This document shows positions 1 to 64,000 of a stretch of 64,000 bases of DNA, in pieces. The notes beneath the pieces are model-generated. The model was given only the letters and a program-made list of their open reading frames with translations. It did not search any database and had not been told where the DNA came from. The position numbers and the translations under genes were made by a program. Source of the stretch: Roseovarius sp. THAF27 (GTDB lineage: Bacteria; Pseudomonadota; Alphaproteobacteria; Rhodobacterales; Rhodobacteraceae); contig NZ_CP045393.1 in NCBI RefSeq assembly GCF_009363655.1, positions 1,116,001 through 1,180,000 on the forward strand, written 5' to 3'. Each line of letters opens with the position of its first letter. Positions within the stretch are counted from its first letter, which is position 1.

Positions 1-18
1 CGTCAGCGCGTTTCATTG

Positions 19-49
19 AAAAAGCCCCGGCGTAGGCCGGGGCTTTTTT
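19..49. terminator. Bidirectional rho-independent terminator
   Basis: A 13-bp perfect stem (19-31 pairing with 36-48) with a GTAG loop is bounded by A5 on one side and T6 on the other, so it can terminate in both directions. It would end the minus-strand DUF1328 gene and whatever plus-strand gene lies before the window. Confidence 0.8.
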
Positions 50-121
50 CGTTGGGCAGGGACGCAAGAAAGGGCCAGCGGTGTCGCGGGCCCCTGCCGC
101 TGCGTCGGTGGTGCGGGCGGG

Positions 122-292
122 TCACCAGTGGGTGCGGTTGAAAGCCCGCGCCACCAGGGCGATCACGAAGAGCACCATGAAGACCACGAACAGCACCTGA
201 GCGATGCCGGCCGAAGCTGACGCGATGCCGCCGAAGCCGAAAATCCCGGCGATGAAGGCCACGACCAGAAATATAAGGGCCCAATGAAACAT
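122..292 (-). CDS. DUF1328 family small membrane protein (YtjA-like)
   Basis: The 56-residue product begins [20 protein letters not shown] and ends in AFNRTHW. It has two hydrophobic helices around a glycine/alanine turn ([12 protein letters not shown]), the DUF1328/YtjA pattern. The family is small inner-membrane proteins of unknown biochemical role, often induced by stress. The stop lies beside the terminator at 19-49. A perfect EcfG-type promoter (330-354, minus strand) sits 38 bases upstream of the ATG, so I infer control by the general stress response. Family assignment is firm; function is not known. Confidence 0.85.
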
Positions 293-329
293 TTGCTCGA
301 TCCTTCGATTACAGTCGATACGCGACCAT

Positions 330-354
330 AACGATCAAGCTGCGCGCGGGTTCC
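330..354 (-). promoter_or_regulatory. EcfG-type promoter for the DUF1328 gene
   Basis: On the minus strand the sequence reads GGAAC (354-350), 16 bases, CGTT (333-330). This matches the alphaproteobacterial EcfG consensus GGAAC-N16/17-CGTT exactly. The -10 element ends 38 bases before the ATG. Confidence 0.7.
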
Positions 355-385
355 GGTGGATTTTCGCGCGTTGGAGGAGAGTTGC

Positions 386-763
386 CTATTGCGGGTCCTG
401 CACGTCCACGGCCGTGATGCCGCCGGAAATCGCCCCTTCGAGATCGATGTCCGTGAAGGGCCGCGACACCACGCGCAGGCTTGGAGAGCCCGCCGCGACG
501 CCGCTGTCGTCCAGCAGCACGATGTGCGTGCGTTCGGCGCTGAGCGCCGTCAGCAGGGTGCCGCGATCCTCGGTATCGGGCAGGCCGATGAAGGCGAAGG
601 AGAAGTGTCTTTCGCTGAGCAGTACACGCGCACGGTCGGTATCGCTCTCGACGATCACCTCTCCGAGTGAGCGCGACTGAGCGAAGTCCGCCAGATCGGC
701 GGCTTCGAGCGTTTTACGTGAAGACACCAGCACAAGGTCCTCGCGCGGCGATGTATTTTGCAT
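386..763 (-). CDS. Degenerate receiver-domain-like protein
   Basis: A 125-residue protein with a CheY-like alternation of strands and helices: LVLVSS (strand 1), FSFAFIGLP where strand 3 should end in the phospho-accepting Asp, HIVLLDDSG (strand 4) and VVSRPF where receivers have a Lys-Pro pair. The strand-3 Asp is absent and the Lys is Arg, so phosphorylation is unlikely. There is no output domain. It is divergent from the Crp/Fnr gene across a 77-bp gap and could be a stand-alone pseudo-receiver acting by protein contact. The fold is inferred from pattern only; I do not recognise a named family. Confidence 0.6.
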   Translation of the reverse strand: MQNTSPREDLVLVSSRKTLEAADLADFAQSRSLGEVIVESDTDRARVLLSERHFSFAFIGLPDTEDRGTLLTALSAERTHIVLLDDSGVAAGSPSLRVVSRPFTDIDLEGAISGGITAVDVQDPQ

Positions 764-840
764 TTACTACCCCCTCGGTATTGGTTGAATATGACACAGA
801 ATCATGACGTCCACATTAAACTGCGACATAGATTGAGAAG

Positions 841-1569
841 ATGGCCATCGACTGCGCTGCCTGCCCACTGAGAGAGCTTGAGCTGTTCGCGCCGATGTCG
901 GACGAAGAGCTTGAATTCATGAAAAGTTTCAAGACCGGCGAGCTGACGGCCGAGCAGGGCACCGAGATCCTGGCCGAGGGGGCCTCGTCGACGCAGCTTT
1001 ACACCGCGCTGAGCGGGATGGGGATACGCTACAAGACGATGGAAGACGGGCGCCGGCAGGTGGTGGGCTTTGTGCTGCCGGGCGACTTTGTCGGATTGCA
1101 GAGCGGCGTCATGGGAGAAATGCAGCATTCGGTCGAGGCCACGACGACGATGAAGCTGTGCGTGTTCAACAGGTCGGATTTCTGGCGGCTGTTCAAGTCG
1201 CAACCCAGGCGGGCGTTCGACCTGACGCACCTGGCCGCGCGGGAAGAGCAGATGCTGGGCGAGGCGCTGGTCACGATCGGGCAGATGAACGGGGTCACGC
1301 GCGTGGCCTGGGCGCTTTACAGGTTCTTCCAGCGGCTGCGGGCGCTGGACATGATGAAGAATGGCCGTGTTCCGCTGCCCTATCGCCAGCAGGACCTGGC
1401 CGATGCGGTGGGCCTGTCGCTGGTGCATACAAACAAGACCCTGACGCGTCTGCGAGAAGCGGGCGTGGCGACATGGCAGGACGATTTCCTGGTCGTGCAC
1501 AAGGAACAGGAATTGGCCCGCCTGGGCAACGTGGAACCCAATACGATCTCTTTGCGTCCTCTTATCTGA
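841..1569 (+). CDS. Crp/Fnr family transcriptional regulator
   Basis: A 242-residue regulator. Residues about 15-135 form a cyclic-nucleotide-binding-like beta roll (VVGFVLPGDFVG), and residues about 165-225 a Crp-type winged helix with LPYRQQDLADAVGLS followed by the recognition helix VHTNKTLTRLREAG. The N-terminus has a CxxCPLR motif (Cys5, Cys8) and there is a Cys107, but a third N-terminal cysteine needed for an FNR-type four-ligand Fe-S cluster is not evident, so oxygen sensing is uncertain. It lies 19 bp upstream of topoisomerase IB and is probably co-transcribed with it. Its neighbours suggest a stress or redox role. Confidence 0.85.
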   Translation: MAIDCAACPLRELELFAPMSDEELEFMKSFKTGELTAEQGTEILAEGASSTQLYTALSGMGIRYKTMEDGRRQVVGFVLPGDFVGLQSGVMGEMQHSVEATTTMKLCVFNRSDFWRLFKSQPRRAFDLTHLAAREEQMLGEALVTIGQMNGVTRVAWALYRFFQRLRALDMMKNGRVPLPYRQQDLADAVGLSLVHTNKTLTRLREAGVATWQDDFLVVHKEQELARLGNVEPNTISLRPLI

Positions 1570-1588
1570 ATGATGGAGGATATCGCCC

Positions 1589-2563
1589 GTGGCAGAGCGG
1601 CTGGTCTATTACCCGGACAGCAACCCCGGTATTCGCCGCGAGAAGCGGGGGCGGGGCTTTTCGTATATCAACGTGGACGGCACGCGCATCGACTGCCCCA
1701 GGAAGCGTCGCGAGCTGAAGGCGCTGGCGGTGCCGCCGGCCTATACCGATGTGTGGATGGCACCGATGGCCAATGCGCATCTGCTGGCCACCGGGCGTGA
1801 CGCGCGGACACGCAAGCAATACAGGTATCACCCTGACTGGTCGGCGCAGCGGTCGCAGACCAAGTTCGACGGTCTGGGCACGTTCGCCCGGAGCCTGCCG
1901 CGCCTGCGGCGCTGGATAGATCACAACCTGTCGGGCGACGTGGGCAGCGAGGACATGGCCGTGGCCGCGGCGCTTGCGCTGATCGACCGGGCGGCGTTAC
2001 GGCCCGGCGCGAAGAGCTATGCGGACGAGAACCGGACCTATGGCGCGACCACGTTGCAGGCGCGCCACATGAGCATCGAGGGAGACTCGGTCGAGCTGTC
2101 GTTCAAGGGGAAGGGCGGAGAGCCGGTCGAGAAGACCCTGAGAGGCACCAAGCTGGCCAAGGTGCTGGAAGCGTGCCAGGACCTGCCCGGGCCATCGCTG
2201 GTGTCGTGGGTGGATGAGGACGGAGCCGCCCGCGCGGTATCGTCCGAGCAATTGAACACGCGCCTGGAGGCGCTGTGCGAGACGCGCGCCACGGCCAAGA
2301 CGCTACGCACCTGGCACGGCACGTTGGCGGCGTTCTTGGCGGCGGAGGACGCCGAGGAGATCAGCATCAAGATGCTGGCAGGCGCCGCCTCGGAGCGGCT
2401 GCACAACACGCCCGCCATCGCGCAGAAAAGTTACGTCCACCCCGATGTGCTGGATCTGGCGCGGGCGGAAACGGGCGCGCGCAAGCGGAAATTGCCGCCA
2501 ATCAAGACCGCGCGGGACGGGTTTCGGCGCGGCGAGGAAGCGCTGATCAAGTTTCTTTCGTGA
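1589..2563 (+). CDS. DNA topoisomerase IB (poxvirus/eukaryotic type)
   Basis: A 324-residue protein. It relaxes supercoils by transient 3'-phosphotyrosyl nicking. Family motifs are seen in order: YRYHPDW near residue 80, the TYGATTLQARH segment, FKGKGG, TAKTLRTWHGT and the terminal IAQKSYVHPDV, whose Tyr is the catalytic nucleophile. The GTG start is favoured by GGAGGA eight bases upstream; no ATG upstream gives a better fit. Bacterial IB enzymes are accessory and are often placed beside stress genes, as here. The usual RVGNE-type sequence is replaced by ALIDRAALRPG, a mild divergence. Confidence 0.9.
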   Translation: MAERLVYYPDSNPGIRREKRGRGFSYINVDGTRIDCPRKRRELKALAVPPAYTDVWMAPMANAHLLATGRDARTRKQYRYHPDWSAQRSQTKFDGLGTFARSLPRLRRWIDHNLSGDVGSEDMAVAAALALIDRAALRPGAKSYADENRTYGATTLQARHMSIEGDSVELSFKGKGGEPVEKTLRGTKLAKVLEACQDLPGPSLVSWVDEDGAARAVSSEQLNTRLEALCETRATAKTLRTWHGTLAAFLAAEDAEEISIKMLAGAASERLHNTPAIAQKSYVHPDVLDLARAETGARKRKLPPIKTARDGFRRGEEALIKFLS

Positions 2564-2577
2564 TCGCCAATTTTTTC

Positions 2578-2602
2578 GGAACCGCGCACCAGCCGCGGCG
2601 TT
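2578..2602 (+). promoter_or_regulatory. EcfG-type promoter for the 67-residue membrane protein gene
   Basis: GGAAC at 2578-2582, a 16-base spacer and CGTT at 2599-2602 match the EcfG consensus exactly. The element ends 33 bases before the ATG at 2635. Confidence 0.7.
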
Positions 2603-2634
2603 GGGCCAGTGAAACGAGACGGATAGGAGACGAT

Positions 2635-2838
2635 ATGTCAGCACCCGAAACAAATCTGGAAACGCAGAAGAAACGCCATATCGGTCCGCTTGGCGGTATG
2701 TTGCTGGTGGTTGCGTTCGCCGCGATCCTGTTCGGGCTGTTCTACATTTTCGCAACCAGCGACGACCCGACAGATGACGGTGCCTCCGCACCTGCAGCGA
2801 CCAGCGAGGAACCTGCAGCCGCCGAGGACACCAACTGA
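2635..2838 (+). CDS. Small single-pass membrane protein
   Basis: The 67-residue product has a polar N-terminus (MSAPETNLETQKKRHIG), one transmembrane helix (about residues 21-41, MLLVVAFAAILFGLFYIFA) and an acidic Ala/Pro-rich tail ending EEPAAAEDTN. The ATG is chosen because AGGAG lies five bases upstream and the EcfG-type promoter at 2578-2602 is well placed; longer in-frame starts would run through the topoisomerase gene. No family is recognised. Likely a stress-induced envelope protein by promoter context only. Confidence 0.7.
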   Translation: MSAPETNLETQKKRHIGPLGGMLLVVAFAAILFGLFYIFATSDDPTDDGASAPAATSEEPAAAEDTN

Positions 2839-2841
2839 GCG

Positions 2842-2985
2842 GTGCAGACCGGCACCGCGGCAGACATCATCGTGCCGGGTCTGTTCGTGGCTCTGAACCT
2901 TGTACTCGTCGCATTCGGCATCGCGTCGAAGAACAGAATGAAACGGCAAGAGCGCGCGGAGTGCGCGACTGACGCCAAGACATAG
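2842..2985 (+). CDS. Possible 47-residue membrane peptide
   Basis: A GTG-initiated frame begins three bases after the stop of the preceding small membrane protein. It encodes one hydrophobic helix (DIIVPGLFVALNLVLVAFG) followed by a basic, Cys-containing tail (KNRMKRQERAECATDAKT). Its closeness to the upstream stop suggests translational coupling. It ends 49 bases before the terminator at 3035-3071. Support is positional and compositional only; no homologue is recognised. Confidence 0.45.
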   Translation: MQTGTAADIIVPGLFVALNLVLVAFGIASKNRMKRQERAECATDAKT

Positions 2986-3034
2986 CGCTGACTGCATCCC
3001 CGTCCCCTGTCAGCGCGGCGCGCGCGACGCGCCC

Positions 3035-3071
3035 AGCACCGCAGTCCGTCCCAGACTGCGGTGCTTTATTT
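3035..3071 (+). terminator. Rho-independent terminator
   Basis: A perfect 12-bp stem (3035-3046 with 3054-3065, seven-base loop) is followed by TTATTTT. It closes the 2635-2985 unit and lies directly before the next EcfG-type promoter. Confidence 0.85.
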
Positions 3072-3075
3072 TCTG

Positions 3076-3100
3076 GGAACCGTATTTGATTTCAGTCGTT
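3076..3100 (+). promoter_or_regulatory. EcfG-type promoter for the periplasmic protein gene
   Basis: GGAAC at 3076-3080, a 16-base spacer and CGTT at 3097-3100 match the EcfG consensus exactly. The element ends 33 bases before the ATG at 3133, the same distance as at 2578-2602. Confidence 0.72.
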
Positions 3101-3132
3101 TACAGGATGAACCTTATGAGAGGGGAGTAACG

Positions 3133-3426
3133 ATGAAACGCTTTGCATTTGCCGTACTGATGGGAACCCTGCCCGTGACCGCGACCGCTGGATCACTGGC
3201 GGACGAATTGAAGGCCTACGTGGTTGCTGTGGACGTGGCCGCGCTGGACGACGAGGCCCGCGCCGAGCTTCGGACCATCATGGACGATCCGGCCAAAAGC
3301 CATGGCAACAAGGTGCTGAGCGTTCACACCGTTCTTGACCGGAACAACGCGCTGCGCGATGTCGACATTCACGGCGGCCCGCTGGATGAAGGCGAGGCGC
3401 AGGTCGATCTGGCTTCGCTCAACTGA
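3133..3426 (+). CDS. Small secreted (periplasmic) protein of unknown function
   Basis: A 97-residue protein with a Sec signal peptide (MKRFAFAVLMGTLPVTATAG, cleavage likely after TATA or TAG) and a short acidic mature part. AGGGGAG precedes the ATG by about six bases. The frame remains open further upstream, but that extension would cross the EcfG-type promoter, so this start is preferred. No domain is recognised. Confidence 0.75.
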   Translation: MKRFAFAVLMGTLPVTATAGSLADELKAYVVAVDVAALDDEARAELRTIMDDPAKSHGNKVLSVHTVLDRNNALRDVDIHGGPLDEGEAQVDLASLN

Positions 3427-3445
3427 ACGAAATCGTTGGAACTGA

Positions 3446-3489
3446 GCGCCCGACATGCGCGTGCCCGCAGCCCGGGCGCGCGCATTTTT
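3446..3489 (+). terminator. Likely rho-independent terminator
   Basis: GCGCCCG at 3446-3452 pairs with CGGGCGC at 3473-3479, followed a few bases later by T5 (3485-3489). It lies between two convergent genes and would end the periplasmic protein gene. Confidence 0.55.
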
Positions 3490-3504
3490 CCTGCGCGGCG
3501 CTTC

Positions 3505-4338
3505 TCAGCGCTGTTCTTCTACTTCCGGCATGACCTGGGCGTAGGTCAGAACGGTAAAGATCATCGTGCCGCCCACCACGTTGCCGAGCAGGACGGGCAG
3601 GAAGAAATCCAGAAAGGCGGGGCCGACCGCGAGCTGGCCCTGGACCATGAGGTAGGCCATTTCGACGGATCCGGCGATGACATGGGTGAAGTCGCCGAGC
3701 GCGATGAGCCAGGTGAAGAGCACGATCAGCCCGATCTCGTTGCGCTTGGACGAGGGCAGCATCCAGACGATCGCGGCGATCAGCACGCCGGCGGGAATAC
3801 CGCGCATGAAGCCTTCGAACGGAGGAAAGCTGGTGGCGTGGCGGCTTAGATCGGTGAAGGCGGCGGCGACGTCATCGGACAGGACACCGCCGAAGGCGAA
3901 GAACGCGGCGACGATGAAGGCGCCGACGATGTTGGCCACCAGAACCGCGCTCCACAGCCGGGCGGTGCGGCCAATGGTGTGGGCGCACGGGTCGATCATG
4001 ACGGGGACGACCGTGGTGATGGTGTTTTCGGTGAACAGCTGAAGCCGGGCCATGATGACCAGCACGAAGCCCAGCGAATAGCCGAAATTCTCGACGATGT
4101 AGGCCCATTCCGCGTCCGGCAGGTGGGAGCGCAGGATCGCCTCGGTCAGGACCGAGAAGGAAATCAGAAGGCCCGCGGCGATGCCCGAGAACCACAGGGC
4201 GGTCATCGGCCGTTCGAGCTCTTCCTCGCCGTTGCGGCGGATCGACTCGAAGATCAGGCGCGGTGACAGCGCCGCGGCTTCCTCGATGGCTTCCTTTTCC
4301 TTTTCCTGCTTGATCAGATCGTTATCGGACTTCGACAT
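3505..4338 (-). CDS. Formate/nitrite transporter family protein (YfdC-like)
   Basis: A 277-residue membrane protein of the FNT pentameric channel family. After a charged cytoplasmic N-terminus (residues 1-45, KEKEAIEEAAA) come six predicted helices. Visible motifs are LQLFTENT (residues about 99-106) and HVIAGSVE in the fifth helix region, matching the YfdC subgroup rather than FocA/NirC. FNT proteins carry small monovalent anions; the YfdC substrate is not established. It stands alone, convergent with the gene before it. No EcfG-type promoter was found upstream. Confidence 0.85.
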   Translation of the reverse strand: MSKSDNDLIKQEKEKEAIEEAAALSPRLIFESIRRNGEEELERPMTALWFSGIAAGLLISFSVLTEAILRSHLPDAEWAYIVENFGYSLGFVLVIMARLQLFTENTITTVVPVMIDPCAHTIGRTARLWSAVLVANIVGAFIVAAFFAFGGVLSDDVAAAFTDLSRHATSFPPFEGFMRGIPAGVLIAAIVWMLPSSKRNEIGLIVLFTWLIALGDFTHVIAGSVEMAYLMVQGQLAVGPAFLDFFLPVLLGNVVGGTMIFTVLTYAQVMPEVEEQR

Positions 4339-4396
4339 TACCCACTCCGGTCATCGGCTCATTGGCTGCACGTATCGCGGTTACACCACGTTTGCG

Positions 4397-4421
4397 GGAA
4401 CAAATAGGGCTGCGCGACGTT
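4397..4421 (+). promoter_or_regulatory. EcfG-type promoter for the Rho_N-like / DUF2945 pair
   Basis: GGAAC at 4397-4401, a 16-base spacer and CGTT at 4418-4421 match the consensus exactly. It ends 31 bases before the ATG at 4452. Confidence 0.72.
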
Positions 4422-4451
4422 TTATCTCCAGCATTATTCGGAGACACCGTC

Positions 4452-4715
4452 ATGGCACAGTCGAACGGTTCGTCCATCAAGGACGAAGACACTTACGAGG
4501 CGCTGCGCGACAAGGGCTACAGCAAGTCCAAATCCGCGCGGATCGCCAATGCCCAGGCCAATGACGACATGGCCCCGTCGAAGAAAGGCGGCAAGGCGCC
4601 GCCTTACGAGGAATGGTCGAAAGCCGACCTTTACGATCAGGCCCAGAACGTCGGCATCGAGGGTCGGTCGGACATGACCAAGGAAGAGTTGATCGATGCG
4701 CTGAGGCGCGACTGA
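4452..4715 (+). CDS. Small Rho_N/SAP-like protein (DUF7218-type)
   Basis: An 87-residue basic protein. The N-terminal part has a lysine-rich helix (KGYSKSKSARIANAQAN). The C-terminal part (WSKADLYDQAQNVGIEGRSD then MTKEELIDALRRD) has the two-helix Rho termination factor N-terminal or SAP-like fold that binds nucleic acid. Proteins of this type are common small stress proteins in Alphaproteobacteria. The frame is open upstream to 4362, but the ATG at 4452 is well placed behind the EcfG-type promoter and conserved sequence begins there. The next gene starts one base after the stop, so they form an operon. Confidence 0.78.
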   Translation: MAQSNGSSIKDEDTYEALRDKGYSKSKSARIANAQANDDMAPSKKGGKAPPYEEWSKADLYDQAQNVGIEGRSDMTKEELIDALRRD

Positions 4716-4716
4716 G

Positions 4717-4929
4717 ATGGCGTTTTCCCAGGGCGACACCGTTGAATGGGACTGGGGCAATGGCACCGGTCAGGGTGAGGTCAAGAAAGTCTACACCCAA
4801 AAGACGACCGTCAAGATCAAAGGATCGGAGATTACGCGGGAGGCCGACGACGACTGCCCGGCGTACCTGATCCAACAGGAAGACGGCGACGAGGTGCTGA
4901 AAAGTGCCAGCGAAATCCGCAAAGCCTGA
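4717..4929 (+). CDS. DUF2945 / HVA1-type Tudor-like domain protein
   Basis: A 70-residue protein made of a single small beta barrel: FSQGDTVEWDWGNGTGQGEV, KKVYTQKTTVKIKGSEITR and AYLIQQEDGDEVLKSASEIR. This is the pattern of DUF2945 (hypervirulence-associated protein TUDOR domain). The family is of unknown function and is often beside other stress genes. It is separated by one base from the Rho_N-like gene and shares its EcfG-type promoter. Confidence 0.85.
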   Translation: MAFSQGDTVEWDWGNGTGQGEVKKVYTQKTTVKIKGSEITREADDDCPAYLIQQEDGDEVLKSASEIRKA

Positions 4930-4952
4930 AACAAACGTGAGACTGACGCGTT
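4928..4952 (+). promoter_or_regulatory. EcfG-like promoter (one mismatch) for the PLDc_N gene
   Basis: GAAAC at 4928-4932, a 16-base spacer and CGTT at 4949-4952. This differs from GGAAC-N16-CGTT at one base. It ends 25 bases before the ATG at 4977. Confidence 0.5.
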
Positions 4953-4976
4953 AGACACGCAGAAAAGGAGACAAGC

Positions 4977-5171
4977 ATGTTGGAGATTGGTGGCCTTGGT
5001 GGCCTTATCGTTCTGGTCCTGGATATCTGGGCCTTGGTGAATATCATCGGCTCGGGCGCCTCGACCGGCAAGAAGGTCCTGTGGAGTTTGCTGGTGATCA
5101 TCCTGCCGATTATCGGCTTCATCATCTGGCTGATCGCAGGCCCGCGCAGCGCGGCGGCCTCGAAGGTATAA
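4977..5171 (+). CDS. PLDc_N domain small membrane protein
   Basis: A 64-residue protein with two transmembrane helices (about residues 7-26 and 35-55) and the motif LVLDIWALVNIIGS ... KVLWSLLVIILPIIGFIIW. This matches the phospholipase D/cardiolipin synthase N-terminal membrane domain occurring alone. Such stand-alone proteins lack the HKD catalytic motif and are not enzymes. AAAAGGAG lies about six bases before the ATG. A strong terminator follows 22 bases after the stop. Confidence 0.82.
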   Translation: MLEIGGLGGLIVLVLDIWALVNIIGSGASTGKKVLWSLLVIILPIIGFIIWLIAGPRSAAASKV

Positions 5172-5193
5172 CTGTACTGAAATTCTGAATTTG

Positions 5194-5229
5194 CGGGGCG
5201 CATCCGGTGGATGCGCCCCGTTTTCGTTT
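5194..5229 (+). terminator. Rho-independent terminator
   Basis: A perfect 12-bp GC-rich stem (5194-5205 with 5209-5220, three-base loop) is followed by TTTTCGTTT. It ends the stress-gene block. Confidence 0.88.
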
Positions 5230-5558
5230 CGCGCCGTCCGGGGCAAGGACGGGCGACTTCTATTTCTGATAGATTTGTTTGGGTATTGAGTGTCCGGGCC
5301 GGATGTGAGAGACATTCGCCAAAGCGTCCCCAAGCCGAGACCCGTCTTTTGCCAGGCCGACGCACGAACATGGCCGGCTGCAGAAGACCGGGGATGCACA
5401 CGAAAGCGCGACTTCAGGGCAAGCGGCGTTCCAAATCCCCCATCTTTCGCGATAGTCACGGCCGTGAAGCGCTTGACCGCGCCGAGAATTGGTTTGAAAC
5501 GTGGCCCGGCCTGCATCTTGCGGGATGCGGCGCGGATCACGTGAAAGGGAGACGCGAG
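5230..5558. other. Intergenic stretch upstream of the ExbB operon
   Basis: About 330 bases without a convincing gene. Short frames cross it but have no ribosome binding site or recognisable product. It must hold the promoter of the exbB-exbD-tonB operon; I see no clear sigma-factor motif and no EcfG-type element. Confidence 0.5.
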
Positions 5559-5993
5559 ATGAAAAGGTTCACCACCGCCCTCATGGCGATGCTGACGGGG
5601 ATCGCCGGCATGCAGGCCGCAGTGGCGCAGGAAGAAGAGCTGGGCGAGGCCGTCCTGATCGAGCTGAACGCCACCAAGGCGAACGAGAGCAGCTGCACGC
5701 TGACCTTCCTGGTGATAAACGGCCATCCCACCCAGATCGACAAGGCGGTTTACGAGACCGTGCTGTTCGACAGCGAGGGCCAGGTGGATCGCCTGACCCT
5801 GTTCGATTTCGGCGCGCTGCCCCCGGGGCGGCCGCGTGTGCGGCAGTTTTCCGTGCCCGGCATGGCCTGTGACGGGCTGGGCCAGGTGCTGATCAACGGG
5901 GCGCATACCTGCGAGGCGGCCGAGCTGCCCGACACCGCCTGCGAGACCGGGCTGAAGCTGGAGACGCGCACGAATATCGAGGTGACGGGATGA
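5559..5993 (+). CDS. Secreted protein of unknown function, first gene of the ExbB/TonB operon
   Basis: A 144-residue protein with a Sec signal peptide (MKRFTTALMAMLTGIAGMQA, cleavage near AVAQ). The mature part has four cysteines (SSCTLTF, MACDG, HTCEA, TACETG), consistent with two periplasmic disulfides. AAGGGAG lies eight bases before the ATG. Its TGA overlaps the ATG of exbB (ATGA), so it is co-translated with the energising complex and may be a periplasmic partner of it. No named family is recognised. Confidence 0.75.
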   Translation: MKRFTTALMAMLTGIAGMQAAVAQEEELGEAVLIELNATKANESSCTLTFLVINGHPTQIDKAVYETVLFDSEGQVDRLTLFDFGALPPGRPRVRQFSVPGMACDGLGQVLINGAHTCEAAELPDTACETGLKLETRTNIEVTG

Positions 5994-6643
5994 ACGGGAT
6001 TCTGGAAAGCCTGCGCCAGGTTGCGGACCTGGGCGGTCCGGTCGTCATGATCCTGCTGGCGGTCTCGGTGGTCACGCTGGCAACGGTGCTTTACAAGCTG
6101 TGGCAGTTCTCGGCTGCCGGGGTCGGACGGCACAAGGCGATGAAAGAGGCGGTCGAGGCGTGGGACGAGGGTGACCTGGCGGCCGCGCTGGCGGCGCTGA
6201 AGCAATCGAAGAGCTACCTCGCTCCGGTCGTCGAGATGGCGTTTTCCGCGCAGCCCCAGGACCGCAAGCGGCTGGAGGCGGAGGCGGAATCGCGGTTCGC
6301 GCGGCTGGAGCGCGGCTTTCGCCTGCTGGACAGCGTGGCGCAGTTGGCGCCGCTGCTGGGCCTGTTCGGCACGGTTCTGGGCATGATCGAGGCGTTCCAG
6401 TCGCTGCAGGAAGCCGGGGCGCAGGTCGATCCGTCGCTTCTGGCGGGTGGTATCTGGGTGGCGCTGCTGACGACCGCCGTGGGGCTGGCCGTGGCGATGC
6501 CGACCTCGATGGTGCTAAGCTGGCTGGAGGGCCGGATGGACGGCGAGCGTGTCACCGCAGAGCGGGCGATTTCGACGGTGCTGCATCCACAGGGCCGCCC
6601 GGCGCCTGCGGCGGATTTCGAAGCGGAGCCGGGCCGTGCGTAA
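5990..6643 (+). CDS. exbB: MotA/TolQ/ExbB proton channel family protein
   Basis: A 217-residue inner-membrane protein. It forms the pentameric channel that uses proton flow with ExbD to energise TonB. Three transmembrane helices are visible (about residues 15-37, 115-135 and 150-175) with the family core VAQLAPLLGLFGTVLGMIEA and GIWVALLTTAVGLAVAMP. A cytoplasmic domain lies between helices 1 and 2. It overlaps both neighbours, the signal-peptide protein by four bases and exbD1 by eight. ExbB rather than TolQ is chosen because a TonB gene follows and no tol-pal genes do. Confidence 0.88.
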   Translation: MNGILESLRQVADLGGPVVMILLAVSVVTLATVLYKLWQFSAAGVGRHKAMKEAVEAWDEGDLAAALAALKQSKSYLAPVVEMAFSAQPQDRKRLEAEAESRFARLERGFRLLDSVAQLAPLLGLFGTVLGMIEAFQSLQEAGAQVDPSLLAGGIWVALLTTAVGLAVAMPTSMVLSWLEGRMDGERVTAERAISTVLHPQGRPAPAADFEAEPGRA

Positions 6644-7016
6644 GACCTCGCGGCGCAGGCGCTTGTCGATGACGTCGCTGATCGACGTGATCTTCCTGCT
6701 GCTGTTGTTCTTCATGCTGTCATCGACCTTTTCGCGCTTTGCGGAGGTCGAGCTGGCCGCAGCGGGAGCGGGGGGCAGCGGCAGCAGCGAGACCAAGATC
6801 AGCTTTCTGCGCCTGAGCGACGAGGACCTGAGCCTGAACGGACAGCAGGTCGAATTGGACGGGTTGAGCGCCGCCTTTGCCGAGATGCCGCAAAGCGACG
6901 AGGCGCGGCCCGTGGTGGTCAGCCTGCGCGACGGCGTGACGGCGCAGCGCCTGACCGATCTGCTGGTCGTGCTGCGCGGCATCGAGCGCGTCAGCATCAG
7001 CGTGCTGGGGTCCTGA
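6636..7016 (+). CDS. exbD: Biopolymer transport protein ExbD (first copy, with catalytic Asp)
   Basis: A 126-residue protein: basic cytoplasmic N-terminus (RKTSRRRRLS), one transmembrane helix (SLIDVIFLLLLFFMLSS) carrying the conserved Asp of the LID motif, and a periplasmic domain. This Asp corresponds to ExbD Asp25/TolR Asp23, essential for proton-driven work. The GTG at 6636 is chosen because ExbD proteins need the basic residues before the helix; the later ATG (just before TSLID) would remove them. It overlaps exbB by eight bases and precedes exbD2 by one base. Confidence 0.85.
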   Translation: MRKTSRRRRLSMTSLIDVIFLLLLFFMLSSTFSRFAEVELAAAGAGGSGSSETKISFLRLSDEDLSLNGQQVELDGLSAAFAEMPQSDEARPVVVSLRDGVTAQRLTDLLVVLRGIERVSISVLGS

Positions 7017-7017
7017 G

Positions 7018-7404
7018 ATGCGCAAGGTCAAGACATCCTCGCGACGGGAGCCGACCATTGCGCTGATCAACATCGTGTTCCTGATGCTGGTCTTCTTCAT
7101 GGTGGCGGGCACCCTGTCGCAACCGCTGGACAAGGATCTGAGCCTGGTGCGGACGGCGGACCTGGAAGGGCGGTCGCCGCCCGACACGCTGGTGGTGCAT
7201 CCCGACGGGCGGATGAGTTTCCGGGGCGACGATGTTGCCTCGGCAGAAGACTTCCTGGCGCGGCGCAGCGAGGAAGACCGCGCGTTGGTGCGCGTGGTGC
7301 CGGACCAGGAGTTGTCGGCGCAGACGCTGGTGAACCTGGCGCGGGACCTGCGCGGCGCCGGGGCGGAGCGCGTGGTGATCGTCACGCAGAGGGGGCTGGA
7401 ATGA
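7018..7404 (+). CDS. ExbD-family protein (second copy, Asp replaced by Asn)
   Basis: A 128-residue ExbD paralogue: basic N-terminus (MRKVKTSSRREP), one membrane helix (IALINIVFLMLVFFMVAGTL) and a periplasmic ExbD domain of about 80 residues. The codon at the proton-path position is AAC, giving LIN instead of LID. In E. coli ExbD the equivalent Asp25 is essential. The protein is otherwise intact in length and hydrophobicity, so it is not an obvious pseudogene. It starts one base after exbD1 and overlaps tonB by four bases. I infer that it pairs with the first copy in a mixed dimer. Confidence 0.85.
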   Translation: MRKVKTSSRREPTIALINIVFLMLVFFMVAGTLSQPLDKDLSLVRTADLEGRSPPDTLVVHPDGRMSFRGDDVASAEDFLARRSEEDRALVRVVPDQELSAQTLVNLARDLRGAGAERVVIVTQRGLE

Positions 7405-8447
7405 TCGCGTCGTCGCGTCTCGTGAAAACCGTGGCCGTGACGGCGGCGCTCGTGGTGCACGGCACCGTGGTGGCGGCGGTGTTCCAGGGCGAGGCGATAG
7501 AGATCGAGGGCGATGCGGGCGGCGTCGAGGCCAGCATCGGCAACAGCTTTGCCGACATGGCGGCGGGGGTGATGACGCCCGACGCCACCGAGGAAGTCGT
7601 CGAGGAAACGCCCCCGGAAGAGGTCTCGGCGCAGGACATGCCCGAGGAAACCGCACAGGACCGGCCCGAGGACACGTCGCCCGAAGTCGCGCCGCAGGAG
7701 ACCGCCGAACCTGTCGAGCAGGCCGAGACCGCGCCGGTGACGCCGACCGAAACGCCTGTCGAAAACGTGCCGGAGCCGGTCGAGACCCAGCCTGTCGAGC
7801 AGGCGGAGATCACGCCGAACGTGCCGCTGGTGCCCGTGACCCCGTCGGAGCCCGTGCCGGAGGAAAGCGTGCAGCCCACAGAGCCGGAGCAGGCGGAAAT
7901 CCTGGAGCCGGTGGACGAGGCGCCGAGCGCGGTGACCCGGTCGTTGCGGCCCAAGCCGCGCAGTGCGGAGTTCGAGGAAGCGCACAAGCCCGAGCCGCCG
8001 AAGGCGCAGCCGAAGCGGACCGAACCGAAGCCGCAGCGCACGACGCAGTCAAAGCCCAGGACCCAGCCCAAGACCCAGCCCAAGGGCAACGCGCAGCAGA
8101 ACGCGCGCGCGGGCAGTGCCTCGGGGACACAGACGCAGACCAGATCGACGGCGCAGGGATCGGGCAAGTCGCAGGCCGCGGGCAATGCCGCCGCCAGCAA
8201 CTATCCCGGACAGGTGATGCGGAAGATCTCTCGCGTGCCGCGTCCGCGGGTGGGCAGCCGGGGCACGGCGGTGGTGGCGTTCCGCATCGGCGGCAATGGC
8301 GGGCTGGCGGGACTGTCGATTGCCCGCAGCTCGGGCTCGGCCAAGCTGGACCAGGCGGCGCTGCGGATGGTGCAGCGCGCCGCGCCCTTCCCGCCGCCGC
8401 CCGCAGGCGCGCGCACCAGTTTCTCGATCAACATCAAGGGCAGCTGA
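7401..8447 (+). CDS. tonB: TonB family energy transducer
   Basis: A 348-residue protein: N-terminal membrane anchor (residues about 7-30, VKTVAVTAALVVHGTVVAAV), a long acidic Pro/Glu linker (residues about 60-190), a basic Lys/Pro/Gln stretch (about 195-245) and a C-terminal TonB domain (about 265-348, VAFRIGGNGGLAGLSIARSS, then KLDQAALRMVQRAAPFPPPP). The His in the anchor helix fits the TonB SHLS-type His. The very long acidic linker followed by a basic part is unusual compared with the X-Pro linker of E. coli TonB. No TonB-dependent receptor lies in the window. It is convergent with the racemase gene, six bases apart. Confidence 0.85.
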   Translation: MIASSRLVKTVAVTAALVVHGTVVAAVFQGEAIEIEGDAGGVEASIGNSFADMAAGVMTPDATEEVVEETPPEEVSAQDMPEETAQDRPEDTSPEVAPQETAEPVEQAETAPVTPTETPVENVPEPVETQPVEQAEITPNVPLVPVTPSEPVPEESVQPTEPEQAEILEPVDEAPSAVTRSLRPKPRSAEFEEAHKPEPPKAQPKRTEPKPQRTTQSKPRTQPKTQPKGNAQQNARAGSASGTQTQTRSTAQGSGKSQAAGNAAASNYPGQVMRKISRVPRPRVGSRGTAVVAFRIGGNGGLAGLSIARSSGSAKLDQAALRMVQRAAPFPPPPAGARTSFSINIKGS

Positions 8448-8453
8448 CGGCGC

Positions 8454-9569
8454 TTACCGGACGATCCGGTGGTTGCTCAGGCCCCAGTCGGTATAGAGAT
8501 CGGCGATGATCGTGCCGAACTGTGCCTCGGCCGTGTCCAGCGCGCCGCGCGTGTCGTGCGATCCGCCGAAGATCGCCGCCGGGTCGCCGACCGAGATACC
8601 GTCGAGGCCGGTGACGTCGGCCACGGTGGTGTTCATGGAAATGCGGCCCAGGATGGGGGCCTCGTGCCCCCCGATCAGGACGGTGCCGGTGTTCTGACCG
8701 GCGCGGCGGACACCGTTGGCATAGCCGATGGACAGGCACGCCAGGCGGCGGGGCGTGTCAAGAACGCAGGTGCGGTCATAGCCCACCGTGGCGCCCGCGG
8801 GGTAATCGGTGACGCTGACCACGCGGGTCTTGAGGGTCATCGTGGTCTGAAAGCCCCATTCAGGCTTGAGGATGCCATAGAGCACGGCGCCGCAGCGATA
8901 CATGTCGGTCCGGACCGGCTGATCGGAGACCAGCGTCAGGGAACTGCCGGCGTGGACGAGCGTGCCTTCGCGCGAGAGGTTGCCCTGGTCCAGGACCCAG
9001 TCGGCGTGCTTTTGAAAGAGCGCGGCGCTGGCGCGCAACTCGTCGGGCGCATTGTCGGGAAAATGAGTGCAGATGGCCGTGATGCTGTCGCCCAGCCGGT
9101 CGAGAATGGCGCGGCAGGCGGCGCGGCCCTCTTCCGTGCCGATTTCCAGCCCGTCGCGGGACATGCCCATGGCGTTGAGCGACAGGTGGGCGCGGACCGG
9201 CGCGCCGGAATTTTTCAGCGCGGCGAGGTTCTCGGCCGCCTCGATCGTGCCGACCTGTTCCTCGACCCGGTCGGGCAGGGCGGCGCGGGCCTCGATCGGC
9301 GTGGCGGCGCGCAGGCGGATCAGCTGGCCGGTGTAGCCGGCGGCGCGCACGGCGCGGGCTTCGGCGTTCGAGGTGATGGCGATGCAGTCGATGCCGTGGG
9401 CGCGGACCAGCGGGACGACGGTGGCGATGCCGTGGCCATAGGCGTCGGCCTTCAGCACGGCGCAGAACCGGCGGCCTTTGGGGACGCGGGCCAGGGCGAT
9501 TCGGATGTTGGCGTCGATCCGGTCGCGATGCACCTCGCACCAGGCGTCGGGGATCGCGGGGTCGGTCAT
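8454..9569 (-). CDS. Alanine-racemase-family PLP enzyme
   Basis: A 371-residue fold-type III enzyme. The PLP lysine is in VLKADAYGHG (about residue 39) and the second catalytic base, Tyr, in SIGYANG. The usual MDQ triad of alanine racemases reads MNT here (GRISMNTTVADV), so the substrate may not be alanine. Its start codon overlaps the stop of the upstream M20 amidohydrolase gene (ATGA). It is the last gene of an eleven-gene catabolic cluster, which argues for a dedicated role (racemising the pathway's amino acid) rather than cell-wall D-alanine supply. A second alr elsewhere would support this. Confidence 0.8.
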   Translation of the reverse strand: MTDPAIPDAWCEVHRDRIDANIRIALARVPKGRRFCAVLKADAYGHGIATVVPLVRAHGIDCIAITSNAEARAVRAAGYTGQLIRLRAATPIEARAALPDRVEEQVGTIEAAENLAALKNSGAPVRAHLSLNAMGMSRDGLEIGTEEGRAACRAILDRLGDSITAICTHFPDNAPDELRASAALFQKHADWVLDQGNLSREGTLVHAGSSLTLVSDQPVRTDMYRCGAVLYGILKPEWGFQTTMTLKTRVVSVTDYPAGATVGYDRTCVLDTPRRLACLSIGYANGVRRAGQNTGTVLIGGHEAPILGRISMNTTVADVTGLDGISVGDPAAIFGGSHDTRGALDTAEAQFGTIIADLYTDWGLSNHRIVR

Positions 9570-10723
9570 GTGTCTGGCAGGCCCAGGAGGCGGTCGACGA
9601 TGCCGGCGAACTGGTCGATCACGACGGGCAGGAGCGCATCGGGGAAATCGTAATCGGGGTTGTGCAGCTGGGGCATGTCGGTGCCCGCGCCGACATAGAG
9701 CATCGTGGCCTTGGCGCCGTCATCGCCGATGCGCCCGAAATCCTCGGACCAGCGCATGGGGGTGGGCATCTCGTTGACCTCGTGCCCGAGATCATGGGCC
9801 ACATGGCGGGCGATGTCGGTGGCGTCGGTGTCGTTGACCACGCCGCGAAAGACATCGTGCCAATGGATATCGAGCGTCAGATCGCCCCGGGCGGCTGTTA
9901 CTTGCGCCGTCGCAGCCTCGATCAGCCGGTCCATGCCCTCATTGGTCATGGTGCGCAGGGTGACGCGCAGTTCTCCATCGGCGGGGGCGATGCCGAAGGC
10001 GGGCTCGCCCAGGTTGGCATGGGTGAGGGTGGCGAGGGCGAAATCTGTGTCGGCAATGGTGCCTTGGCTGAGCGCGGGAAGGGCCATCATCAGCGTCGCC
10101 ATGGCGGGGCCGGGCGACAGGCCGTCCTCGGGCGCGGCGGCGTGAGAGCTTTTGCCGGTGAACAGGATCTGCATCCCGCGCGAGGCGCAGTTCGCGGGGC
10201 CGGAGCGCAGGCCGATCTCGCCCAAGGGCAGCCCCGGGACGTTGTGGTAGGCGAAGGCGTAGTCAGGCCGGATCTGGGGCCATTGCGGGTCCTCGATGAC
10301 GGCCTGCGCGCCCGCGCCGGTTTCCTCGGCCGGCTGGAAGAGCAGGATGACGCGGCCCCTGGCGGGGCGGGTTGCGAGGCGCATGGCGACGCCCATCAGC
10401 GTGGCCATGTGGCCGTCATGGCCGCAGAGGTGACCCTTGCCGTCGATCTGCGAGGCATGGGGGATGTCGTTGATCTCGCGGATCGGCAGACCGTCGAGTT
10501 CAGAGCGCAAAAGGACCGTGGGGCCCGGCGCGCGCCCGGTGAATTCGGCGGCGACGCCGTGGCCGCCGAGGCCCTGCCAGATGCGGTCTGCCCCGAGGGC
10601 GGTAAGTTCGCGGGTGATGCGCTTTGCCGTCTCGACCTCGTCGCCGGAGACCTCGGGCTGGCGGTGCAGGTCCTGGCGCAGGGCGGTGAGGTAGGCGATC
10701 TGGTTGGAGGGCAGCGTGGTCAT
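9566..10723 (-). CDS. M20D-type amidohydrolase (N-acyl amino acid/hippurate hydrolase family)
   Basis: A 385-residue metallohydrolase. Metal ligands typical of the M20D group are seen: GHLCGHDGHM (Cys and His), FQPAEETGAG (Glu) and AYHNVPG (His); a final His is in LHNPDYDFPD. Family members cleave an acyl group from the amino acid nitrogen. The start at 10723 is chosen since it follows GAGGATCC and lies seven bases after the thiolase stop; an ATG 18 codons earlier would overlap the thiolase gene. It overlaps the racemase start by four bases. With the second M20 enzyme it suggests an N-acylated growth substrate. Confidence 0.82.
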   Translation of the reverse strand: MTTLPSNQIAYLTALRQDLHRQPEVSGDEVETAKRITRELTALGADRIWQGLGGHGVAAEFTGRAPGPTVLLRSELDGLPIREINDIPHASQIDGKGHLCGHDGHMATLMGVAMRLATRPARGRVILLFQPAEETGAGAQAVIEDPQWPQIRPDYAFAYHNVPGLPLGEIGLRSGPANCASRGMQILFTGKSSHAAAPEDGLSPGPAMATLMMALPALSQGTIADTDFALATLTHANLGEPAFGIAPADGELRVTLRTMTNEGMDRLIEAATAQVTAARGDLTLDIHWHDVFRGVVNDTDATDIARHVAHDLGHEVNEMPTPMRWSEDFGRIGDDGAKATMLYVGAGTDMPQLHNPDYDFPDALLPVVIDQFAGIVDRLLGLPDT

Positions 10724-10730
10724 GGGATCC

Positions 10731-11906
10731 TCAGAAGATTTCAAGAAGGCCGGCGGCGCCCTGGCCGCCGCCGACACACATGGAGACGACGCCCCATCTG
10801 GCGCCCCGGCGGCGGCCTTCGAGCAGGATATGCCCGGCCATGCGGGCGCCGGACATGCCGTAGGGGTGGCCGATGGAGATGGCGCCGCCGTTGACGTTCA
10901 GCTTGTCGTCGGGGATGCCCAGCGTGTCACGGCAATGGAGAAGCTGCGCGGCGAAGGCCTCGTTGATTTCCCAAAGGTCGATGTCGTCCGTGGAGAGGCC
11001 CGCGCGGTCGAGCAGGCGGGGGATGGCGTGGACGGGGCCGATGCCCATCTCCTGCGGCGCGACACCGGCGACGGCGAAGCCGCGCAGGGCGCCCAGGGGC
11101 GTGAGGTTGCGGCGGGTGGCTTCGGCTTCGGACATCACGACGAGGGCAGCGGCGCCGTCGGAGAGCTGGCTGGCATTGCCGGCGGTGACGGTCTTGCCCT
11201 CGCCGCGTACCGGCTGGAGGTTGGCGAGCCCCTCGGCGGTGGTGCCGGGGCGGTTGCACTCGTCCTCGGAGAGGCGGACGGGCTCTTCGTAGGTTTCCTT
11301 GGTGGTCTTGTCGGTTTCGAGCTTGGTGGTCTCGACGGGGATGATCTCGTCGGCGAAAAGGCCGGCTTCCTGCGCCTTGGCGGTGCGCTGCTGGCTTTGC
11401 AGGGCATAGGCGTCTTGTGCGGCGCGGGTGACGCCGTAGCGGGCGGCGACGACCTCGGCGGTGTCCAGCATGGCCATGTAATAGCTGTCGGGCACCAATG
11501 GGTCGCGGTAGCGGTGGGCGTTCCAGTGATCGTTCTGGACGAGGGAAATGCTGTCGAGGCCACCGGCGAGGGCCACGTCCACGCCCTCGGCCCGGACCAT
11601 GTGCGAGGCGATGGCGAGCGCGTTCAGGCCCGAGGCGCATTGGCGGTCGATGGTGGCGCCCGCGACGCTGTCGGGCAGGCCGGATGCTTGCGCGATATGG
11701 CGGGCGACGTTGACGCCGGAGGTGCCTTGCGTGAGCGCGGAGCCGAAGATGGCGTCCTCTACCTCGGCACCCTCAAGCCCGGCGCGGGCGAGCGCGGCGC
11801 GGACGGCGGGCGCGGCCAGACTGGGGGCCGTGAGATTGTTGAAGGCGCCACGATAGGCCTTGCCGATGGGTGTGCGGGCGGTGGAGACGATGACGGAGTC
11901 GCGCAT
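10731..11906 (-). CDS. Thiolase (acetyl-CoA C-acyltransferase)
   Basis: A 391-residue thiolase of normal length with all catalytic parts: nucleophilic Cys in [10 protein letters not shown] (about residue 88), NEAFA, His in [13 protein letters not shown] and the second Cys in [11 protein letters not shown]. It cleaves a beta-ketoacyl-CoA with CoA to acetyl-CoA and a shorter acyl-CoA. It follows the M20 deacylase by three bases. With the CoA transferase pair upstream it gives the standard end of beta-keto-acid catabolism. Confidence 0.88.
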
Positions 11907-11909
11907 GGC

Positions 11910-13202
11910 TCAGGCCTCCTCGGTGCCGCACCAGTCGGCGATAAAGAGTGCTGTGGTTTGGGTGACGCGGCGGAGGCTTTCGAGGTCGACCCGTTCGTTG
12001 AAGCCGTGGATCGCCTCGGCCCGGGGGCCGTAGACAAGCGCGGGCGTGTCGGCGTAGAGGCCGAAGAAGCGCGCGTCGGTGGTGGCGGTGATGGGCTCGC
12101 GGGTGAGGGGGGTGCCGGTGACGCTTTGGTGGGCGTTTTCCAGTGACGCGACGGCGTTGGTGGCGGTCTGCGAGGTGTCGCGGGAGAGCGCGTACCCTTC
12201 GGCGTGAAAGCCGTGATAGACGAGCTCGGGCGGGGAATTGCGCAGGAAGGCGTTTTGTTGTGCGGCGTCGCGGATGACCTGTTCGATTTCCTGTTTTGCT
12301 TTGTCGAGAGACTGGCCGGGGAATAGCCCCATGCGCACGTCGAAGACGGCCCAGGCCGGGACGGAACTGGTCCAGTCGCCGCCCTGGAACTTGCCGATGT
12401 TGAGGTTGAGCGCGTGGTCCATGTGGGCGTATTCGGGCGGGCGGTTGGCCGCGTCATTCCAGCGGTGTTCCATGTCGTGCAGGGCCTGGATCAGTGGAAA
12501 GGCCGCCTCGATGGCGTTGGCGCCTGTGCCTGCATAGGCCACATGGGTGGGCAGGCCCTTGAGGTGGACCTGGAACCACAGGACGCCAAGCTGGGCGCTG
12601 ACCAGTTGTTCGGCGAAGGGTTCGGGGATGAGCGCGGCGTCGGCTTTGTAGCCGCGCGCGAGACAGGCGAGCGCGCCGTTGCCGGTGCATTCCTCCTCGA
12701 CGACGGATTGGAAGTGGACGTCCGCGGCCGGGGCGAGGCCGCAGGCGCGGAGCGCGTCGAGGGCGAAGAGGTTGGAGGCGAGGCCCGCCTTCATGTCGCC
12801 GCCGCCGCGACCGTAGAGCCAGCCGTCTGTCACATGCGGCGCGAACGGGGGGCTGTCCCACATATCGAGGGGGCCGGCGGGGACCACGTCGATATGGCCG
12901 TTGAGGATGAGGGAGCGGCCCTTGGAGGTTTTGGAGCGGTGGGTGGCGACGACGTTCACGGCGTCCTCGTAGGGACCGAGGACGGGAGAGAAGCCGGGGA
13001 GGTGCCGGATGTCGTCGAGGTCGATCTGCCAGCGGTCGATGTCGTAGCCGCGCGCGGCGAGTTCGGTCGCCATGAAGTCCTGTGCCGATTGTTCGTTGCC
13101 GCGTGTCGAGGGGTGCGACGTGAGGTCGGTCAGGAACGCGACTTGCCGGTCGAAACCGGCATCAACGGCGGCGCAGAGGCGGGTCTTGAGGTCTTCGGTC
13201 AT
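11910..13202 (-). CDS. ArgE/DapE family M20 deacylase
   Basis: A 430-residue zinc hydrolase. Motifs: LNGHIDVVP (first metal His/Asp), GRGGGDMKAG (bridging Asp), EEECTGNGA (general-base Glu pair) and the final EAIHGFNERV His. This arrangement is that of ArgE/DapE-like deacylases, which remove formyl, acetyl or succinyl groups from amino compounds. Its start is eight bases after the stop of CoA-transferase subunit B. True arginine or lysine biosynthesis is unlikely in this catabolic setting. Confidence 0.83.
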   Translation of the reverse strand: MTEDLKTRLCAAVDAGFDRQVAFLTDLTSHPSTRGNEQSAQDFMATELAARGYDIDRWQIDLDDIRHLPGFSPVLGPYEDAVNVVATHRSKTSKGRSLILNGHIDVVPAGPLDMWDSPPFAPHVTDGWLYGRGGGDMKAGLASNLFALDALRACGLAPAADVHFQSVVEEECTGNGALACLARGYKADAALIPEPFAEQLVSAQLGVLWFQVHLKGLPTHVAYAGTGANAIEAAFPLIQALHDMEHRWNDAANRPPEYAHMDHALNLNIGKFQGGDWTSSVPAWAVFDVRMGLFPGQSLDKAKQEIEQVIRDAAQQNAFLRNSPPELVYHGFHAEGYALSRDTSQTATNAVASLENAHQSVTGTPLTREPITATTDARFFGLYADTPALVYGPRAEAIHGFNERVDLESLRRVTQTTALFIADWCGTEEA

Positions 13203-13210
13203 GGGGCGGC

Positions 13211-13843
13211 TCAGAAAGTCGGAATTGGCGTGTCGGGAATCGAAAGGGGGGCGTCGGTGGCGCGTTGCACGTCGTCAACCCTGGTGCCTTCGGCGAGTTC
13301 GGTCAGGGCGAAGCCGTCAGGGGTGACGTCGATCACGGCGAGGTCGGTGAAGATGCGAGTGACGCAGGCGCTGGCCGAGAGGGGCAGGGCGCAGGTTTGC
13401 TTCAGCTTGGGGTTTCCGGCGCGGTCGGTGTGGGTGGTGAGCACGGCAACGCGGCGGGCCTTTTGCGCCAGTTCGATGCCGCCGCCCGCGCCGGGGCTGA
13501 ACTTGCCGGGGATCTTCCAGTTGGCGAGGTCGCCGGTCTGGCTGACTTCGAAGGCGCCGAGCATGGTGAGATCCAGCCGGCCCGAGCGGACCACGGCGAA
13601 GCTGGTGGCGCTGTCGAAGTAGGCGGAGCCGGGAACGGGTGTGACATAGGCGCCGCCTGCGTCGATCAGGTTGCGGTCGGCCCGGTCGGGAGAGAGGGCG
13701 GGGCCGATGCCGGTCATGCCGTTTTCCGTGTGCAGGCAGACGGGGAAATCGGCGGGCAGGTGGTTCACGACGCGTGTCGGCAGGCCGATGCCGAGGTTGA
13801 CGACCATGCCCGGAGCAATCTCGCGCGCGGCGCGGGCGACCAT
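13211..13843 (-). CDS. 3-oxoacid CoA-transferase subunit B
   Basis: A 210-residue subunit. It carries the covalent-catalysis Glu in HTENGMTGIGP, the signature of family I CoA transferase B subunits, and the LGIGLPT loop. The ATG at 13843 overlaps the end of subunit A and has AGGGA four bases upstream; a TTG seven codons earlier would restore a typical N-terminal helix and cannot be excluded. Together with subunit A it moves CoA from acetyl- or succinyl-CoA to a free (probably beta-keto) acid. Confidence 0.85.
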   Translation of the reverse strand: MVARAAREIAPGMVVNLGIGLPTRVVNHLPADFPVCLHTENGMTGIGPALSPDRADRNLIDAGGAYVTPVPGSAYFDSATSFAVVRSGRLDLTMLGAFEVSQTGDLANWKIPGKFSPGAGGGIELAQKARRVAVLTTHTDRAGNPKLKQTCALPLSASACVTRIFTDLAVIDVTPDGFALTELAEGTRVDDVQRATDAPLSIPDTPIPTF

Positions 13844-13850
13844 GCGATCC

Positions 13851-14543
13851 CTAGCGTCGGACAACAGCGTAATCCTCTGATATCTCAAGCAGTTCCGTGA
13901 CGTGGTCGACGAAGACGCCGGGGGTGTGGACGGCGTTGGGGTCAAGCTGTCCCAGGGGCACGACACGCTCGGCCTCGGCGATCACCAAGGGCGCGGCCAT
14001 GGCCATGAGCGGGTTGAAGTTTTGCGCGGTGGCGACATAGGCGAGGTTGCCGAACGGGTCGGCAGTGTCGGCGTGGATGAGGGCCACGTCGGCGCGCAGG
14101 GCAGGCTCGACGAGGTAGGGCGTGCCGTTCATCTCGACCACCTGCTTGCCGCGAGCGAGTTCGGTGTCGATGCCGATATCGCTGAGGATCGCGCCGATGC
14201 CGGCGCCGCCTGCGCGGATGCGCTCGGCCAGGATGCCTTGGGCGTTGAACTCCACCTCGATCGCGCCGGAATTCATCAGGCTGATGGCGTGGCTGTTGAG
14301 GCCGAGATGCGTGGTGATGAGGCGCTTGACCTGTCCGCTTAACAGCAGGTGGTCGATGCCCATGCCGGGCTCGTTGGCGTCGTTCTTGATGAGCGTGAGG
14401 TCGCGCGCGCCGTGCGCGACGAGGGCGCGGATCAGGGTCATGGGCGTGCCGGGGACGCCGAAGCCGCCGACCATGACGGTCGCGCCGTCCTTGATCTGGG
14501 CGATAGCGGCCTCGATGGAGGTGCGCTTGTCGGGGAGCCTCAT
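13851..14543 (-). CDS. 3-oxoacid CoA-transferase subunit A
   Basis: A 230-residue subunit with the family motifs GGFGVPGTP (residues about 27-35), ILAERIRAGGAGI and DPFGNLAY. It resembles acetoacetate/3-oxoacid CoA-transferase alpha subunits (AtoD, ScoA, PcaI). It overlaps the aminotransferase stop (ATGA) and subunit B overlaps or abuts its end, so all three are translationally coupled. The exact acyl specificity cannot be read from sequence. Confidence 0.87.
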   Translation of the reverse strand: MRLPDKRTSIEAAIAQIKDGATVMVGGFGVPGTPMTLIRALVAHGARDLTLIKNDANEPGMGIDHLLLSGQVKRLITTHLGLNSHAISLMNSGAIEVEFNAQGILAERIRAGGAGIGAILSDIGIDTELARGKQVVEMNGTPYLVEPALRADVALIHADTADPFGNLAYVATAQNFNPLMAMAAPLVIAEAERVVPLGQLDPNAVHTPGVFVDHVTELLEISEDYAVVRR

Positions 14544-15892
14544 GCCGCGTTCTCCACGGGCAGGCCGATCTCTGACGCGAAGGCGTCGAGGGCGTCGCGG
14601 AGGATTGCCATCATCTCGGCGATTTGGTCTTCGGTGATGATAAGGGGCGGGGCGACGAGGAAATGGTCGCCCTTGGTGCCGCCGCGCGTGCGGCGGGAAT
14701 AGAGGATGAGACCGCGTTCGTAGGCCAGTTCGACAAGCCGGTCATGGGCGTTGAGCGCGGGGTCCAGCGGTTCCATCGTGGTGCGGTCGGAGACGAACTC
14801 GAACGCGGTCAGCAGGCCCTTTCCCCGCACGTCGCCGATGAACGGGTAGCGGTCCATCAGGCCGCGCAGTTCGGTCATCAGGACGTCGCCCATCCGGGCG
14901 GCGTTGCCGATGAGGTCGTGGTCCTCCATCTCTTCCAGCACGGCGAGGCCGGCGGCGCAGGCCAGCGGGTTGCCGGCATAGGTGAAGCCGTGGGCGAAGC
15001 CGCCCGCGTCAAGCACCGGATCGACGAGGCGGCGGCCCGCGACCATAGCGCCAAGGGGCGCGTAGCCCGCGCCGAAGCCCTTGGACATGGAGACGATATC
15101 GGGGGTGATGCCCCAGTGTTCGGCGGCGAGGAATTTACCGGTGCGGCCCGCGCCGGTCATGACCTCATCGTAGATCAGGAGCACGCCGAACTCGTCGCAG
15201 ATTTCGCGGATGCGGCCGTAATAGCTGTCGGGCGCGACCAGCGCGCCGGTGGAGGCGCCGCCGACGGGCTCCATGATGAAGGCCAGCACGGTGTCGGGGC
15301 CCTCGGCGAGGATCTTGTCGCGCAGAAGCTCGGCGTATTTCAGGCCGCGCGCCTCTTCCGTCAGGTTGTCGCGGTCGAGATAGGTGGTGGGGGCGGCGAC
15401 CTTGGGCATCCCGCTCAGCATCGGGGCGAACGGGTCTCGCAGGGGGGCATAGCCCGTGAGGTCGAGCGCGCCGAAAGTGCAGCCGTGGTAGGAGGGAAAG
15501 CGCGAGATGACCTTGTAGCGGCCGTTATGGCCCTGGGTCAGTGCATACTGGCGGGCGAGTTTCACGGCGCTTTCCACCGCCTCGGAGCCGCCGGAGACGA
15601 AGAAGACGCGGTCAAGTCCATCGGGTGTCATGGCGACGGTTTTCGCCGCCAGATCCTCGGACGGGTGGGTGCGGAAATGCAGGCGATAGCCGAAGGTGGC
15701 CTTGTCCATCTGCGCTTTCATCTTGGCCAGCACGCGCGGGTTGGAGTGGCCGATATTGGAGACCATCGCGCCCGAAGATCCGTCGATATAGCGTTTGCCG
15801 GACTCGTCGATCAGGTAGATCCCCTCGCCGTGGTCGAGGAACGGTCGCGGGTTGCGCGACTGGTAGAAGAGGTAGGACGTGGTGTCGGTCAC
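14540..15892 (-). CDS. Class III (omega-type) PLP aminotransferase
   Basis: A 450-residue aminotransferase. Visible parts: [15 protein letters not shown] near the N-terminus, [29 protein letters not shown] with the pyridine-binding Asp, and the PLP Lys in [15 protein letters not shown]. Members act on omega-, beta- or diamine amino groups as well as gamma-aminobutyrate and ornithine. Placed directly before a 3-oxoacid CoA transferase, conversion of a beta-amino acid to a beta-keto acid is the simplest reading. It overlaps both the ABC ATPase (upstream) and CoA transferase A (downstream) by four bases. Confidence 0.87.
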
Positions 15893-16659
15893 TTGGCGCC
15901 TGCAAGATGTTTGCGAAGAAATTCGCGGGTGCGTTCCTTGGTGGGGTTCTTGAAGACCACGCTGGGCGGGCCTTCCTCCACCACGACGCCCTTGTCCATG
16001 AAGAGCACGCGGTCGCAGACCGAGGCCGCGAAATCCATCTCGTGGGTGACGATGATCATAGTCATGTGTTCCTCGGCCAGTTTCTTCATGACCTGGTTCA
16101 CCTCGTCCACCAATTCGGGGTCGAGGGCGGAGGTGGCCTCGTCAAAGAGCATCAGCTTGGGCTTCATGGCGAGCGCGCGGGCGATGGCGACGCGCTGCTT
16201 CTGGCCGCCGGAGAGTTGCGAGGGGTAATAGTCGATCCGTTCCAGCATCCCGACCTTGTCGAGCTGTTCCTCGGCCAGTGCGTCGGCTTCGGCCTTGGAA
16301 AGGCCCTTGAGCAGCTTGGGCGCCATGGTGACGTTGTCGCGGGCGGTCATGTGGGGGAAAAGATTGAAGTGCTGGAACACCATGCCGATGTCCTGGCGCA
16401 TCTGGTTGATGTGCTTTTCGTACTGGCGGTAGGGCAGATCGCGGTTCACCTGCACACCGTCGAGCCAGATTTCGCCGCCGGTCAGCGCGTCGAGGTCGTT
16501 GATCGCGCGCAGAAGCGTGGATTTGCCCGAGCCGGAGGGGCCGATGATCGCCACGATCTGGCCGCGCGCGACGTTGAGGCTGATGTCCTTGAGCACCTCG
16601 AGCTTGCCGAAGGATTTCTGGGCGTGCTTGATTTCGACGAAATGTTCGGTGTCGGTCAT
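15889..16659 (-). CDS. Polar amino acid ABC transporter, ATPase subunit
   Basis: A 256-residue ATPase. Walker [11 protein letters not shown]-loop [10 protein letters not shown], signature [15 protein letters not shown] and Walker [13 protein letters not shown] are all intact, and the sequence is of the GlnQ/HisP type. The ATG at 16659 has GGAGACA-like purines ahead of it and matches family length; a longer reading frame upstream is antisense-like noise through the permease genes. It powers uptake of the cluster's substrate. Confidence 0.92.
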
Positions 16660-16676
16660 GGTCTGTCTCCTGACGA

Positions 16677-17333
16677 TCAGCGCGAGATTGCGATGCGGCG
16701 CTCGATGCGGCGCTGCACCCATTCCATGCAGAGGTTGATGACGTAGTAGAAGGCGGCGGCGACGAGGTAGAACTCGAACGGGCGATAGGTCGCGCCGATC
16801 GCGCGCTGGGCCGAGAGGGTCAGTTCGCTGACGCCGATCACAGACACCAGCGCGCTGTCCTTCAGAAGCGCGATCATGTTGTTGCCGATGGGCGGGATCA
16901 CGTCGCGCACGGCTTGCGGGATGACCACCTTGCGCAGCGCTTGGCCACGGCTGAGGCCGACGGTGCGGGCGGCCTCCATCTGGCCCTTGTCGACGGACAG
17001 GATGGCGGTCTGGATCAGTTCGGAATTGTAGACCGCGAAGTGCAGGCCCAGCCCGATGATGCCGGCGACAAAGGCGGGCAGGTCGATGCCGATCTGCACG
17101 AGGCCGAAATAGATCAGGAAGAGCTGCAGGAGCAGCGGCGTGCCCATGAAGACCCATTCCAGCAGGCGGAAGGGCTGGCGGATGATCCACGGCGCGTAAA
17201 GCGCGATGACCGCGAAAATGATGCCGCCGAAGAAGCTGACGAGCGCGGCGGCGACGGCGATGAAGATCGTCCAGAGGCAACCCAGCAGGATCACGTCGAG
17301 GTGTTCCGGAACAACCGTGAAGTCGAGGCCCAT
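16677..17333 (-). CDS. Polar amino acid ABC transporter, permease subunit
   Basis: A 218-residue HisMQ-type permease with five predicted helices and the EAA loop ([20 protein letters not shown]) that docks the ATPase. It is paralogous to the next permease and would form a heterodimer with it. It is 17 bases ahead of the ATPase start. Confidence 0.9.
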
Positions 17334-17351
17334 TCTGGTTTTCCTTTCCGG

Positions 17352-17999
17352 TCAGTTGATCTGGACGCGGCGATCGAGCCAGGCGACGGCCCGGCCGGTG
17401 GCGTAGATGATGATCATGTAGAGAAGGCCCGCGAGCAGGAACATTTCGAACGGTTTGTAGGTGGAGCCGATGTAGCGCTGGGCGGTGTAGGTGAGTTCCA
17501 CGACCGAGATGGCCGCGACCAGCGCCGTGGACTTGATCAGCATGTTGAGGTTGACGCCGAGCGGGCGGACCATCAGGCGCGCGGCCTGGGGCAGGGTCGT
17601 GTTGTAGAACGCCTGCCAGCGGCTGAGGCCGAGGGTGCGGGCCGCCTCGCGCTGGCCCTTGGGGATCGAGATGATCGCGCCTCGGATGGTTTCGGTCATG
17701 TAGGCGCCCACGTTGACGCCGAGGCCGATGACGCCCGCCTCGAACGCGTCGAGCTGGATGCCGACCTGGGGGCCGCCGAAATAGAGGATGAAAAGCTGGA
17801 TGAGCGCGGGCGTGCCGCGAAAGACGCTGACATAGGCCGCGCCGAGGAAACGGAAGACCGCGAGGCGCGACAGGCGCATCGCCGCGCCGAGCGCGCCACA
17901 CGTAAGGCCGAGCAGGGCGGTCAGCACGGACAGTTGGATCGTGACCCAGGCGGCCTGCAGGAAGAAGGGATAGACCCTTTGCATCAACTCTATGTCCAT
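17352..17999 (-). CDS. Polar amino acid ABC transporter, permease subunit
   Basis: A 215-residue HisMQ-type permease with the EAA loop [20 protein letters not shown] and helices matching its neighbour. It begins [13 protein letters not shown], typical of the family. A 180-base gap with a stable hairpin separates it from the binding-protein gene. Confidence 0.9.
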
Positions 18000-18141
18000 G
18001 GCGTGTCCTTCTGGCAGGTCGCGGGGCCGGGGCGTGGCGAAGACATTCCGGCGAAATCGGGAGCGTGGCTGAACGGGTCAGGGGCAAGACGCACCGCGCC
18101 CGGGCCGTCAGCCGGTCCAATCCGGGGCAGGAGTCCGGAAG

Positions 18142-18170
18142 GCCCCGCCAACCTGCGATGGCGGCGGGGC
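18142..18170 (-). promoter_or_regulatory. Intercistronic hairpin between binding-protein and permease genes
   Basis: GCCCCGCC at 18142-18149 pairs with GGCGGGGC at 18163-18170, just after the binding-protein stop. No T-run follows on the minus strand. Such hairpins commonly protect the upstream mRNA end, giving more binding protein than permease. Confidence 0.45.
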
Positions 18171-18178
18171 AAAAGGGC

Positions 18179-18955
18179 TTAGCGGATGTCCGCGCCGACC
18201 CATTTTTCGGCGATTTCCATGTAGGTGCCGTCTTCCATCATGGAATCCAGCGCCTCCTGCATGGCGGCGGCCAGTTCGGGGCTGCCTTCGCGGATGGCGA
18301 TGCCCGCGCCGAAGGGTTCGGTCGTGGGGTCGGCGAACATCTCGTATTCCTGGCCCTTCTCGCCCATGGCGAGGATGGCGGCGATGGAATCGTTCACGAT
18401 GGCGTCGACGCGGCCGTTTTCAAGCTCCAGGAGCAGTTCGGGCAGGCCCTTGTAGGTGCTGACGTTGTATCCACGCTCGCGCGCCCAGTCCTCGTGGGTT
18501 TCCCCCAGGGTCAGGCCGACCTTCTTGCCTTCGAGATCCTCGAGGCTGGTGATGCCCGAGCCGGGCTGGGTGAAGATGGCGCGCTTGTCGGAATAATAGG
18601 GGCCGACGAAATCCACGACCTCGTCCCGCTCCTCGGTGATGGTCATGGAGCCGACGATGACGTCGTACTTGTTGGACAGAAGCCCGCCGATGATTCCGTC
18701 CCACGCGGTGGTGACGATCTCGGCCTCGAGCCCCATGCGCTTGGCCATCTCGGTGCCGATGGCGGGGTCGAAGCCCACCACCTCGTTCTGGTCGTTGACG
18801 AAGTTGAACGGCGGGTAGGCGCCGGACATCGCAATGCGGATGACACCCTTTTCCTTAAGGGTTTCAAGTTCTTCCGCGGCGGCGGGGGCGAGGCCCGCCA
18901 CGGCAAGGCCCATGGCCGCGACAACGGATTTCAGAACGGTTCGGCGGATTGTCAT
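18179..18955 (-). CDS. Amino acid ABC transporter substrate-binding protein
   Basis: A 258-residue periplasmic binding protein (SBP_bac_3 family). The signal peptide is [20 protein letters not shown] with cleavage near APAAAEE. Fold markers are [31 protein letters not shown] and [20 protein letters not shown]. The start at 18955 has GGAG six bases upstream; the ATG four codons earlier lacks a ribosome binding site. It is first in the catabolic cluster and divergent from the LysR gene. The ligand is not readable, but is probably a polar amino acid or its N-acyl form. Confidence 0.9.
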
Positions 18956-19063
18956 ATGTGTCTCCATGTTGATTTTCGGCGCCGGGTCTTTTGCCCGTGC
19001 GGCATTGGCGGCCTGCGCCGCTTGCGCAAAAGCCTTGCATGGTCTGAATTATCGCGCAAATAA

Positions 19064-19083
19064 ATAATAAGCATTCTTATTAT
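19064..19083. promoter_or_regulatory. Palindromic operator candidate for the LysR regulator
   Basis: A perfect inverted repeat, ATAATAAG (19064-19071), CATT, CTTATTAT (19076-19083), in an AT-rich gap between the divergent LysR and transporter genes. It contains the T-N11-A spacing typical of LysR sites and ends 11 bases before the LysR ATG, a position suited to autorepression. Confidence 0.55.
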
Positions 19084-19094
19084 AGAGCAAATCT

Positions 19095-20066
19095 ATGAGC
19101 CTGCCGCAGCGCCGTCGCTTTCCCTGGAACCTGGACTGGAACCTGTTGCGCACCTTCATGGTGATCGTCGAACAGCGCGGCATCTCGAAGGCGGCGAGCC
19201 ATCTGGGCCTGAAACAGCCCACGGTCTCGGCGGCTTTGAAGCGGCTGGAGCAGAGCATCGGCAAGACGCTGGTGATCCGCAAACCCAACGAGTTCACCAT
19301 CACGCGGGCGGGGCAGGTCCTGTATACCGAATGCGCGACGATCTTCGGCACGGTGTCGCAGATCCCGGCGATCCTGGACGAGGACAAGGCCGAGCTGCGC
19401 GGGCACTTGTCCATCGCGATCACCTCTTCGGTGATATCGGAACATTTCGACGGTGTGCTGAACCGCTTTGCGCAGGCGCATCCCGGCGTGACCTATTCCT
19501 TCACGGTGTTCGAGAGCGACGAGGTCGAGACGATGATAAAGCTCAACCGCGCCAGTTTCGGGATCTGCCTGCTGACGACGATGCCCAAGAACCTGAGGAC
19601 GATGGTGCTTTACCGCGAATATTTCGGCCTTTACTGCGGCGCGCGGCATCCGTTGTTCGGGGCGGATGCGATCCTGCCGGAGGATCTGGAGGGCGAGCCG
19701 TTCGTGGCCTTCCAGACCGAGGCGGAAGGCGGACCGCTGGAGGCGATCTCGCAGCTGCGCGCCCGGCTGAACCTGTCGCGCAACTGGCGCGGCGTGTCGT
19801 CCAGCCTGAACGAGATCCGGCGCATGATCATGGCGAATGTGGGGATCGGGGCGCTGCCGCTGCACGTGGCGGCGCAGGACGTGGCGGCGGGTCGAATCCG
19901 CCAGCTGCCCCCGTTCGATGATCTGCCGATGGTCGACATATACTTGCTGAGCAACCCGTCGCGACGGCACTCCGAGGCGGAGGCGAAGTTCCTGGAGGCG
20001 GTCGAGGACAGCCTGTCACGGACCGCGCTGAAGGATCGGACCTATGGAGCGTCGGCGCCGGTCTGA
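19095..20066 (+). CDS. LysR family transcriptional regulator
   Basis: A 323-residue LTTR. The N-terminal winged helix reads LLRTFMVIVEQRGISKAASH, then LKQPTVSAALKRLEQSIG; residues about 105-300 form the effector-binding domain (LSIAITSSVISEHF). It is divergent from the amino-acid uptake and catabolic cluster, so it most likely senses the pathway substrate or an intermediate and controls that cluster. A palindromic site overlaps the gap. Confidence 0.9.
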   Translation: MSLPQRRRFPWNLDWNLLRTFMVIVEQRGISKAASHLGLKQPTVSAALKRLEQSIGKTLVIRKPNEFTITRAGQVLYTECATIFGTVSQIPAILDEDKAELRGHLSIAITSSVISEHFDGVLNRFAQAHPGVTYSFTVFESDEVETMIKLNRASFGICLLTTMPKNLRTMVLYREYFGLYCGARHPLFGADAILPEDLEGEPFVAFQTEAEGGPLEAISQLRARLNLSRNWRGVSSSLNEIRRMIMANVGIGALPLHVAAQDVAAGRIRQLPPFDDLPMVDIYLLSNPSRRHSEAEAKFLEAVEDSLSRTALKDRTYGASAPV

Positions 20067-20373
20067 CGGGATCGGACGCGAATCCGGCAGGGCATCGGCC
20101 CGATCCGGGCGTGCGCCTCGACCGGAGCAGTCACCCGAAAGCCGAAGGGAAGTGTCGCGTGTGATCGCCTTTGGGGTAGATTGGTGTGCTTGCGATAGCT
20201 ACCATTTTCGACAGGCTGCACGCGAGCGGGTCAGGGATGCAAGGTGACTTGTCGAAACGAGTGCCACAGGGATAAAACGGTGACGGATCTGAGCGATTTG
20301 AAATTCCACACGGGCCGACGGTGCGTTGACCGCGGCCGCGACGGTAAGTCGTGTCGACTAGTCGGATACTGCA
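20067..20373 (+). other. Intergenic stretch before the polysaccharide locus
   Basis: About 305 bases with no gene I can support. It separates the LysR gene from the first polysaccharide gene and should hold that gene's promoter; no clear motif or terminator was seen. A large minus-strand frame crosses it but is antisense to 20374-21903 and lacks any recognisable product. Confidence 0.5.
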
Positions 20374-21903
20374 ATGCAGGATGAGCAACGGGCCTTGCGC
20401 GTCGGTTTGGTGCTCGGCGATCCCAACGCGGCAAGACCTGACAGTGCGCGTCTGGTCGAAATCCTCGATGACATGGACCTGGTCGACCTGGTGTGCATCG
20501 TCGCCTCGGGCGAGGAGGCCACAAGCGCAACCAGCCTTATGTCGTCCGCTTTGGCGCTTGAAACGGCCGTCACCCGGCAAACCGCGCGGGACGTACCGAT
20601 ACCCGGCCTGCATGACCGGGACATCCTGCCCGCGGATCCCGGGATCGTGCCGGACCTTGACCTTATCCTCGATGATTCGGGAATTCCCGCCGTCGAAGAG
20701 CTTGCCGGAAACGCGGAACATGGAATTTGGCGGCTTTCGACGGTCGATCCGGAGAGTGGGTTTCATGCTGCGGTGACCAATGCGCCGGTCACGCCGGTCC
20801 GCCTGTGGAGTTTCACGTCGGAGGAAGAGGGCTGGCGGAGGATTGCCGAAACGGAGTTCGACACCAAGTTCCTCGCTTCGCGCAACCTGCTGTTTCAACG
20901 AGAGAAGGCCGTGCGCTTTCTGACCGGCCAGTTGGCGCGCCTTGCACTGTGCGAGGTGCCGGCGCTGGAGGCGCTGCCGGACGAGGTGCCTGACGACAAG
21001 GCGGCGTCGGTTCTTCAGCTGCCGCAATATGTCGGGCGCGTTGCGGCGGAAGCCGCAGTGCGCAGCGCCAACACGATCCGTGCGCGCATGGGCGGGCGTC
21101 CCGGGAGATTTTGCTTGCGGCTGGCGGAGGGCACCGCGCTGACCTTCGATCCGGTTTCGGCGGTCGAGTTCGACGCGCCTGCCGGGTCGTACTGGGCAGA
21201 TCCGTTTCTGATTGCGCATCAGGGCGCGGTCCATGTGTTTTTCGAGGTGTTCGATTACCGCTCGGGGCGCGGACATATCGCGGCAGGCCGTCTGAACGCG
21301 GGGCGGCTGCATTTCGTCGGGGATGCCATCCGGACCTCTTATCACTTGTCCTATCCGTTCGTGTTTCAGCACGGCGACGACATCTTCATGCTGCCCGAGA
21401 CGAGCGAAGGGAAAAGGCTGGAACTTTGGCGTGCGACCGACTTTCCGCTGGGGTGGACGTTGCATGCAACGGCGATGGAGGGTGTAAGCGCGTCCGACAG
21501 CACGTTGGCCAAGGTGGGCGGGGATTGGTGGTTGTTCACCAATCTTTGCGAGGACAGTTTCGATGATTTCTGCTCCGAGTTGCATCTGTTTCGTGTCGAT
21601 GGGCCGGACCTGGCCGAGATCACCCCGCATCCAATGAACCCGGTCGTGGTCAACTCGCGCACCGCACGCGGGGGAGGGCGCGTGTTTCAGCAGGACGGGC
21701 GGTTGTTTCGCCCGAGCCAGGACAATTCGCATGGCACGTATGGGTACGGGCTGAACATCATGGAGATCGAGGCGCTGGACATGGACCGCTACCAGGAAAG
21801 GCTGGTGCGCCATATCACGCCGCGGGAGGTGCCCGGGACCATCGGCATCCACCATATCGACGTGTTGGACGGACAGGTGATCTTCGACGTTCGCAAACGC
21901 TGA
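20374..21903 (+). CDS. Two-domain polysaccharide locus protein: formyltransferase-like N-terminus and GINT1-type beta-propeller
   Basis: A 509-residue protein. Residues about 1-230 begin like a formyltransferase/Rossmann domain (LRVGLVLGD, VDLVCIVASGEE, LDLILDDSG). Residues about 255-509 carry the propeller-like repeats seen in the N-terminal region of glucosamine inositolphosphorylceramide transferase and in many bacterial glycan-locus proteins: SYWADPFLIAHQGAVHVFFE, LSYPFVFQHGDDIFMLPE, DWWLFTN. Such proteins accompany glycan synthesis; the reaction is not established. It is convergent with the flippase gene (nine bases between stops). Domain calls are from motif recognition only. Confidence 0.65.
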   Translation: MQDEQRALRVGLVLGDPNAARPDSARLVEILDDMDLVDLVCIVASGEEATSATSLMSSALALETAVTRQTARDVPIPGLHDRDILPADPGIVPDLDLILDDSGIPAVEELAGNAEHGIWRLSTVDPESGFHAAVTNAPVTPVRLWSFTSEEEGWRRIAETEFDTKFLASRNLLFQREKAVRFLTGQLARLALCEVPALEALPDEVPDDKAASVLQLPQYVGRVAAEAAVRSANTIRARMGGRPGRFCLRLAEGTALTFDPVSAVEFDAPAGSYWADPFLIAHQGAVHVFFEVFDYRSGRGHIAAGRLNAGRLHFVGDAIRTSYHLSYPFVFQHGDDIFMLPETSEGKRLELWRATDFPLGWTLHATAMEGVSASDSTLAKVGGDWWLFTNLCEDSFDDFCSELHLFRVDGPDLAEITPHPMNPVVVNSRTARGGGRVFQQDGRLFRPSQDNSHGTYGYGLNIMEIEALDMDRYQERLVRHITPREVPGTIGIHHIDVLDGQVIFDVRKR

Positions 21904-21912
21904 ACGGGCAGG

Positions 21913-23331
21913 TCAGATCGCGGGCATCACCAGTATCCGGCTGCGCAACAGAGCAGCGATGCAGATCGACCAGACGGTGACCTCGGCTGCGGCAGTGGCC
22001 AGCAAGAGGGTCGCCGAACCGCCCGCAAGCGGGAACAGGCCGACAATGTAGATCACCGACAGGCACAAGGCGGTCAGGCCAAGCCCCGGCAGCGTGATCT
22101 CTACCAGGTCGGACACGGTGATTCCGGCGGCACGCATCATCAGGGTCACCGATACGCACATGGTCACACAGGTCTTGAGCAGTACCGCCAGCGCCGCGGC
22201 TTCGGGGGAGTGCCGGCCGATGGCAAGGAGCAGCGTGACAAGCAACAGCGTGTCGCCCAGCCGCACGAAGAACTGCTGCTTTGAACGGCCCAGGCATGTC
22301 AGCGTCGGCTCGAGAAGAAAGCTGAGGCTTTCTATGAGGCGCGCGATTGCGATGATCGAGATGATCGTGACGGCGGCCGCCCAGGAGGGGTCAAACACAG
22401 CCGTGACGATATCGGACGCCAGGACGCTGACGGTGATCATGGCCGGCGCCATGAGGGCGAAGCACAGCGCGACATTGTTCTTCCAGAGGGTTCGGATGTC
22501 AGATTGGTTGTCCGACGCTTCCTTGCGCGCGAATTGTGCCCAGCTGATGATGCCCATCGGCTGTGTCACGACGTCCGCGGCCGTGTTCGCGATGCGCGAG
22601 CCGGCCCGGTAGGCGCCCACCGCTGCGGGATTGAGAAAGGCGCCGAGGATCAGGTCCGCGCCATAGTTCGACAGCATGCCCAGCGAGGACGAGCCCCAGA
22701 GCGGCCAGGCCTCGCGCAGGCCGCTGCGGATGGTCGCACGCTTGATGCGGGGTTTCGGCACGATGCGCACGAGCGCTGCATAGAGCACCAGAATGAAGGC
22801 CATCGAGGTCAGACGCGACATGACCAAAGCCTCGATGCCGAAGCCTGCCCGGAACATGCCAACAGCCGTCGCCAGGGCCACCAGCTCTGACAGCAGAACC
22901 AGGATTGCGGTGGCCCGAACCCGACCGTCGCGCACCAGATGGGCTTCGAGCCATGCGCTGAACGAGGCGAGGACCGGAATAGGGGCGAGGCCGACCAGGG
23001 CGAAGGCCGTTCCAAGGTCCGACAGGTTGCCGATGGACAGACCGATGAGAACCATCGTCATCGACCCGGCGGCGCCGATCGCGAATTGCAACGCGAATAG
23101 CGTGTCGCGATCCGCTATCAGGTCCTTGGTGCGCAGGATCGTCTGATAGACGCCGGTATACATGAGGGTGGTGAAGATGACGCACAGTGCCGAGGCGATT
23201 GCGAAGCTGCCGAATTCCGCAAGGTCCAGCGCGCGAGACGCCACGAGGATGAGCACGAAGGCGCAGACCTGAGAAACCACCCTGGAGGCGACGCCGACGG
23301 CGAAAGGCGACAAGAGGGTCCGCAGCATCAA
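21913..23331 (-). CDS. Polysaccharide flippase (Wzx/MATE-like lipopolysaccharide biosynthesis protein)
   Basis: A 472-residue protein with about 12-14 hydrophobic helices and the start FAVGVASRVVSQVCAFVLIL, ALDLAEFGSFAIASALC typical of the Wzx/MurJ-like polysaccharide export family. It would flip undecaprenyl-linked repeat units across the inner membrane for the polymerase encoded at 27409. It lies 30 bases after the glycosyltransferase gene upstream in the same operon. Confidence 0.85.
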   Translation of the reverse strand: MMLRTLLSPFAVGVASRVVSQVCAFVLILVASRALDLAEFGSFAIASALCVIFTTLMYTGVYQTILRTKDLIADRDTLFALQFAIGAAGSMTMVLIGLSIGNLSDLGTAFALVGLAPIPVLASFSAWLEAHLVRDGRVRATAILVLLSELVALATAVGMFRAGFGIEALVMSRLTSMAFILVLYAALVRIVPKPRIKRATIRSGLREAWPLWGSSSLGMLSNYGADLILGAFLNPAAVGAYRAGSRIANTAADVVTQPMGIISWAQFARKEASDNQSDIRTLWKNNVALCFALMAPAMITVSVLASDIVTAVFDPSWAAAVTIISIIAIARLIESLSFLLEPTLTCLGRSKQQFFVRLGDTLLLVTLLLAIGRHSPEAAALAVLLKTCVTMCVSVTLMMRAAGITVSDLVEITLPGLGLTALCLSVIYIVGLFPLAGGSATLLLATAAAEVTVWSICIAALLRSRILVMPAI

Positions 23332-23361
23332 ATCCCTTCCCGATCCGATCGCGCCAAAGGC

Positions 23362-24600
23362 TCAGGGCCCCTTTGGCCTTACTGTCTGAATTCCGTGTGA
23401 TTCCAACAGGTCGATGAACCTGTCTCGGAACTGGGTCTCGTCGAAACGCGCGGCATGCGACATAATGAGCCGGCTGTCCAGCCGTTGCAGCTGTTCGGAT
23501 TCGAACAGTCGCACCGCGTCGACCAGAGAATCGGCCGTCTGGTCGTGGAAGAGATGGCCGGTCTCTCCGTCCACCACGGTGTCGAGCACGCCGCCGCGAC
23601 CATACGCGATCACGGGCCGACCCGCCGCCATGACTTCCACGGGCAGGATGCCGAAATCCTCTTCGCCGGGAAAGATCAGGGCCCGGCACGCGGCAAAGTA
23701 GGATTTCAGCTTGTCGTCCGAGACACGACCCAGGAAGCGGATATTGCGCCCGGCGCCCCGGGCCAGGGCACGTCGCGCCTTGTCAGGTCCGCCGATGACG
23801 ATCAGGGGCTTGTCGAGGCGATTGAACGCCTCGATCGCGAGATCGGGGCGTTTGTAGGAGGTCAGTTCGCCGGCATAGAGGTAGAACGATCCGACTTCGG
23901 TATCGGGCGAAGGGGCGAAAGCCGACACGTCGACGGGCGGATGGATCACGTGCGACGTGCGCCGCCAGTACTTCATGATCCTGCGCTGCACGAAATGCGA
24001 ATTCGCCACAAAATCATCGACCCGTGCAGCGCTCGTGACGTCCCAGCTTCGCAACCGGCTGGTCAAGGGCCCCATCAGGGCCCTGGTCAGCGGATCGGTG
24101 TTCTTGCGGTAGAGGCCGTACTGGTCCCAGATGTAGCGCATGGGGGAATGCACATAGCTTAGATGCAGGGCATTGGGTTGCGGGATCACCCCCTTTGCGG
24201 GACCGGATTCGGACGAAATCACAAGGTCGTAGGCGGACAAATCCAGGTCTTCCAGCGCGCGCGGCATCTTCGAGACATACTTGGTGTAAAAGCGCCGCGC
24301 CATCGGCAGCCGCGCGATGTTCGTCGTGAAGACCCGGTGGCGCCGGATCGTGGAGCTGACTTTGCCAGGATCGTAGACATGCGTGTAGATGTCGGCATCG
24401 GGAAAGAGGCGGCAGAGGGCTTCAAGCACTTTTTCACCGCCGCGCATGCCGACCAGCCAGTAATGTATCAGCGCGACGCGCGGTTGCGCCCCGTGCAGAA
24501 TTGCGGGGCCGTGGGACGCAGAGCCACGCACCTCGGCCTCGGACCGGCCGGATTGCCCGGGATCGAGGGGTTGAACGAGTGATGCGTCGACCGTACTCAT
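23362..24600 (-). CDS. Glycosyltransferase, GT4 family (WbaZ-like)
   Basis: A 412-residue GT-B enzyme. The N-domain starts RVALIHYWLVGMRGGEKVLE after an unstructured 40-residue leader; the C-domain has LYAGELTSYKRPDLAIEAFN and GEEDFGILPVEVMAAGRPVI, the EX7E-type donor-binding motif. It resembles WbaZ-type mannosyltransferases. It is 19 bases downstream of the chain-length protein gene and would add a sugar to the lipid-linked repeat. Confidence 0.87.
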   Translation of the reverse strand: MSTVDASLVQPLDPGQSGRSEAEVRGSASHGPAILHGAQPRVALIHYWLVGMRGGEKVLEALCRLFPDADIYTHVYDPGKVSSTIRRHRVFTTNIARLPMARRFYTKYVSKMPRALEDLDLSAYDLVISSESGPAKGVIPQPNALHLSYVHSPMRYIWDQYGLYRKNTDPLTRALMGPLTSRLRSWDVTSAARVDDFVANSHFVQRRIMKYWRRTSHVIHPPVDVSAFAPSPDTEVGSFYLYAGELTSYKRPDLAIEAFNRLDKPLIVIGGPDKARRALARGAGRNIRFLGRVSDDKLKSYFAACRALIFPGEEDFGILPVEVMAAGRPVIAYGRGGVLDTVVDGETGHLFHDQTADSLVDAVRLFESEQLQRLDSRLIMSHAARFDETQFRDRFIDLLESHGIQTVRPKGP

Positions 24601-24619
24601 GCCATTGGGACCTTTTCGC

Positions 24620-26701
24620 CTACGTGCGCAACTTGTTTAACACAATGCCTTCGACCGGCAGTCGCAGCTTTTGCAGCATGGCCAGCCCTTCCTTCACTTC
24701 GCTGCGCCTGGTCTTTTCGCTTTCGATGACAAGAACGCGATTGTCCGATGCCTTGGCGACGATGACGGAAAAGGCCGAGGACAGGAGCGCAGGTCCCTGC
24801 AGAATGACCATGTCGTAGAGCTGTTTGAGTTCTTCGACGATCGCCTCGATATCCAGGCTCGAAAGCTCCTCTGCGATTTCGGGCGAGGGGCGTGCGCACA
24901 CCAGAACGTCGAACGGCATGTCTTCAGGCGTGCTGATGGCCTGTTTCAGGTCGCACTCGCCTGCGATTACGTCTGCCAGGTCATGCTGAACCTTCCAATG
25001 GAATTGCCGTGCCACGGTTGCCTGGCGCAGGTCGAAATCCACGAAAATCGCGGCGCGACCGGAGCGCGCCGACACTTCCGCTAGGGCCAGCGCCGTGGTC
25101 GTGCGGCCTTCGACTGGCTTCGTGGACAGCACCGTCACGCTTGTGGAGATCGCGAATTCATCGCGCATCAGCAGCGTCGTCATGAGCTTGCGAATATTCT
25201 CGGCGAAAGGCGAATACGGCTTCTTTCGAATGTGTTTCAGGAAACCGCGAGTCGAGAACCAGCGTTCGGCGGGCAAGGTGGCGACAACGGGAAGGCCGAT
25301 CTCGTCGGCGACCTCCCTCGGCGTTCGGAAGGTCGTTGCGGTCAATTCGGCCATGAAGGCCCAGACGGATACAAGGGCCAACATCGTGGTGCCGGCCAGC
25401 GCGGCCATCAGTTTCGGCCTCGGCGCAGAGGGGCTCAACGGCAGGGTGGCGCGCTCGATCAGCTTGGCCTCGGCGTTTTGCAGGCGTTCCTGGGTGCGCG
25501 CGTCGGTGAGCTTTGAAAGCAATGCCTCGTAGGTCTGGCGTGCGGCCTGTGCCTGCCGTTCGGTCTTGCGCTGGGCGATTTCACCGCGGGACATTTCGAC
25601 GACGCGCCGTTCCATCTGGCTGATGGTCTCGCCGATCGCGTCCTCACTCAGCCGCGCGACCTCGTATCCGCTTTCGAGATTCTCCAGTTCGAGACGCACT
25701 TCCAGGGCGATTTCGTCCTCGATCTGTTTCAGATCGCGGAGGATGCGGGCGCGGCGGGGGTGATCGGGCCCCACGGTTTCGGCCCATCCGGCATCAAGCT
25801 GACGCAGATCGACAGCGCGCTCTTGCAGGTCGTCCATGGCAGTGCTTGGCACCAGGGCCGCGGCCGCAAGCGGGCCCTGGTTTTCCATGACCTGACGCAG
25901 CTGAAGCATCTGCGCCTCGGCCGTCGTGCGCGCGGCGCGCGCTTCGACCAGTTGATTGTTCAGCCTCGATATCTGTTCGCTGGCGTTTTCCAGCGTGCCG
26001 CCATTCGCAAGCAGGCTTTCGGTCCGCATCTTGGCGACATCTTCTTCCGTCTTGGCCACTTCAGCGCCAAGCGCTTCCAGCCGCTCTTCGAGCCAACTTC
26101 CGGCTTGTCGGATCGTTTGCCTGCGGGTGTCGACCTGATTGGCGAGGTAACGCTCTGCCAGCACGTTGGGCAGGTCCATCGTGAGCTGTGGATCGCGCGA
26201 CGAAAACGACATCACGATGACATAGCTTTCGTTTTCGGCCCAGACCGTCAATCGTTCGCGCACCGCCCAGACAAGCCCGTCCATGAGCGTTTCCTGCGGC
26301 AGCTCGTTCAGTTCCGGAACGAGGGCGAGGATACGCTCGCGCCCGACCGTTTCGATGACATCCTGAAGCAGGAGATTGGAGGTCAGAATCGCGATTTCGC
26401 CGTTGATCACCTGTTGCGACGGTTCGCGGTTTTCAAGAACCTCGATGCCGGTGAGAAACTGGGCACGGCTGGGGTCGAGCAGGATTTTCGTTGTCGCGCT
26501 ATAGGAGAAGGGCAGAAGGCTGACGAGGAAATATGCCGTGTATGCGGCCAACGCGCTCAGGCCCAGGATCAGCTTCCAGCGGCGCAAGAACTGTCCCAGA
26601 AGCGCGCGCATGTCGACGGCGTCAGGATCACGCGATCTGCTTGCGCCGTGCATCGACGCGTCGACCCGCATCCGGTCGGACTCCGGGAAGACCGTATTCA
26701 T
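24620..26701 (-). CDS. Polysaccharide chain-length/co-polymerase (Wzc/ExoP-like) with degenerate kinase
   Basis: A 693-residue protein: N-terminal membrane helix (about 46-68, WKLILGLSALAAYTAYFLVS), Wzz periplasmic domain with long coiled coils (about 70-440), second helix (about 445-465), and a C-terminal BY-kinase-like ATPase domain (about 500-693). In that domain the Walker A reads PVEGRTTTALALA, with Arg instead of the catalytic Lys; A' (FVDFDLRQ) is kept; Walker B reads VILQGPALL without Asp; and there is no C-terminal tyrosine cluster. I infer a structural, non-phosphorylating co-polymerase. It heads the minus-strand part of the polysaccharide locus. Confidence 0.85.
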   Translation of the reverse strand: MNTVFPESDRMRVDASMHGASRSRDPDAVDMRALLGQFLRRWKLILGLSALAAYTAYFLVSLLPFSYSATTKILLDPSRAQFLTGIEVLENREPSQQVINGEIAILTSNLLLQDVIETVGRERILALVPELNELPQETLMDGLVWAVRERLTVWAENESYVIVMSFSSRDPQLTMDLPNVLAERYLANQVDTRRQTIRQAGSWLEERLEALGAEVAKTEEDVAKMRTESLLANGGTLENASEQISRLNNQLVEARAARTTAEAQMLQLRQVMENQGPLAAAALVPSTAMDDLQERAVDLRQLDAGWAETVGPDHPRRARILRDLKQIEDEIALEVRLELENLESGYEVARLSEDAIGETISQMERRVVEMSRGEIAQRKTERQAQAARQTYEALLSKLTDARTQERLQNAEAKLIERATLPLSPSAPRPKLMAALAGTTMLALVSVWAFMAELTATTFRTPREVADEIGLPVVATLPAERWFSTRGFLKHIRKKPYSPFAENIRKLMTTLLMRDEFAISTSVTVLSTKPVEGRTTTALALAEVSARSGRAAIFVDFDLRQATVARQFHWKVQHDLADVIAGECDLKQAISTPEDMPFDVLVCARPSPEIAEELSSLDIEAIVEELKQLYDMVILQGPALLSSAFSVIVAKASDNRVLVIESEKTRRSEVKEGLAMLQKLRLPVEGIVLNKLRT

Positions 26702-27408
26702 CCGAGACCACTCCAGTTTACAATCACTTGTCTTCCCCTGCCGTCAAAATCACGCCGCTTTTCAAGCGGACGGACAGACACGTATACATGCCGATCCGAA
26801 TGCGGCTGGGATACTAAATTCGTAAAAACCCCCGTCCAATTAAGCTTGGGAGCCCCGCTTCGAGTCAACGAATACCGGGAAATGCATTTGATCTTGGGTC
26901 AGAATGTGAACAGTCTTGGAGAATTGTTGCTATTCGTGCGTAAAAGTGAACGCTGAGCGGGGTTTCGGGAAATCAGGTTTCGGGTGTTCTGCATGATGAT
27001 TCGCGCTGTGCGATAGAGCCGACGATCGCTCTCGTCCCAAGACCATTTTGGTGTCTTTGTGAAGGCAATTCTGTGGCATAACCTGCTGGGTTTCGCCATC
27101 TGTCATGTCTGGTTCCTGGTAGCCGCACGATAATCGAGGCTTGTCGGCATACGGCTTTCGCGCCGCTTTCGCGGACCGGGGTCGAAGGTCTTATCGTTGC
27201 CAAATCATGTCCAATTCACGCGATGCCACCGCACTGCTTACGCGCTTGGGGTGCATGGCGCGCGGTTTGAGCGAAATTGGACAATTTTCTTTGTTTGAGC
27301 GCGGGATCGTCTAGTCTTGGTACCGCGACACGCGCCAAGGTGCGGGGCGGTGCGTTTTTTCAAAGTTCGTCGATGAACTGCGCAGTCGATTATTTGTAGG
27401 GGCCTGAT
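26702..27408. other. Long divergent intergenic region in the polysaccharide locus
   Basis: About 700 bases between the divergent chain-length and polymerase genes. It is more AT-rich than its surroundings and must hold both promoters. Short frames (for example 26899-27099 on the minus strand) show no recognisable product or ribosome binding site. No clear insertion-sequence ends, tRNA or terminator were seen. An unannotated regulatory RNA or a decayed gene is possible. Confidence 0.5.
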
Positions 27409-28857
27409 TTGGAAATCGTTCCAAGCACATTTCTTGCGCTTGTTGCTGCCGCAACGCTGCTTTGGATCGGCCCGTTCCGGGGACTTTGGGCATTCGTCGG
27501 ACTGGCGCCGTTCGGCGCCGCGGCCGCCTTCAACCTACCGGCGCTCGGTGGGGCCACGATAGGGCAGCTCGAATTCACGTTGTGCATCGTCTTCTTCATA
27601 GCCATTGCCCGTCATGGCGGGCCGGATCGTATTCTTGGGACCCTGAGGCCCTTGCAGCCCGGTTTCTTCCTGCTTCTGCTCCTGATCTACTGCTTCATCT
27701 CGGCTGTGTTCTTTCCGCGGATCTTTGCGGGCGATACGGAAATCTTCGGATTGTCGCGCGCGGTGAACGAAGATCGGATCATCTCCATCCCTCTTGCGCC
27801 ATCGAGCGGCAACATCACGCAGAGCTTTTATTTCCTTTTGTCGTCCCTCGTCTTTCTGGCCTTGGCGACGCTCTATCGCCTGCGGCCGGATGAAGGGGCG
27901 GTGTTCAAGGCACTGGTGATTTGCACATCGGTCAATTTCGCGCTCGGGATGATCGACGTGGTCTCTGCCGCTGCCGGATTGAAGACACTGATGGACCCGC
28001 TTCGGACGGCGAATTACGCCATGGCTGTTTTCCATGAAATGGCGGGTATCAAACGCATGGTGGGCGGCATGCCCGAAGCTTCGGCGTTCGGTTCCTTTTC
28101 TGTCGTGCTCTTCGGGTTCTGGCTACATTACTGGACGGTGTCGGCCAGGTCACGGCTGGTCACGGCGATGCTCCTGATCGCGCTTTTCTGTGTCCTGCGC
28201 TCGACCTCGTCGGGGGCCTATGTCGCGCTGGTATTGCTGCTGGTATACTATTCCATAGCGGTACTGTTCAGATCGGCCGGAGGGGCGTTCCCGAGACGGG
28301 TGGCCTTCTATCTTGTCACGACAATCGCGGTCGCGTGGCTGGCCGGCATCGCGATGCTGGTCGGGTACCATATGTTCGACGTCGTGGAGCGGTTCCTGAA
28401 CGAAACGCTTTTCAGCAAGCTTCAAAGCGATTCGGGCGTCGAGCGGATGGCGTGGAATGCCCAGGCGTACAAGAATTTCACGGATACGTGGCTGATGGGG
28501 GCGGGGCTGGGCAGTGTGCGGGCATCGAACTGGTTCATGGCCTGCCTCGGCAGCCTGGGGGTCCTTGGTACGGCACTTTATCTCTTGTTCCTGGCCTCGT
28601 TGTTTTCGGCACCGGCAAGAACCGGGTCGAAACCGCGCGACAACGTCATTCAAGCCCTGAAGGTGGCGTGTCTGGCGCAGATCATCGCGGCAATGCTGAC
28701 GGCAGCCACGCCGAACCTGGGCACGCTCTTTTTCATCTTCGCGGGCCTGGTTGTCGGGCTGTCGCGCAGCCGGATCGTGGTGCGGGCGGACAACGCCTCC
28801 CAGTGGCTTGCGCACCCGCGACCCTCGCATGGACTGCGCCAGAGGCAAGTGCCTTGA
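27409..28857 (+). CDS. O-antigen ligase/polymerase-like membrane protein (Wzy-type)
   Basis: A 482-residue protein with about ten to twelve hydrophobic segments and a large loop near residues 320-400 (DVVERFLNETLFSKLQSDSG, then RMAWNAQAYKNFTDTWLMGA, LGSVRASNWFMACLGSLG), the pattern of Wzy/WaaL polymerases. The TTG start follows TAGGGG at a fitting distance, and no ATG lies nearby. It would join flipped repeat units in the periplasm. Its TGA overlaps the TTG of the glycoside hydrolase gene. Confidence 0.78.
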   Translation: MEIVPSTFLALVAAATLLWIGPFRGLWAFVGLAPFGAAAAFNLPALGGATIGQLEFTLCIVFFIAIARHGGPDRILGTLRPLQPGFFLLLLLIYCFISAVFFPRIFAGDTEIFGLSRAVNEDRIISIPLAPSSGNITQSFYFLLSSLVFLALATLYRLRPDEGAVFKALVICTSVNFALGMIDVVSAAAGLKTLMDPLRTANYAMAVFHEMAGIKRMVGGMPEASAFGSFSVVLFGFWLHYWTVSARSRLVTAMLLIALFCVLRSTSSGAYVALVLLLVYYSIAVLFRSAGGAFPRRVAFYLVTTIAVAWLAGIAMLVGYHMFDVVERFLNETLFSKLQSDSGVERMAWNAQAYKNFTDTWLMGAGLGSVRASNWFMACLGSLGVLGTALYLLFLASLFSAPARTGSKPRDNVIQALKVACLAQIIAAMLTAATPNLGTLFFIFAGLVVGLSRSRIVVRADNASQWLAHPRPSHGLRQRQVP

Positions 28858-30515
28858 TCCGCGCCGTGCGACCTTGGGTTCTGGCCTTCGTGGCGATGAC
28901 GAGCGCCGTTGCAGCCGAGCCGCTGCGGGGGCCTTTGCTGGGTGCGGCGTCGAATTTGGGCCAAAGCTGGCAGCCGGAGGCGCTCGCGGGAGGTCGAAAG
29001 CTGGGCGTCGAGGTGTTTCGCGACGAGGTGATCTGGAACCACGTGGAACAGTCGGACGGACGGCTGGAGTTCGGGTCAATGCGCGAGGCATACCCGGAGA
29101 TGCTTGCGGAGCTTGGCGCGAATCTGCTTCTTCTGGCCTATAGCGGGCACCCGAACTGGGAGGAGGGGCATGTGCCGCAAGACGCAGAGGGGCAGGCGGC
29201 GTTCGCGAATTATCAGACGCGGATCCTGCAGCGGTTTCCCGCCATAGAGGCGATCGAGATCGGCAACGAGTTCAATTCGTGGGAGTTTGCGGAGCTCGAA
29301 GGCTGGCCACCCGACCTTCAGGCGCGGGCGGAGGCCTATGTGGACCTGCTTGCGACCACCGCAGGCGCCGTTCGAGCGATCAGGCCGGAGATCGAGATCC
29401 TGGGCGGAGCGGCGCATTCGGTTCCCGTGGCGTGGGCCGAAGCCGTGGTTGCCGCCGGTGGTCTGGCGCACATGGATGCCTTCGTGTTGCACCCCTATAC
29501 GAGTAAGCCGGAAATGATCGGGCGCCAGATCGACGTGCTGCGCCAGGTGCCGGGCCTGTCGGACATGCCGATCGCCATCACCGAGTTCGGCACCACCGAT
29601 GCCGACCAGGCCCCGGATTATCTTGTGCGTATGTATTGCCAGATGGCGCTTGGCGGCGTGAACCGTGCGATCTGGTATCCGTTCAGCCCGCGTGGCGACG
29701 GGCTGGTCCCTATCGTTGACGATGACGGGACGCCGACGGCCACGGGGCAGGCTTTCGCGCTTATCCGTGCGCATCTCGAAGGCCGGGTCGCAAGCGATGT
29801 CGCACCCGACCCCTTTACCTATGCGTGCAAGTTCGGCCAGAGCGCGTTGGTGATATGGGGCGCGCCGCGCGAGGTCATGTTGGCCCCGGGTTTGCGGGCA
29901 TTGAACAGCGCGGGCCTCATGCTGGAGGCACCTTTGCGGCTGTCGCGCGACAAGACGCTCTTGATCCTTTCGGATGGCCCCCCGGTCGAGCTGGGTGACA
30001 CGGTCAGGCTCGGTCCGCAGAGGGTGCTGGCCGACAGCTATGACGGGTTTTCGTACCTGGAGGTCGAGGACAGGTCCCTGTTCGTCCGGCGGGGTGAAAC
30101 CGACCTGCCGCTGGAACCGCGTCCTGGGCAGGAGAGCGACGGCGTCCCCTGGACCCCCTATCTGGCCCTGCCGCAGGACGGGACGGTCCGGGTTGGCGCG
30201 GATTGGACCGTGCCGTCATCCTGGGGGCCGGACGACCCGGTGTCGGTTGTCTATCGGTACGACACGCGCGCGCCGCGCAAGGTCGATCTGCGCGTAGAGG
30301 TCGCGCCGGACGCGGACAGCACGGACGGGGTTCTGGTGACAGTGCGGCACGAGGGGCGCGTCTTGTCGAAGACCGTCGTTTCGACGCCGACGACCCTGCG
30401 ATCCGACGGGATAGCTCTTGGTGCCGGTGAAGGCGTGGAGGTCATCCTGGGGCCAAACCGCAGCGCCGAGGGGGACCACACGCGCTGGCGCGTGACCGTA
30501 CTGAGTGCGCAATGA
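28854..30515 (+). CDS. Secreted GH39/clan-A glycoside hydrolase (PslG-like)
   Basis: A 553-residue protein with signal peptide (RAVRPWVLAFVAMTSAVAAE). The TIM barrel shows the clan GH-A acid/base in EIGNEFNSWEF (Glu139) and the nucleophile in IAITEFGTT (Glu244). A beta-rich C-terminal part (about 330-553) follows. The TTG start overlaps the polymerase stop (TTGA) and has AGAGG upstream; a GTG four codons later is possible. PslG, a GH39 enzyme of the Pseudomonas Psl locus, is the best-known comparable case: it trims or releases polymer in the periplasm. That role here is inferred from position. Confidence 0.75.
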   Translation: MIRAVRPWVLAFVAMTSAVAAEPLRGPLLGAASNLGQSWQPEALAGGRKLGVEVFRDEVIWNHVEQSDGRLEFGSMREAYPEMLAELGANLLLLAYSGHPNWEEGHVPQDAEGQAAFANYQTRILQRFPAIEAIEIGNEFNSWEFAELEGWPPDLQARAEAYVDLLATTAGAVRAIRPEIEILGGAAHSVPVAWAEAVVAAGGLAHMDAFVLHPYTSKPEMIGRQIDVLRQVPGLSDMPIAITEFGTTDADQAPDYLVRMYCQMALGGVNRAIWYPFSPRGDGLVPIVDDDGTPTATGQAFALIRAHLEGRVASDVAPDPFTYACKFGQSALVIWGAPREVMLAPGLRALNSAGLMLEAPLRLSRDKTLLILSDGPPVELGDTVRLGPQRVLADSYDGFSYLEVEDRSLFVRRGETDLPLEPRPGQESDGVPWTPYLALPQDGTVRVGADWTVPSSWGPDDPVSVVYRYDTRAPRKVDLRVEVAPDADSTDGVLVTVRHEGRVLSKTVVSTPTTLRSDGIALGAGEGVEVILGPNRSAEGDHTRWRVTVLSAQ

Positions 30516-31783
30516 CAGAGGTCATGGCATCGACGCAGTCGCGGTACGCTGCTGACGACAGGGTCGAGCGCGTGGTGGTGTTCAACGATCACAGTAGCCG
30601 CAACGGCGGGGCCGCGATCCTTGCGCTGCTTCTGATCCAGAAGCTGAGGGAACGCGGGCTGGCCGTACGTTTCGTCACCGGGGATGCGGGCGACAATCCG
30701 GAACTTGCCGATCTGGGCGTCGACGTGATCGCATATGGTGGCAGCGATCTGCTGAGCCGGTCGAAGGGGGAGGCCCTTGCCCGGGGATTGCATGACGCTG
30801 CGGCGGAGAAGTTTGTCGCCCGGGCCGTTTCCGGGCTGGATGGGCCGGGAACGGTCTATCACATGCATAACTGGTCCCAGATCTTTTCGCCGTCGGTCTT
30901 TCGGGCCCTGAGGCCGGTCGCGGACCGGGTATTCCTGCATGCCCACGACAATTTTCTGGCCTGTCCGAACGGGATGTACATGAATTATCGCCGTGGTCAT
31001 AGTTGCCCGCTGGTGCCGCTGAGCGCGGCCTGCTGGATGACGAACTGCGACAAACGCAACTATGGGCACAAGCTTTGGCGTGCTGCACGCCACGCGGTCT
31101 TGTTCCGGCACATTGACCGGCAAGCACCCTGGGCCGGTGTCATCGCGATCCACGAGCAGCAGGTGGAAAAGTTCCGACGCGCGGGGTACCCGGAACGTCT
31201 GTTGCGGGTCGTGCGCAACCCGGCCGAACCCTACACCGCTACGCGGGTCGAGGCGGAGGAGAATGATCTTCTGGTCTATGTCGGCCGCTTGGAACGGGAC
31301 AAGGGGGTCATGGACCTGGTCGAGGCCGCGGCACGCACCGGCCAGCGATTGAGGCTGATCGGGGTTGGCGATCTGCATGACCGGATCGAACGAGACTATC
31401 CCATGGTTGAACTGGCAGGGTGGCAGCCCGCGGACCGGATCGGTGCGCTGGTCGCCGATGCGCGCGCGCTTGTCATGCCCTCCCGACATCCCGAGACCTT
31501 TGGTCTCGTGATTGCCGAGGCCGCGCAATGCGGCCTTCCGGTGCTTGTCTCGGACCAGACGGCGTTGGCCGCGGATGTCGAACGCCTGGGCTGCGGGCTG
31601 GCCTTTGATGTGTTCGATCCTGCGGACGTCGATGCCAAGCTGTCACGCATCCGGGATATGAACAGCGCGGAGGTCGCCGGAATGAGCAGACGAGGTTTCT
31701 CCGACGGATCACGCCTGTCGACGACACCGGACAGTTGGGCTGACATGCTGGTCGAACTCTATGGTGCTGCCGTGGCGCGTTGA
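30512..31783 (+). CDS. Glycosyltransferase, GT4 family
   Basis: A 423-residue GT-B enzyme. N-domain: RVVVFNDHSSRNGGAAILAL; a cysteine-containing insertion follows (residues about 150-180: FLACPNGMYMNYRRGHSCP, AACWMTNCDKRNYG) that is typical of one GT4 subgroup. C-domain: LLVYVGRLERDKGVMDLVEA and SRHPETFGLVIAEAAQCGLP, the donor-binding EX7E motif. It overlaps the hydrolase gene by four bases (ATGA). Confidence 0.87.
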   Translation: MTEVMASTQSRYAADDRVERVVVFNDHSSRNGGAAILALLLIQKLRERGLAVRFVTGDAGDNPELADLGVDVIAYGGSDLLSRSKGEALARGLHDAAAEKFVARAVSGLDGPGTVYHMHNWSQIFSPSVFRALRPVADRVFLHAHDNFLACPNGMYMNYRRGHSCPLVPLSAACWMTNCDKRNYGHKLWRAARHAVLFRHIDRQAPWAGVIAIHEQQVEKFRRAGYPERLLRVVRNPAEPYTATRVEAEENDLLVYVGRLERDKGVMDLVEAAARTGQRLRLIGVGDLHDRIERDYPMVELAGWQPADRIGALVADARALVMPSRHPETFGLVIAEAAQCGLPVLVSDQTALAADVERLGCGLAFDVFDPADVDAKLSRIRDMNSAEVAGMSRRGFSDGSRLSTTPDSWADMLVELYGAAVAR

Positions 31784-31806
31784 GTGACGGAAAGCCGGCG
31801 TCGTGC

Positions 31807-32928
31807 CTATACCTCTCCGGCCCGAAGAAGGCGGTTGAACGCGCGTCGCTTGAGATCGAGATACCGGGGCGGAAGCACGGTTTCCGCGGTGCGATAGGTG
31901 AACTTGCGGAAACGCCGCGCCGCGCCGGGCGGTGTCAGGCCGCGTTCCAGTGACCCTTCGCAGAGCGCGCGCGTCTCGTTGGCGAATTCCTTTTTGTAAC
32001 GCTCGTCGCCGCGCCCCAGATCTATCTCGATCAGTCCTTCTTTCGCGGCCTGCCGGACACAATGCAGCAGCAACCCGAGCCCGGGCGTGTACCGAGACGC
32101 CGCGTTGTCGTAGGTGGGAAACCACCAGTGCCAGGTGTTTTCCGACCTCATTCCGAAATGCGCCGCAACAAGGCGGTCGCCCGCATAAAGCGAAGAGAGG
32201 CGGCCCGAGAATTCCGGCTGATCCGTGCCGCGAATCCGTTCGAGGACCTGCATCGCCCACGGCTGATCGAGCACGAACCGCGCGCCCATCGCAGCGATCG
32301 CCGCGCGCTTCCAGGTCAGAAAGGTTGTCCAGGTATCGGCTGCCTTGTCATCCGTTTCGAACCGGACCGGCCCAAGTTCGCGCTCCATTTTTCGCAGTTT
32401 GCGCTCGACGTTTTTGAGTGCGCTGCCAGAGTTCATCCGCCCCGCACGCCAAGCCTCGATCCCGTCCGAGAGGTCTATCAATGGTGACCCGGTCCGTCGA
32501 AACGCATTTCTTTCGAACAAGGGCGTGTCGCGGAGCGCATGGTCGAAATCGTATGTGGTGAGGCCGCACGCCACCAATAAATCGCGCGGGCTCACGGTCT
32601 CTGGCGCCTCGCCCACGATGCCCTGGTAATCGGCAATCGGCGCGGCCAGTGGTGCCCCACGCGCGCCGGGCCGACGGTGAAATGGAAAGAACCCCTTTAT
32701 GGTGTCGCCGTCCCGCAGGATGGCGATTTTGACGTCACTGTGGACGTCGGCAACGACCTGAAGGAACGCGAGCGAAAAGAACGGGCTGCGCAACAGAGGG
32801 TTGCCTGCCTGCAGCTGGCGCCATGTCTGCATGAGCCCGGAATCGAGGTCTGACGGGTCGATCAATTCGATACCAGGCCGGAGCTTGCTTGAGATAGGGT
32901 TCATGTCGGCAACAGTAGTGGACGGCAT
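31807..32928 (-). CDS. FemAB/CelD-type GNAT acyltransferase
   Basis: A 373-residue protein of the BioF2-like/CelD acetyltransferase group found in exopolysaccharide loci. Markers: FFSLAFLQVVADVHSDVKIA, SALKNVERKLRKMERELG, and the GNAT core RLVAAHFGMRSENTWHWWFP, then SRYTPGLGLLLHCVRQAAKE, IDLGRGDERYKKEF. It may acylate the glycan. The frame is open upstream to 33366; the ATG at 32928 is chosen because conserved sequence starts soon after, but 32904 is also possible and neither has a clear ribosome binding site. Confidence 0.72.
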   Translation of the reverse strand: MPSTTVADMNPISSKLRPGIELIDPSDLDSGLMQTWRQLQAGNPLLRSPFFSLAFLQVVADVHSDVKIAILRDGDTIKGFFPFHRRPGARGAPLAAPIADYQGIVGEAPETVSPRDLLVACGLTTYDFDHALRDTPLFERNAFRRTGSPLIDLSDGIEAWRAGRMNSGSALKNVERKLRKMERELGPVRFETDDKAADTWTTFLTWKRAAIAAMGARFVLDQPWAMQVLERIRGTDQPEFSGRLSSLYAGDRLVAAHFGMRSENTWHWWFPTYDNAASRYTPGLGLLLHCVRQAAKEGLIEIDLGRGDERYKKEFANETRALCEGSLERGLTPPGAARRFRKFTYRTAETVLPPRYLDLKRRAFNRLLRAGEV

Positions 32929-33103
32929 TGGGTGCGTATAGTGAGCAAAACTCGGGGCCCTTTGAAAAAGGCCTGCCGAGATACGCGTGTAACCGGGTTC
33001 CCGCAGGGCGGGCGCTGCCTTGTTTCGTATGCGGCGATGGATTGACGCGCGCGGCAAATTCTTTCTAGCTGGGTGCGCCATTCGCAGGAAAGCAATTCGC
33101 CCG

Positions 33104-34021
33104 ATGTTCACGTCCCAGTCCGAAGCCCGTGTTGCCATAATTGTCGCTTCGAAGGGGCGATCGGACGTATTGCAAGGGCTTGTTCCATTTATCAACCGGC
33201 AAACCCTGAAACCGGCGAAACTGGTTTTCGCGGTCACCAGTCCTGCCGATGCCGATTTCGACCTTGAGACCCTTCTGGACCCGGCAATCTCGGGTGAGGT
33301 GATCATCAGCGCGGCCGGGGCGTGCAAGCAACGCAATCGCGCCCTGGACAGGCTGGGGGACGACATCGACTTTTGCGTTTTCTACGACGACGATTTCTAC
33401 CCGTCCCGTCATGCATTGTCCGAACTGGTGCGGGGCTTCGAGTTTCACGAAGATGTGGATGGCATTACCGGGACGCTTGTCGCAGACGGCATCAACGGGC
33501 CCGGGCTGTCGCCCCAGGAGGCCGCGACCATGCTGAGCGATTGGGACACCGCTTTCGACCCTGATCCTCAGGCCCCCCCGCGGATCGTTCGGGACACACT
33601 TGGGCTTTACGGCTGCAACATGGCCATACGCAGCAGTGCCGCTCATGGTCTGCGGTTCGATGAAGTGCTGCCGGCCTATGGATGGCAGGAAGATGTCGAT
33701 TTCGGTGCGAGACTGCCTGGGCGCTGCGTTCAGATCGAGAACTTCACGGGTGTGCATCTGGGAACCAAGGCAGGAAGAGAGAGTCGCGGTGAGCTTCTTG
33801 GGTACAGCCAGGTCGTGAACCTGCACTACCTGTGGCGGAAGGGCACGGTCACTGCCGGTCACGCCCTGAACCTCGTCCTGAGAAACGTGGTGGCCAACCA
33901 CGTCAAGGCGCTCCGGCCGGAGCCGTGGATCGACCGTGCGGGCCGGATGCGTGGGAACTGGCGCGGTCTCTGCGATGTGCTGCTCGGGCGGGCGACTCCA
34001 GGCAGAATCGATTCGCTCTAA
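33104..34021 (+). CDS. Glycosyltransferase, GT2-like (GT-A fold)
   Basis: A 305-residue protein starting ARVAIIVASKGRSDVLQGLV, with a DXD-type metal site in FCVFYDDDFYPS and the acceptor-site region LPAYGWQEDVDFGARL. These fit a GT-A transferase acting on nucleotide sugars. The frame is open to 33020; the ATG at 33104 places the first strand at the usual distance. It is divergent from the FemAB-like gene across 175 bases. Confidence 0.8.
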   Translation: MFTSQSEARVAIIVASKGRSDVLQGLVPFINRQTLKPAKLVFAVTSPADADFDLETLLDPAISGEVIISAAGACKQRNRALDRLGDDIDFCVFYDDDFYPSRHALSELVRGFEFHEDVDGITGTLVADGINGPGLSPQEAATMLSDWDTAFDPDPQAPPRIVRDTLGLYGCNMAIRSSAAHGLRFDEVLPAYGWQEDVDFGARLPGRCVQIENFTGVHLGTKAGRESRGELLGYSQVVNLHYLWRKGTVTAGHALNLVLRNVVANHVKALRPEPWIDRAGRMRGNWRGLCDVLLGRATPGRIDSL

Positions 34022-34325
34022 AGGCGTTTCGACGGTCATCGCGATCGAGCGATTTTGCTCTACCGCTCTTGTTCAGGGACGATTTTTGTCCGCAAGCACC
34101 CGGTTTGAAGCGGTGTCACAAGGTATTGGAAACAATCTTTTTCAAGCCTGCAGTGCAATCTGTCGCGAAAGAAGAGTTGCGAGAGGCGGATGCGCGCTCT
34201 GCGTGTGTGGAGTCGAATTTCCTTAATGGAAAGTTAAAACATGTGATATGTTGGATTGCGGCAATTTGATGTCATTTTAAGGAAAGGTTTCGGGCGATAG
34301 CGGCCCGAAAATTGGGGGAAATACT
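34022..34325 (+). other. AT-rich leader of the ExoY-like gene, with a 5' UTR hairpin
   Basis: About 300 bases, clearly richer in A+T than the surroundings, without a gene. A perfect 8-bp hairpin (34288-34295 with 34303-34310) lies 15 bases before the ATG, and GGGGGAA follows it as ribosome binding site. The hairpin sits where it could modulate translation or transcription of the priming transferase. Confidence 0.5.
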
Positions 34326-35042
34326 ATGTTTGTGTTTGAAGATCCTGCTAAGCAGGGTCCAGTTGAGGTATTGCCTAATGGAAAGGTCGAAGTTCCGTCA
34401 TATTTGAGCGGTCGCACTGACGCCCGAAGATCCGCATCTGTAACCAAGTTATTGCTCGATAAGGTCATTGCCGGTTCCGCTCTTCTGGCTCTTTTTCCCG
34501 TGATGCTGGCGGCAGCAGTAGCGATCAGGCTTACAACTGGCGGTCCCGTGTTCTTCCAGCATCGAAGGGTGGGCCTCGGCGGGCAACAATTCGGCTGCCT
34601 CAAATTCTGCACGATGGTTCCGGATGCCGAGAACCTGCTTCAGTTCATTCTGAAGACGGACCCGGTCGCGCGTGCCGAATGGACGGCAAACTACAAGTTC
34701 GAGAATGACAGCCGTGTCACGTGGGTTGGACGGTTTCTGCGGCGCACCAGCATCGACGAGCTGCCACAGCTGATCAACGTGCTGCGCGGCGACATGACGC
34801 TGGTCGGACCGCGGCCGATCACCCAGGCGGAGCTGGAATTCTACGGATTGCACGCAGCGTACTACAAGTCCGTGCGCCCGGGGTTGACCGGCCTGTGGCA
34901 GGTCAGCGGACGCAGCGATACGGATTATCCCGAACGTGTCGCACTTGATGTACGCTATATTCGGTCGGCATCCCTTTCGTCGGATCTGAAGATCCTGCTT
35001 CAAACAATCGGAATTGTTCTGGCACGTCGCGGTGCTGTATGA
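34326..35042 (+). CDS. Undecaprenyl-phosphate sugar phosphotransferase (ExoY/WcaJ-type priming enzyme)
   Basis: A 238-residue bacterial sugar transferase. It has one membrane segment (about residues 45-67, [20 protein letters not shown]), then [40 protein letters not shown] and [15 protein letters not shown], then [14 protein letters not shown], all hallmarks of the PssY/ExoY catalytic domain. It loads the first sugar phosphate onto the lipid carrier. The short form lacking the N-terminal CoA-binding-like domain is ExoY-like. The first 30 codons are unusually AT-rich. Confidence 0.9.
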
Positions 35043-35076
35043 TGGCGTATAGATCCCGGTAAAAGGCGTTGCCTCG

Positions 35077-36234
35077 ATGCGATCGGTTGAAACGGTGACA
35101 CAGCTCCAGAGGTCTGATCTCGCTCTTGCACACACTGACAGCGTCTCGTCTGTCAGCCGTATCACGATCAACGGCAAGTTCCTGCAAGGTGATCTGATGC
35201 GGAACGGCGTGCACCGGACCGCCCTGAACTTCTCCGCCCAGATCCTGCGGCGGGCGCAAGGGGTCATCCCGGCCAGGATCGTGGCACCGCACGTGAACGA
35301 TGTGAGGACCGTAGGCATGCTTGGCCTGGAGCCTGAAGTGTTCGCCGGCCGGCTTGGCAAGGGCCAGGGGTGGGAGATGTTGACCTTGCCGGCGCTGACC
35401 CGTGGGGAACTTCTGGTCAATTTCTGCAATCTGGGTCCGATCCTGCATCGCAACAGCGTCGTGATGATCCATGACGCGCAGGTCCTGACACAGCCCCAGT
35501 CCTACAGCCGGCGGCAGGTGCTGGGGTACCGGCTGCTCTGGCGGCAGATCTCGCGGCACGCGCGCGCGATACTGACCGTGTCAGAGCATTCGCGCCAGAC
35601 ACTCGCGGAGCTGGGTTTTGCGCCTCTCGACAAGACGTTCGTGGTGCATAACGGGACGGACCATATCCTGCGCACCGCCCCGGACGAAACGATACTGCAA
35701 CGGATGAACCTGGCCGACCGGCGCTTTGTAGTGGCGTTGGGATCGCTGCAACCGCACAAGAACCTGGCGACTTTGTTCCGGGCTTTCGAGGCTCCGCAAC
35801 TGGCCGATGTCCCATTGGTGCTGGTCGGGCAGCCCGGGCGCCGGGACTACGAGGCGCGCGGGTGGTCCCCGCCGAGAAACGCAGTCTTCGTGGGGCCGGT
35901 AAACGACGCGGAATTGCGTGCGCTTTATACGCAGGCAACGGCCTTTCTCTTTCCGTCGGTCACGGAAGGGTTCGGCCTGCCTCCGATCGAGGCGATGCAT
36001 TGCGGGACGGCCGCGCTGGTGTCGGACGGCGGCGCGATCCCGGAGGTCAGTGGCCCGGGTGCTTGCGTGTTGCCGACGCGTGATCCCGATGCGTGGGCGG
36101 ATGCAGTGCTGAAATACCTGGGGGACGACGCCGCACGATCGGCGCTTGAGGCCCGGGGGCGGGTGCGTGCGCAACAATTGACTTGGGATCAGGCCGGGGC
36201 GACACTCTGGCAACGCCTTTCGACGATGCTTTAA
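35077..36234 (+). CDS. Glycosyltransferase, GT4 family
   Basis: A 385-residue GT-B enzyme with an about 30-residue leader, then ITINGKFLQGDLMRNGVHRT. C-domain markers: FVVALGSLQPHKNLATLFRA and PSVTEGFGLPPIEAMHCGTA. This is the single-sugar GT4 type common in exopolysaccharide loci. It starts 34 bases after the ExoY-like gene. Confidence 0.87.
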   Translation: MRSVETVTQLQRSDLALAHTDSVSSVSRITINGKFLQGDLMRNGVHRTALNFSAQILRRAQGVIPARIVAPHVNDVRTVGMLGLEPEVFAGRLGKGQGWEMLTLPALTRGELLVNFCNLGPILHRNSVVMIHDAQVLTQPQSYSRRQVLGYRLLWRQISRHARAILTVSEHSRQTLAELGFAPLDKTFVVHNGTDHILRTAPDETILQRMNLADRRFVVALGSLQPHKNLATLFRAFEAPQLADVPLVLVGQPGRRDYEARGWSPPRNAVFVGPVNDAELRALYTQATAFLFPSVTEGFGLPPIEAMHCGTAALVSDGGAIPEVSGPGACVLPTRDPDAWADAVLKYLGDDAARSALEARGRVRAQQLTWDQAGATLWQRLSTML

Positions 36235-36243
36235 TACTTATTC

Positions 36244-36263
36244 GGCGCAAAAAAAAAGGCGCC
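36244..36263. repeat. Hairpin with A9 loop between two polysaccharide genes
   Basis: GGCGC (36244-36248) and GCGCC (36259-36263) flank a run of nine A (36249-36257). On the minus strand this gives a stem with T9 but no gene needs it. It could slow or end transcription after the GT4 gene. Confidence 0.35.
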
Positions 36264-36283
36264 TTACATCATTGGACAACACC

Positions 36284-37459
36284 ATGCCGAGAGTCGGATT
36301 CAAGGAACTTTTCAGGTTGGCTCACGTGGTCGCCGACGGACAACTGCTCCGTTATGCGAAAGGAGACCGCGGATACACCAGCCGGTTTGAAAACGCCTTC
36401 GCAGAGACAATGGGCGTCGAGCATGTCCTGACCGTCAACAGCGGCACCAACGCGCTTGTCGCGGCTTTGGCCGCGGCCGGCATCGGGCCGGGGGACGAAG
36501 TTCTCGTGCCGGCCTATACTTGGGTGTCCACGGCAATCGCCCCCATGGCCGTCGGGGCCGTGCCGGTGCTTGTGAACATCGACGAAAGCCTGACAATCGA
36601 CCCCGAGGACATAGAGCGCAACATAACGCCTCAGACCAAGGCCATCATGCCGGTGCACATGCTCAACCTCGTTTGCGACATGGACCGGATCATGCAGATC
36701 GCACGCGCCCATGACCTGAAGGTGATCGAGGATGCCTGCCAGGCGATCGGCGCGACCTACAAGGGCCGCCGGGTCGGCAGCATCGGCGACGTCAACGCCG
36801 TCAGTTTCAACCATTACAAGAACATGACGTCCGGCGAAGGCGGCGCCGTTCTGACCAATGACGACCGGCTTTTCACGCGGGCGCGGATGTTTCACGATCC
36901 AGGCAATTTCATCCGGGGTCACGAGCGAAACAACGAGCCGCTGTTTTCCTGTCTGAACATGCGGGTGTCGGAGCTGACGGGCGCAATGCTGGATGCGCAG
37001 TTGGCACGGCTGGAGCCGCTTCTGACGCGACTACGCCGACGTCACCGCATGATGGCGGAGGTCTTTGAAGACGCGCCCGGTGTGCGCCTGTCACCGCATC
37101 ATGATCCGGAAAACGCTGTCGGCATGGCGGTGATCTTCGACCGCGAGGCGGATGCACGGGCCTTCGGCCAGCTTCGCGGCTTCGAGCGGTTGATCGAAAC
37201 CGATCGGCATGTCTTTACCAATTGGGAAGTGATCTTTTCAAAGCGCTGGTTCGACCCGCGCATGAACCCCTATCAGTGGGCCAAGCGCGACATCGAATAC
37301 CGCGTCGAGGACTTCGAGAGGACACTCGATATCCTGCGGCGCACCTGTCGGGTCGCGCTAGGCGCGCAGTACCCGCTGCCGATAATGAAGTTTCGGCGGC
37401 GCGCGGTGGCGCGGGCTTTGCAGCGCGCACCCGGCATTTCCGGCAAGGCTTTGGCATGA
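36284..37459 (+). CDS. DegT/DnrJ/EryC1/StrS sugar aminotransferase
   Basis: A 391-residue PLP enzyme. The N-part has LTVNSGTNALVAALAAAGIG and VLVPAYTWVSTAIAPMAVGA; the PLP Asp is in VIEDACQAIGATY and the Lys in FNHYKNMTSGEGG. It would aminate a keto-sugar nucleotide (as PseC, perosamine synthase or FdtB do). No sugar dehydratase is nearby, so the keto-sugar must come from elsewhere. A TTG at 36272 is an alternative start; neither has a strong ribosome binding site. It overlaps the next gene by four bases. Confidence 0.85.
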   Translation: MPRVGFKELFRLAHVVADGQLLRYAKGDRGYTSRFENAFAETMGVEHVLTVNSGTNALVAALAAAGIGPGDEVLVPAYTWVSTAIAPMAVGAVPVLVNIDESLTIDPEDIERNITPQTKAIMPVHMLNLVCDMDRIMQIARAHDLKVIEDACQAIGATYKGRRVGSIGDVNAVSFNHYKNMTSGEGGAVLTNDDRLFTRARMFHDPGNFIRGHERNNEPLFSCLNMRVSELTGAMLDAQLARLEPLLTRLRRRHRMMAEVFEDAPGVRLSPHHDPENAVGMAVIFDREADARAFGQLRGFERLIETDRHVFTNWEVIFSKRWFDPRMNPYQWAKRDIEYRVEDFERTLDILRRTCRVALGAQYPLPIMKFRRRAVARALQRAPGISGKALA

Positions 37460-38298
37460 TCCATGAACCCAGCATATCGGTCAGCAAACCTGTGACCTTG
37501 CCGTCCGCGCCGGCGCTCGAAATCGTGGTCATCAACGTGAGGCAGGCGGAGGAACGACGACGTCGTATCACGGCTCAGTTCGCCACGCTCGGTCACCCGT
37601 GGCGGTTCTTCGAGGCGCATACGACGCTCACCAACCCCGCTCTGCGGTATGATCCCGCTCGGATCCTGCGCACTTATGCGCGCCAGATGACACCATCACA
37701 GCTTGCGCTTTTTTCCAGTCATTACACCGCGATTGCCGACTTTGCCGAAAACGGTGCAGGCGATTATCTGCTGGTTTTTGAGGATGACGTGCTCTTCGAC
37801 ACCGCGTTCCCTCTTGATGCACTCACCCGATACTGCAGCGACACAGGGATCGATTACATACGGCTATTCGGGATGTATTACGCGGCGGCCAAACAGCTAA
37901 ATTTCTTTTTCGACAGGTCAATCGTGCGCTATCGGTCGTCCCCGGCAGGCGCGCAGGCGTATATGCTTTCCCGGAAAGGCGCGGCACGCGTGATGGAGAC
38001 ATGCCGCGACATCGAGACGGCCTGGGATCTGTCGCTTGACGAGTTCTGGAAGACCGGGCTTCCGATCTACTCGGTCTATCCGTTTCCGGTGATCGAGCGT
38101 TTCTCGGCGAGCTCGGTGCCGATGAACAAGTATGGGCCGCTGTCTCCGCGCGAGCGGCTCGCCTGGTTGGCGCATCGCGCGCGCAACAAGCTGCGAAAAC
38201 TGCGAGCCAACCTTCGGTTGGCGCAAGCCGACAGGTCGCTGCGCGCCCGCGATCCGGGCTTTCAGCAGGTCGACGACGACATGATTCGCCATGGTTGA
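37456..38298 (+). CDS. Glycosyltransferase family 25 (LPS biosynthesis-type) protein
   Basis: A 280-residue protein. Motifs: IVVINVRQAEERRRRITAQF, LALFSSHYTAIADF, YLLVFEDDVLFD with the DXD-like ED(D) pair, and SPAGAQAYMLSRKGAARVME, as in GT25 transferases. A basic tail (about 225-262) follows. It is coupled to the aminotransferase by ATGA and overlaps the GMC gene by eight bases. Confidence 0.85.
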   Translation: MIHEPSISVSKPVTLPSAPALEIVVINVRQAEERRRRITAQFATLGHPWRFFEAHTTLTNPALRYDPARILRTYARQMTPSQLALFSSHYTAIADFAENGAGDYLLVFEDDVLFDTAFPLDALTRYCSDTGIDYIRLFGMYYAAAKQLNFFFDRSIVRYRSSPAGAQAYMLSRKGAARVMETCRDIETAWDLSLDEFWKTGLPIYSVYPFPVIERFSASSVPMNKYGPLSPRERLAWLAHRARNKLRKLRANLRLAQADRSLRARDPGFQQVDDDMIRHG

Positions 38299-40102
38299 AG
38301 GCGACGGCGCCCGTCGCGTGCCCGCCCGGCCGAGCCGGCAGACGTGGCGCATGCGTGATCTGCACGAGATCGATCCGTGCGAGGAATTGCCGTCGGATGT
38401 CGTGATCGTCGGCGGCGGGGCCGCAGGGCTGACCGTGGCACAGGGCCTCGCGGGGACAGAGCGCGAGGTGCTGGTGCTGGAAAGCGGCGGTCTGGAGGAA
38501 ACCGAAGCGGCCGAGGCCCTGAATGCCGTCGATACCGAGCCGGGGCTCTGGAACGAGGACCAGCAAGCCCGTCGCCGCGATTTTCACGGTGCGCAAACGG
38601 ACTTGTGGGATCACGCCAGGCAGGGCTTCGGTGTTCGTTGCCGTGTGCTGGGTGGTTCCACTCAAGCCTGGGCGGGCAAATCGGCAGCCTTCGACGCGAT
38701 CGACTTCTCCGCCCGTAGCTGGTTGCCAGACAGTGGTTGGCCCATCTCGGCCGGCGACCTTGCCGAGCCGCTCGAGCGCGCGGCACGTACCCTCAATCTG
38801 GGTCCGAACTGCTATGACGAAGAGCTTTGGGCGCTGATGAACCGAGAGGCGCCAGTGCCTTGCCCGGACCGGGATGTGCTTGGTTCGTATTTCTGGCAGT
38901 TCGCGCGTTCGCGTATCGCGCCGATGGAAGTCATGCAGATGGGCCATGAATTTCGGAAGAACCAGCCACGGAACTGCCGCGTCGTGACCGGGGCGACCGC
39001 GCTGACCATTTTGTGCGATGCCGCGGGCGGGCGTGTCACGGGGATGCGTGTCGCCGATGCTAAAGGTGCGACCCGGGTCATTCCTGCCCGGCAGGTCGTG
39101 CTCGCGGCGAGCGCGATCGAGAACGCCCGGCTTCTTTTGAATTCCCCGGACCAACCCGGTCGTGGGCTGGGGAACCGTCATGGTGTCGTCGGGCGCTATC
39201 TTATGGATCATCCAAGTGCGGTGGTCGCACATTTCGAAGACGACGCGATCATACCAATGTCCAGGATGTTCGGCTTTTTCGGACTGAGAACCGAACACGG
39301 CACCAGCATGTACATGCGGGGCCTGGCCCCGACGGCCGCAGTTCAGCAGAAGGAAGAATTGCTGAACTGCGCGGTGTTCATGCCGAGCGAACGCGCGGCT
39401 GACGATCCGCTTCCGGCGGCGAAGCGGATTCTCAAAGGGCAAAGCGAAAACACGTTGCAGGATATCGCGAACGTCCTGCGCTCACCGGGTATCATCGCAA
39501 AGGGTCTCGCGCGCATGGCAGCGCAGCACCCGCGATTTCCCACCGGCTTGACCCGTTTCGCCGTCGAACAGGTTCTTCGCTTCCGCCCGAATTTCGCCGC
39601 CGAGGAGTACCTTACCGGCGGCATGCCGCACAAGCTTACGGGTCTGGCCGTTCAGGCGATATGCGAGCAGGCTCCGAATGCCGAGAACAGAGTATCCTTG
39701 TCGGACCGGGTCGATCGCTTCGGTCAGCCACTGCCTCTCGTACAGTGGCGCGTGGGAGAGCGGGAAACGCGCACATTGGCGCGACTGGGCGAATTGGTCG
39801 CGCTTGAGTTCGAGCGTGCCGGGCTGCCATGTCCGAGGCTTGACCCCTGGGTGCGCGATGGCGGCGATGCTCCGGCGACGATCATCGACATGGCGCATTC
39901 CTCCGGTACGACGCGGATGGCCACGGATCCGAGGAAAGGCGTCGTCGACGCGGATTGCCGCGTGCACGGCTTTTCCAACATTTACATCGCGGGCGCTTCG
40001 GTCTTCGCAACCAGCGGGCATGCCAATCCAACGCTGATGATCGTTGCCCTGGCTCACAGGCTGGCCGATCATCTGCGGGCCGCCCCGGCAGACAACGCAT
40101 GA
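38291..40102 (+). CDS. GMC family FAD-dependent oxidoreductase
   Basis: A 603-residue flavoenzyme. The FAD-binding Rossmann motif is SDVVIVGGGAAGLTVAQGLA with ESGG at the end of the second strand. GMC features are VLGGSTQAWAGKSAAFDAID near residue 120 and the C-terminal HSSGTTRMATDP with the active-site His, then GASVFATSGHANPTLMIVAL. It is typical of sugar/alcohol oxidoreductases placed in polysaccharide loci and may oxidise a sugar hydroxyl. It is last in the operon, coupled to the GT25 gene. Confidence 0.85.
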   Translation: MVEGDGARRVPARPSRQTWRMRDLHEIDPCEELPSDVVIVGGGAAGLTVAQGLAGTEREVLVLESGGLEETEAAEALNAVDTEPGLWNEDQQARRRDFHGAQTDLWDHARQGFGVRCRVLGGSTQAWAGKSAAFDAIDFSARSWLPDSGWPISAGDLAEPLERAARTLNLGPNCYDEELWALMNREAPVPCPDRDVLGSYFWQFARSRIAPMEVMQMGHEFRKNQPRNCRVVTGATALTILCDAAGGRVTGMRVADAKGATRVIPARQVVLAASAIENARLLLNSPDQPGRGLGNRHGVVGRYLMDHPSAVVAHFEDDAIIPMSRMFGFFGLRTEHGTSMYMRGLAPTAAVQQKEELLNCAVFMPSERAADDPLPAAKRILKGQSENTLQDIANVLRSPGIIAKGLARMAAQHPRFPTGLTRFAVEQVLRFRPNFAAEEYLTGGMPHKLTGLAVQAICEQAPNAENRVSLSDRVDRFGQPLPLVQWRVGERETRTLARLGELVALEFERAGLPCPRLDPWVRDGGDAPATIIDMAHSSGTTRMATDPRKGVVDADCRVHGFSNIYIAGASVFATSGHANPTLMIVALAHRLADHLRAAPADNA

Positions 40103-40251
40103 TCCGCGTGGCAGCCGGTTTCTGGAAGCGTCGTGAAGGCCAACCACGGTGTCCGCACCCTTGTGTCGGCGCCACTGACCCGGGTCTTGTTCAAGAGGGT
40201 TTACTGCAAGTAATCTGCTAAATCAGGCCCAAAGATGGGGCTGAATGCGTT

Positions 40252-40287
40252 AATGACAGCGGAAGTTCCCCCTAGGGTGCTGTCATT
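40252..40287. repeat. Inverted repeat downstream of tRNA-Cys
   Basis: AATGACAGC (40252-40260) and GCTGTCATT (40279-40287) form a perfect 9-bp inverted repeat with an 18-base loop. It lies 14 bases beyond the tRNA 3' end and may help end or trim that transcript, though no T-run follows. Confidence 0.35.
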
Positions 40288-40300
40288 CACGGGGAGAATT

Positions 40301-40374
40301 TGGAGGCGAGTACCGGAATCGAACCGGTGTACACGGATTTGCAATCCGCTGCGTCACCACTCCGCCAACTCGCC
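40301..40374 (-). tRNA. tRNA-Cys (GCA)
   Basis: A 74-base gene with CCA encoded. The acceptor stem GGCGAGT pairs with ACTCGCC; the anticodon stem and loop GGATTGCAAATCC give anticodon GCA; the T loop is GGTTCGATTCC. The discriminator base is U, as usual for tRNA-Cys. Confidence 0.96.
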
Positions 40375-40781
40375 GTCCGTGGTGGGCCGATCGGCCTGAG
40401 ATGCCTGATTAGTGTTTCGTGCAGGCGTTGTCCAGACCCCGCGCGCGGATCTGGAAAGCTTCGGTGCCAGCGGTCGCCTTTGCCGTCGGTGAAGACCGGC
40501 GTGACGCACGCGTTCTGGCCGGTGTTTCGGTCTTCCGAGCGCTGCGATACCACCGCGCTCATAACGACGTCCGGGACGATCCGCGCATGGGGATCGCGTC
40601 CGCCGGGTGGGACGGGGGACGCGGGCGGTCACGTCGGACCTGGGCGCGGCGTGCCTTTGCGGCGTCGCGCGCAGTGTTGCTTCAAAGGGTCGCTCTGACG
40701 CTTACGGGGTTATGGGCATTGTGAGGGTCGAGGGTTTGTGGCAGAAACTCCGTGAGGACAATGCAGCTACAGGAACGTCCA
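40375..40781. other. Intergenic stretch between tRNA-Cys and the methyltransferase gene
   Basis: About 400 GC-rich bases. Frames crossing it have no recognisable product. It must hold the tRNA promoter (minus) and that of the methyltransferase-tolC pair (plus); I see no distinct motif. Confidence 0.5.
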
Positions 40782-41435
40782 ATGACGGATTACTCCGCAC
40801 GCCGGACCATGATGGTCGATACGCAAGTGCGCCCGGCCGACGTCACCAAGTTTCCAATCATCGATGCGATGCTCGCGGTTGCCCGCGAGGCGTTCGTGCC
40901 CCGCCACCTGAGAGAGGCGGCATATGTCGGGGAGAACATCGACCTCGGGGGCGGGCGCGTCGTGCTCGAACCCCGGACCCTGGCCAAGATGCTGGATGCG
41001 CTGGATATCCGGTCGAACGAGCTGGTGCTCGATCTGGGATGCGGGCTTGGATACTCCTCTGCCGTCGCGGCCCGCATGGCCGAGGCGGTCGTCGCGGTCG
41101 AGGAGAACGAAGACCTGGCAGAGGAGGCGCGCTCGATCCTGTCGGAGCGTGGAGCCGACAACGTCATCGTGCATGAGGGCCCCCTGGCCGAGGGCGCGGC
41201 CGAGCACGGGCCCTACGATGTGATCATGATCCAGGGCGCGGTTGACGAACTGCCGGAGACGATCACCGACCAGCTGAAGGAGGGCGGCCGCATGGCCTGT
41301 CTCTTCGCCGAGGGCCGGCTGGGAGCGGTACGTGTGGGCTACAAGGTGGATGGCGCGATGAATTGGCGTTTCGACTTCAACGCCGGGGCCCCGGTTCTGC
41401 CGGGCTTCGAACGACAAGCGGCGTTTTCGCTATGA
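40782..41435 (+). CDS. Protein-L-isoaspartate O-methyltransferase family protein
   Basis: A 217-residue SAM-dependent methyltransferase of the PCMT family: MVDTQVRPADVTKFPIIDAM, PRHLREAAY, and the SAM motif I LVLDLGCGLGYSSAVAARMA (about residues 75-95) with acidic VAVEEN at the end of the second strand. The ATG at 40782 has AGGA eight bases upstream; an ATG ten codons earlier lacks one. It overlaps tolC by four bases (ATGA), a pairing often seen in Rhodobacteraceae. Whether it repairs isoaspartate or has been recruited for another methylation is not clear. Confidence 0.83.
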   Translation: MTDYSARRTMMVDTQVRPADVTKFPIIDAMLAVAREAFVPRHLREAAYVGENIDLGGGRVVLEPRTLAKMLDALDIRSNELVLDLGCGLGYSSAVAARMAEAVVAVEENEDLAEEARSILSERGADNVIVHEGPLAEGAAEHGPYDVIMIQGAVDELPETITDQLKEGGRMACLFAEGRLGAVRVGYKVDGAMNWRFDFNAGAPVLPGFERQAAFSL

Positions 41436-42895
41436 CCTGCGGGGCGCAAGTGACGGCCGGTAGGGGCCGCGTTTCCAAGGGGCGCGCGCTGTCGTCGATC
41501 AGAGCGTGTTTGCTCGCGGGTGCGGTTGCGGTGGCCGGGATGACCGGCCTGGCGGGGGCTGCAAAATCCGAAACGCTGGGCGAGGCGCTGGCCTGGGCCT
41601 ACGAGTACAGCGGGTTGCTCGAACAGAACCGCGCCCTGTTGCGGGCCGCCGACGAGGATGTCGCGCAGGCCGTGTCGCAGTTGCGCCCGATCATCAACTG
41701 GACCGCGGACATCACGCGGGATTTCGGCAAGGCGAAGACCAGTGGCCTGATCAATCCGGTCCGCAGTACGAATTTCAACACCGGCATCGTGCTGGAACTG
41801 TTGTTGTTCGATTTCGGACAGACCCGATTCCGCATCGATGCGGCGAAAGAGACGGTTCTGGCGACGCGTGAGTCGTTGCGCAGCATCGAGCAGCAGGTTC
41901 TGCTGCGCGCCGTTGCGGCGTTTTACAATGTGCAGCGCAACCGCGAGTTCGTGTCCTTGCGGCAAAACAACCTGCGTCTTCTGCGGCAGGAGCTGAGGGC
42001 CGCGCGGGACCGTTTCGAGGTCGGCGAGGTCACGCGCACGGATGTCGCGCAAGCCGAGGCGCGGGTTGCCAGCACCGAGGGTGAACTGGCGGAAGCGCAG
42101 GGCAATCTTGCGCAAGCGGTGGAGGAATACCGCGCCGTCGTCGGGCGCACGCCGGGTACCTTGCGGACGCCGGGTGGGTTGCCGAATCTTTCCGCCGGGA
42201 TCGAGGCCTCGAAGAACATCGCGGCCCGCAATCATCCGGATATCCTGCAGGCCCAGCGGCAGGTTGCCTCGGCCGATTTGACGATCCTTGCCGCCGACGC
42301 CGCGATGAAGCCACGGTTCACGGCCCAGGGGCGGCTGGGAGTCGGCGAGGATCTGGACAGCAGCGATTACACGCGCTCGGGCAGTGTGGGGCTGAACATG
42401 CAGGCGCCGATCTATCAGGGCGGTCTGCTGAGCTCGGCCAAGCGCCAGGCACAGGCGCAGCGGGACGCGGCGCGTGGCAATCTGCACGTGGTGCGTCGCG
42501 CCGTCATTCAGGATGTGGGCAACGCCTTTGCGATCCTGCAATCGGCGCGGGTCGTGCGCGAGGCGAGCCGCGAGCAGGTGCGTGCGGCGCAGGTCGCCTT
42601 TCGCGGTGTGCGCGAGGAAGCGACGCTGGGAGCGCGGACGACGCTGGACGTGCTGAACGCCGAGCAGGAACTTCTGAACGCGCGCAGCAACCTGATCTCG
42701 GCCGATGTGGACGTGGCGGTTGCAGCCTACCAGGTGCTTTCGGCCATCGGACAGCTGACGGCCAAGGACCTGAAGCTCAACGTGCAGACCTATGATCCGG
42801 CGGCCTATTACAACCTGGTGAAGGACGCTCCGGTGCCGATCAGCAGGCAGGGCAAGCAGCTGGACCGGGTCCTGAAATCGCTCGGGCGGCAGTAA
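41432..42895 (+). CDS. tolC: TolC family outer membrane efflux channel
   Basis: A 487-residue protein with a long basic leader plus signal peptide (ACLLAGAVAVAGMTGLAGAA, cleavage near AAKSE). Two OEP repeats follow (about 50-235 and 260-465), with hallmarks QNRALLRAADEDVAQAVSQL, FEVGEVTRTDVAQAEARVA and GARTTLDVLNAEQELLNARS. It forms the trimeric outer-membrane tunnel for type I secretion and drug efflux. It is coupled to the methyltransferase gene. Confidence 0.9.
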   Translation: MTCGAQVTAGRGRVSKGRALSSIRACLLAGAVAVAGMTGLAGAAKSETLGEALAWAYEYSGLLEQNRALLRAADEDVAQAVSQLRPIINWTADITRDFGKAKTSGLINPVRSTNFNTGIVLELLLFDFGQTRFRIDAAKETVLATRESLRSIEQQVLLRAVAAFYNVQRNREFVSLRQNNLRLLRQELRAARDRFEVGEVTRTDVAQAEARVASTEGELAEAQGNLAQAVEEYRAVVGRTPGTLRTPGGLPNLSAGIEASKNIAARNHPDILQAQRQVASADLTILAADAAMKPRFTAQGRLGVGEDLDSSDYTRSGSVGLNMQAPIYQGGLLSSAKRQAQAQRDAARGNLHVVRRAVIQDVGNAFAILQSARVVREASREQVRAAQVAFRGVREEATLGARTTLDVLNAEQELLNARSNLISADVDVAVAAYQVLSAIGQLTAKDLKLNVQTYDPAAYYNLVKDAPVPISRQGKQLDRVLKSLGRQ

Positions 42896-43011
42896 CGGCC
42901 CGGGACGATACCGCCCGGTGCGCAAAAGCGTTTAAAAGGCGGCGTTCTAAAATGTTGTGCGAATTTGCGCCAGTCGCTAGACTGTCGCGCAGGCAAGAAT
43001 GGTAGTTGAGC

Positions 43012-44229
43012 ATGTCTGATCCCGTCTCGAATGCGGAAATCGAGGACGTCCTGTCGTCTATCCGCCGGCTGGTCTCGGCTGATAAACGTTTCGAATCGCA
43101 CGTGGCGGAACCACGGCACGGGGCATCGGGCCCGAGTACATCGACACAGAGCGCAGACGCGGAAGACCGCGCGCTGGAACCCCAGGGTGCCGCCGGGCCT
43201 GGCGAAGCGCGGCTGGTGCTGACACCGTCATTCCGGGTCAGGCCGGAGGAGGAAGATGTCGCCGCCGACCCAGCGGGGGACGACGCCGAGCACCTGGCGC
43301 TGGAACAGTGGCAGGTCACGCCCGACTCGACTGTCGAGGCCGCCGGGTCAGACACCGAGGAGGTTGATGACCAATCCGCGGACGCATGGGACAACCATAG
43401 CGAGGATGACTCGCAGGTGGGCGAGACGGCCGAACCCTGGCCCGAGGCCGACGACGATGCCATGGCCGCGTCGCATGGCGACATGCGGACGGAGGATGAT
43501 GCGCATCTCAAGGACTGGCTGACCGCCGAAGATACGGCCGAAGACACGTCTGACGATTCCGCCGATGACCGGCAGGATGATACTCTGCCGGACGACGGGG
43601 ATGCGCAAACAGGCGCGGATTTCGAAACCGCGGCTTTTGTCGACGACGACGTGGCCTTCGACTATACCGATCCGGACGTGCCCGAGGACGCAACCGAAGC
43701 ACTGGACCGCGAGCCGGAAACATCGGAACTCGAGGCGCGGATCGCGGAGGTCGAAGCCGCCGTGGCCGCCCGTGAGGACCAGTGGGAGCCCGATGGCGCC
43801 TCCGAAGACGCCTATGCCGGCGGACGGACCGAGCCTCTTCCCTGGGAAGATCACGTCGAGACCGCGACCCCGGTTTTCATTCCGAGGGCCGCGCATCACG
43901 ACACGGCGGAGTCGTCGCAGGACGACGCCCCAGATGAAATGCCGTCGCCCGACACCTCCGCCTCCGGCGAGTCGACATCGCCGGGCGAGGCTGACGGGTC
44001 TTTCGGTGAGAGCCCGGAGGAGCAGGGCGCGGACACGGCCCGGGGCGCGGAGACCTGGTACCGCGAAGACACCGATGCGGTTCTCGACGAGGACGCCCTG
44101 CGCGACCTGGTGAGTGAAATCGTTCGGCAGGAATTGCAGGGCACCCTGGGGGAGCGTATCACCAGAAACGTCCGCAAGCTGGTACGCCGCGAGATCCATC
44201 GCGCGTTGATGGGCCAGGAACTGGAATAA
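43012..44229 (+). CDS. PopZ-like acidic polar-organising protein candidate
   Basis: A 405-residue protein of extreme composition. The N-terminal helix is NAEIEDVLSSIRRLVSADKR, close to the PopZ motif MEEILASIRRII. Residues about 45-355 are an Asp/Glu-rich, low-complexity region with few hydrophobics. The C-terminus (about 360-405: LDEDALRDLVSEIVRQELQG then ITRNVRKLVRREIHRALMG) forms amphipathic helices like the PopZ oligomerisation end. This three-part layout is that of PopZ, the Caulobacter pole scaffold, but the acidic part is longer and contains little proline. The assignment is an inference from architecture. A TTG two codons earlier is a less likely start. Confidence 0.6.
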   Translation: MSDPVSNAEIEDVLSSIRRLVSADKRFESHVAEPRHGASGPSTSTQSADAEDRALEPQGAAGPGEARLVLTPSFRVRPEEEDVAADPAGDDAEHLALEQWQVTPDSTVEAAGSDTEEVDDQSADAWDNHSEDDSQVGETAEPWPEADDDAMAASHGDMRTEDDAHLKDWLTAEDTAEDTSDDSADDRQDDTLPDDGDAQTGADFETAAFVDDDVAFDYTDPDVPEDATEALDREPETSELEARIAEVEAAVAAREDQWEPDGASEDAYAGGRTEPLPWEDHVETATPVFIPRAAHHDTAESSQDDAPDEMPSPDTSASGESTSPGEADGSFGESPEEQGADTARGAETWYREDTDAVLDEDALRDLVSEIVRQELQGTLGERITRNVRKLVRREIHRALMGQELE

Positions 44230-44601
44230 CGGCGACGCTTTCGGTCCGGCCGGGGTGAATTCATAGCCATCCAGCCTGGCGCCCGTCGTCCGCTTGCAGG
44301 CGCGTCAGGCAATTTTCCGAATGCAGGATGGGCGTGGCCCAGGTGGCCGAGACCGGGAGCCATGCCGGGTGCGTCCAGGTACATGGTCGCCGCCGCAAAG
44401 CCCGAGGACATGGCCGCGGCGCCTTGCCGCAGACTTGCGGCGAGGCTCACATCCCTGCCATCGGCACGGAGTGCCGCCAGAACGGCGAGGGTGGCCTTGC
44501 TGCCGGGTGTCAGGACAAGATCGGAGAGCGCCGGGCCGGGGGCTGCGGCCTTGGCTGGAGTTCCGTGGCGCCTTCGTTGTCGCAACATGACCCCAGGAAC
44601 G
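44230..44601. other. Intergenic stretch after the PopZ-like gene
   Basis: About 370 bases without a gene I can support. Frames on both strands reach 80-100 codons here, but they run out of or antisense to the neighbouring gene and show no motif. A decayed gene is possible. Confidence 0.45.
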
Positions 44602-44627
44602 AAAAAGCCCCGCCAGTGAGGCGGGGC
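44602..44627 (-). terminator. Rho-independent terminator of the DUF6280 gene
   Basis: A perfect 8-bp stem GCCCCGCC/GGCGGGGC (44607-44614 with 44620-44627, loop AGTGA) is followed on the minus strand by T5 (A5 at 44602-44606). It is 27 bases after the stop of the 44654-44974 gene. Confidence 0.85.
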
Positions 44628-44653
44628 AAATTCTAATTCGACGACGTGGAGGA

Positions 44654-44974
44654 TCAGGCGGCTTCGGCCTGCGCGGCGGCGTTGCGACGCTCGCTTTCCT
44701 CGCGCGACAGGGCAACCGAGGTGCGCACACCCTTGCCCACAAAATCCATCAGGCCGGAGACCACCCGTTCGTTCGGGTCAATGCCCGCGCAGGACAGCAC
44801 TTCGCGACCATCGCGAGAGCGCGCCCAGCGGGCAATTTGTTCCGGGCCATTGCCGTATTTCTTGTCGTCGGCAATCGCGTCGTCCAGAGCAGCCAGTACG
44901 ACGGCTGCGAAAAGTTTGCGGGCACGGTTTCCTTGCTCTGCATTGAAAGCCGTACCGTCAACGAAATCTTTCAT
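44654..44974 (-). CDS. DUF6280 family protein
   Basis: A 106-residue protein beginning MKDFVDGTAFNAEQGNRARK and containing LFAAVVLAALDDAIADDKKY and IDPNERVVSGLMDFVGKGVR. This highly conserved small protein of Rhodobacteraceae is named DUF6280; its role is unknown. It is soluble, helix-rich and followed by a strong terminator. It is divergent from efp across 218 bases. Confidence 0.82.
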   Translation of the reverse strand: MKDFVDGTAFNAEQGNRARKLFAAVVLAALDDAIADDKKYGNGPEQIARWARSRDGREVLSCAGIDPNERVVSGLMDFVGKGVRTSVALSREESERRNAAAQAEAA

Positions 44975-45192
44975 GTTTCGTCCTTGTTTTTATTGCTCTT
45001 GTGTCTCAGGCGTGGCGCCGGTTATGACGGGTTTTCAGCGATTCGGATAGTCCCGAAACGCATAACACGTCTGCGCGGTTTGCATGGCTTGCTGCGAATG
45101 CAGCACGATATGTCGTCGTCTTGCATGACATCACACGACTAGATATAGGTTTGGGCGAACATCGATCAACCTCTTGTCATGGTTTCGCCACA

Positions 45193-45756
45193 ATGCCCAA
45201 AATCAACGGAAACGAGATACGTCCCGGTAATGTCCTGGAACACAATGGCGGCCTTTGGAGCGCCGTCAAAGTCGACCACGTCAAGCCCGGCAAGGGTGGC
45301 GCGTTCGCCCAGGTCGAACTGCGCAACCTTCGTAACGGATCAAAGCTTAACGAACGGTTCAGAAGCGCGGACAAAGTCGAACGTGTGCGCCTCGAACAGA
45401 AGGATCAGCAGTTTCTCTATGAAACCGACGGTATGTTTGTGTTCATGGATTCAGAGACTTACGAACAGATCGAATTGCCTGCCGACCTTCTGGGCGAGCG
45501 TCGGCCATTCTTGCAGGATGGCATGACAATCACCGTAGAATTCTATGAAAACGAGGCGCTGAACGCGACCCTGCCGCAGAAAGTGAACTGCCGCGTGGTC
45601 GAGACGGAGCCGGTCGTGAAGGGACAGACGGCCGCCAACAGCTTCAAGCCGGCCATTCTGGACAATGGTGTCAAGGTCATGGTGCCGCCCTTCGTCGGAC
45701 CCGACGAAGAGATCGTCGTCAACACCGAGACGATGGAATACGCCGAGCGCGCCTGA
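45193..45756 (+). CDS. efp: Elongation factor P
   Basis: A 187-residue EF-P of normal length with three beta-barrel domains. It relieves ribosome stalling at polyproline. The domain I loop reads [10 protein letters not shown], with Lys34 at the position that is modified by EpmA in many bacteria. The domain III signature is [20 protein letters not shown], then TGxxVxVPxFV-like [12 protein letters not shown]. The ATG at 45193 begins [12 protein letters not shown], the canonical start. It stands alone. Confidence 0.96.
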
Positions 45757-45801
45757 GCCGGTACCGCCCGGCCGCCTCGGCGGCTGCGGCGAGACGTCGC
45801 A

Positions 45802-46533
45802 TCAGTCGGGCAGGCGCAGGGTTGCGTCCTCAGCCTGCATCGTTCCGGTGGCCCGATCGAATCGAAGATAGGCGATGGCGCGATTGCCCGATTGGGTGAA
45901 CAGCGTCCCCGCAGGCTTGCCGTCGGCCGTGATCGCCGTGCCGACCGGGGCGCTGCCCTCCAGATCGACCGAGGCGAACCCCTTGCGCAATTCGGTCTTG
46001 TGCTTCATCCGCGCGGTCACTTCCTGCCCGACGTAACACCCCTTGCGGAAATCCACGCCGTTCAGCCGCTCGAACCCGGCTTCCAGGATGAAGGTGTCGG
46101 GCGTAAGTTCGATGTTGGTTTCCGGGATGCAATGGGCGACGCGGATCGCGTCGAAATCGCTGCTGTCATCGCCCGCCTCGGCGCCATAGAGACGCCATCC
46201 AAGCGCCGAATGGCGCGGATCATCGAAGGCCCCGTCGGGCCGTTCGCCGGTGCCGCGCCAGACCGCAAGATCCGTCTCGGTGATCTGCACATCGGCGCGC
46301 AGCTTGTACATGTTGAGCCGCTGCACCAGGCCATCGGCCAGGTCTGCCGCGACGTCCAGGAGGATCTCGCCGTCCCGGGGCACAAGGAAGAAATCGGCCA
46401 GGTACTTGCCCTGCGGCGTCAGCATCGCGGCGTAGACCAATCCGTGGTCCAGCTTCCTGATGTCGTTGGTGACCAGCCCCTGAAGGAAATCGCGCGCCTC
46501 GGGGCCGGTGATCTGAAATATCCTGCGGGTCAT
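45802..46533 (-). CDS. ygfZ: YgfZ/GcvT-type folate-binding Fe-S cluster protein
   Basis: A 243-residue protein. It has the GcvT-like N-terminal fold (FQITGPEARDFLQGLVTNDI) and the diagnostic KGCYVGQEVTARMKHKTELR with the conserved Cys. YgfZ uses folate to support repair or assembly of certain Fe-S enzymes. The ATG at 46533 has GAGG seven bases upstream; in-frame ATGs further up lack this. It is convergent with efp. Confidence 0.9.
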   Translation of the reverse strand: MTRRIFQITGPEARDFLQGLVTNDIRKLDHGLVYAAMLTPQGKYLADFFLVPRDGEILLDVAADLADGLVQRLNMYKLRADVQITETDLAVWRGTGERPDGAFDDPRHSALGWRLYGAEAGDDSSDFDAIRVAHCIPETNIELTPDTFILEAGFERLNGVDFRKGCYVGQEVTARMKHKTELRKGFASVDLEGSAPVGTAITADGKPAGTLFTQSGNRAIAYLRFDRATGTMQAEDATLRLPD

Positions 46534-46600
46534 GGAGGGCCTCGTCTTTGTCATGGCCGTCATATAAGAAAATCGGTGTGAATTGACAGGGCCAGCAGCG

Positions 46601-47275
46601 ATGCGCGCGAAACTTTCCGTGGTGATGCCGACACTGAATGCCGAAGCCGGGCTGCGGCGCTCGTTGCCCGCCCTGGCCGAAGGGCTGGAGGCCGGGCTGA
46701 TCCGGGAGCTGGTGATTTCCGACGGGGGATCCGACGACGCGACGGTTCGGGTCGCGGAGGCTGCCGGCGCGAGGCTGGTCGAAGGGGCGGCGTCCCGCGG
46801 GGGGCAGTTGCGACGCGGGGCAGCGGTGGCGCAGGGCGATTGGCTGCTGTTTCTGCATGCCGACAGCGTTTTGTCGCCAGGCTGGGCCGAGATCGTCAAG
46901 GACCATATCGCGGCGGGGCGCGGCGCGGCGGCGTTCCGGCTGGCGTTCGACGCCAGGGGCGTGGCGCCAAGGCTGGTGGCGGGATGGGCCAATCTGCGCA
47001 GCAGGCTCTTCGGGTTGCCATATGGCGATCAGGGGCTGTTGATCCCGCGCATAATGTATGATGCGGCGCGCGGCTACCGCGACATCCCGTTGATGGAAGA
47101 CGTGGCCATGGCGCAGGCGCTGGGGCGGCGGATCACGCTGCTTGGTGCCGTCGCGACCACCAGCGCGGAGCGCTACAGGCGCGAGGGGTGGCTGCGCCGG
47201 GGCGGGCGCAACCTGCTGTTGCTGCTGCGGTATCTTGCGGGGGCGCGCCCCGAGGAGCTGGCGCGGCGCTACTGA
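46601..47275 (+). CDS. Glycosyltransferase family 2, TIGR04283-type
   Basis: A 224-residue GT-A protein: LSVVMPTLNAEAGLRRSLPA, VISDGGSDDATVRVAEAAGA, ASRGGQLRRGAAVAQGDWLL, then LHADSVL with the DXD-like site, and PYGDQGLLIPR. This is the rSAM/selenodomain-associated transferase 2 group (TIGR04283), some members of which take part in arsenosugar synthesis. No ars or radical-SAM gene is beside it, so the role is open. A TTG six codons earlier is the alternative start. It is divergent from ygfZ. Confidence 0.83.
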   Translation: MRAKLSVVMPTLNAEAGLRRSLPALAEGLEAGLIRELVISDGGSDDATVRVAEAAGARLVEGAASRGGQLRRGAAVAQGDWLLFLHADSVLSPGWAEIVKDHIAAGRGAAAFRLAFDARGVAPRLVAGWANLRSRLFGLPYGDQGLLIPRIMYDAARGYRDIPLMEDVAMAQALGRRITLLGAVATTSAERYRREGWLRRGGRNLLLLLRYLAGARPEELARRY

Positions 47276-47282
47276 CGCGCGT

Positions 47283-47966
47283 TCAGAACCACGGTTTGTA
47301 CGTGGCCTGGAAATCGGCCTGCAGGCCCAGGTGATCGTATTCGGTCCGAAGCCAGTCCTCGAACGAGATGGGCGCCTGCGCGTTGCGGGCCTCGTAGACG
47401 TCGAAGATATGGTCGAGCGTGCCCGTCTTGGAGCGCCGGACATGCAGATAGCGCAGGCCAAGCTGGCGGCGGGCGATGTCGATCGGTGCCCCTTCGATCA
47501 CCAGAAGATAGATCGCCGAGGCGAGGCCGGCCCGGTCGGCGCCGGACTTGCAATGCATGACGAACGGCTTCTCCAGCGTTCGGAACGTGTCGATCAGCGC
47601 CAGCAGGTCCTCGGCAGGGGGGGCATGGCGGGCCTGAAGGCTGATGCTGACGAGGTTCAGGCCCAGTTTGCGACAGGTTTCGACCTCGGTGTGGTAATGC
47701 GCCGACGGGTAATCGCCGCGCAGGTTGAGCACCGTGTTGATGCCCTTGGCCTTCATCCTGGCGAAACGTTTCAGCGTCGGGTGGTTGGAGCGATAGACGC
47801 CCGGTGCGATCTGAAAGAAGTTGGTCCAGACGGTGCGCAGGATCTCGTGGTCGAACCACAGGTTGTAGATACGCGCACGGCGGCGGTTTTCCGGCGTCGA
47901 CAGGTCGGTGTTGTAAGACGCGCGCAAGTCGCGTTCCCAGTTGCTGATCCGCTTGAAGAAATTCAT
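47283..47966 (-). CDS. Dual-specificity/tyrosine protein phosphatase family protein
   Basis: A 227-residue cysteine phosphatase. The CX5R loop is HCKSGADRAG (Cys139, Arg145). The preceding region IAPGVYRSNHPTLKRFARMK, GINTVLNLRG is the usual N-terminal half of bacterial DSP/PTP proteins. The possible general acid is less clear. It is convergent with the glycosyltransferase gene and divergent from the aminotransferase gene; the substrate is unknown. Confidence 0.85.
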   Translation of the reverse strand: MNFFKRISNWERDLRASYNTDLSTPENRRRARIYNLWFDHEILRTVWTNFFQIAPGVYRSNHPTLKRFARMKAKGINTVLNLRGDYPSAHYHTEVETCRKLGLNLVSISLQARHAPPAEDLLALIDTFRTLEKPFVMHCKSGADRAGLASAIYLLVIEGAPIDIARRQLGLRYLHVRRSKTGTLDHIFDVYEARNAQAPISFEDWLRTEYDHLGLQADFQATYKPWF

Positions 47967-48094
47967 CTGGGCCCTTCGCCATGGTCCGGTGACGCCCCCA
48001 TGTAGGGGCAGGTCGCGCCCGTGGCAAGGAACGGCGATTGACGGCGCCCGGGATGCGGCTAAGTTGCACGCAATTCTTGACGTGGAGACGTGTA

Positions 48095-49291
48095 ATGAGC
48101 GGTGCCGGCGGACGCCCCTACCTGGCCATTCCCGGCCCTTCGGTCATGCCCGACCGGGTGCTGCGCGCGATGAACCGCGCCTCGCCCAACATCTATGCGG
48201 GCGAGCTGGTGGACATGATGCCGAAGCTGGTGGCGGACTTGTGCGGGGTCGCGCGCACCAGGGGCCACGCGGCGATCTATATTGGCAACGGACACGCCGC
48301 GTGGGAGGCGAGCCTGGCCAACACGGTGCAGCCCGGGGAAAAGGTGTTGGTGCTGGCGACGGGGCGGTTCGGGCATGGCTGGGCCGAGGTCGCCGAGGCG
48401 CGCGGGATCGAGGTGCAGTTGCTGGATTTCGGGCGGCAGGCGCCGGTTGACTGTCAGGCGGTCGAGGACGCGCTGCGCGCGGATAAAGCACATGAAATCA
48501 AGGCGGTGCTGGTCACGCATGTGGACACGTCTTCTTCGGTTCTGAACGATGTGCCTGCGGTGCGGGCGGCGATGGACGCGGTGGGGCATCCCGCGCTGCT
48601 GGCGGCCGACTGCATTGCCTCGCTGGCCTGTGACCGGTTCGAGATGGACGCTTGGGGCGTCGACGTGATGGTCGCGGGCAGCCAGAAGGGGCTGATGACG
48701 CCGCCGGGGCTGGGATTCGTATTTTTCAACGACAAGGCCTCGGATGTGCGCCGGACGGTCCCGCGCGTCAGCCGGTATTGGGATTGGGTGCCGCGCACCG
48801 AGCCGGAATTGTTCTACCAGTATTTCGGTGGCACGGCGCCGACGCATCACCTGTACGGTCTGCGCGAAGCCCTTGATATGCTTGGAGAAGAGGGGGTCGA
48901 GGCCGTCTGGGCCCGGCACGAGCGGCTGGCCCGCGCGGTCTGGGCCGCGTGCGAGGTCTGGGGCGCGGAGGGGCCGCTGAGGTTGAACATTGCGGACGCG
49001 GCACAGCGCAGTCGAGCGGTGACCTCGCTGGCGGTTGGCAAGCCCTTGGGCGAAGACCTGCGCCAGTGGGTCGAGGCGCATATGGGCGTCACGCTGGGGA
49101 TCGGATTGGGCATGCAGACCGAGGATGACCCGCGCAGCACCGGCTATTTCCGGATCGGGCATATGGGGCATCTGAACGGTCACGCGCTGCTGGGCGTGCT
49201 GGGGGCTGCCGAGGCGGGGCTGACTGCGCTGAATATCGCGCATGGCGACGGCGCGGTGCAGAGGGCGGCGCAGGTTCTGGCCGCGCCTTAG
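48095..49291 (+). CDS. Class V aminotransferase (serine/alanine-glyoxylate aminotransferase family)
   Basis: A 398-residue PLP enzyme beginning PYLAIPGPSVMPDRVLRAMN, with the PLP Asp in LLAADCIASLA and Lys in VAGSQKGLMTPPGLGFVFF. It fits the serine-glyoxylate/alanine-glyoxylate group used in glyoxylate and serine-cycle metabolism. The ATG at 48095 has GGAG eight bases upstream; an earlier in-frame ATG lacks one. Its stop overlaps the stop of the small minus-strand gene that follows. Confidence 0.87.
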   Translation: MSGAGGRPYLAIPGPSVMPDRVLRAMNRASPNIYAGELVDMMPKLVADLCGVARTRGHAAIYIGNGHAAWEASLANTVQPGEKVLVLATGRFGHGWAEVAEARGIEVQLLDFGRQAPVDCQAVEDALRADKAHEIKAVLVTHVDTSSSVLNDVPAVRAAMDAVGHPALLAADCIASLACDRFEMDAWGVDVMVAGSQKGLMTPPGLGFVFFNDKASDVRRTVPRVSRYWDWVPRTEPELFYQYFGGTAPTHHLYGLREALDMLGEEGVEAVWARHERLARAVWAACEVWGAEGPLRLNIADAAQRSRAVTSLAVGKPLGEDLRQWVEAHMGVTLGIGLGMQTEDDPRSTGYFRIGHMGHLNGHALLGVLGAAEAGLTALNIAHGDGAVQRAAQVLAAP

Positions 49292-49467
49292 GCGTTCGAG
49301 CGGCTGAATCGGGTGATCAGCAGGTTCAGCCCATAGCCCACCGCCATCACCACCGGCAGGCCGAACACCATCCACAAGGCCATGAAAATCCAAAGCAAAT
49401 TGACCAGCCCCATGACCAGTGCGGCATTGGTGTAATTCGGTGCTTCGGGCATCTGGCGGCGTCTCAT
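49288..49467 (-). CDS. Small two-helix membrane protein
   Basis: A 59-residue protein, MRRRQMPEAPNYTNAALVMG then LVNLLWIFMALWMVFGLPVV and MAVGYGLNLLITRFSRSNA, with two hydrophobic helices. Similar short proteins occur in Rhodobacteraceae genomes next to hisC-like genes and are sometimes misnamed after them. A start at 49452 (MPEAPNY) is equally possible. It overlaps the end of the class V aminotransferase gene by four bases and is 42 bases after the hisC-like stop. Function unknown. Confidence 0.68.
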   Translation of the reverse strand: MRRRQMPEAPNYTNAALVMGLVNLLWIFMALWMVFGLPVVMAVGYGLNLLITRFSRSNA

Positions 49468-49509
49468 GCCCGTGATCTTAATGCAGGACCCGCTGCTGTC
49501 AGTTAATTT

Positions 49510-50616
49510 CTACGCACGGGCTGCGGCCAACGCCTTGGGCAGGGTCTCTGCCAGCAGATCGAGGTCCTGCGGGCGGCCACAGCTGATGCGGATGCAGCGG
49601 TTGAGCGGGGCGACACCCGGCATGCGCACGAAAAGGCCACGCCCGATCAGATCGTTCAGGACCGCGCGGGCGAAATCACCATCGCGGCCGCAATCCACGG
49701 CGACGAAATTGGCCGCCGAGGGCAGGCTGTGCAGGCCGTTGGCGGCGGCGATCTCGGCGATGCGGTCGCGGGCCTCGGCCATGCGTGCGATCGTCTTGGC
49801 CAGCCAGTCCTCGTCCTGAAGGGCGGCCAGGGCACCGGCCTGGGCCACGCGATTGACGCCGAAATGATTGCGAATCTTGTCAAAGCTGCGGATCAGGTCG
49901 GGCGCGCCCATGGCATAGGCGATGCGGGCGCCTGCGATGCCGTAAGCCTTTGAAAAGGTGCGCATTCGGATGACGCGCGGGTCGTATATGGGTATCTCCG
50001 GCGCGGTGCCGTCGGGGGCGAATTCGATATAGGCTTCGTCCAGCATCAGAAGACAGCCCGGTGGCAGGTCGTCAAGCGCGGCGCGGAGTGTCGCCCCGTC
50101 ATGCCAGGTGCCCATCGGATTGTCGGGGTTGGCGAGGTAGACGAGTTTCGCGCCAACCTCTTTCGCTTTGGTTAAGAGCGCGGCCGGATCCTCGTGGTCG
50201 TCCTTGTAGGGCACCTTGTGCAGGTCGCCACCGAAGCCCGCCACGTGGTAGTTGAAGGTGGGGTAGGCCCCGTCGGAGGTGACGACGGCATCGCCGGGTT
50301 CGATCAGCAAGCGCACCAGATAGCCCAGAAGCCCGTCAATCCCTTCGCCCACAACGATATTTTCAGGGTCCACGCGGTGATGCGCGGCCAGGGCGCGGCG
50401 CAGATCATGGCTGGTGGCGTCGCTGTATTTCCAGATGTCGCCCACCGCCTCCTGCATCGCCGCGATGGCCTCGGGCGAGGGGCCGAAGACGTTCTCGTTG
50501 GCGCCGAGACGGGCGGCAAACGGGGTGGCTGTTTCGCGCTCGCGGACCTCGGGGCCGACGAAGGGGACCGAGGCGGGCAGGGCGCGGACGATATCGGTGT
50601 AGCGTGGGCCGGTCAT
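49510..50616 (-). CDS. HisC-like class I/II aminotransferase
   Basis: A 368-residue fold-type I PLP enzyme: RLGANENVFGPSPEAIAAMQ, YLANPDNPMGTWH, LMLDEAYIEFAPDG with the PLP Asp, and Lys in MRTFSKAYGIAGARIAYAMG, ending with the substrate-carboxylate Arg in NRCIRISCGRPQD. This is the histidinol-phosphate aminotransferase family; whether it serves histidine, aromatic amino acids or both cannot be read here. The ATG at 50616 begins MTGPRYTDIVR. No other his gene is near. Confidence 0.85.
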   Translation of the reverse strand: MTGPRYTDIVRALPASVPFVGPEVRERETATPFAARLGANENVFGPSPEAIAAMQEAVGDIWKYSDATSHDLRRALAAHHRVDPENIVVGEGIDGLLGYLVRLLIEPGDAVVTSDGAYPTFNYHVAGFGGDLHKVPYKDDHEDPAALLTKAKEVGAKLVYLANPDNPMGTWHDGATLRAALDDLPPGCLLMLDEAYIEFAPDGTAPEIPIYDPRVIRMRTFSKAYGIAGARIAYAMGAPDLIRSFDKIRNHFGVNRVAQAGALAALQDEDWLAKTIARMAEARDRIAEIAAANGLHSLPSAANFVAVDCGRDGDFARAVLNDLIGRGLFVRMPGVAPLNRCIRISCGRPQDLDLLAETLPKALAAARA

Positions 50617-50750
50617 GCAGAGAGGTAACGTCAAAGCCGGGCCGGGTGCAAGGCGAAGGGGAGAGAGGTTAACGCCCGAAACCCGCGTCGGTATCGCGTC
50701 GGTATTTGGGTGGCATCGCGTCGGTGCCATTGTCCGGCACCCGGAAAGGT

Positions 50751-50810
50751 TAACGCCACGCCCGGGGCGGACGTGGCGTTATGAGTATTTCAAGCAAGAA
50801 AAAGCCGGGA
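50751..50810. repeat. Hairpin plus GAGTATTT-type intergenic repeat (copy A)
   Basis: TAACGCCACG (50751-50760) pairs perfectly with CGTGGCGTTA (50772-50781). Directly after it, 50782-50810 carries TGAGTATTT, four bases, then CAAGAAAAAGCCGGG. The same arrangement of TGAGTATTT and CAAGAAAAAGCCGGG recurs at 57082-57110. Both copies lie just past the stop of a minus-strand gene (valS here, putA there). Confidence 0.6.
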
Positions 50811-50814
50811 TTTT

Positions 50815-53800
50815 TCAGCCCAGTTCGGCCAGACGGTCGAGGGCGGCGCGCAGCTTGCTCTCTTCCTCTTCCCGGGCGGCGAGGTTCTCGCGGGCTTCCT
50901 CGACCACCTCGTCGGGGGCGCTTTCGACGAACTTGGGATTGCCCAGCCGGCCGCGCAGACCGCCCAGTTCCTTTTCCAGCTTGCTGAGGGTCTTTTCCAG
51001 CCGGGCCTTTTCCTCGGCCACGTCGATGACATCGGCCAGGGGCAGGCCGAAACTGGCGCCCTCGGCTGGAATGGTGATGCAGCCCTTGGGGAAGCTTTCG
51101 ACGACTTCCAGGGCCTCGATCCGGGCAAGGCGCTTGATCATCGTGGCGTTGTTGTCCCAGGCAAGGCGCGCGGATTTCGAGAACTCGGTGACCAGAAGCG
51201 GCGTGTAGAGGCCCACCGGCACATGGACCTGCGCGCGGGCCGAGCGGACGCTGTCGATCAGGGCGATGACCCAGTTCATCTCGGCGTCGGCCTCGGCGTC
51301 GATCAGCTCGTCGCCATAGCCGGGCCAGTCGGCGTGGATCAGCATCTCGTCGCGGCTGGCCAGCGTGCCCCAGAGCTCTTCGGTGATGAAGGGCATGATG
51401 GGGTGCAGCAGGATCAGGCACTGGTCGATGACCCAGGCCATTGTGTCCTGCGTTTCCTGCTTCACCTCGCCCGTGCCGTCCAGCAGGAGCGGCTTGGAGA
51501 ACTCGACATACCAGTCGCAGACCGTGCCCCAGACGAAGGCGTAAAGCGTGTTGGCGGCATCGTTGAAGCGGTATTGCGACAACGCGGAATCGACGAGCGC
51601 CTTGGTCTTGGCGGTTTCGCCGAGAATCCAACGGTTTACGGTCTGTTTCGGTTGCGGAATGGCGCCGGTGCTGCCAACCGCCTCGTTCATTTCGGCGAAA
51701 CGGGCGGCGTTCCAGAGCTTGGTGCCGAAATTCCTATATCCTGCAATGCGTTGCGGCGACAACTTCAGGTCGCGCCCCATGGCGGCCATGGCCGTCAGGG
51801 TGAAGCGGACGGCGTCGGCGCCGTACTCGTCGATCAGCTCCAGCGGGTCGAGCACGTTGCCGAGCGACTTGGACATCTTCTTGCCCTTCTCGTCGCGGAC
51901 GAGGGCGTGGACATAGACGTCCGAGAACGGCTTTTCGCCCACGACGGCGTATTGCATCATCATCATCCGGGCGACCCAGAAGAAGATGATGTCAAAGCCG
52001 GTGACCAACACGCTGGTGGGAAAGTATTTTTCCAGTTCGGGCGTCTTTTCGGGCCAGCCCAGCGTGCCGATGGGCCAGAGCCCCGAGGAAAACCAGGTGT
52101 CGAGCACGTCGGGGTCGCGCCAGACCGGGTAGACCAGATGCGTGGGATCCTGGCTGGCCGTGTAGTCGGCAAGGCTGGAGGCGAGCTTGTGCAGCGCATC
52201 CTCGCGGTCCTTCGCCTCGACCACGGTCATCGAGGCCAGCGGCGTGGGCAGGTCGGTCAGCTGCGCGGTGAAGGCCTGTGCGGTCGCCTCGAAATCGTGG
52301 CCGCATTCCATCAGCGGGGCGAAGTGGCTTTCGTTGAGAACCTCAAGCATTTCAACGAGATCCAGCGCGCCATCGCCTTCGCGGTCGCGGAAATCGGGTG
52401 CGCTGAGGTCAAAGCCGTACCAGACCGGAATCTGGTGCCCCCACCAGAGCTGGCGCGAGATGCACCAGGGCTCGATGTTTTCCAGCCAGTTGAAATATAC
52501 CTTGCGGTCCTGCTCTGGCATGATGGTGACGTCGCCGGATTTCACCGCCTCGATGGCGGGGCCGACGATCTTGTCGGTGGCGACGAACCACTGATCGGTC
52601 AGCATCGGCTCGATTACCACCTTCGAGCGATCGCCGAAGGGCTGCATGATTGGCTTCGATTCAACGAGCGGGAGGTAGGCCGGGGTTGACCCCGGCTCGG
52701 CGCCGTCCTCGGGGGCCGGGGTGAACCCCGGCCTACTCTTGTCCTCGTGTTGGACGGGGACCATGACCGCCAGACCCTCATCGGTGATCTGCTGGACGAC
52801 CTTTTCACGCGCCTCGAAGCGGTCGAGGCCGCGCAGGTCGTCGGGGACGAGGTTGATCGTGTCGGCCTCGGCCTCGGTAAGGCTGCGCTCGCCCTTGGCC
52901 ACGGCCATGGCGATCTCGGCCATCTTCGCATAGGGGGAGCCGTCGTCGCGCATCGCGCCCTTGGTGTCCATCAGGCGGTACATGGGGATGCCGCCGCGCT
53001 GCGCCACGCCGTAGTCGTTGAAGTCATGCGCGCCGGTGATCTTGACCGCGCCCGAGCCGAAATCGGGGTCCGGATATTCGTCCGTTATGATGGGAATGAG
53101 GCGACGATGCTCTTTCGGTCCGACTGGAATTTCGCAGAGTTTCCCCACGATTGGCGCGTAGCGTTCATCCGACGGGTGAACTGCGACCGCGCCGTCGCCC
53201 AGCATGGTCTCAGGCCGCGTGGTGGCGATGGAGATATAGTCGCGCGTCTCCTCCAACACGACATTTCCATCGTCGTCGCGCTCGACATAAGTGTAGGTCG
53301 CGCCGCCCGCCAGCGGATATTTGAAATGCCACATGTGGCCCGCAACCTCGGTATTCTCGACTTCCAGATCGGAGATGGCCGTCTCGAAATGCGGGTCCCA
53401 GTTGACCAGCCGCTTGCCGCGATAAATCAGGCCTTTTTCGTACATGTCCACGAAGACCTTGATGACGGCGTCGTGGAAATTGCCTTCCTCACCCTCGGGG
53501 GCCGAGGGCGCGCCGGACATGGTGAAGGCCTCGCGCGACCAGTCGCAGGAAGCGCCGAGGCGCTTCAGCTGGCCGATGATGGTGCCGCGCGACTTGATCT
53601 TTTGTTGCCAGACGCGTTTCTCGAACTCTTCGCGGCCCATCTCGACGCGCGTGGGCTCGCCGTTGGCGGCCATGTCGCGCTCGGTCACCATCTGCGTGGC
53701 AATGCCGGCGTGGTCGGTGCCGGGCTGCCACAGCGTGTCGAAGCCGCGCATCCGGTGCCAGCGGATCAGGATGTCCTGCAACGTGTTGTTGAAGGCGTGG

Positions 53801-53964
53801 CCCATGTGCAGGCTGCCCGTCACGTTGGGGGGCGGGATCATGATGGAAAAGGTCTCGGCCCCGGGCCTGGCATTGGCGCCGGCCTTGAAGGCGCCGCTCT
53901 CTTCCCAGGCGGTCGAGAGGCGCGGTTCGGCCTCGGCTGCGTTGAAGGTCTTTTCCATCGCCAT
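50815..53964 (-). CDS. valS: Valine--tRNA ligase
   Basis: A 1049-residue class Ia synthetase, somewhat longer than the E. coli enzyme (951). Catalytic motifs: [18 protein letters not shown] (HIGH type, about residues 47-64) and [10 protein letters not shown]. The editing domain, anticodon domain and C-terminal coiled coil (about 980-1049, [20 protein letters not shown]) are present. Residues about 410-430 ([20 protein letters not shown]) are encoded by a 62-bp paired palindrome (52675-52736) and look foreign. The frame stays open throughout. The start MAMEKTF at 53964 or MEKTF at 53958 are both possible. Confidence 0.96.
52675..52736. repeat. REPIN-like paired palindrome inside valS
   Basis: Two 22-base arms (52675-52696 and 52715-52736) are inverted copies of each other with one mismatch. 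Each arm starts, in its own orientation, with GTAG followed by an 18-base hairpin (8-bp stem GCCGGGGT/ACCCCGGC, two-base loop). GTAG plus hairpin is the form of REP sequences mobilised by RAYT transposases, and two inverted REPs define a REPIN. The whole unit is translated in frame as part of valS. Confidence 0.75.
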
Positions 53965-54033
53965 GATGCAGGTCCCGTGCTTGGAAATAAGGTCTTGGGT
54001 CGAATACCGAAAGCGCGGGGCAAGGGAAAGAGG

Positions 54034-54107
54034 CAGGCTTTTCCTCTGGCCGAAAATATCCCGGGGTGAGCGTTGAAACGCAGTTTCAACGTGAGGGGCT
54101 GGCCCCT
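54034..54107. repeat. Intergenic repeat cluster upstream of valS
   Basis: Three parts. 54034-54064 resembles, in the opposite orientation, the GAGTATTT-type repeat seen at 50782 and 57082 (shared GCCGAAAATA). 54071-54091 is a perfect 9-bp inverted repeat CGTTGAAAC/GTTTCAACG with loop GCA. 54094-54107 is a 6-bp hairpin AGGGGC/GCCCCT. The cluster lies between the stop of the HD-domain gene and the valS start and may serve as terminator of the former. Confidence 0.5.
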
Positions 54108-54124
54108 TTAACCCGTCTTCGGAC

Positions 54125-54742
54125 TCAGCGCGCCGCCGCCACCTCCGGGTTCACCAGTGGTTCGCGTGCGCCGGGTCGGATCACCTGAGGATCATAGGGC
54201 GTGCGGGCGAAGACCTCCTCGACCATGGGCGCGAAAAACTCGAGCGGCAAGGTGTTGTAGCCGGGGTCGAACGAGGCCTGGTCCCAGCGTTCGCAGAATT
54301 CGGCGCAGTCGTCGAAATACGCATGCCCGGCGTGGCGGTCGCGCTTGTTGGGGTCGGCCCCGTCGAGGTGGTGGCCGTAATAGAGCATCTGGAAATCGCC
54401 ATGGGTGGCGACGCACCAGGTGACCTGTTCGCGCACGAAGGGTTTCAGGATCGTGGCGGCGTATTCGTCGTGATTGTAGGGCGCGTAGATGTCGCCGATA
54501 TCGTGCAGAAGCGCGCCGACGACCCAGTCGGTATCCGCGCCGTCGCGCCAGGCGCGGGTGGCCGATTGCAGGGAATGTCCGAGGCGCGTGATCTGGTAGC
54601 CCGACAGGCTTTCGTCCAGCTCCACCAGCGCCTTCATCAGGCGCTTGGCGGTGTGTTTCGTGTGGTTGATCTCGTGCTCGTTGAGGAACTCGTAATCCTC
54701 TTTGGTGCCGTCCTTCATCTGGGTGAAGCTGACCTTGTCCAT
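54125..54742 (-). CDS. HD-domain protein, PhnZ/TmpB-like mixed-valent diiron oxygenase family
   Basis: A 205-residue protein. HD-type ligands: His56 in [18 protein letters not shown], His80-Asp81 in [20 protein letters not shown] and later His in [19 protein letters not shown], then [10 protein letters not shown]. This combination, especially LLHDIGD followed by NHDE, is typical of the PhnZ/TmpB group of HD oxygenases related to myo-inositol oxygenase, which cleave phosphonates and other small substrates. No phosphonate gene is adjacent, so the substrate is unknown. It is divergent from the inositol monophosphatase gene. Confidence 0.72.
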
Positions 54743-54891
54743 GGCGCCGACTCCTGTTGCCGTTTCGGCGCCAACCTAGGGGCAGGGTGCTTGCGTGGAA
54801 AGGGGGTGTCGCCGCGCCGGCGTCTGCGGCCTCTTGCAGGCTGGAGCAGGCCCGCGTATACGCGCGGCCTGACCCCAAAGGAGCCCCAGAC

Positions 54892-55680
54892 ATGCCCGGC
54901 AGTGCCAATCTCAACATCATGCTGAAAGCCGCGCGCAAGGCGGGGCGGTCGCTGGTCAAGGATTTCCGCGAGGTCGAGAACCTGCAGGTCAGCATGAAGG
55001 GCGCGGGCGATTTCGTCAGCCGCGCCGACATCGCCGCCGAGGCGATCCTGAAGGAAGAGCTGATGGGCGCGCGGCCGACCTATGGCTGGCTGGCCGAGGA
55101 AGGCGGCGAGGAAGAGGGCCAGGACCCGACGCGGCGCTGGATCGTGGACCCGCTGGACGGGACGACGAATTTCCTGCACGGGCTGCCGCATTGGTGCGTC
55201 TCGATCGCGCTGGAGCACAAGGGGCAGGTCGTGGCGGGGGTAATCTTTGACGCCGCCAAGGACGAGATGTTCCTGGCCGAGAAGGGCGAGGGCGCGTTCA
55301 TCAACGAAAAGCGGCTGCGGGTGTCGGGGCGGTCCAAGCTGATCGAGTCGATCTTTGCCACCGGCGTGCCGTTCGGCGGGCGCGGCGACCTGCCGGCGAC
55401 CTTGCAGGACCTGGCGCGGCTGATGCCGACCTGCGCCGGCGTGCGGCGCTGGGGCTCGGCGGCGCTGGACATGGCCTATGTGGCGGCGGGCCGCTACGAG
55501 GGGTTCTGGGAGCGCAGGCTGAACGCCTGGGACATTGCCGCGGGCGTGATCATCGTGAAAGAGGCGGGCGGGTTCGTCGAGCCGCTGACGCCGGGCGCCG
55601 AGTTGCTGGAGCGGGGCGACGTGGTGTGCGCCAACGAGGCGATTTTCGACAAGTTCGCCGGGATCATCCGCAACACCTGA
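54892..55680 (+). CDS. suhB: Inositol monophosphatase family protein (SuhB-like)
   Basis: A 262-residue lithium-sensitive-type phosphatase. Metal and catalytic motifs are WLAEEGGEEEG (Glu), WIVDPLDGTTNFLHGLP and NAWDIAAGVIIVKEAGGFV. Length and motifs fit SuhB/IMPase. AAAGGAG precedes the ATG at 54892; the upstream frame extension is without support. Followed by a nested inverted repeat. Confidence 0.9.
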   Translation: MPGSANLNIMLKAARKAGRSLVKDFREVENLQVSMKGAGDFVSRADIAAEAILKEELMGARPTYGWLAEEGGEEEGQDPTRRWIVDPLDGTTNFLHGLPHWCVSIALEHKGQVVAGVIFDAAKDEMFLAEKGEGAFINEKRLRVSGRSKLIESIFATGVPFGGRGDLPATLQDLARLMPTCAGVRRWGSAALDMAYVAAGRYEGFWERRLNAWDIAAGVIIVKEAGGFVEPLTPGAELLERGDVVCANEAIFDKFAGIIRNT

Positions 55681-55692
55681 GGCCGGTCCAGA

Positions 55693-55776
55693 GCATTTCC
55701 GGGACACACCGGATCGCTTTTCGCTGCCTCTTGAGACGCAAAAAGCGATGCATGTTTCAGACTGACCCGGAAACGC
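55693..55776. repeat. Nested inverted repeat between suhB-like and GFA genes
   Basis: Outer arms 55693-55703 (GCATTTCCGGG) and 55766-55776 match at 10 of 11 positions; inner arms 55713-55724 (ATCGCTTTTCGC) and 55738-55749 match at 11 of 12. The element fills almost the whole gap between two convergent genes and would form a long cruciform or RNA hairpin. It looks like a dispersed alphaproteobacterial intergenic repeat. Confidence 0.55.
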
Positions 55777-55777
55777 C

Positions 55778-56152
55778 TTAGGTCTTTTTCGCGTCGGAGG
55801 GGTGGTTGATCCCGTCGTTCCACGGGATCGGCTCGTAATGGGCCGGGTTCTGGCCGTCGATGCAGCCCAGGTTCACGCCGTATTCAGTGGGGTCCGAGCG
55901 GCGCTGGTGGTGGGTGTAGATCCCGCAGGTCTTGCAGAAATAGTGCTGTGCCGTGCCGGTGCCCCAGGTGTAGAGCGTCAGGTTGTCGGTACCATCGGTG
56001 ATGGTCAGGCGGTCGAGCGGCACGCTGATATTGGGCGCGGCGCGGCGGCGGCAGAAGGAACAGGTGCAGCGCATCGCCCCCTCGATGGTGCCGTCGATAT
56101 CGACGGTGAAGCGCACCGCGCCGCAATGGCAGCTGGCCTTGTGCAGGGTCAT
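55778..56152 (-). CDS. GFA (glutathione-dependent formaldehyde-activating) family zinc protein
   Basis: A 124-residue zinc protein: CHCGAVRF, CTCSFCRRR and FCKTCGIYTHH supply the seven-Cys zinc layout of the GFA/CENP-V fold, with typical YTWGTGTAQHYFC. GFA proteins are annotated as formaldehyde-glutathione adduct enzymes, but many have other or unknown roles. The ATG overlaps the stop of the rhomboid gene (ATGA), so the two are co-translated. The frame upstream of 56152 lies within the rhomboid gene and is not used. Confidence 0.88.
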   Translation of the reverse strand: MTLHKASCHCGAVRFTVDIDGTIEGAMRCTCSFCRRRAAPNISVPLDRLTITDGTDNLTLYTWGTGTAQHYFCKTCGIYTHHQRRSDPTEYGVNLGCIDGQNPAHYEPIPWNDGINHPSDAKKT

Positions 56153-56895
56153 TTGCGGGTGACCCTGGGGATGTTCGTGCGGCTGAGCTTGTATTTCGCC
56201 TCCGGGTGCGGCGGGTGGCCTTCGGTGCGGTCCCAATAGGCCGGACCGCCCCGGCGCAGGAAAAGCGGCAGGGTCAGGATCAGCCCCGCGACGAAGCCGC
56301 CGGCATGGGCCCAGTAGGCCACGCCGCCATCATCGGCGCTGCTGCCCGCGCCGCCGAAAAGCTGGAAGATGAACCACAGGCCCAGCATGATCCAGGACGG
56401 GACCGAGATGATGCGGATGATGAAGACCAGGAAGATGAAGATGTCTATCTTGGCCTTGGGGAACAGGAGGAGATAGCCGCCCATCACGCCCGCAATGGCC
56501 CCCGAGGCGCCGACGGTGGGCACCTGGCTGAGCGGAGCCGAGACCAGCTGTGCCCCGCTGGCGGCCAACCCGCAGGCAAGGTAGAAGAGGAGATAGCCCA
56601 CGTGTCCGAACTCCTCTTCCATGTTGTCGCCGAAGATCCACAGGAAGAGCATGTTGCCCGCAAGGTGCATCCAGCCGCCATGCAGGAAGGTCGAGGTGAG
56701 AAGCGTGCTGTAGGTGCCTTCGGCGGTGACCAGCGCCGGGACCATGGCCCAGTCGTAGTAGAACAGCATCAGCGCCCGGGGATCGCCCGAGAGTGCGGGG
56801 AAGTAGCTGAGAAAGATGCCGATATTGAGCGCCATCAGCCCGTAGGTGACGAATGGGGTGCGCCCCGAGGGGTTATGGTCGCGGATCGGGATCAT
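56149..56895 (-). CDS. Rhomboid family intramembrane serine protease
   Basis: A 248-residue protein with six or seven membrane helices. The active site is present: Asn in WMHLAGNMLFLW, Ser in TVGASGAIAGVMGGYLLL and His in AYWAHAGGFVAG. The start MIPIRDHNPSGRTPFVTYG at 56895 is canonical for this subfamily; the open frame upstream to 56967 runs into a palindrome cluster. It is operonic with the GFA gene. Substrate unknown. Confidence 0.9.
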   Translation of the reverse strand: MIPIRDHNPSGRTPFVTYGLMALNIGIFLSYFPALSGDPRALMLFYYDWAMVPALVTAEGTYSTLLTSTFLHGGWMHLAGNMLFLWIFGDNMEEEFGHVGYLLFYLACGLAASGAQLVSAPLSQVPTVGASGAIAGVMGGYLLLFPKAKIDIFIFLVFIIRIISVPSWIMLGLWFIFQLFGGAGSSADDGGVAYWAHAGGFVAGLILTLPLFLRRGGPAYWDRTEGHPPHPEAKYKLSRTNIPRVTRK

Positions 56896-56952
56896 GGGCG
56901 CAAAGTGGCCGCGCGCCGCGGGACAGTCAAGCGGGCGCGTGGAGTGGGGCGG

Positions 56953-57020
56953 GCAGAATTTGCGCAAATTCTGCTTTGGAAAATGCGTATTCTCCAGGCC
57001 ATTTTCCGCGCGGAAAATGG
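56953..57020. repeat. Three successive palindromes between putA and the rhomboid gene
   Basis: 56953-56974 is a perfect 22-base palindrome centred on TTTGCGCAAA. 56999-57020 is a second perfect 22-base palindrome centred on TTCCGCGCGGAA. Between them, about 56978-56995, GGAAAATGCGTATTCTCC is nearly palindromic. All sit in the 228-base gap downstream of putA, next to the GAGTATTT-type repeat copy B. Confidence 0.75.
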
Positions 57021-57081
57021 GCGGGGTGGCGGGCGCTGTGCCATGGCTCAGACCCCGCGCCCGGTGGCGGGCGGCGGGGTC

Positions 57082-57110
57082 TGAGTATTTTCGGCAAGAA
57101 AAAGCCGGGG
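57082..57110. repeat. GAGTATTT-type intergenic repeat (copy B)
   Basis: TGAGTATTT, four bases, CAAGAAAAAGCCGGG. It differs from copy A (50782-50810) at three internal positions and the last base. It ends 13 bases before the putA stop codon. Confidence 0.6.
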
Positions 57111-57123
57111 TGTCGGCTTTGGC

Positions 57124-60100
57124 TCAGGCGACGCCACCCAGGAGGGCCGCGTTGCCGCCTGCCGCCGTGGTGTCGACGCAGACATGGCGTTCGCCCATGA
57201 CATGGCCGGTATCGGGCAGGCCGGTGATCAGGGGCAGGATCGGACCCTTGCGCTGGCTGAGGGCCGATGCATAGGCGCGGGCCGTATCGGTATCGCCCCA
57301 CCAGAGCGCGCCGGAGAAGCCAGAGAGCGTTGTGAGCGCCTCGGCGTCCACCTTGCCGGTGGCGCGCAGGGCGCGGCCGCCCAAGGCTTCGACCGCTTTG
57401 GCCTGCGCCTCGGCCATTTCCTTCGTCGGGCCGAGGCAGAGAAGCGGCGGGCGGGCATGGGCCGTGAGCCGGTTGGACTCGCCGGTGGGGCCGGGCAGGA
57501 CGATGGCCTCGACTGGCTGGGGCGTGTGGTTTTTGGCGGCCTTGTCGAGTGCCGATTGGACCGCCTTGGCGTCCATCGTGCCGTCCCAGGTGGCATCCGT
57601 ATGATCGGCCGGGCGGGATGTGTAGCGGGCGAGGTAGTTGGGGCCGCCCGCCTTGGGGCCGGTGCCGGAAAGCCCTTCGCCGCCAAAGGGTTGGCTGCCG
57701 ACGATGGCGCCGATCTGGTTGCGGTTGACGTAGATGTTGCCGGCGTGCACTGCCTCGGTCACGTGCTGGACGCGGTCGTCGATCCGGGTCATCAGGCCGA
57801 AGGTCAGGCCATAGCCGGTGCCGTTGATGGCGCCGATCACCTTGTCGAGGTTGCGCGACTTGAAGGTGGCCATGTGCAGGACCGGGCCGAAGATCTCGCG
57901 CTGCATGTCCTCGATCCCGTTCACCTTGATCAGCGTGGGCGCAATGAAGCAGCCCGAGTTGGGTGAGGGGATCTCGTGGATCAGGCGGCCGTCGGCGCGG
58001 GCCTGTTCGATATGGGCGGCGATGCCCTGGCGGGCCTCTTCGTCGATGACGGGGCCCACGTCGGTGGACAGAGACCACGGTTTGCCCATGGAAAGCGCGT
58101 CCATCGCGCCGGTGAGCATTTCGGTGAAGCCTTCGGCCACGTCCTCTTGTACGTAGAGGCAGCGCAGGGCGGAGCAGCGTTGGCCCGCCGACTGGAAGGC
58201 GGATTCGACGATGGCCTGCACGGCCTGTTCGGGCAGGGCGGTGGAATCGACGATCATGGCGTTGAGCCCGCCGGTTTCGGCGATGAGCGGCGCGCCGGGG
58301 GCGAGATTCTCGGCCATGGTGGCGCGGATCTTGAGCGCGGTCTCGGTCGAGCCGGTGAAGGCCACGCCGCCGATGCGGGCATCCGAGGTGAGCGCGGCGC
58401 CCACGTCGCCCGCGCCGGGCAGGAGTTGCACCGCCGTGCTCGGCACGCCCGCCTTGTGCATCAGCGAGATGGCGTAATGGGCGATCAGGGGGGTCTGCTC
58501 GGCCGGTTTGGCGAGCACGGCGTTGCCGGCGGCCAGGGCGGCGCTGATCTGGCCGGTGAAGATCGCCAGCGGGAAGTTCCACGGGCTGATGCAGGTGAAG
58601 ATGCCCACGGGCGGGTCCTGCGGCGCGTTGGCGGCGTAGTAGCGCAGGAAATCCACCGCCTCGCGCAGTTCGGCCACGGCGTCCATCGGGGTCTTGCCGG
58701 CCTCGCGTGCGAGGATGGCGAATATCTCGCCGAAGTTTTCCTCGTAGAGGTCGGCGGCGGCGTTGAGGATTTTTGCGCGCTCCTCGATCGGGGCGTCCCA
58801 AGGCGCGGCGGCGGACAGGGCGTTTTCTATGTCATTCTTGCTGGCCGAGGCGACTGTGCCGGGGCTGTCGGAGGGGTCAGCGGGGTTGGAAACAGCTTCG
58901 GGGTCTTCCGGGTTGGCTTTGCCCGCGATCAGCGGTGCAGCCTCCCAAGTGGCGTTGGCGAAGGGGCCGCGGGCGGCCTCGATCACGTCGAGCGTTGGTT
59001 GGTGCTTGAGGTCGAAGCCCTTGGAATTGGGGCGTTCGGGCAGGAAGAGTTCCGGCCCGGTGGGCAGTTTCGGGCGGTCGTCGCGGTACGCCTCGAACGG
59101 GTCGCGGGCGACGGTTTCGGGGGCGACATCCTCGTCCACGATCTGGTTGACGAAGCTGGAGTTGGCGCCGTTTTCCAGAAGGCGGCGCACCAGATAGGCC
59201 AGCAGGTCGCGGTGGGCGCCGACGGGGGCGTAGATGCGGCAGTTGGTGCCGTGCTCCTTCATGACGATGTTGTGCAGCGCCTCGCCCATGCCGTGCAGGC
59301 GTTGGAATTCGAAGGTCTCAACGCCTTTGTCCATTTCCTTGGCCATATCGAGGATGGCGGCCACGGTGTGTGCGTTGTGCGTGGCGAATTGTGGGTAGAT
59401 GTGATCGGTCATCGACAAGAGCTTGCGGGCGTTGGCGATGTAGGAAATGTCGGTGGCCGATTTCGAGGTGAAGACCGGGAAGCCGTCGATGCCTTCGACC
59501 TGGGCCTGCTTGATCTCGGTGTCCCAGTAGGCGCCTTTCACCAGACGGACCATGATGCGGCGGTTCAGCTTTTGCGCGAGGTCGTGGAGATAGTCGAGCA
59601 CGTGGCTGGCGCGTTGGCCGTAGGCCTGTACCACGACGCCGAAGCCGTCCCATCCGGCCAGCGACGGCTCAGAGAGCGTGGCCTCGATCACTTCGAGCGA
59701 GAGCGACAGGCGGTCGGCCTCTTCGGCGTCGATGTTGAGGCCCATGCGGGCGGATTTCGCCAAGATGGCGAGCGAGCGCAGGCGGGGCATCAGAACGTCC
59801 ATGACCTGATGCTTTTGCGCGACCTCGTAACGGGGGTGAAGGGCCGAGAGCTTGACCGAGATGCCGGGGTTCTTGCGAATTTCCTTGTGCGTGCAGGCGT
59901 TGGAAATGGCGCTGATCGCGCGGGAATAGGCCAGGTGATAGCGGATGGCGTCGGCGTCGGTGCGCGCGGCCTCACCCAGCATGTCATAGGAGTAGGTGTA
60001 GCCTTTCTTTTCCATCTTCGCGGCGCGGTCCATGGCGGACTCGATGGTTTCGCCCAGCACGAACTGGCGGCCCATTTCGCGCATGGCGCGGCCGACGGCG

Positions 60101-60570
60101 GTGCGGATCACCGGCTCGCCCAGGCGGCGGATCGCGCCACGCAGGTGGCCGACAGGGCCTGGGTTGTCGTCCTTGAGAACCTTGCCCGTCAGCATCAGCG
60201 CCCAGGTGGAGGCGTTGACCAGCGGCGAGGTGGAGTGGCCCATGTGCTTGCCCCAGTCCGAGGGCGCGATCTTGTCCTCGATCAGCGCGTCGATCGTGTC
60301 GGCGTCGGGGACGCGCAGGAGCGCCTCGGCGAGGCACATGAGCGCGATGCCTTCGTCGGTGGAAAGGCCGTATTCGGCCAGGAAGACCTCCATCAGGCCG
60401 GGGTCCGACTGATTGCGGATGCGGCGGACAAGGTCGGCGCCGGATTTCGAGATGCGCACGCGGTCCTCTTCCGTGAGGCCCGCCACCTCGGTCAGGCGGG
60501 CGACGGTTTCGGCCTCTTCGGCATAGGTGGTCTGGTCGATCACACGGCGCAGGTCGGAATCGTAAGGCAT
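57124..60570 (-). CDS. putA: Bifunctional proline dehydrogenase / L-glutamate gamma-semialdehyde dehydrogenase
   Basis: A 1148-residue enzyme oxidising proline to glutamate. The proline dehydrogenase barrel covers about residues 90-450 (RLVKGAYWDTEIK, then GTNCRIYAPVGAHRDLLAYL and RRLLENGANSSFVNQ). The aldehyde dehydrogenase domain covers about 545-1010, with ISPWNFPLAIFTGQ, Glu in AETGGLNAMIV and Cys in SAGQRCSALRCLYV, then EVFGP-like EIFGPVLHM. A C-terminal ALDH-superfamily-like domain of about 120 residues follows. The N-terminus lacks the ribbon-helix-helix DNA-binding domain of E. coli PutA, so it cannot be its own repressor, in line with the divergent putR. Confidence 0.96.
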   Translation of the reverse strand: MPYDSDLRRVIDQTTYAEEAETVARLTEVAGLTEEDRVRISKSGADLVRRIRNQSDPGLMEVFLAEYGLSTDEGIALMCLAEALLRVPDADTIDALIEDKIAPSDWGKHMGHSTSPLVNASTWALMLTGKVLKDDNPGPVGHLRGAIRRLGEPVIRTAVGRAMREMGRQFVLGETIESAMDRAAKMEKKGYTYSYDMLGEAARTDADAIRYHLAYSRAISAISNACTHKEIRKNPGISVKLSALHPRYEVAQKHQVMDVLMPRLRSLAILAKSARMGLNIDAEEADRLSLSLEVIEATLSEPSLAGWDGFGVVVQAYGQRASHVLDYLHDLAQKLNRRIMVRLVKGAYWDTEIKQAQVEGIDGFPVFTSKSATDISYIANARKLLSMTDHIYPQFATHNAHTVAAILDMAKEMDKGVETFEFQRLHGMGEALHNIVMKEHGTNCRIYAPVGAHRDLLAYLVRRLLENGANSSFVNQIVDEDVAPETVARDPFEAYRDDRPKLPTGPELFLPERPNSKGFDLKHQPTLDVIEAARGPFANATWEAAPLIAGKANPEDPEAVSNPADPSDSPGTVASASKNDIENALSAAAPWDAPIEERAKILNAAADLYEENFGEIFAILAREAGKTPMDAVAELREAVDFLRYYAANAPQDPPVGIFTCISPWNFPLAIFTGQISAALAAGNAVLAKPAEQTPLIAHYAISLMHKAGVPSTAVQLLPGAGDVGAALTSDARIGGVAFTGSTETALKIRATMAENLAPGAPLIAETGGLNAMIVDSTALPEQAVQAIVESAFQSAGQRCSALRCLYVQEDVAEGFTEMLTGAMDALSMGKPWSLSTDVGPVIDEEARQGIAAHIEQARADGRLIHEIPSPNSGCFIAPTLIKVNGIEDMQREIFGPVLHMATFKSRNLDKVIGAINGTGYGLTFGLMTRIDDRVQHVTEAVHAGNIYVNRNQIGAIVGSQPFGGEGLSGTGPKAGGPNYLARYTSRPADHTDATWDGTMDAKAVQSALDKAAKNHTPQPVEAIVLPGPTGESNRLTAHARPPLLCLGPTKEMAEAQAKAVEALGGRALRATGKVDAEALTTLSGFSGALWWGDTDTARAYASALSQRKGPILPLITGLPDTGHVMGERHVCVDTTAAGGNAALLGGVA

Positions 60571-60693
60571 TGCGGTCCTCTTGCTGGGGGATGGCGGTTT
60601 GGACTAGTGTACCACTGTATATCTGATCTGATTTCCCGATTGGTGTCATTTCGCGGGATAAAGAGACGGTAATTCGGCGGAGGTGCAAGTCAA
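60571..60693. promoter_or_regulatory. putA-putR divergent control region
   Basis: A 123-base AT-rich gap between putA and the Lrp-type gene. In related bacteria PutR binds here and activates putA when proline is present. I could not define an individual site, though short inverted segments (TTTCCCG and CGGGATAAA) are visible near 60630-60662. Confidence 0.5.
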
Positions 60694-61164
60694 ATGGATG
60701 CAAGCGAGCTGGATCAGTTCGACAAGGCGATTCTTCGTGTGCTGGTTGCGGAGGGGCGGATCAGCATTACTGAGCTGGCCGGGCGCATCGGCCTGTCGAA
60801 GTCGCCCACCCAGGCGCGGCTGCGCAAGCTTGAACGCGAGGGCGTGATTTCGGGCTACCGGGCGTTGGTGGACCCGATCCGGCTGGGGCTGGACCATGTG
60901 AGCTTTGTGGAGGTGAGTTTGACCGATACGCGGGAAAGCGCGCTGGCGGAGTTCAACGCGGCGGTGAAGCGGATCCCGGAGATCGAACAGGTGCATCTGA
61001 TCGCGGGGAATTTCGATTACCTGATGAAGATTCGCACGCAGGACATGCAGGATTACCGCCGGGTGCTGGCCGAACAGATCAGCACCTTGCCGCACGTGTC
61101 GAAGACCTCGACCTACGTGGCGATGGAGGCGGTGAAGGAGAACGCGCTGTCCGAGGTGTTCTGA
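60694..61164 (+). CDS. putR: Lrp/AsnC family regulator of proline catabolism
   Basis: A 156-residue Lrp-type regulator: winged helix LDQFDKAILRVLVAEGRISI, TELAGRIGLSKSPTQARLRK and an RAM ligand domain (about 70-150, HVSFVEVSLTDTRESALAEF, VHLIAGNFDYLMKI). The SKSPTQARLRKLE recognition helix is characteristic of PutR proteins of Rhodobacter and Agrobacterium, which activate putA. Divergent placement beside putA supports the assignment. Confidence 0.93.
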   Translation: MDASELDQFDKAILRVLVAEGRISITELAGRIGLSKSPTQARLRKLEREGVISGYRALVDPIRLGLDHVSFVEVSLTDTRESALAEFNAAVKRIPEIEQVHLIAGNFDYLMKIRTQDMQDYRRVLAEQISTLPHVSKTSTYVAMEAVKENALSEVF

Positions 61165-61212
61165 GCGGGGCGCATTTGCGCGTTGATTTTGCGGGCTCGC
61201 GGCGCATCATTG

Positions 61213-61764
61213 ATGTCCATGAGACATTTGCTGATTGCCTGCATCCTGGCCGCCCCGGCCTGGGCCGAGACCTGTCCTGACGTGCCTGACCATTCGGCGG
61301 AGTTGTCGCGACTGATCGAGGCGGCGCAGGATGCGCCGGACGAGGCAGCGGGGCGGGCGCTGTCGGACGAGATGTGGGCGCTGTGGGCCGAGGCGCCGGA
61401 CGCCAGGGCGCAGGGGCTGCTGGACGAGGCGATGGCGCGGCGTGAGGTCTATGACTACGATGCGGCGATGGCGGCGGCCGAGGCGTTGGTGGCGTATTGC
61501 CCGGATTATGCCGAAGGGTACAACCAGCGGGCGTTCATCCATTTCCTGAGAGAGGATTTCGAGGCGGCCTTGCCGGACTTGAAACGGACGCTGGAGTTGC
61601 AGCCGCGGCACGTGGCGGCGCGGACAGGGCAGGCGCTGACCCTGCACGCGCTGGGCCGCAACGGCGAGGCGGCGCTGGCGTTGCGCGCGGCGCTGGCGCT
61701 GAACCCGTGGCTGGGCGAGCGGCACCTGTTGCCGGTGCTGGAGCAGGGCGAAGAGGAGTTGTGA
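61213..61764 (+). CDS. Secreted tetratricopeptide-repeat protein
   Basis: A 183-residue protein with a signal peptide ([19 protein letters not shown]; the Cys just after cleavage may form a disulfide with YCPDY). Two to three TPR-like helix pairs follow: [40 protein letters not shown] and [21 protein letters not shown] start two codons later (MRHLL) is possible. It probably acts as a periplasmic interaction protein. It precedes tRNA-Leu by 33 bases. Confidence 0.78.
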
Positions 61765-61797
61765 TCGCGCAAGTGTCACGCTACGACGGGGGCCTGA

Positions 61798-61883
61798 GCC
61801 CGCGTGGTGGAATGGTAGACACAGGAGACTTAAAATCTCCAGGCCGAAAGGCCGTGCCGGTTCGAGTCCGGCCGCGGGTACCA
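61798..61883 (+). tRNA. tRNA-Leu (UAA)
   Basis: An 86-base class II tRNA with encoded CCA. The acceptor stem GCCCGCG pairs with CGCGGGT (one G-U); the anticodon arm GGAGACTTAAAATCTCC gives anticodon TAA; a variable arm GGCCGAAAGGCC and T loop GGTTCGAGTCC are present. Confidence 0.96.
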
Positions 61884-61895
61884 CGGGCAGGGGCT

Positions 61896-61943
61896 AAAAG
61901 CTTTGAGAAAGCTTTTGGCAAATCTTTTCAGAAAAGATTTGCC
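61896..61943. terminator. Twin hairpin between tRNA-Leu and metG
   Basis: Two perfect hairpins in a row: AAAAGCTTT/AAAGCTTTT (61896-61904 with 61908-61916, loop GAG) and GGCAAATCTTTT/AAAAGATTTGCC (61917-61928 with 61932-61943, loop CAG). They separate the convergent tRNA and metG transcripts and probably terminate one or both. Confidence 0.65.
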
Positions 61944-61951
61944 GGGTGCCC

Positions 61952-63664
61952 TCAGGTGCGGGTGCCGGCGAAGCGCGCCGCCCACTCCTCGCGCTGGTCG
62001 TCGGTGATCTTGGCGAAAAGCACGTCCGGGACGGTGAAGGCGTCGCCGGGTTTCAGGCTTTGCAGCGCCTGATCCACGTCGTCGGGCCAGTGGCAATCAT
62101 CGGTCTGCATGGCCTGCAGCATCGCAGCGGAGGCGTCGGGGATGAAGGGCGCGGAGATCACGGCATATAGCCGAATGAGGTTGAGCGCGAGGCGGATCTG
62201 CATGGCGGCCTTTTCGGGGTCTTCCTTGAAGGTCGACCACGGGGCGGCGGTTTGCAGGTACTCGTTGCCCGCGACCCAGATGGCGCGCAGTTCAGTGGCG
62301 GATTTGCGCACCTCGATGGCTTCCATGTGTTTCTCATACGCGCGGACGCGGGTGGTGAGCGTGTCGATCAGCGCGGCCTCTTCGGGGCCGTAGTTGCCCC
62401 CCTCGGGGACGGCTTCGCCGAATTTGGAGCGGCAGAACTTGGTCACGCGCGAGACGAAATTGCCCAGGACGTCGGCGAGATCCTTGTTGACGTTTGCCTG
62501 GAAGTTTTCCCAGGTGAACTCGGCATCTGAGCTTTCAGGGGCGTGGCTGAGCAGCCACCAACGCCAGTAATCGGCCGGAAGGATGTCCAGCGCCTGGTCC
62601 ATAAAGACGCCGCGCCCGCGCGAGGTGCTGAACTGCCCGCCATCATAGTTGAGGTAGTTGAACGACTTGATGTAGTCGACCAGCTTCCACGGCTCGCCCG
62701 ACCCGAGGATCGTGACCGGGAAGCTGAGCGTGTGGAAGGGCACGTTGTCCTTGCCCATGAACTGGGTGTAGCGGACATCCTCGGCGCCCTTGTCGGTGCG
62801 CCACCAGCGTTCCCAGTCGTCGCCCTTGCCGGCCTCGACCCATTCGGCGCCGCAGGCGATGTATTCGATGGGCGCGTCGAACCAAACGTAGAAGACTTTG
62901 CCTTCCATGCCCGGCCAGGGCGCGTCGCCGCGCTGTACCGGCACGCCCCAGTCGAGATCGCGGGTGATGCCGCGGTCCTGCAGGCCGTCGCCGTCATTAA
63001 GCCATTTCTTGGCGATGGAGGTGGTCAGCACCGGCCAGCCGTCTCGCGTGTCGATCCAGTCTTCCAGCCGGTCCTTCATCTGGCTCTGGCGCAGGTAGAG
63101 GTGCTTCGTCTCGCGCATTTCGAGGTCGGTCGAGCCGGAAATGGTCGAGCGCGGATTGATCAGGTCGACGGGGTCAAGCTGCTTGGTGCAGTTGTCGCAC
63201 TGGTCGCCGCGGGCACTCTCGAAGCCGCAATTGGGGCAGGTGCCCTCGATATAGCGGTCGGGCAGGAAGCGACCGTCGGCGTTGGAATAGACCTGTTTCT
63301 CGGTCACTTCCTCGATCAGGCCGGCGTCATAGAGCTTGCCGGCGAAATGCTGGGTGAGCTTGCGGTTCTGCTCGGACGAGGAGCGGCCGAAATGGTCGAA
63401 CGACAGGCGAAAGCCCTGGCTCAACTTGTCCTGCACCTGCCACATCTCGGCGCAATACTCGGCCACGGGCTTGCCGGCCTTGGCGGCGGCCAGCTCGGCG
63501 GGTGTGCCGTGTTCGTCGGTGGCGCAGAGAAACAGCACCTCGTGGCCCCGGCCGCGCAGATAGCGGGCGTAGAGGTCGGCAGGCAGCTGGCTGCCCACGA
63601 GATTGCCGAGGTGCTTGATCCCGTTGATGTAGGGAATGGCGGAGGTGATGAGGTGGCGGGCCAT
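61952..63664 (-). CDS. metG: Methionine--tRNA ligase
   Basis: A 570-residue MetRS. The HIGH-type motif is in [20 protein letters not shown]; one zinc knuckle pair [17 protein letters not shown] is seen (about residues 143-159). The KMSKS position reads [10 protein letters not shown], in which both lysines of the usual KMSKS are missing; Ser and Gly are kept. The enzyme ends after the anticodon-binding domain (about 540) without the C-terminal tRNA-binding extension of E. coli MetRS. The start [15 protein letters not shown] is canonical. Confidence 0.95.
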
Positions 63665-63735
63665 TGCGAGACGTCCTTGGGGCTTTGAGCGTCCATGTAA
63701 CGCAATGGCGCGGCCTGTGCCAGAGGCGGTTGGCG

Positions 63736-64000
63736 TCAGGGATCGGTGCGCGTGTCGTCCTCGCGGGCGGTGCGGGTCAGCCGCCCGATCAGGAAGGACG
63801 TGCGCGGCGACCAGACATAGCGGGTGCGGGCGCCGGCGCTGGGCCGGGCCAGCATCCGCACGAAGCTGAAGACGATGAGCACGGCGTGGGCCGTGGCGAT
63901 CATCACGAACATCGCCTGCGGGCCGAAACGTTCGATCAGGGCGGAGGACACGTAGGGCGCGGCGATGGCGCCCAGGGCGAAGAAGAACATCAGCGCGGCG
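63736..64000 (-). CDS. MFS transporter, C-terminal part (cut by window edge)
   Basis: The last 88 or so codons of a gene whose start lies beyond the window. Two hydrophobic helices are visible ([20 protein letters not shown] and [20 protein letters not shown]) around FGPQA, typical of the last two helices of major facilitator transporters, followed by a polar cytoplasmic tail. The substrate cannot be told from this part. Confidence 0.7.

Follow-up and report, generated by a model that had tools for sequence, protein, structure and literature searches.

The valine--tRNA ligase gene (valS) of Roseovarius sp. THAF27 contains a true in-frame pair of REPs inside an essential gene, which is a recurrent case of a known phenomenon and an unusually rich instance of it. 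The pair lies in the 64,000-nucleotide stretch of this genome that we analysed (the window). It consists of two inverted 22-base GTAG palindromes, which face outward with GTAG at both outer ends and cover 62 nt (52675-52736). An earlier sequence-only reading of the window had described a GTAG-headed inverted pair with an 18-nt spacer, 62 bp in all, translated in frame as about residues 410-430 of ValS. Its coordinates and anatomy were exact, and the translation was confirmed in the open frame of valS, in which the dimer runs from the second base of codon 410 to the third base of codon 430 and encodes 21 residues. In the explanation that we favour and hold to be quite probable, two inverted GTAG REPs would have entered a length-variable ValS loop through RAYT-driven mobilisation, would have been tolerated there as translated sequence, and would later have taken part in allele exchange.

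Table 1. Features of the valS region and of the RAYT gene (window positions, except where a contig of the window genome, G000, is given).
Feature	Position	Strand	Basis
valS, valine--tRNA ligase, 1049 aa	50815..53964	-	open frame, Pfam, NCBIfam NF004349 over cut-off
Variable ValS loop, residues 401-436 (MVPVQHEDK...LPLVES), between invariant EGLAV and an 11-residue segment (letters not shown)	52657..52764	-	loop alignment
REP arm 1: GTAG, 7-bp stem GCCGGGG/CCCCGGC, loop TTGA	52675..52696	+	
Spacer, 18 nt, coding strand PEDGAE, resembling the EDSAEP stretch of ValS loops L045 and L151	52697..52714	.	
REP arm 2: GTAG, 7-bp stem as in arm 1, loop TTCA	52715..52736	-	
RAYT gene with in-frame 78-bp GTAG REP dimer	G000:C1:3115507-3116076 (L004:1289-1861)	-	NF047646, hairpin scan

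The REP pair, its family and its transposase

The valS product scored 1173.4 bits against the NCBIfam profile for valine--tRNA ligase (NF004349, cut-off 704). With up to three mismatches, the 22-base arm was expected 0.01 times in the 64-kb window and was found 3 times, one of these matches being arm 2 read on the opposite strand. RNA of the coding strand (82 nt) folded at -53.5 kcal/mol (z -5.27), and 0 of 200 shuffles were as low. An Rfam identity for the region was rejected, as the only matches were sub-threshold microRNAs (best 31.1 bits against a gathering score of 80).

The loop was then compared among near relatives. In the window it is 36 residues long. Of the four relatives nearest on the tree, three (L031, L032 and L149) have a loop of 15 residues, which is 63 nt shorter and lacks the dimer. 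The fourth, R. atlanticus R12B (L030, also read as L110), whose ValS is 96% identical to that of the window in the best segment, carries the dimer. Together with the window valS (L029) these four form a starred clade of 5 with inner branch support of 80-92. The alignment of related ValS therefore gave near relatives with a shorter loop lacking the unit, rather than the same residues in unrelated codons. The sequence-only reading had also proposed that trimming or target duplication of one base kept the frame. The net difference from the short loops is indeed 63 nt, but the flanks of the dimer and the loops of the short alleles have different letters, which makes the junction itself, and with it either one-base mechanism, unreadable.

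The window units fit the GTAG REP family, which has a GTAG head followed by a short palindrome and occurs in tens of genome copies, mostly between genes. With up to three mismatches, the arm matched G000 14+14 times, against 4+3 times for a reversed-pattern control (valS matches included). A broader GTAG pattern gave 29+30 = 59 matches against 0+1 = 1 for its control, and the CGTC family gave 22 against 0. The search for further arm copies thus revealed a genome-wide family, and the possibility that the arm had no other copy in the genome fell away. The GTAG and CGTC patterns marked 103 repeat sites, which were merged into 71 clusters; 67 remained after valS and three weak 3-mismatch clusters were dropped. 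By codon score, two of the 67 non-valS clusters were judged to lie inside a coding frame, namely a single unit in a carboxyltransferase gene and a dimer in the RAYT gene. For the other 65, codon score and inspection gave no gene-internal classification, a third candidate internal cluster (2588049, 118-aa frame) having been set aside by eye. One intergenic cluster (G000:C1:3730266-3730705) holds GTAG and CGTC REPs in tandem, with 8 pattern sites within 440 bp.

The acyl-CoA carboxyltransferase gene (L003:716-2335 (-), G000:C1 about 2450889) contains a perfect single GTAG REP in frame. The corresponding loop, AGVNPGLR, was seen 7 times among the 116 loops read. In several homologues from Ruegeria and Roseovarius the loop is AGLKPGLR or GGVNPALR. 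Judged from protein letters only, GTAG REPs could encode these loops, and native ones, for example GLAPTLR, resemble them.

The search for a RAYT gene proposed in the sequence-only reading was positive. The G000 RAYT scored 167.6 bits with the REP_Tyr_transpos profile NF047646 (cut-off 80, E 1.6e-49), and a RAYT protein query had matches at three places in G000 and in 42 of the 79 genus genomes. The PF01797 profile had no match in G000 because the RAYT there scores 14.7 bits against a cut-off of 23. An initial reading of "no RAYT", based on PF01797 (no match in G000, 14 of 79 genus genomes), was dropped in view of the protein query. In practical terms, PF01797 missed RAYTs here that NF047646 or a protein query detected. 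The REP dimer of the G000 RAYT sits in the loop after the HLH motif, between the HLH and NP motifs, and another GTAG REP lies just downstream of the gene. One arm inside this RAYT equals valS arm 2 letter for letter (22/22): GTAGGCCGGGGTTCACCCCGGC. In G097, too, the valS arm and the RAYT-internal arm are identical to each other, and both have another stem variant: GTAGGCCGGGCTTCAGCCCGGC. A REP unit in the loop between the HuH and Y motifs, which is a feature of tnpAREP subclass 2.4, was present in 17 of 36 usable RAYT cores (39 loci were listed, of which two had no core and one a wrong core).

Recurrence of REPs in the ValS loop

We read 151 valS loci (30 + 80 named + 41), of which 143 were distinct. 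They were chosen by closeness to the window, as genus members and the best 80 of 593. The ValS segment was found in 71 of 79 genus genomes, the other 8 not being counted by that route. A class-wide search at profile level matched ValS in 350 of 385 genomes, which gives presence only, the loops being unread. Nine consensus units derived from G000 copies outside valS were run along the valS genes, with up to 5 mismatches allowed. In this loop, which makes up 3% of the sequence scanned, 23 of the 143 distinct genes had a REP-like unit. Outside the loop the same scan gave 1 match in 385 kb of valS, and codon-shuffled loops matched in 1 of 2860 cases. A separate hairpin scan added L085 as the 24th REP-bearing ValS, and 119 of the 143 genes were classed as having no REP in the loop.

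With L085 included, the loops carry GTAG (7), CGTC (10) and GTCC (7) types, and the L156 loop holds three CGTC-type arms. By eye, the REP-bearing loops comprise about 14-16 unrelated alleles. Of 34 loop units in 23 genes, 33 use the phase that predominates for their type and orientation, although many units are related and this is no independent test. The encoded peptides are hydrophilic, for example SRPGFTP, SSSGLTRG, DPRVKPEDD and EVPGQARD. On trees built without the loop, there were 20 changes between REP and none for the whole gene, 19 for the N part and 19 for the C part, and at least 17 were forced by starred branches of the whole tree. Label shuffles gave a mean of 22.4 changes, and REP presence is therefore only weakly clustered on the tree. 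The single event implied by the earlier reading does not hold for the loop as such, since other REP families occupy it in other Rhodobacterales. The ValS loop seems to be a site where mobile DNA lands repeatedly.

The position of the loop in the protein was examined against T. thermophilus ValRS (1gax). Query residues 373-398 aligned with chain residues 305-330 (weakly, i-E 5.2) and 449-523 with 349-423. The loop was placed between chain residues 330 and 349 because these flanking segments align there. An AlphaFold model of ValS was too poor for a fold search (mean pLDDT 63.5, pTM 0.46); in this poor model, residues 406-427 had low pLDDT. The surface loop of the earlier reading is thus likely from the 1gax alignment, despite the poor structure model, and the hairpin-encoded loop is likely to lie at the protein surface. 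Across the 143 distinct genes the loop ranges from 4 to 58 residues, and this tolerance was counted in favour of the best explanation.

Units in valS also occur in genomes in which RAYT was not matched. G062 and G079 carry CGTC units in valS and neither genome has a RAYT match, so RAYT cannot account for every case. In PMC3733652, CGTC REPs are reported to exist without a dedicated transposase. Among the 25 CGTC clusters that G062 has besides valS, no convincing gene-internal unit was found, three weak scores being judged by eye. The valS of G022 (L049) has a GTAG unit, and this genome has no RAYT match and only 4 GTAG pattern matches, 2 of which are the valS copy itself; the unit may be a fossil or an imported allele. 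The loop of L164 (valS of G082) is like those of the REP-bearing L041 and L049 with a broken palindrome, and looks like a decaying unit. The ValS of P0023 has a 73-residue loop with apparently several CGTC-type peptides in tandem.

Arrival of the pair and exchange of loop alleles

In the proposed mechanism, RAYT would mobilise single-stranded REP DNA into the valS loop, either in one step or as two arms on both sides of native residues. Harmful or frame-breaking copies would be lost, and open, mostly hydrophilic frames would be kept in the tolerant loop. Loop alleles would then be exchanged between species by recombination.

It is possible, though we hold it only tentatively, that the window strain itself gained its REP-bearing loop allele from another Roseovarius through recombination over a short tract. 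The loop of P0043, whose ValS is 80% identical overall, has 28 consecutive residues in common with that of the window. Between L029 and L030 the loop differs at 2 of 108 sites, and the dimer is identical at 62/62, while 161 of 1800 flanking sites differ (P 0.003 for the dimer). Neutral decay since a common ancestor accounts for this dimer identity less well than exchange or constraint does. However, L029 and L030 belong to the clade of 5 described above, so that common descent with loss in three members is possible, and recombination would merely shift the insertion event to another genome.

Elsewhere, L045 and L151 share about 97% of their DNA over the N part and the 240 nt after the loop, and then 80%; within the loop they are identical at 75 of 81 positions. 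This was the only clear recombinant among the pairs examined. From these comparisons we conclude that loop alleles move between lineages, and the 20 tree changes therefore do not equal 20 insertions. N/C mosaicism as a general cause of loop swapping was rejected, because over 9980 pairs the N part is simply more conserved than the C part. The ValS of P0055 has the QHEDK flank seen in the window and P0043; its two arms share another stem variant (SRPGFSP...PGSSPAY), which looks like either in-place replacement or compensatory change.

REPINs, described by Bertels and Rainey in 2011, reportedly consist of two inverted REPs with a spacer, together with their RAYT. The window unit has this form, and its genome contains the cognate RAYT. 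That arm, spacer and arm moved in whole as one REPIN, in a single RAYT-driven transposition, nevertheless seems rather unlikely. The outward inverted pair around an 18-nt spacer, the same stem variant in both arms and the cognate RAYT favour it, as does the same layout and phase in G097, where both arms have a different stem variant. Against it, the exact 19-base spacer pattern (spacer with edge) was found in valS loci only, among 334 loci. This 19-nt stretch matches the ValS loops of L045 at 18/19 and L151 at 17/19, and these loops carry a different REP to the left of the stretch and none to the right. The best other ValS loops match at 15/19. The argument from spacer resemblance is moderate, because a 17/19 match also occurs by chance in 589 kb of non-valS G000 strands. 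Two REPs flanking native ValS loop residues are a likely arrangement, because the spacer resembles the L045 and L151 loops and is found only in valS loci. Of the sequence-only reading, the in-frame, paired inverted GTAG form, its membership in a genome-wide family and the presence of a RAYT were upheld, while arrival as a ready-made REPIN and the one-base mechanism were not.

Function, meaning and comparison with known systems

A REP-born peptide in ValS without selected function is most likely. It is improbable that the ValS loop is under diversifying selection, with REPs as raw material and the loop replaced by REP insertion and allele exchange; if this were true, the loop would perhaps be a ValS face met by a variable inhibitor, a phage or toxin factor or a partner protein. 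We consider it very unlikely that the hairpin is kept for a function in valS mRNA or DNA, such as translation pausing, mRNA stability or a gyrase site. The predicted fold is very stable and the stems stay paired in both arms (GGGG/CCCC in G000, GGGC/GCCC in G097), but each stem variant is that of the REPs borne by the RAYT of the same genome, which explains the pairing without selection. In addition, 119 of 143 ValS have no loop REP, the units present differ in family and position, and Rfam gave no family at or above its gathering score. Palindromy by chance, in a G+C-rich gene where short hairpins are common and where stems of 6-7 bp occur in some loops that have no REP unit, is practically negligible as an explanation, being contradicted by the arm expectation, the genome-wide control counts and the short-loop relatives.

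Under the preferred reading of REP insertion, tolerance and later allele exchange, scattered intragenic REPs become a countable natural experiment, with one essential enzyme, one loop, three REP types and many species. Rates can then be measured for the insertion, decay, exchange and frame use of REP-born peptides, and the question arises of why this loop and not others is used. In free-living bacteria too, and not in Rickettsia alone, an essential tRNA synthetase can gain new residues from mobile hairpins.

Compared with the REPINs of Bertels and Rainey (2011), the window unit is alike in its inverted pair, spacer and cognate RAYT, and differs in that no other arm-spacer-arm copy was found among 334 loci. 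The sequence-only reading had likened the unit to Rickettsia palindromic elements. RPE-4 and RPE-6 are equated with CGTC repeats in PMC3733652. The comparison stands in so far as palindromes are read as protein in essential genes in both, and the CGTC type occurs in the ValS of several relatives; it fails in sequence type, the window units being GTAG and not CGTC as in RPE-4 and RPE-6.

In-frame REPs inside tnpAREP (RAYT) genes are a published feature of subclass 2.4, where, according to PMC6006769, they lie in a variable region off the catalytic site. The G000 RAYT is alike, whereas valS is a host gene and not a transposase.

In the literature covered, mostly open-access texts, there was no report of a ValS REP hotspot or of REPs in Rhodobacterales valS. 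The closest precedent is Di Nocera et al. 2013 (PMC3733652). It describes intragenic REPs whose host genes include tRNA synthetases of X. oryzae, E. litoralis and S. alaskensis, and agrees with our case in having both the GTAG and CGTC superfamilies in frame in real genes, often as dimers coding 20-30 residues. Different REPs at about the same site are mentioned there only for recB of two Xanthomonas species. The units described in it otherwise lie in other genes of one functional category at different sites, whereas here one ValS loop carries three REP types across the Rhodobacterales.
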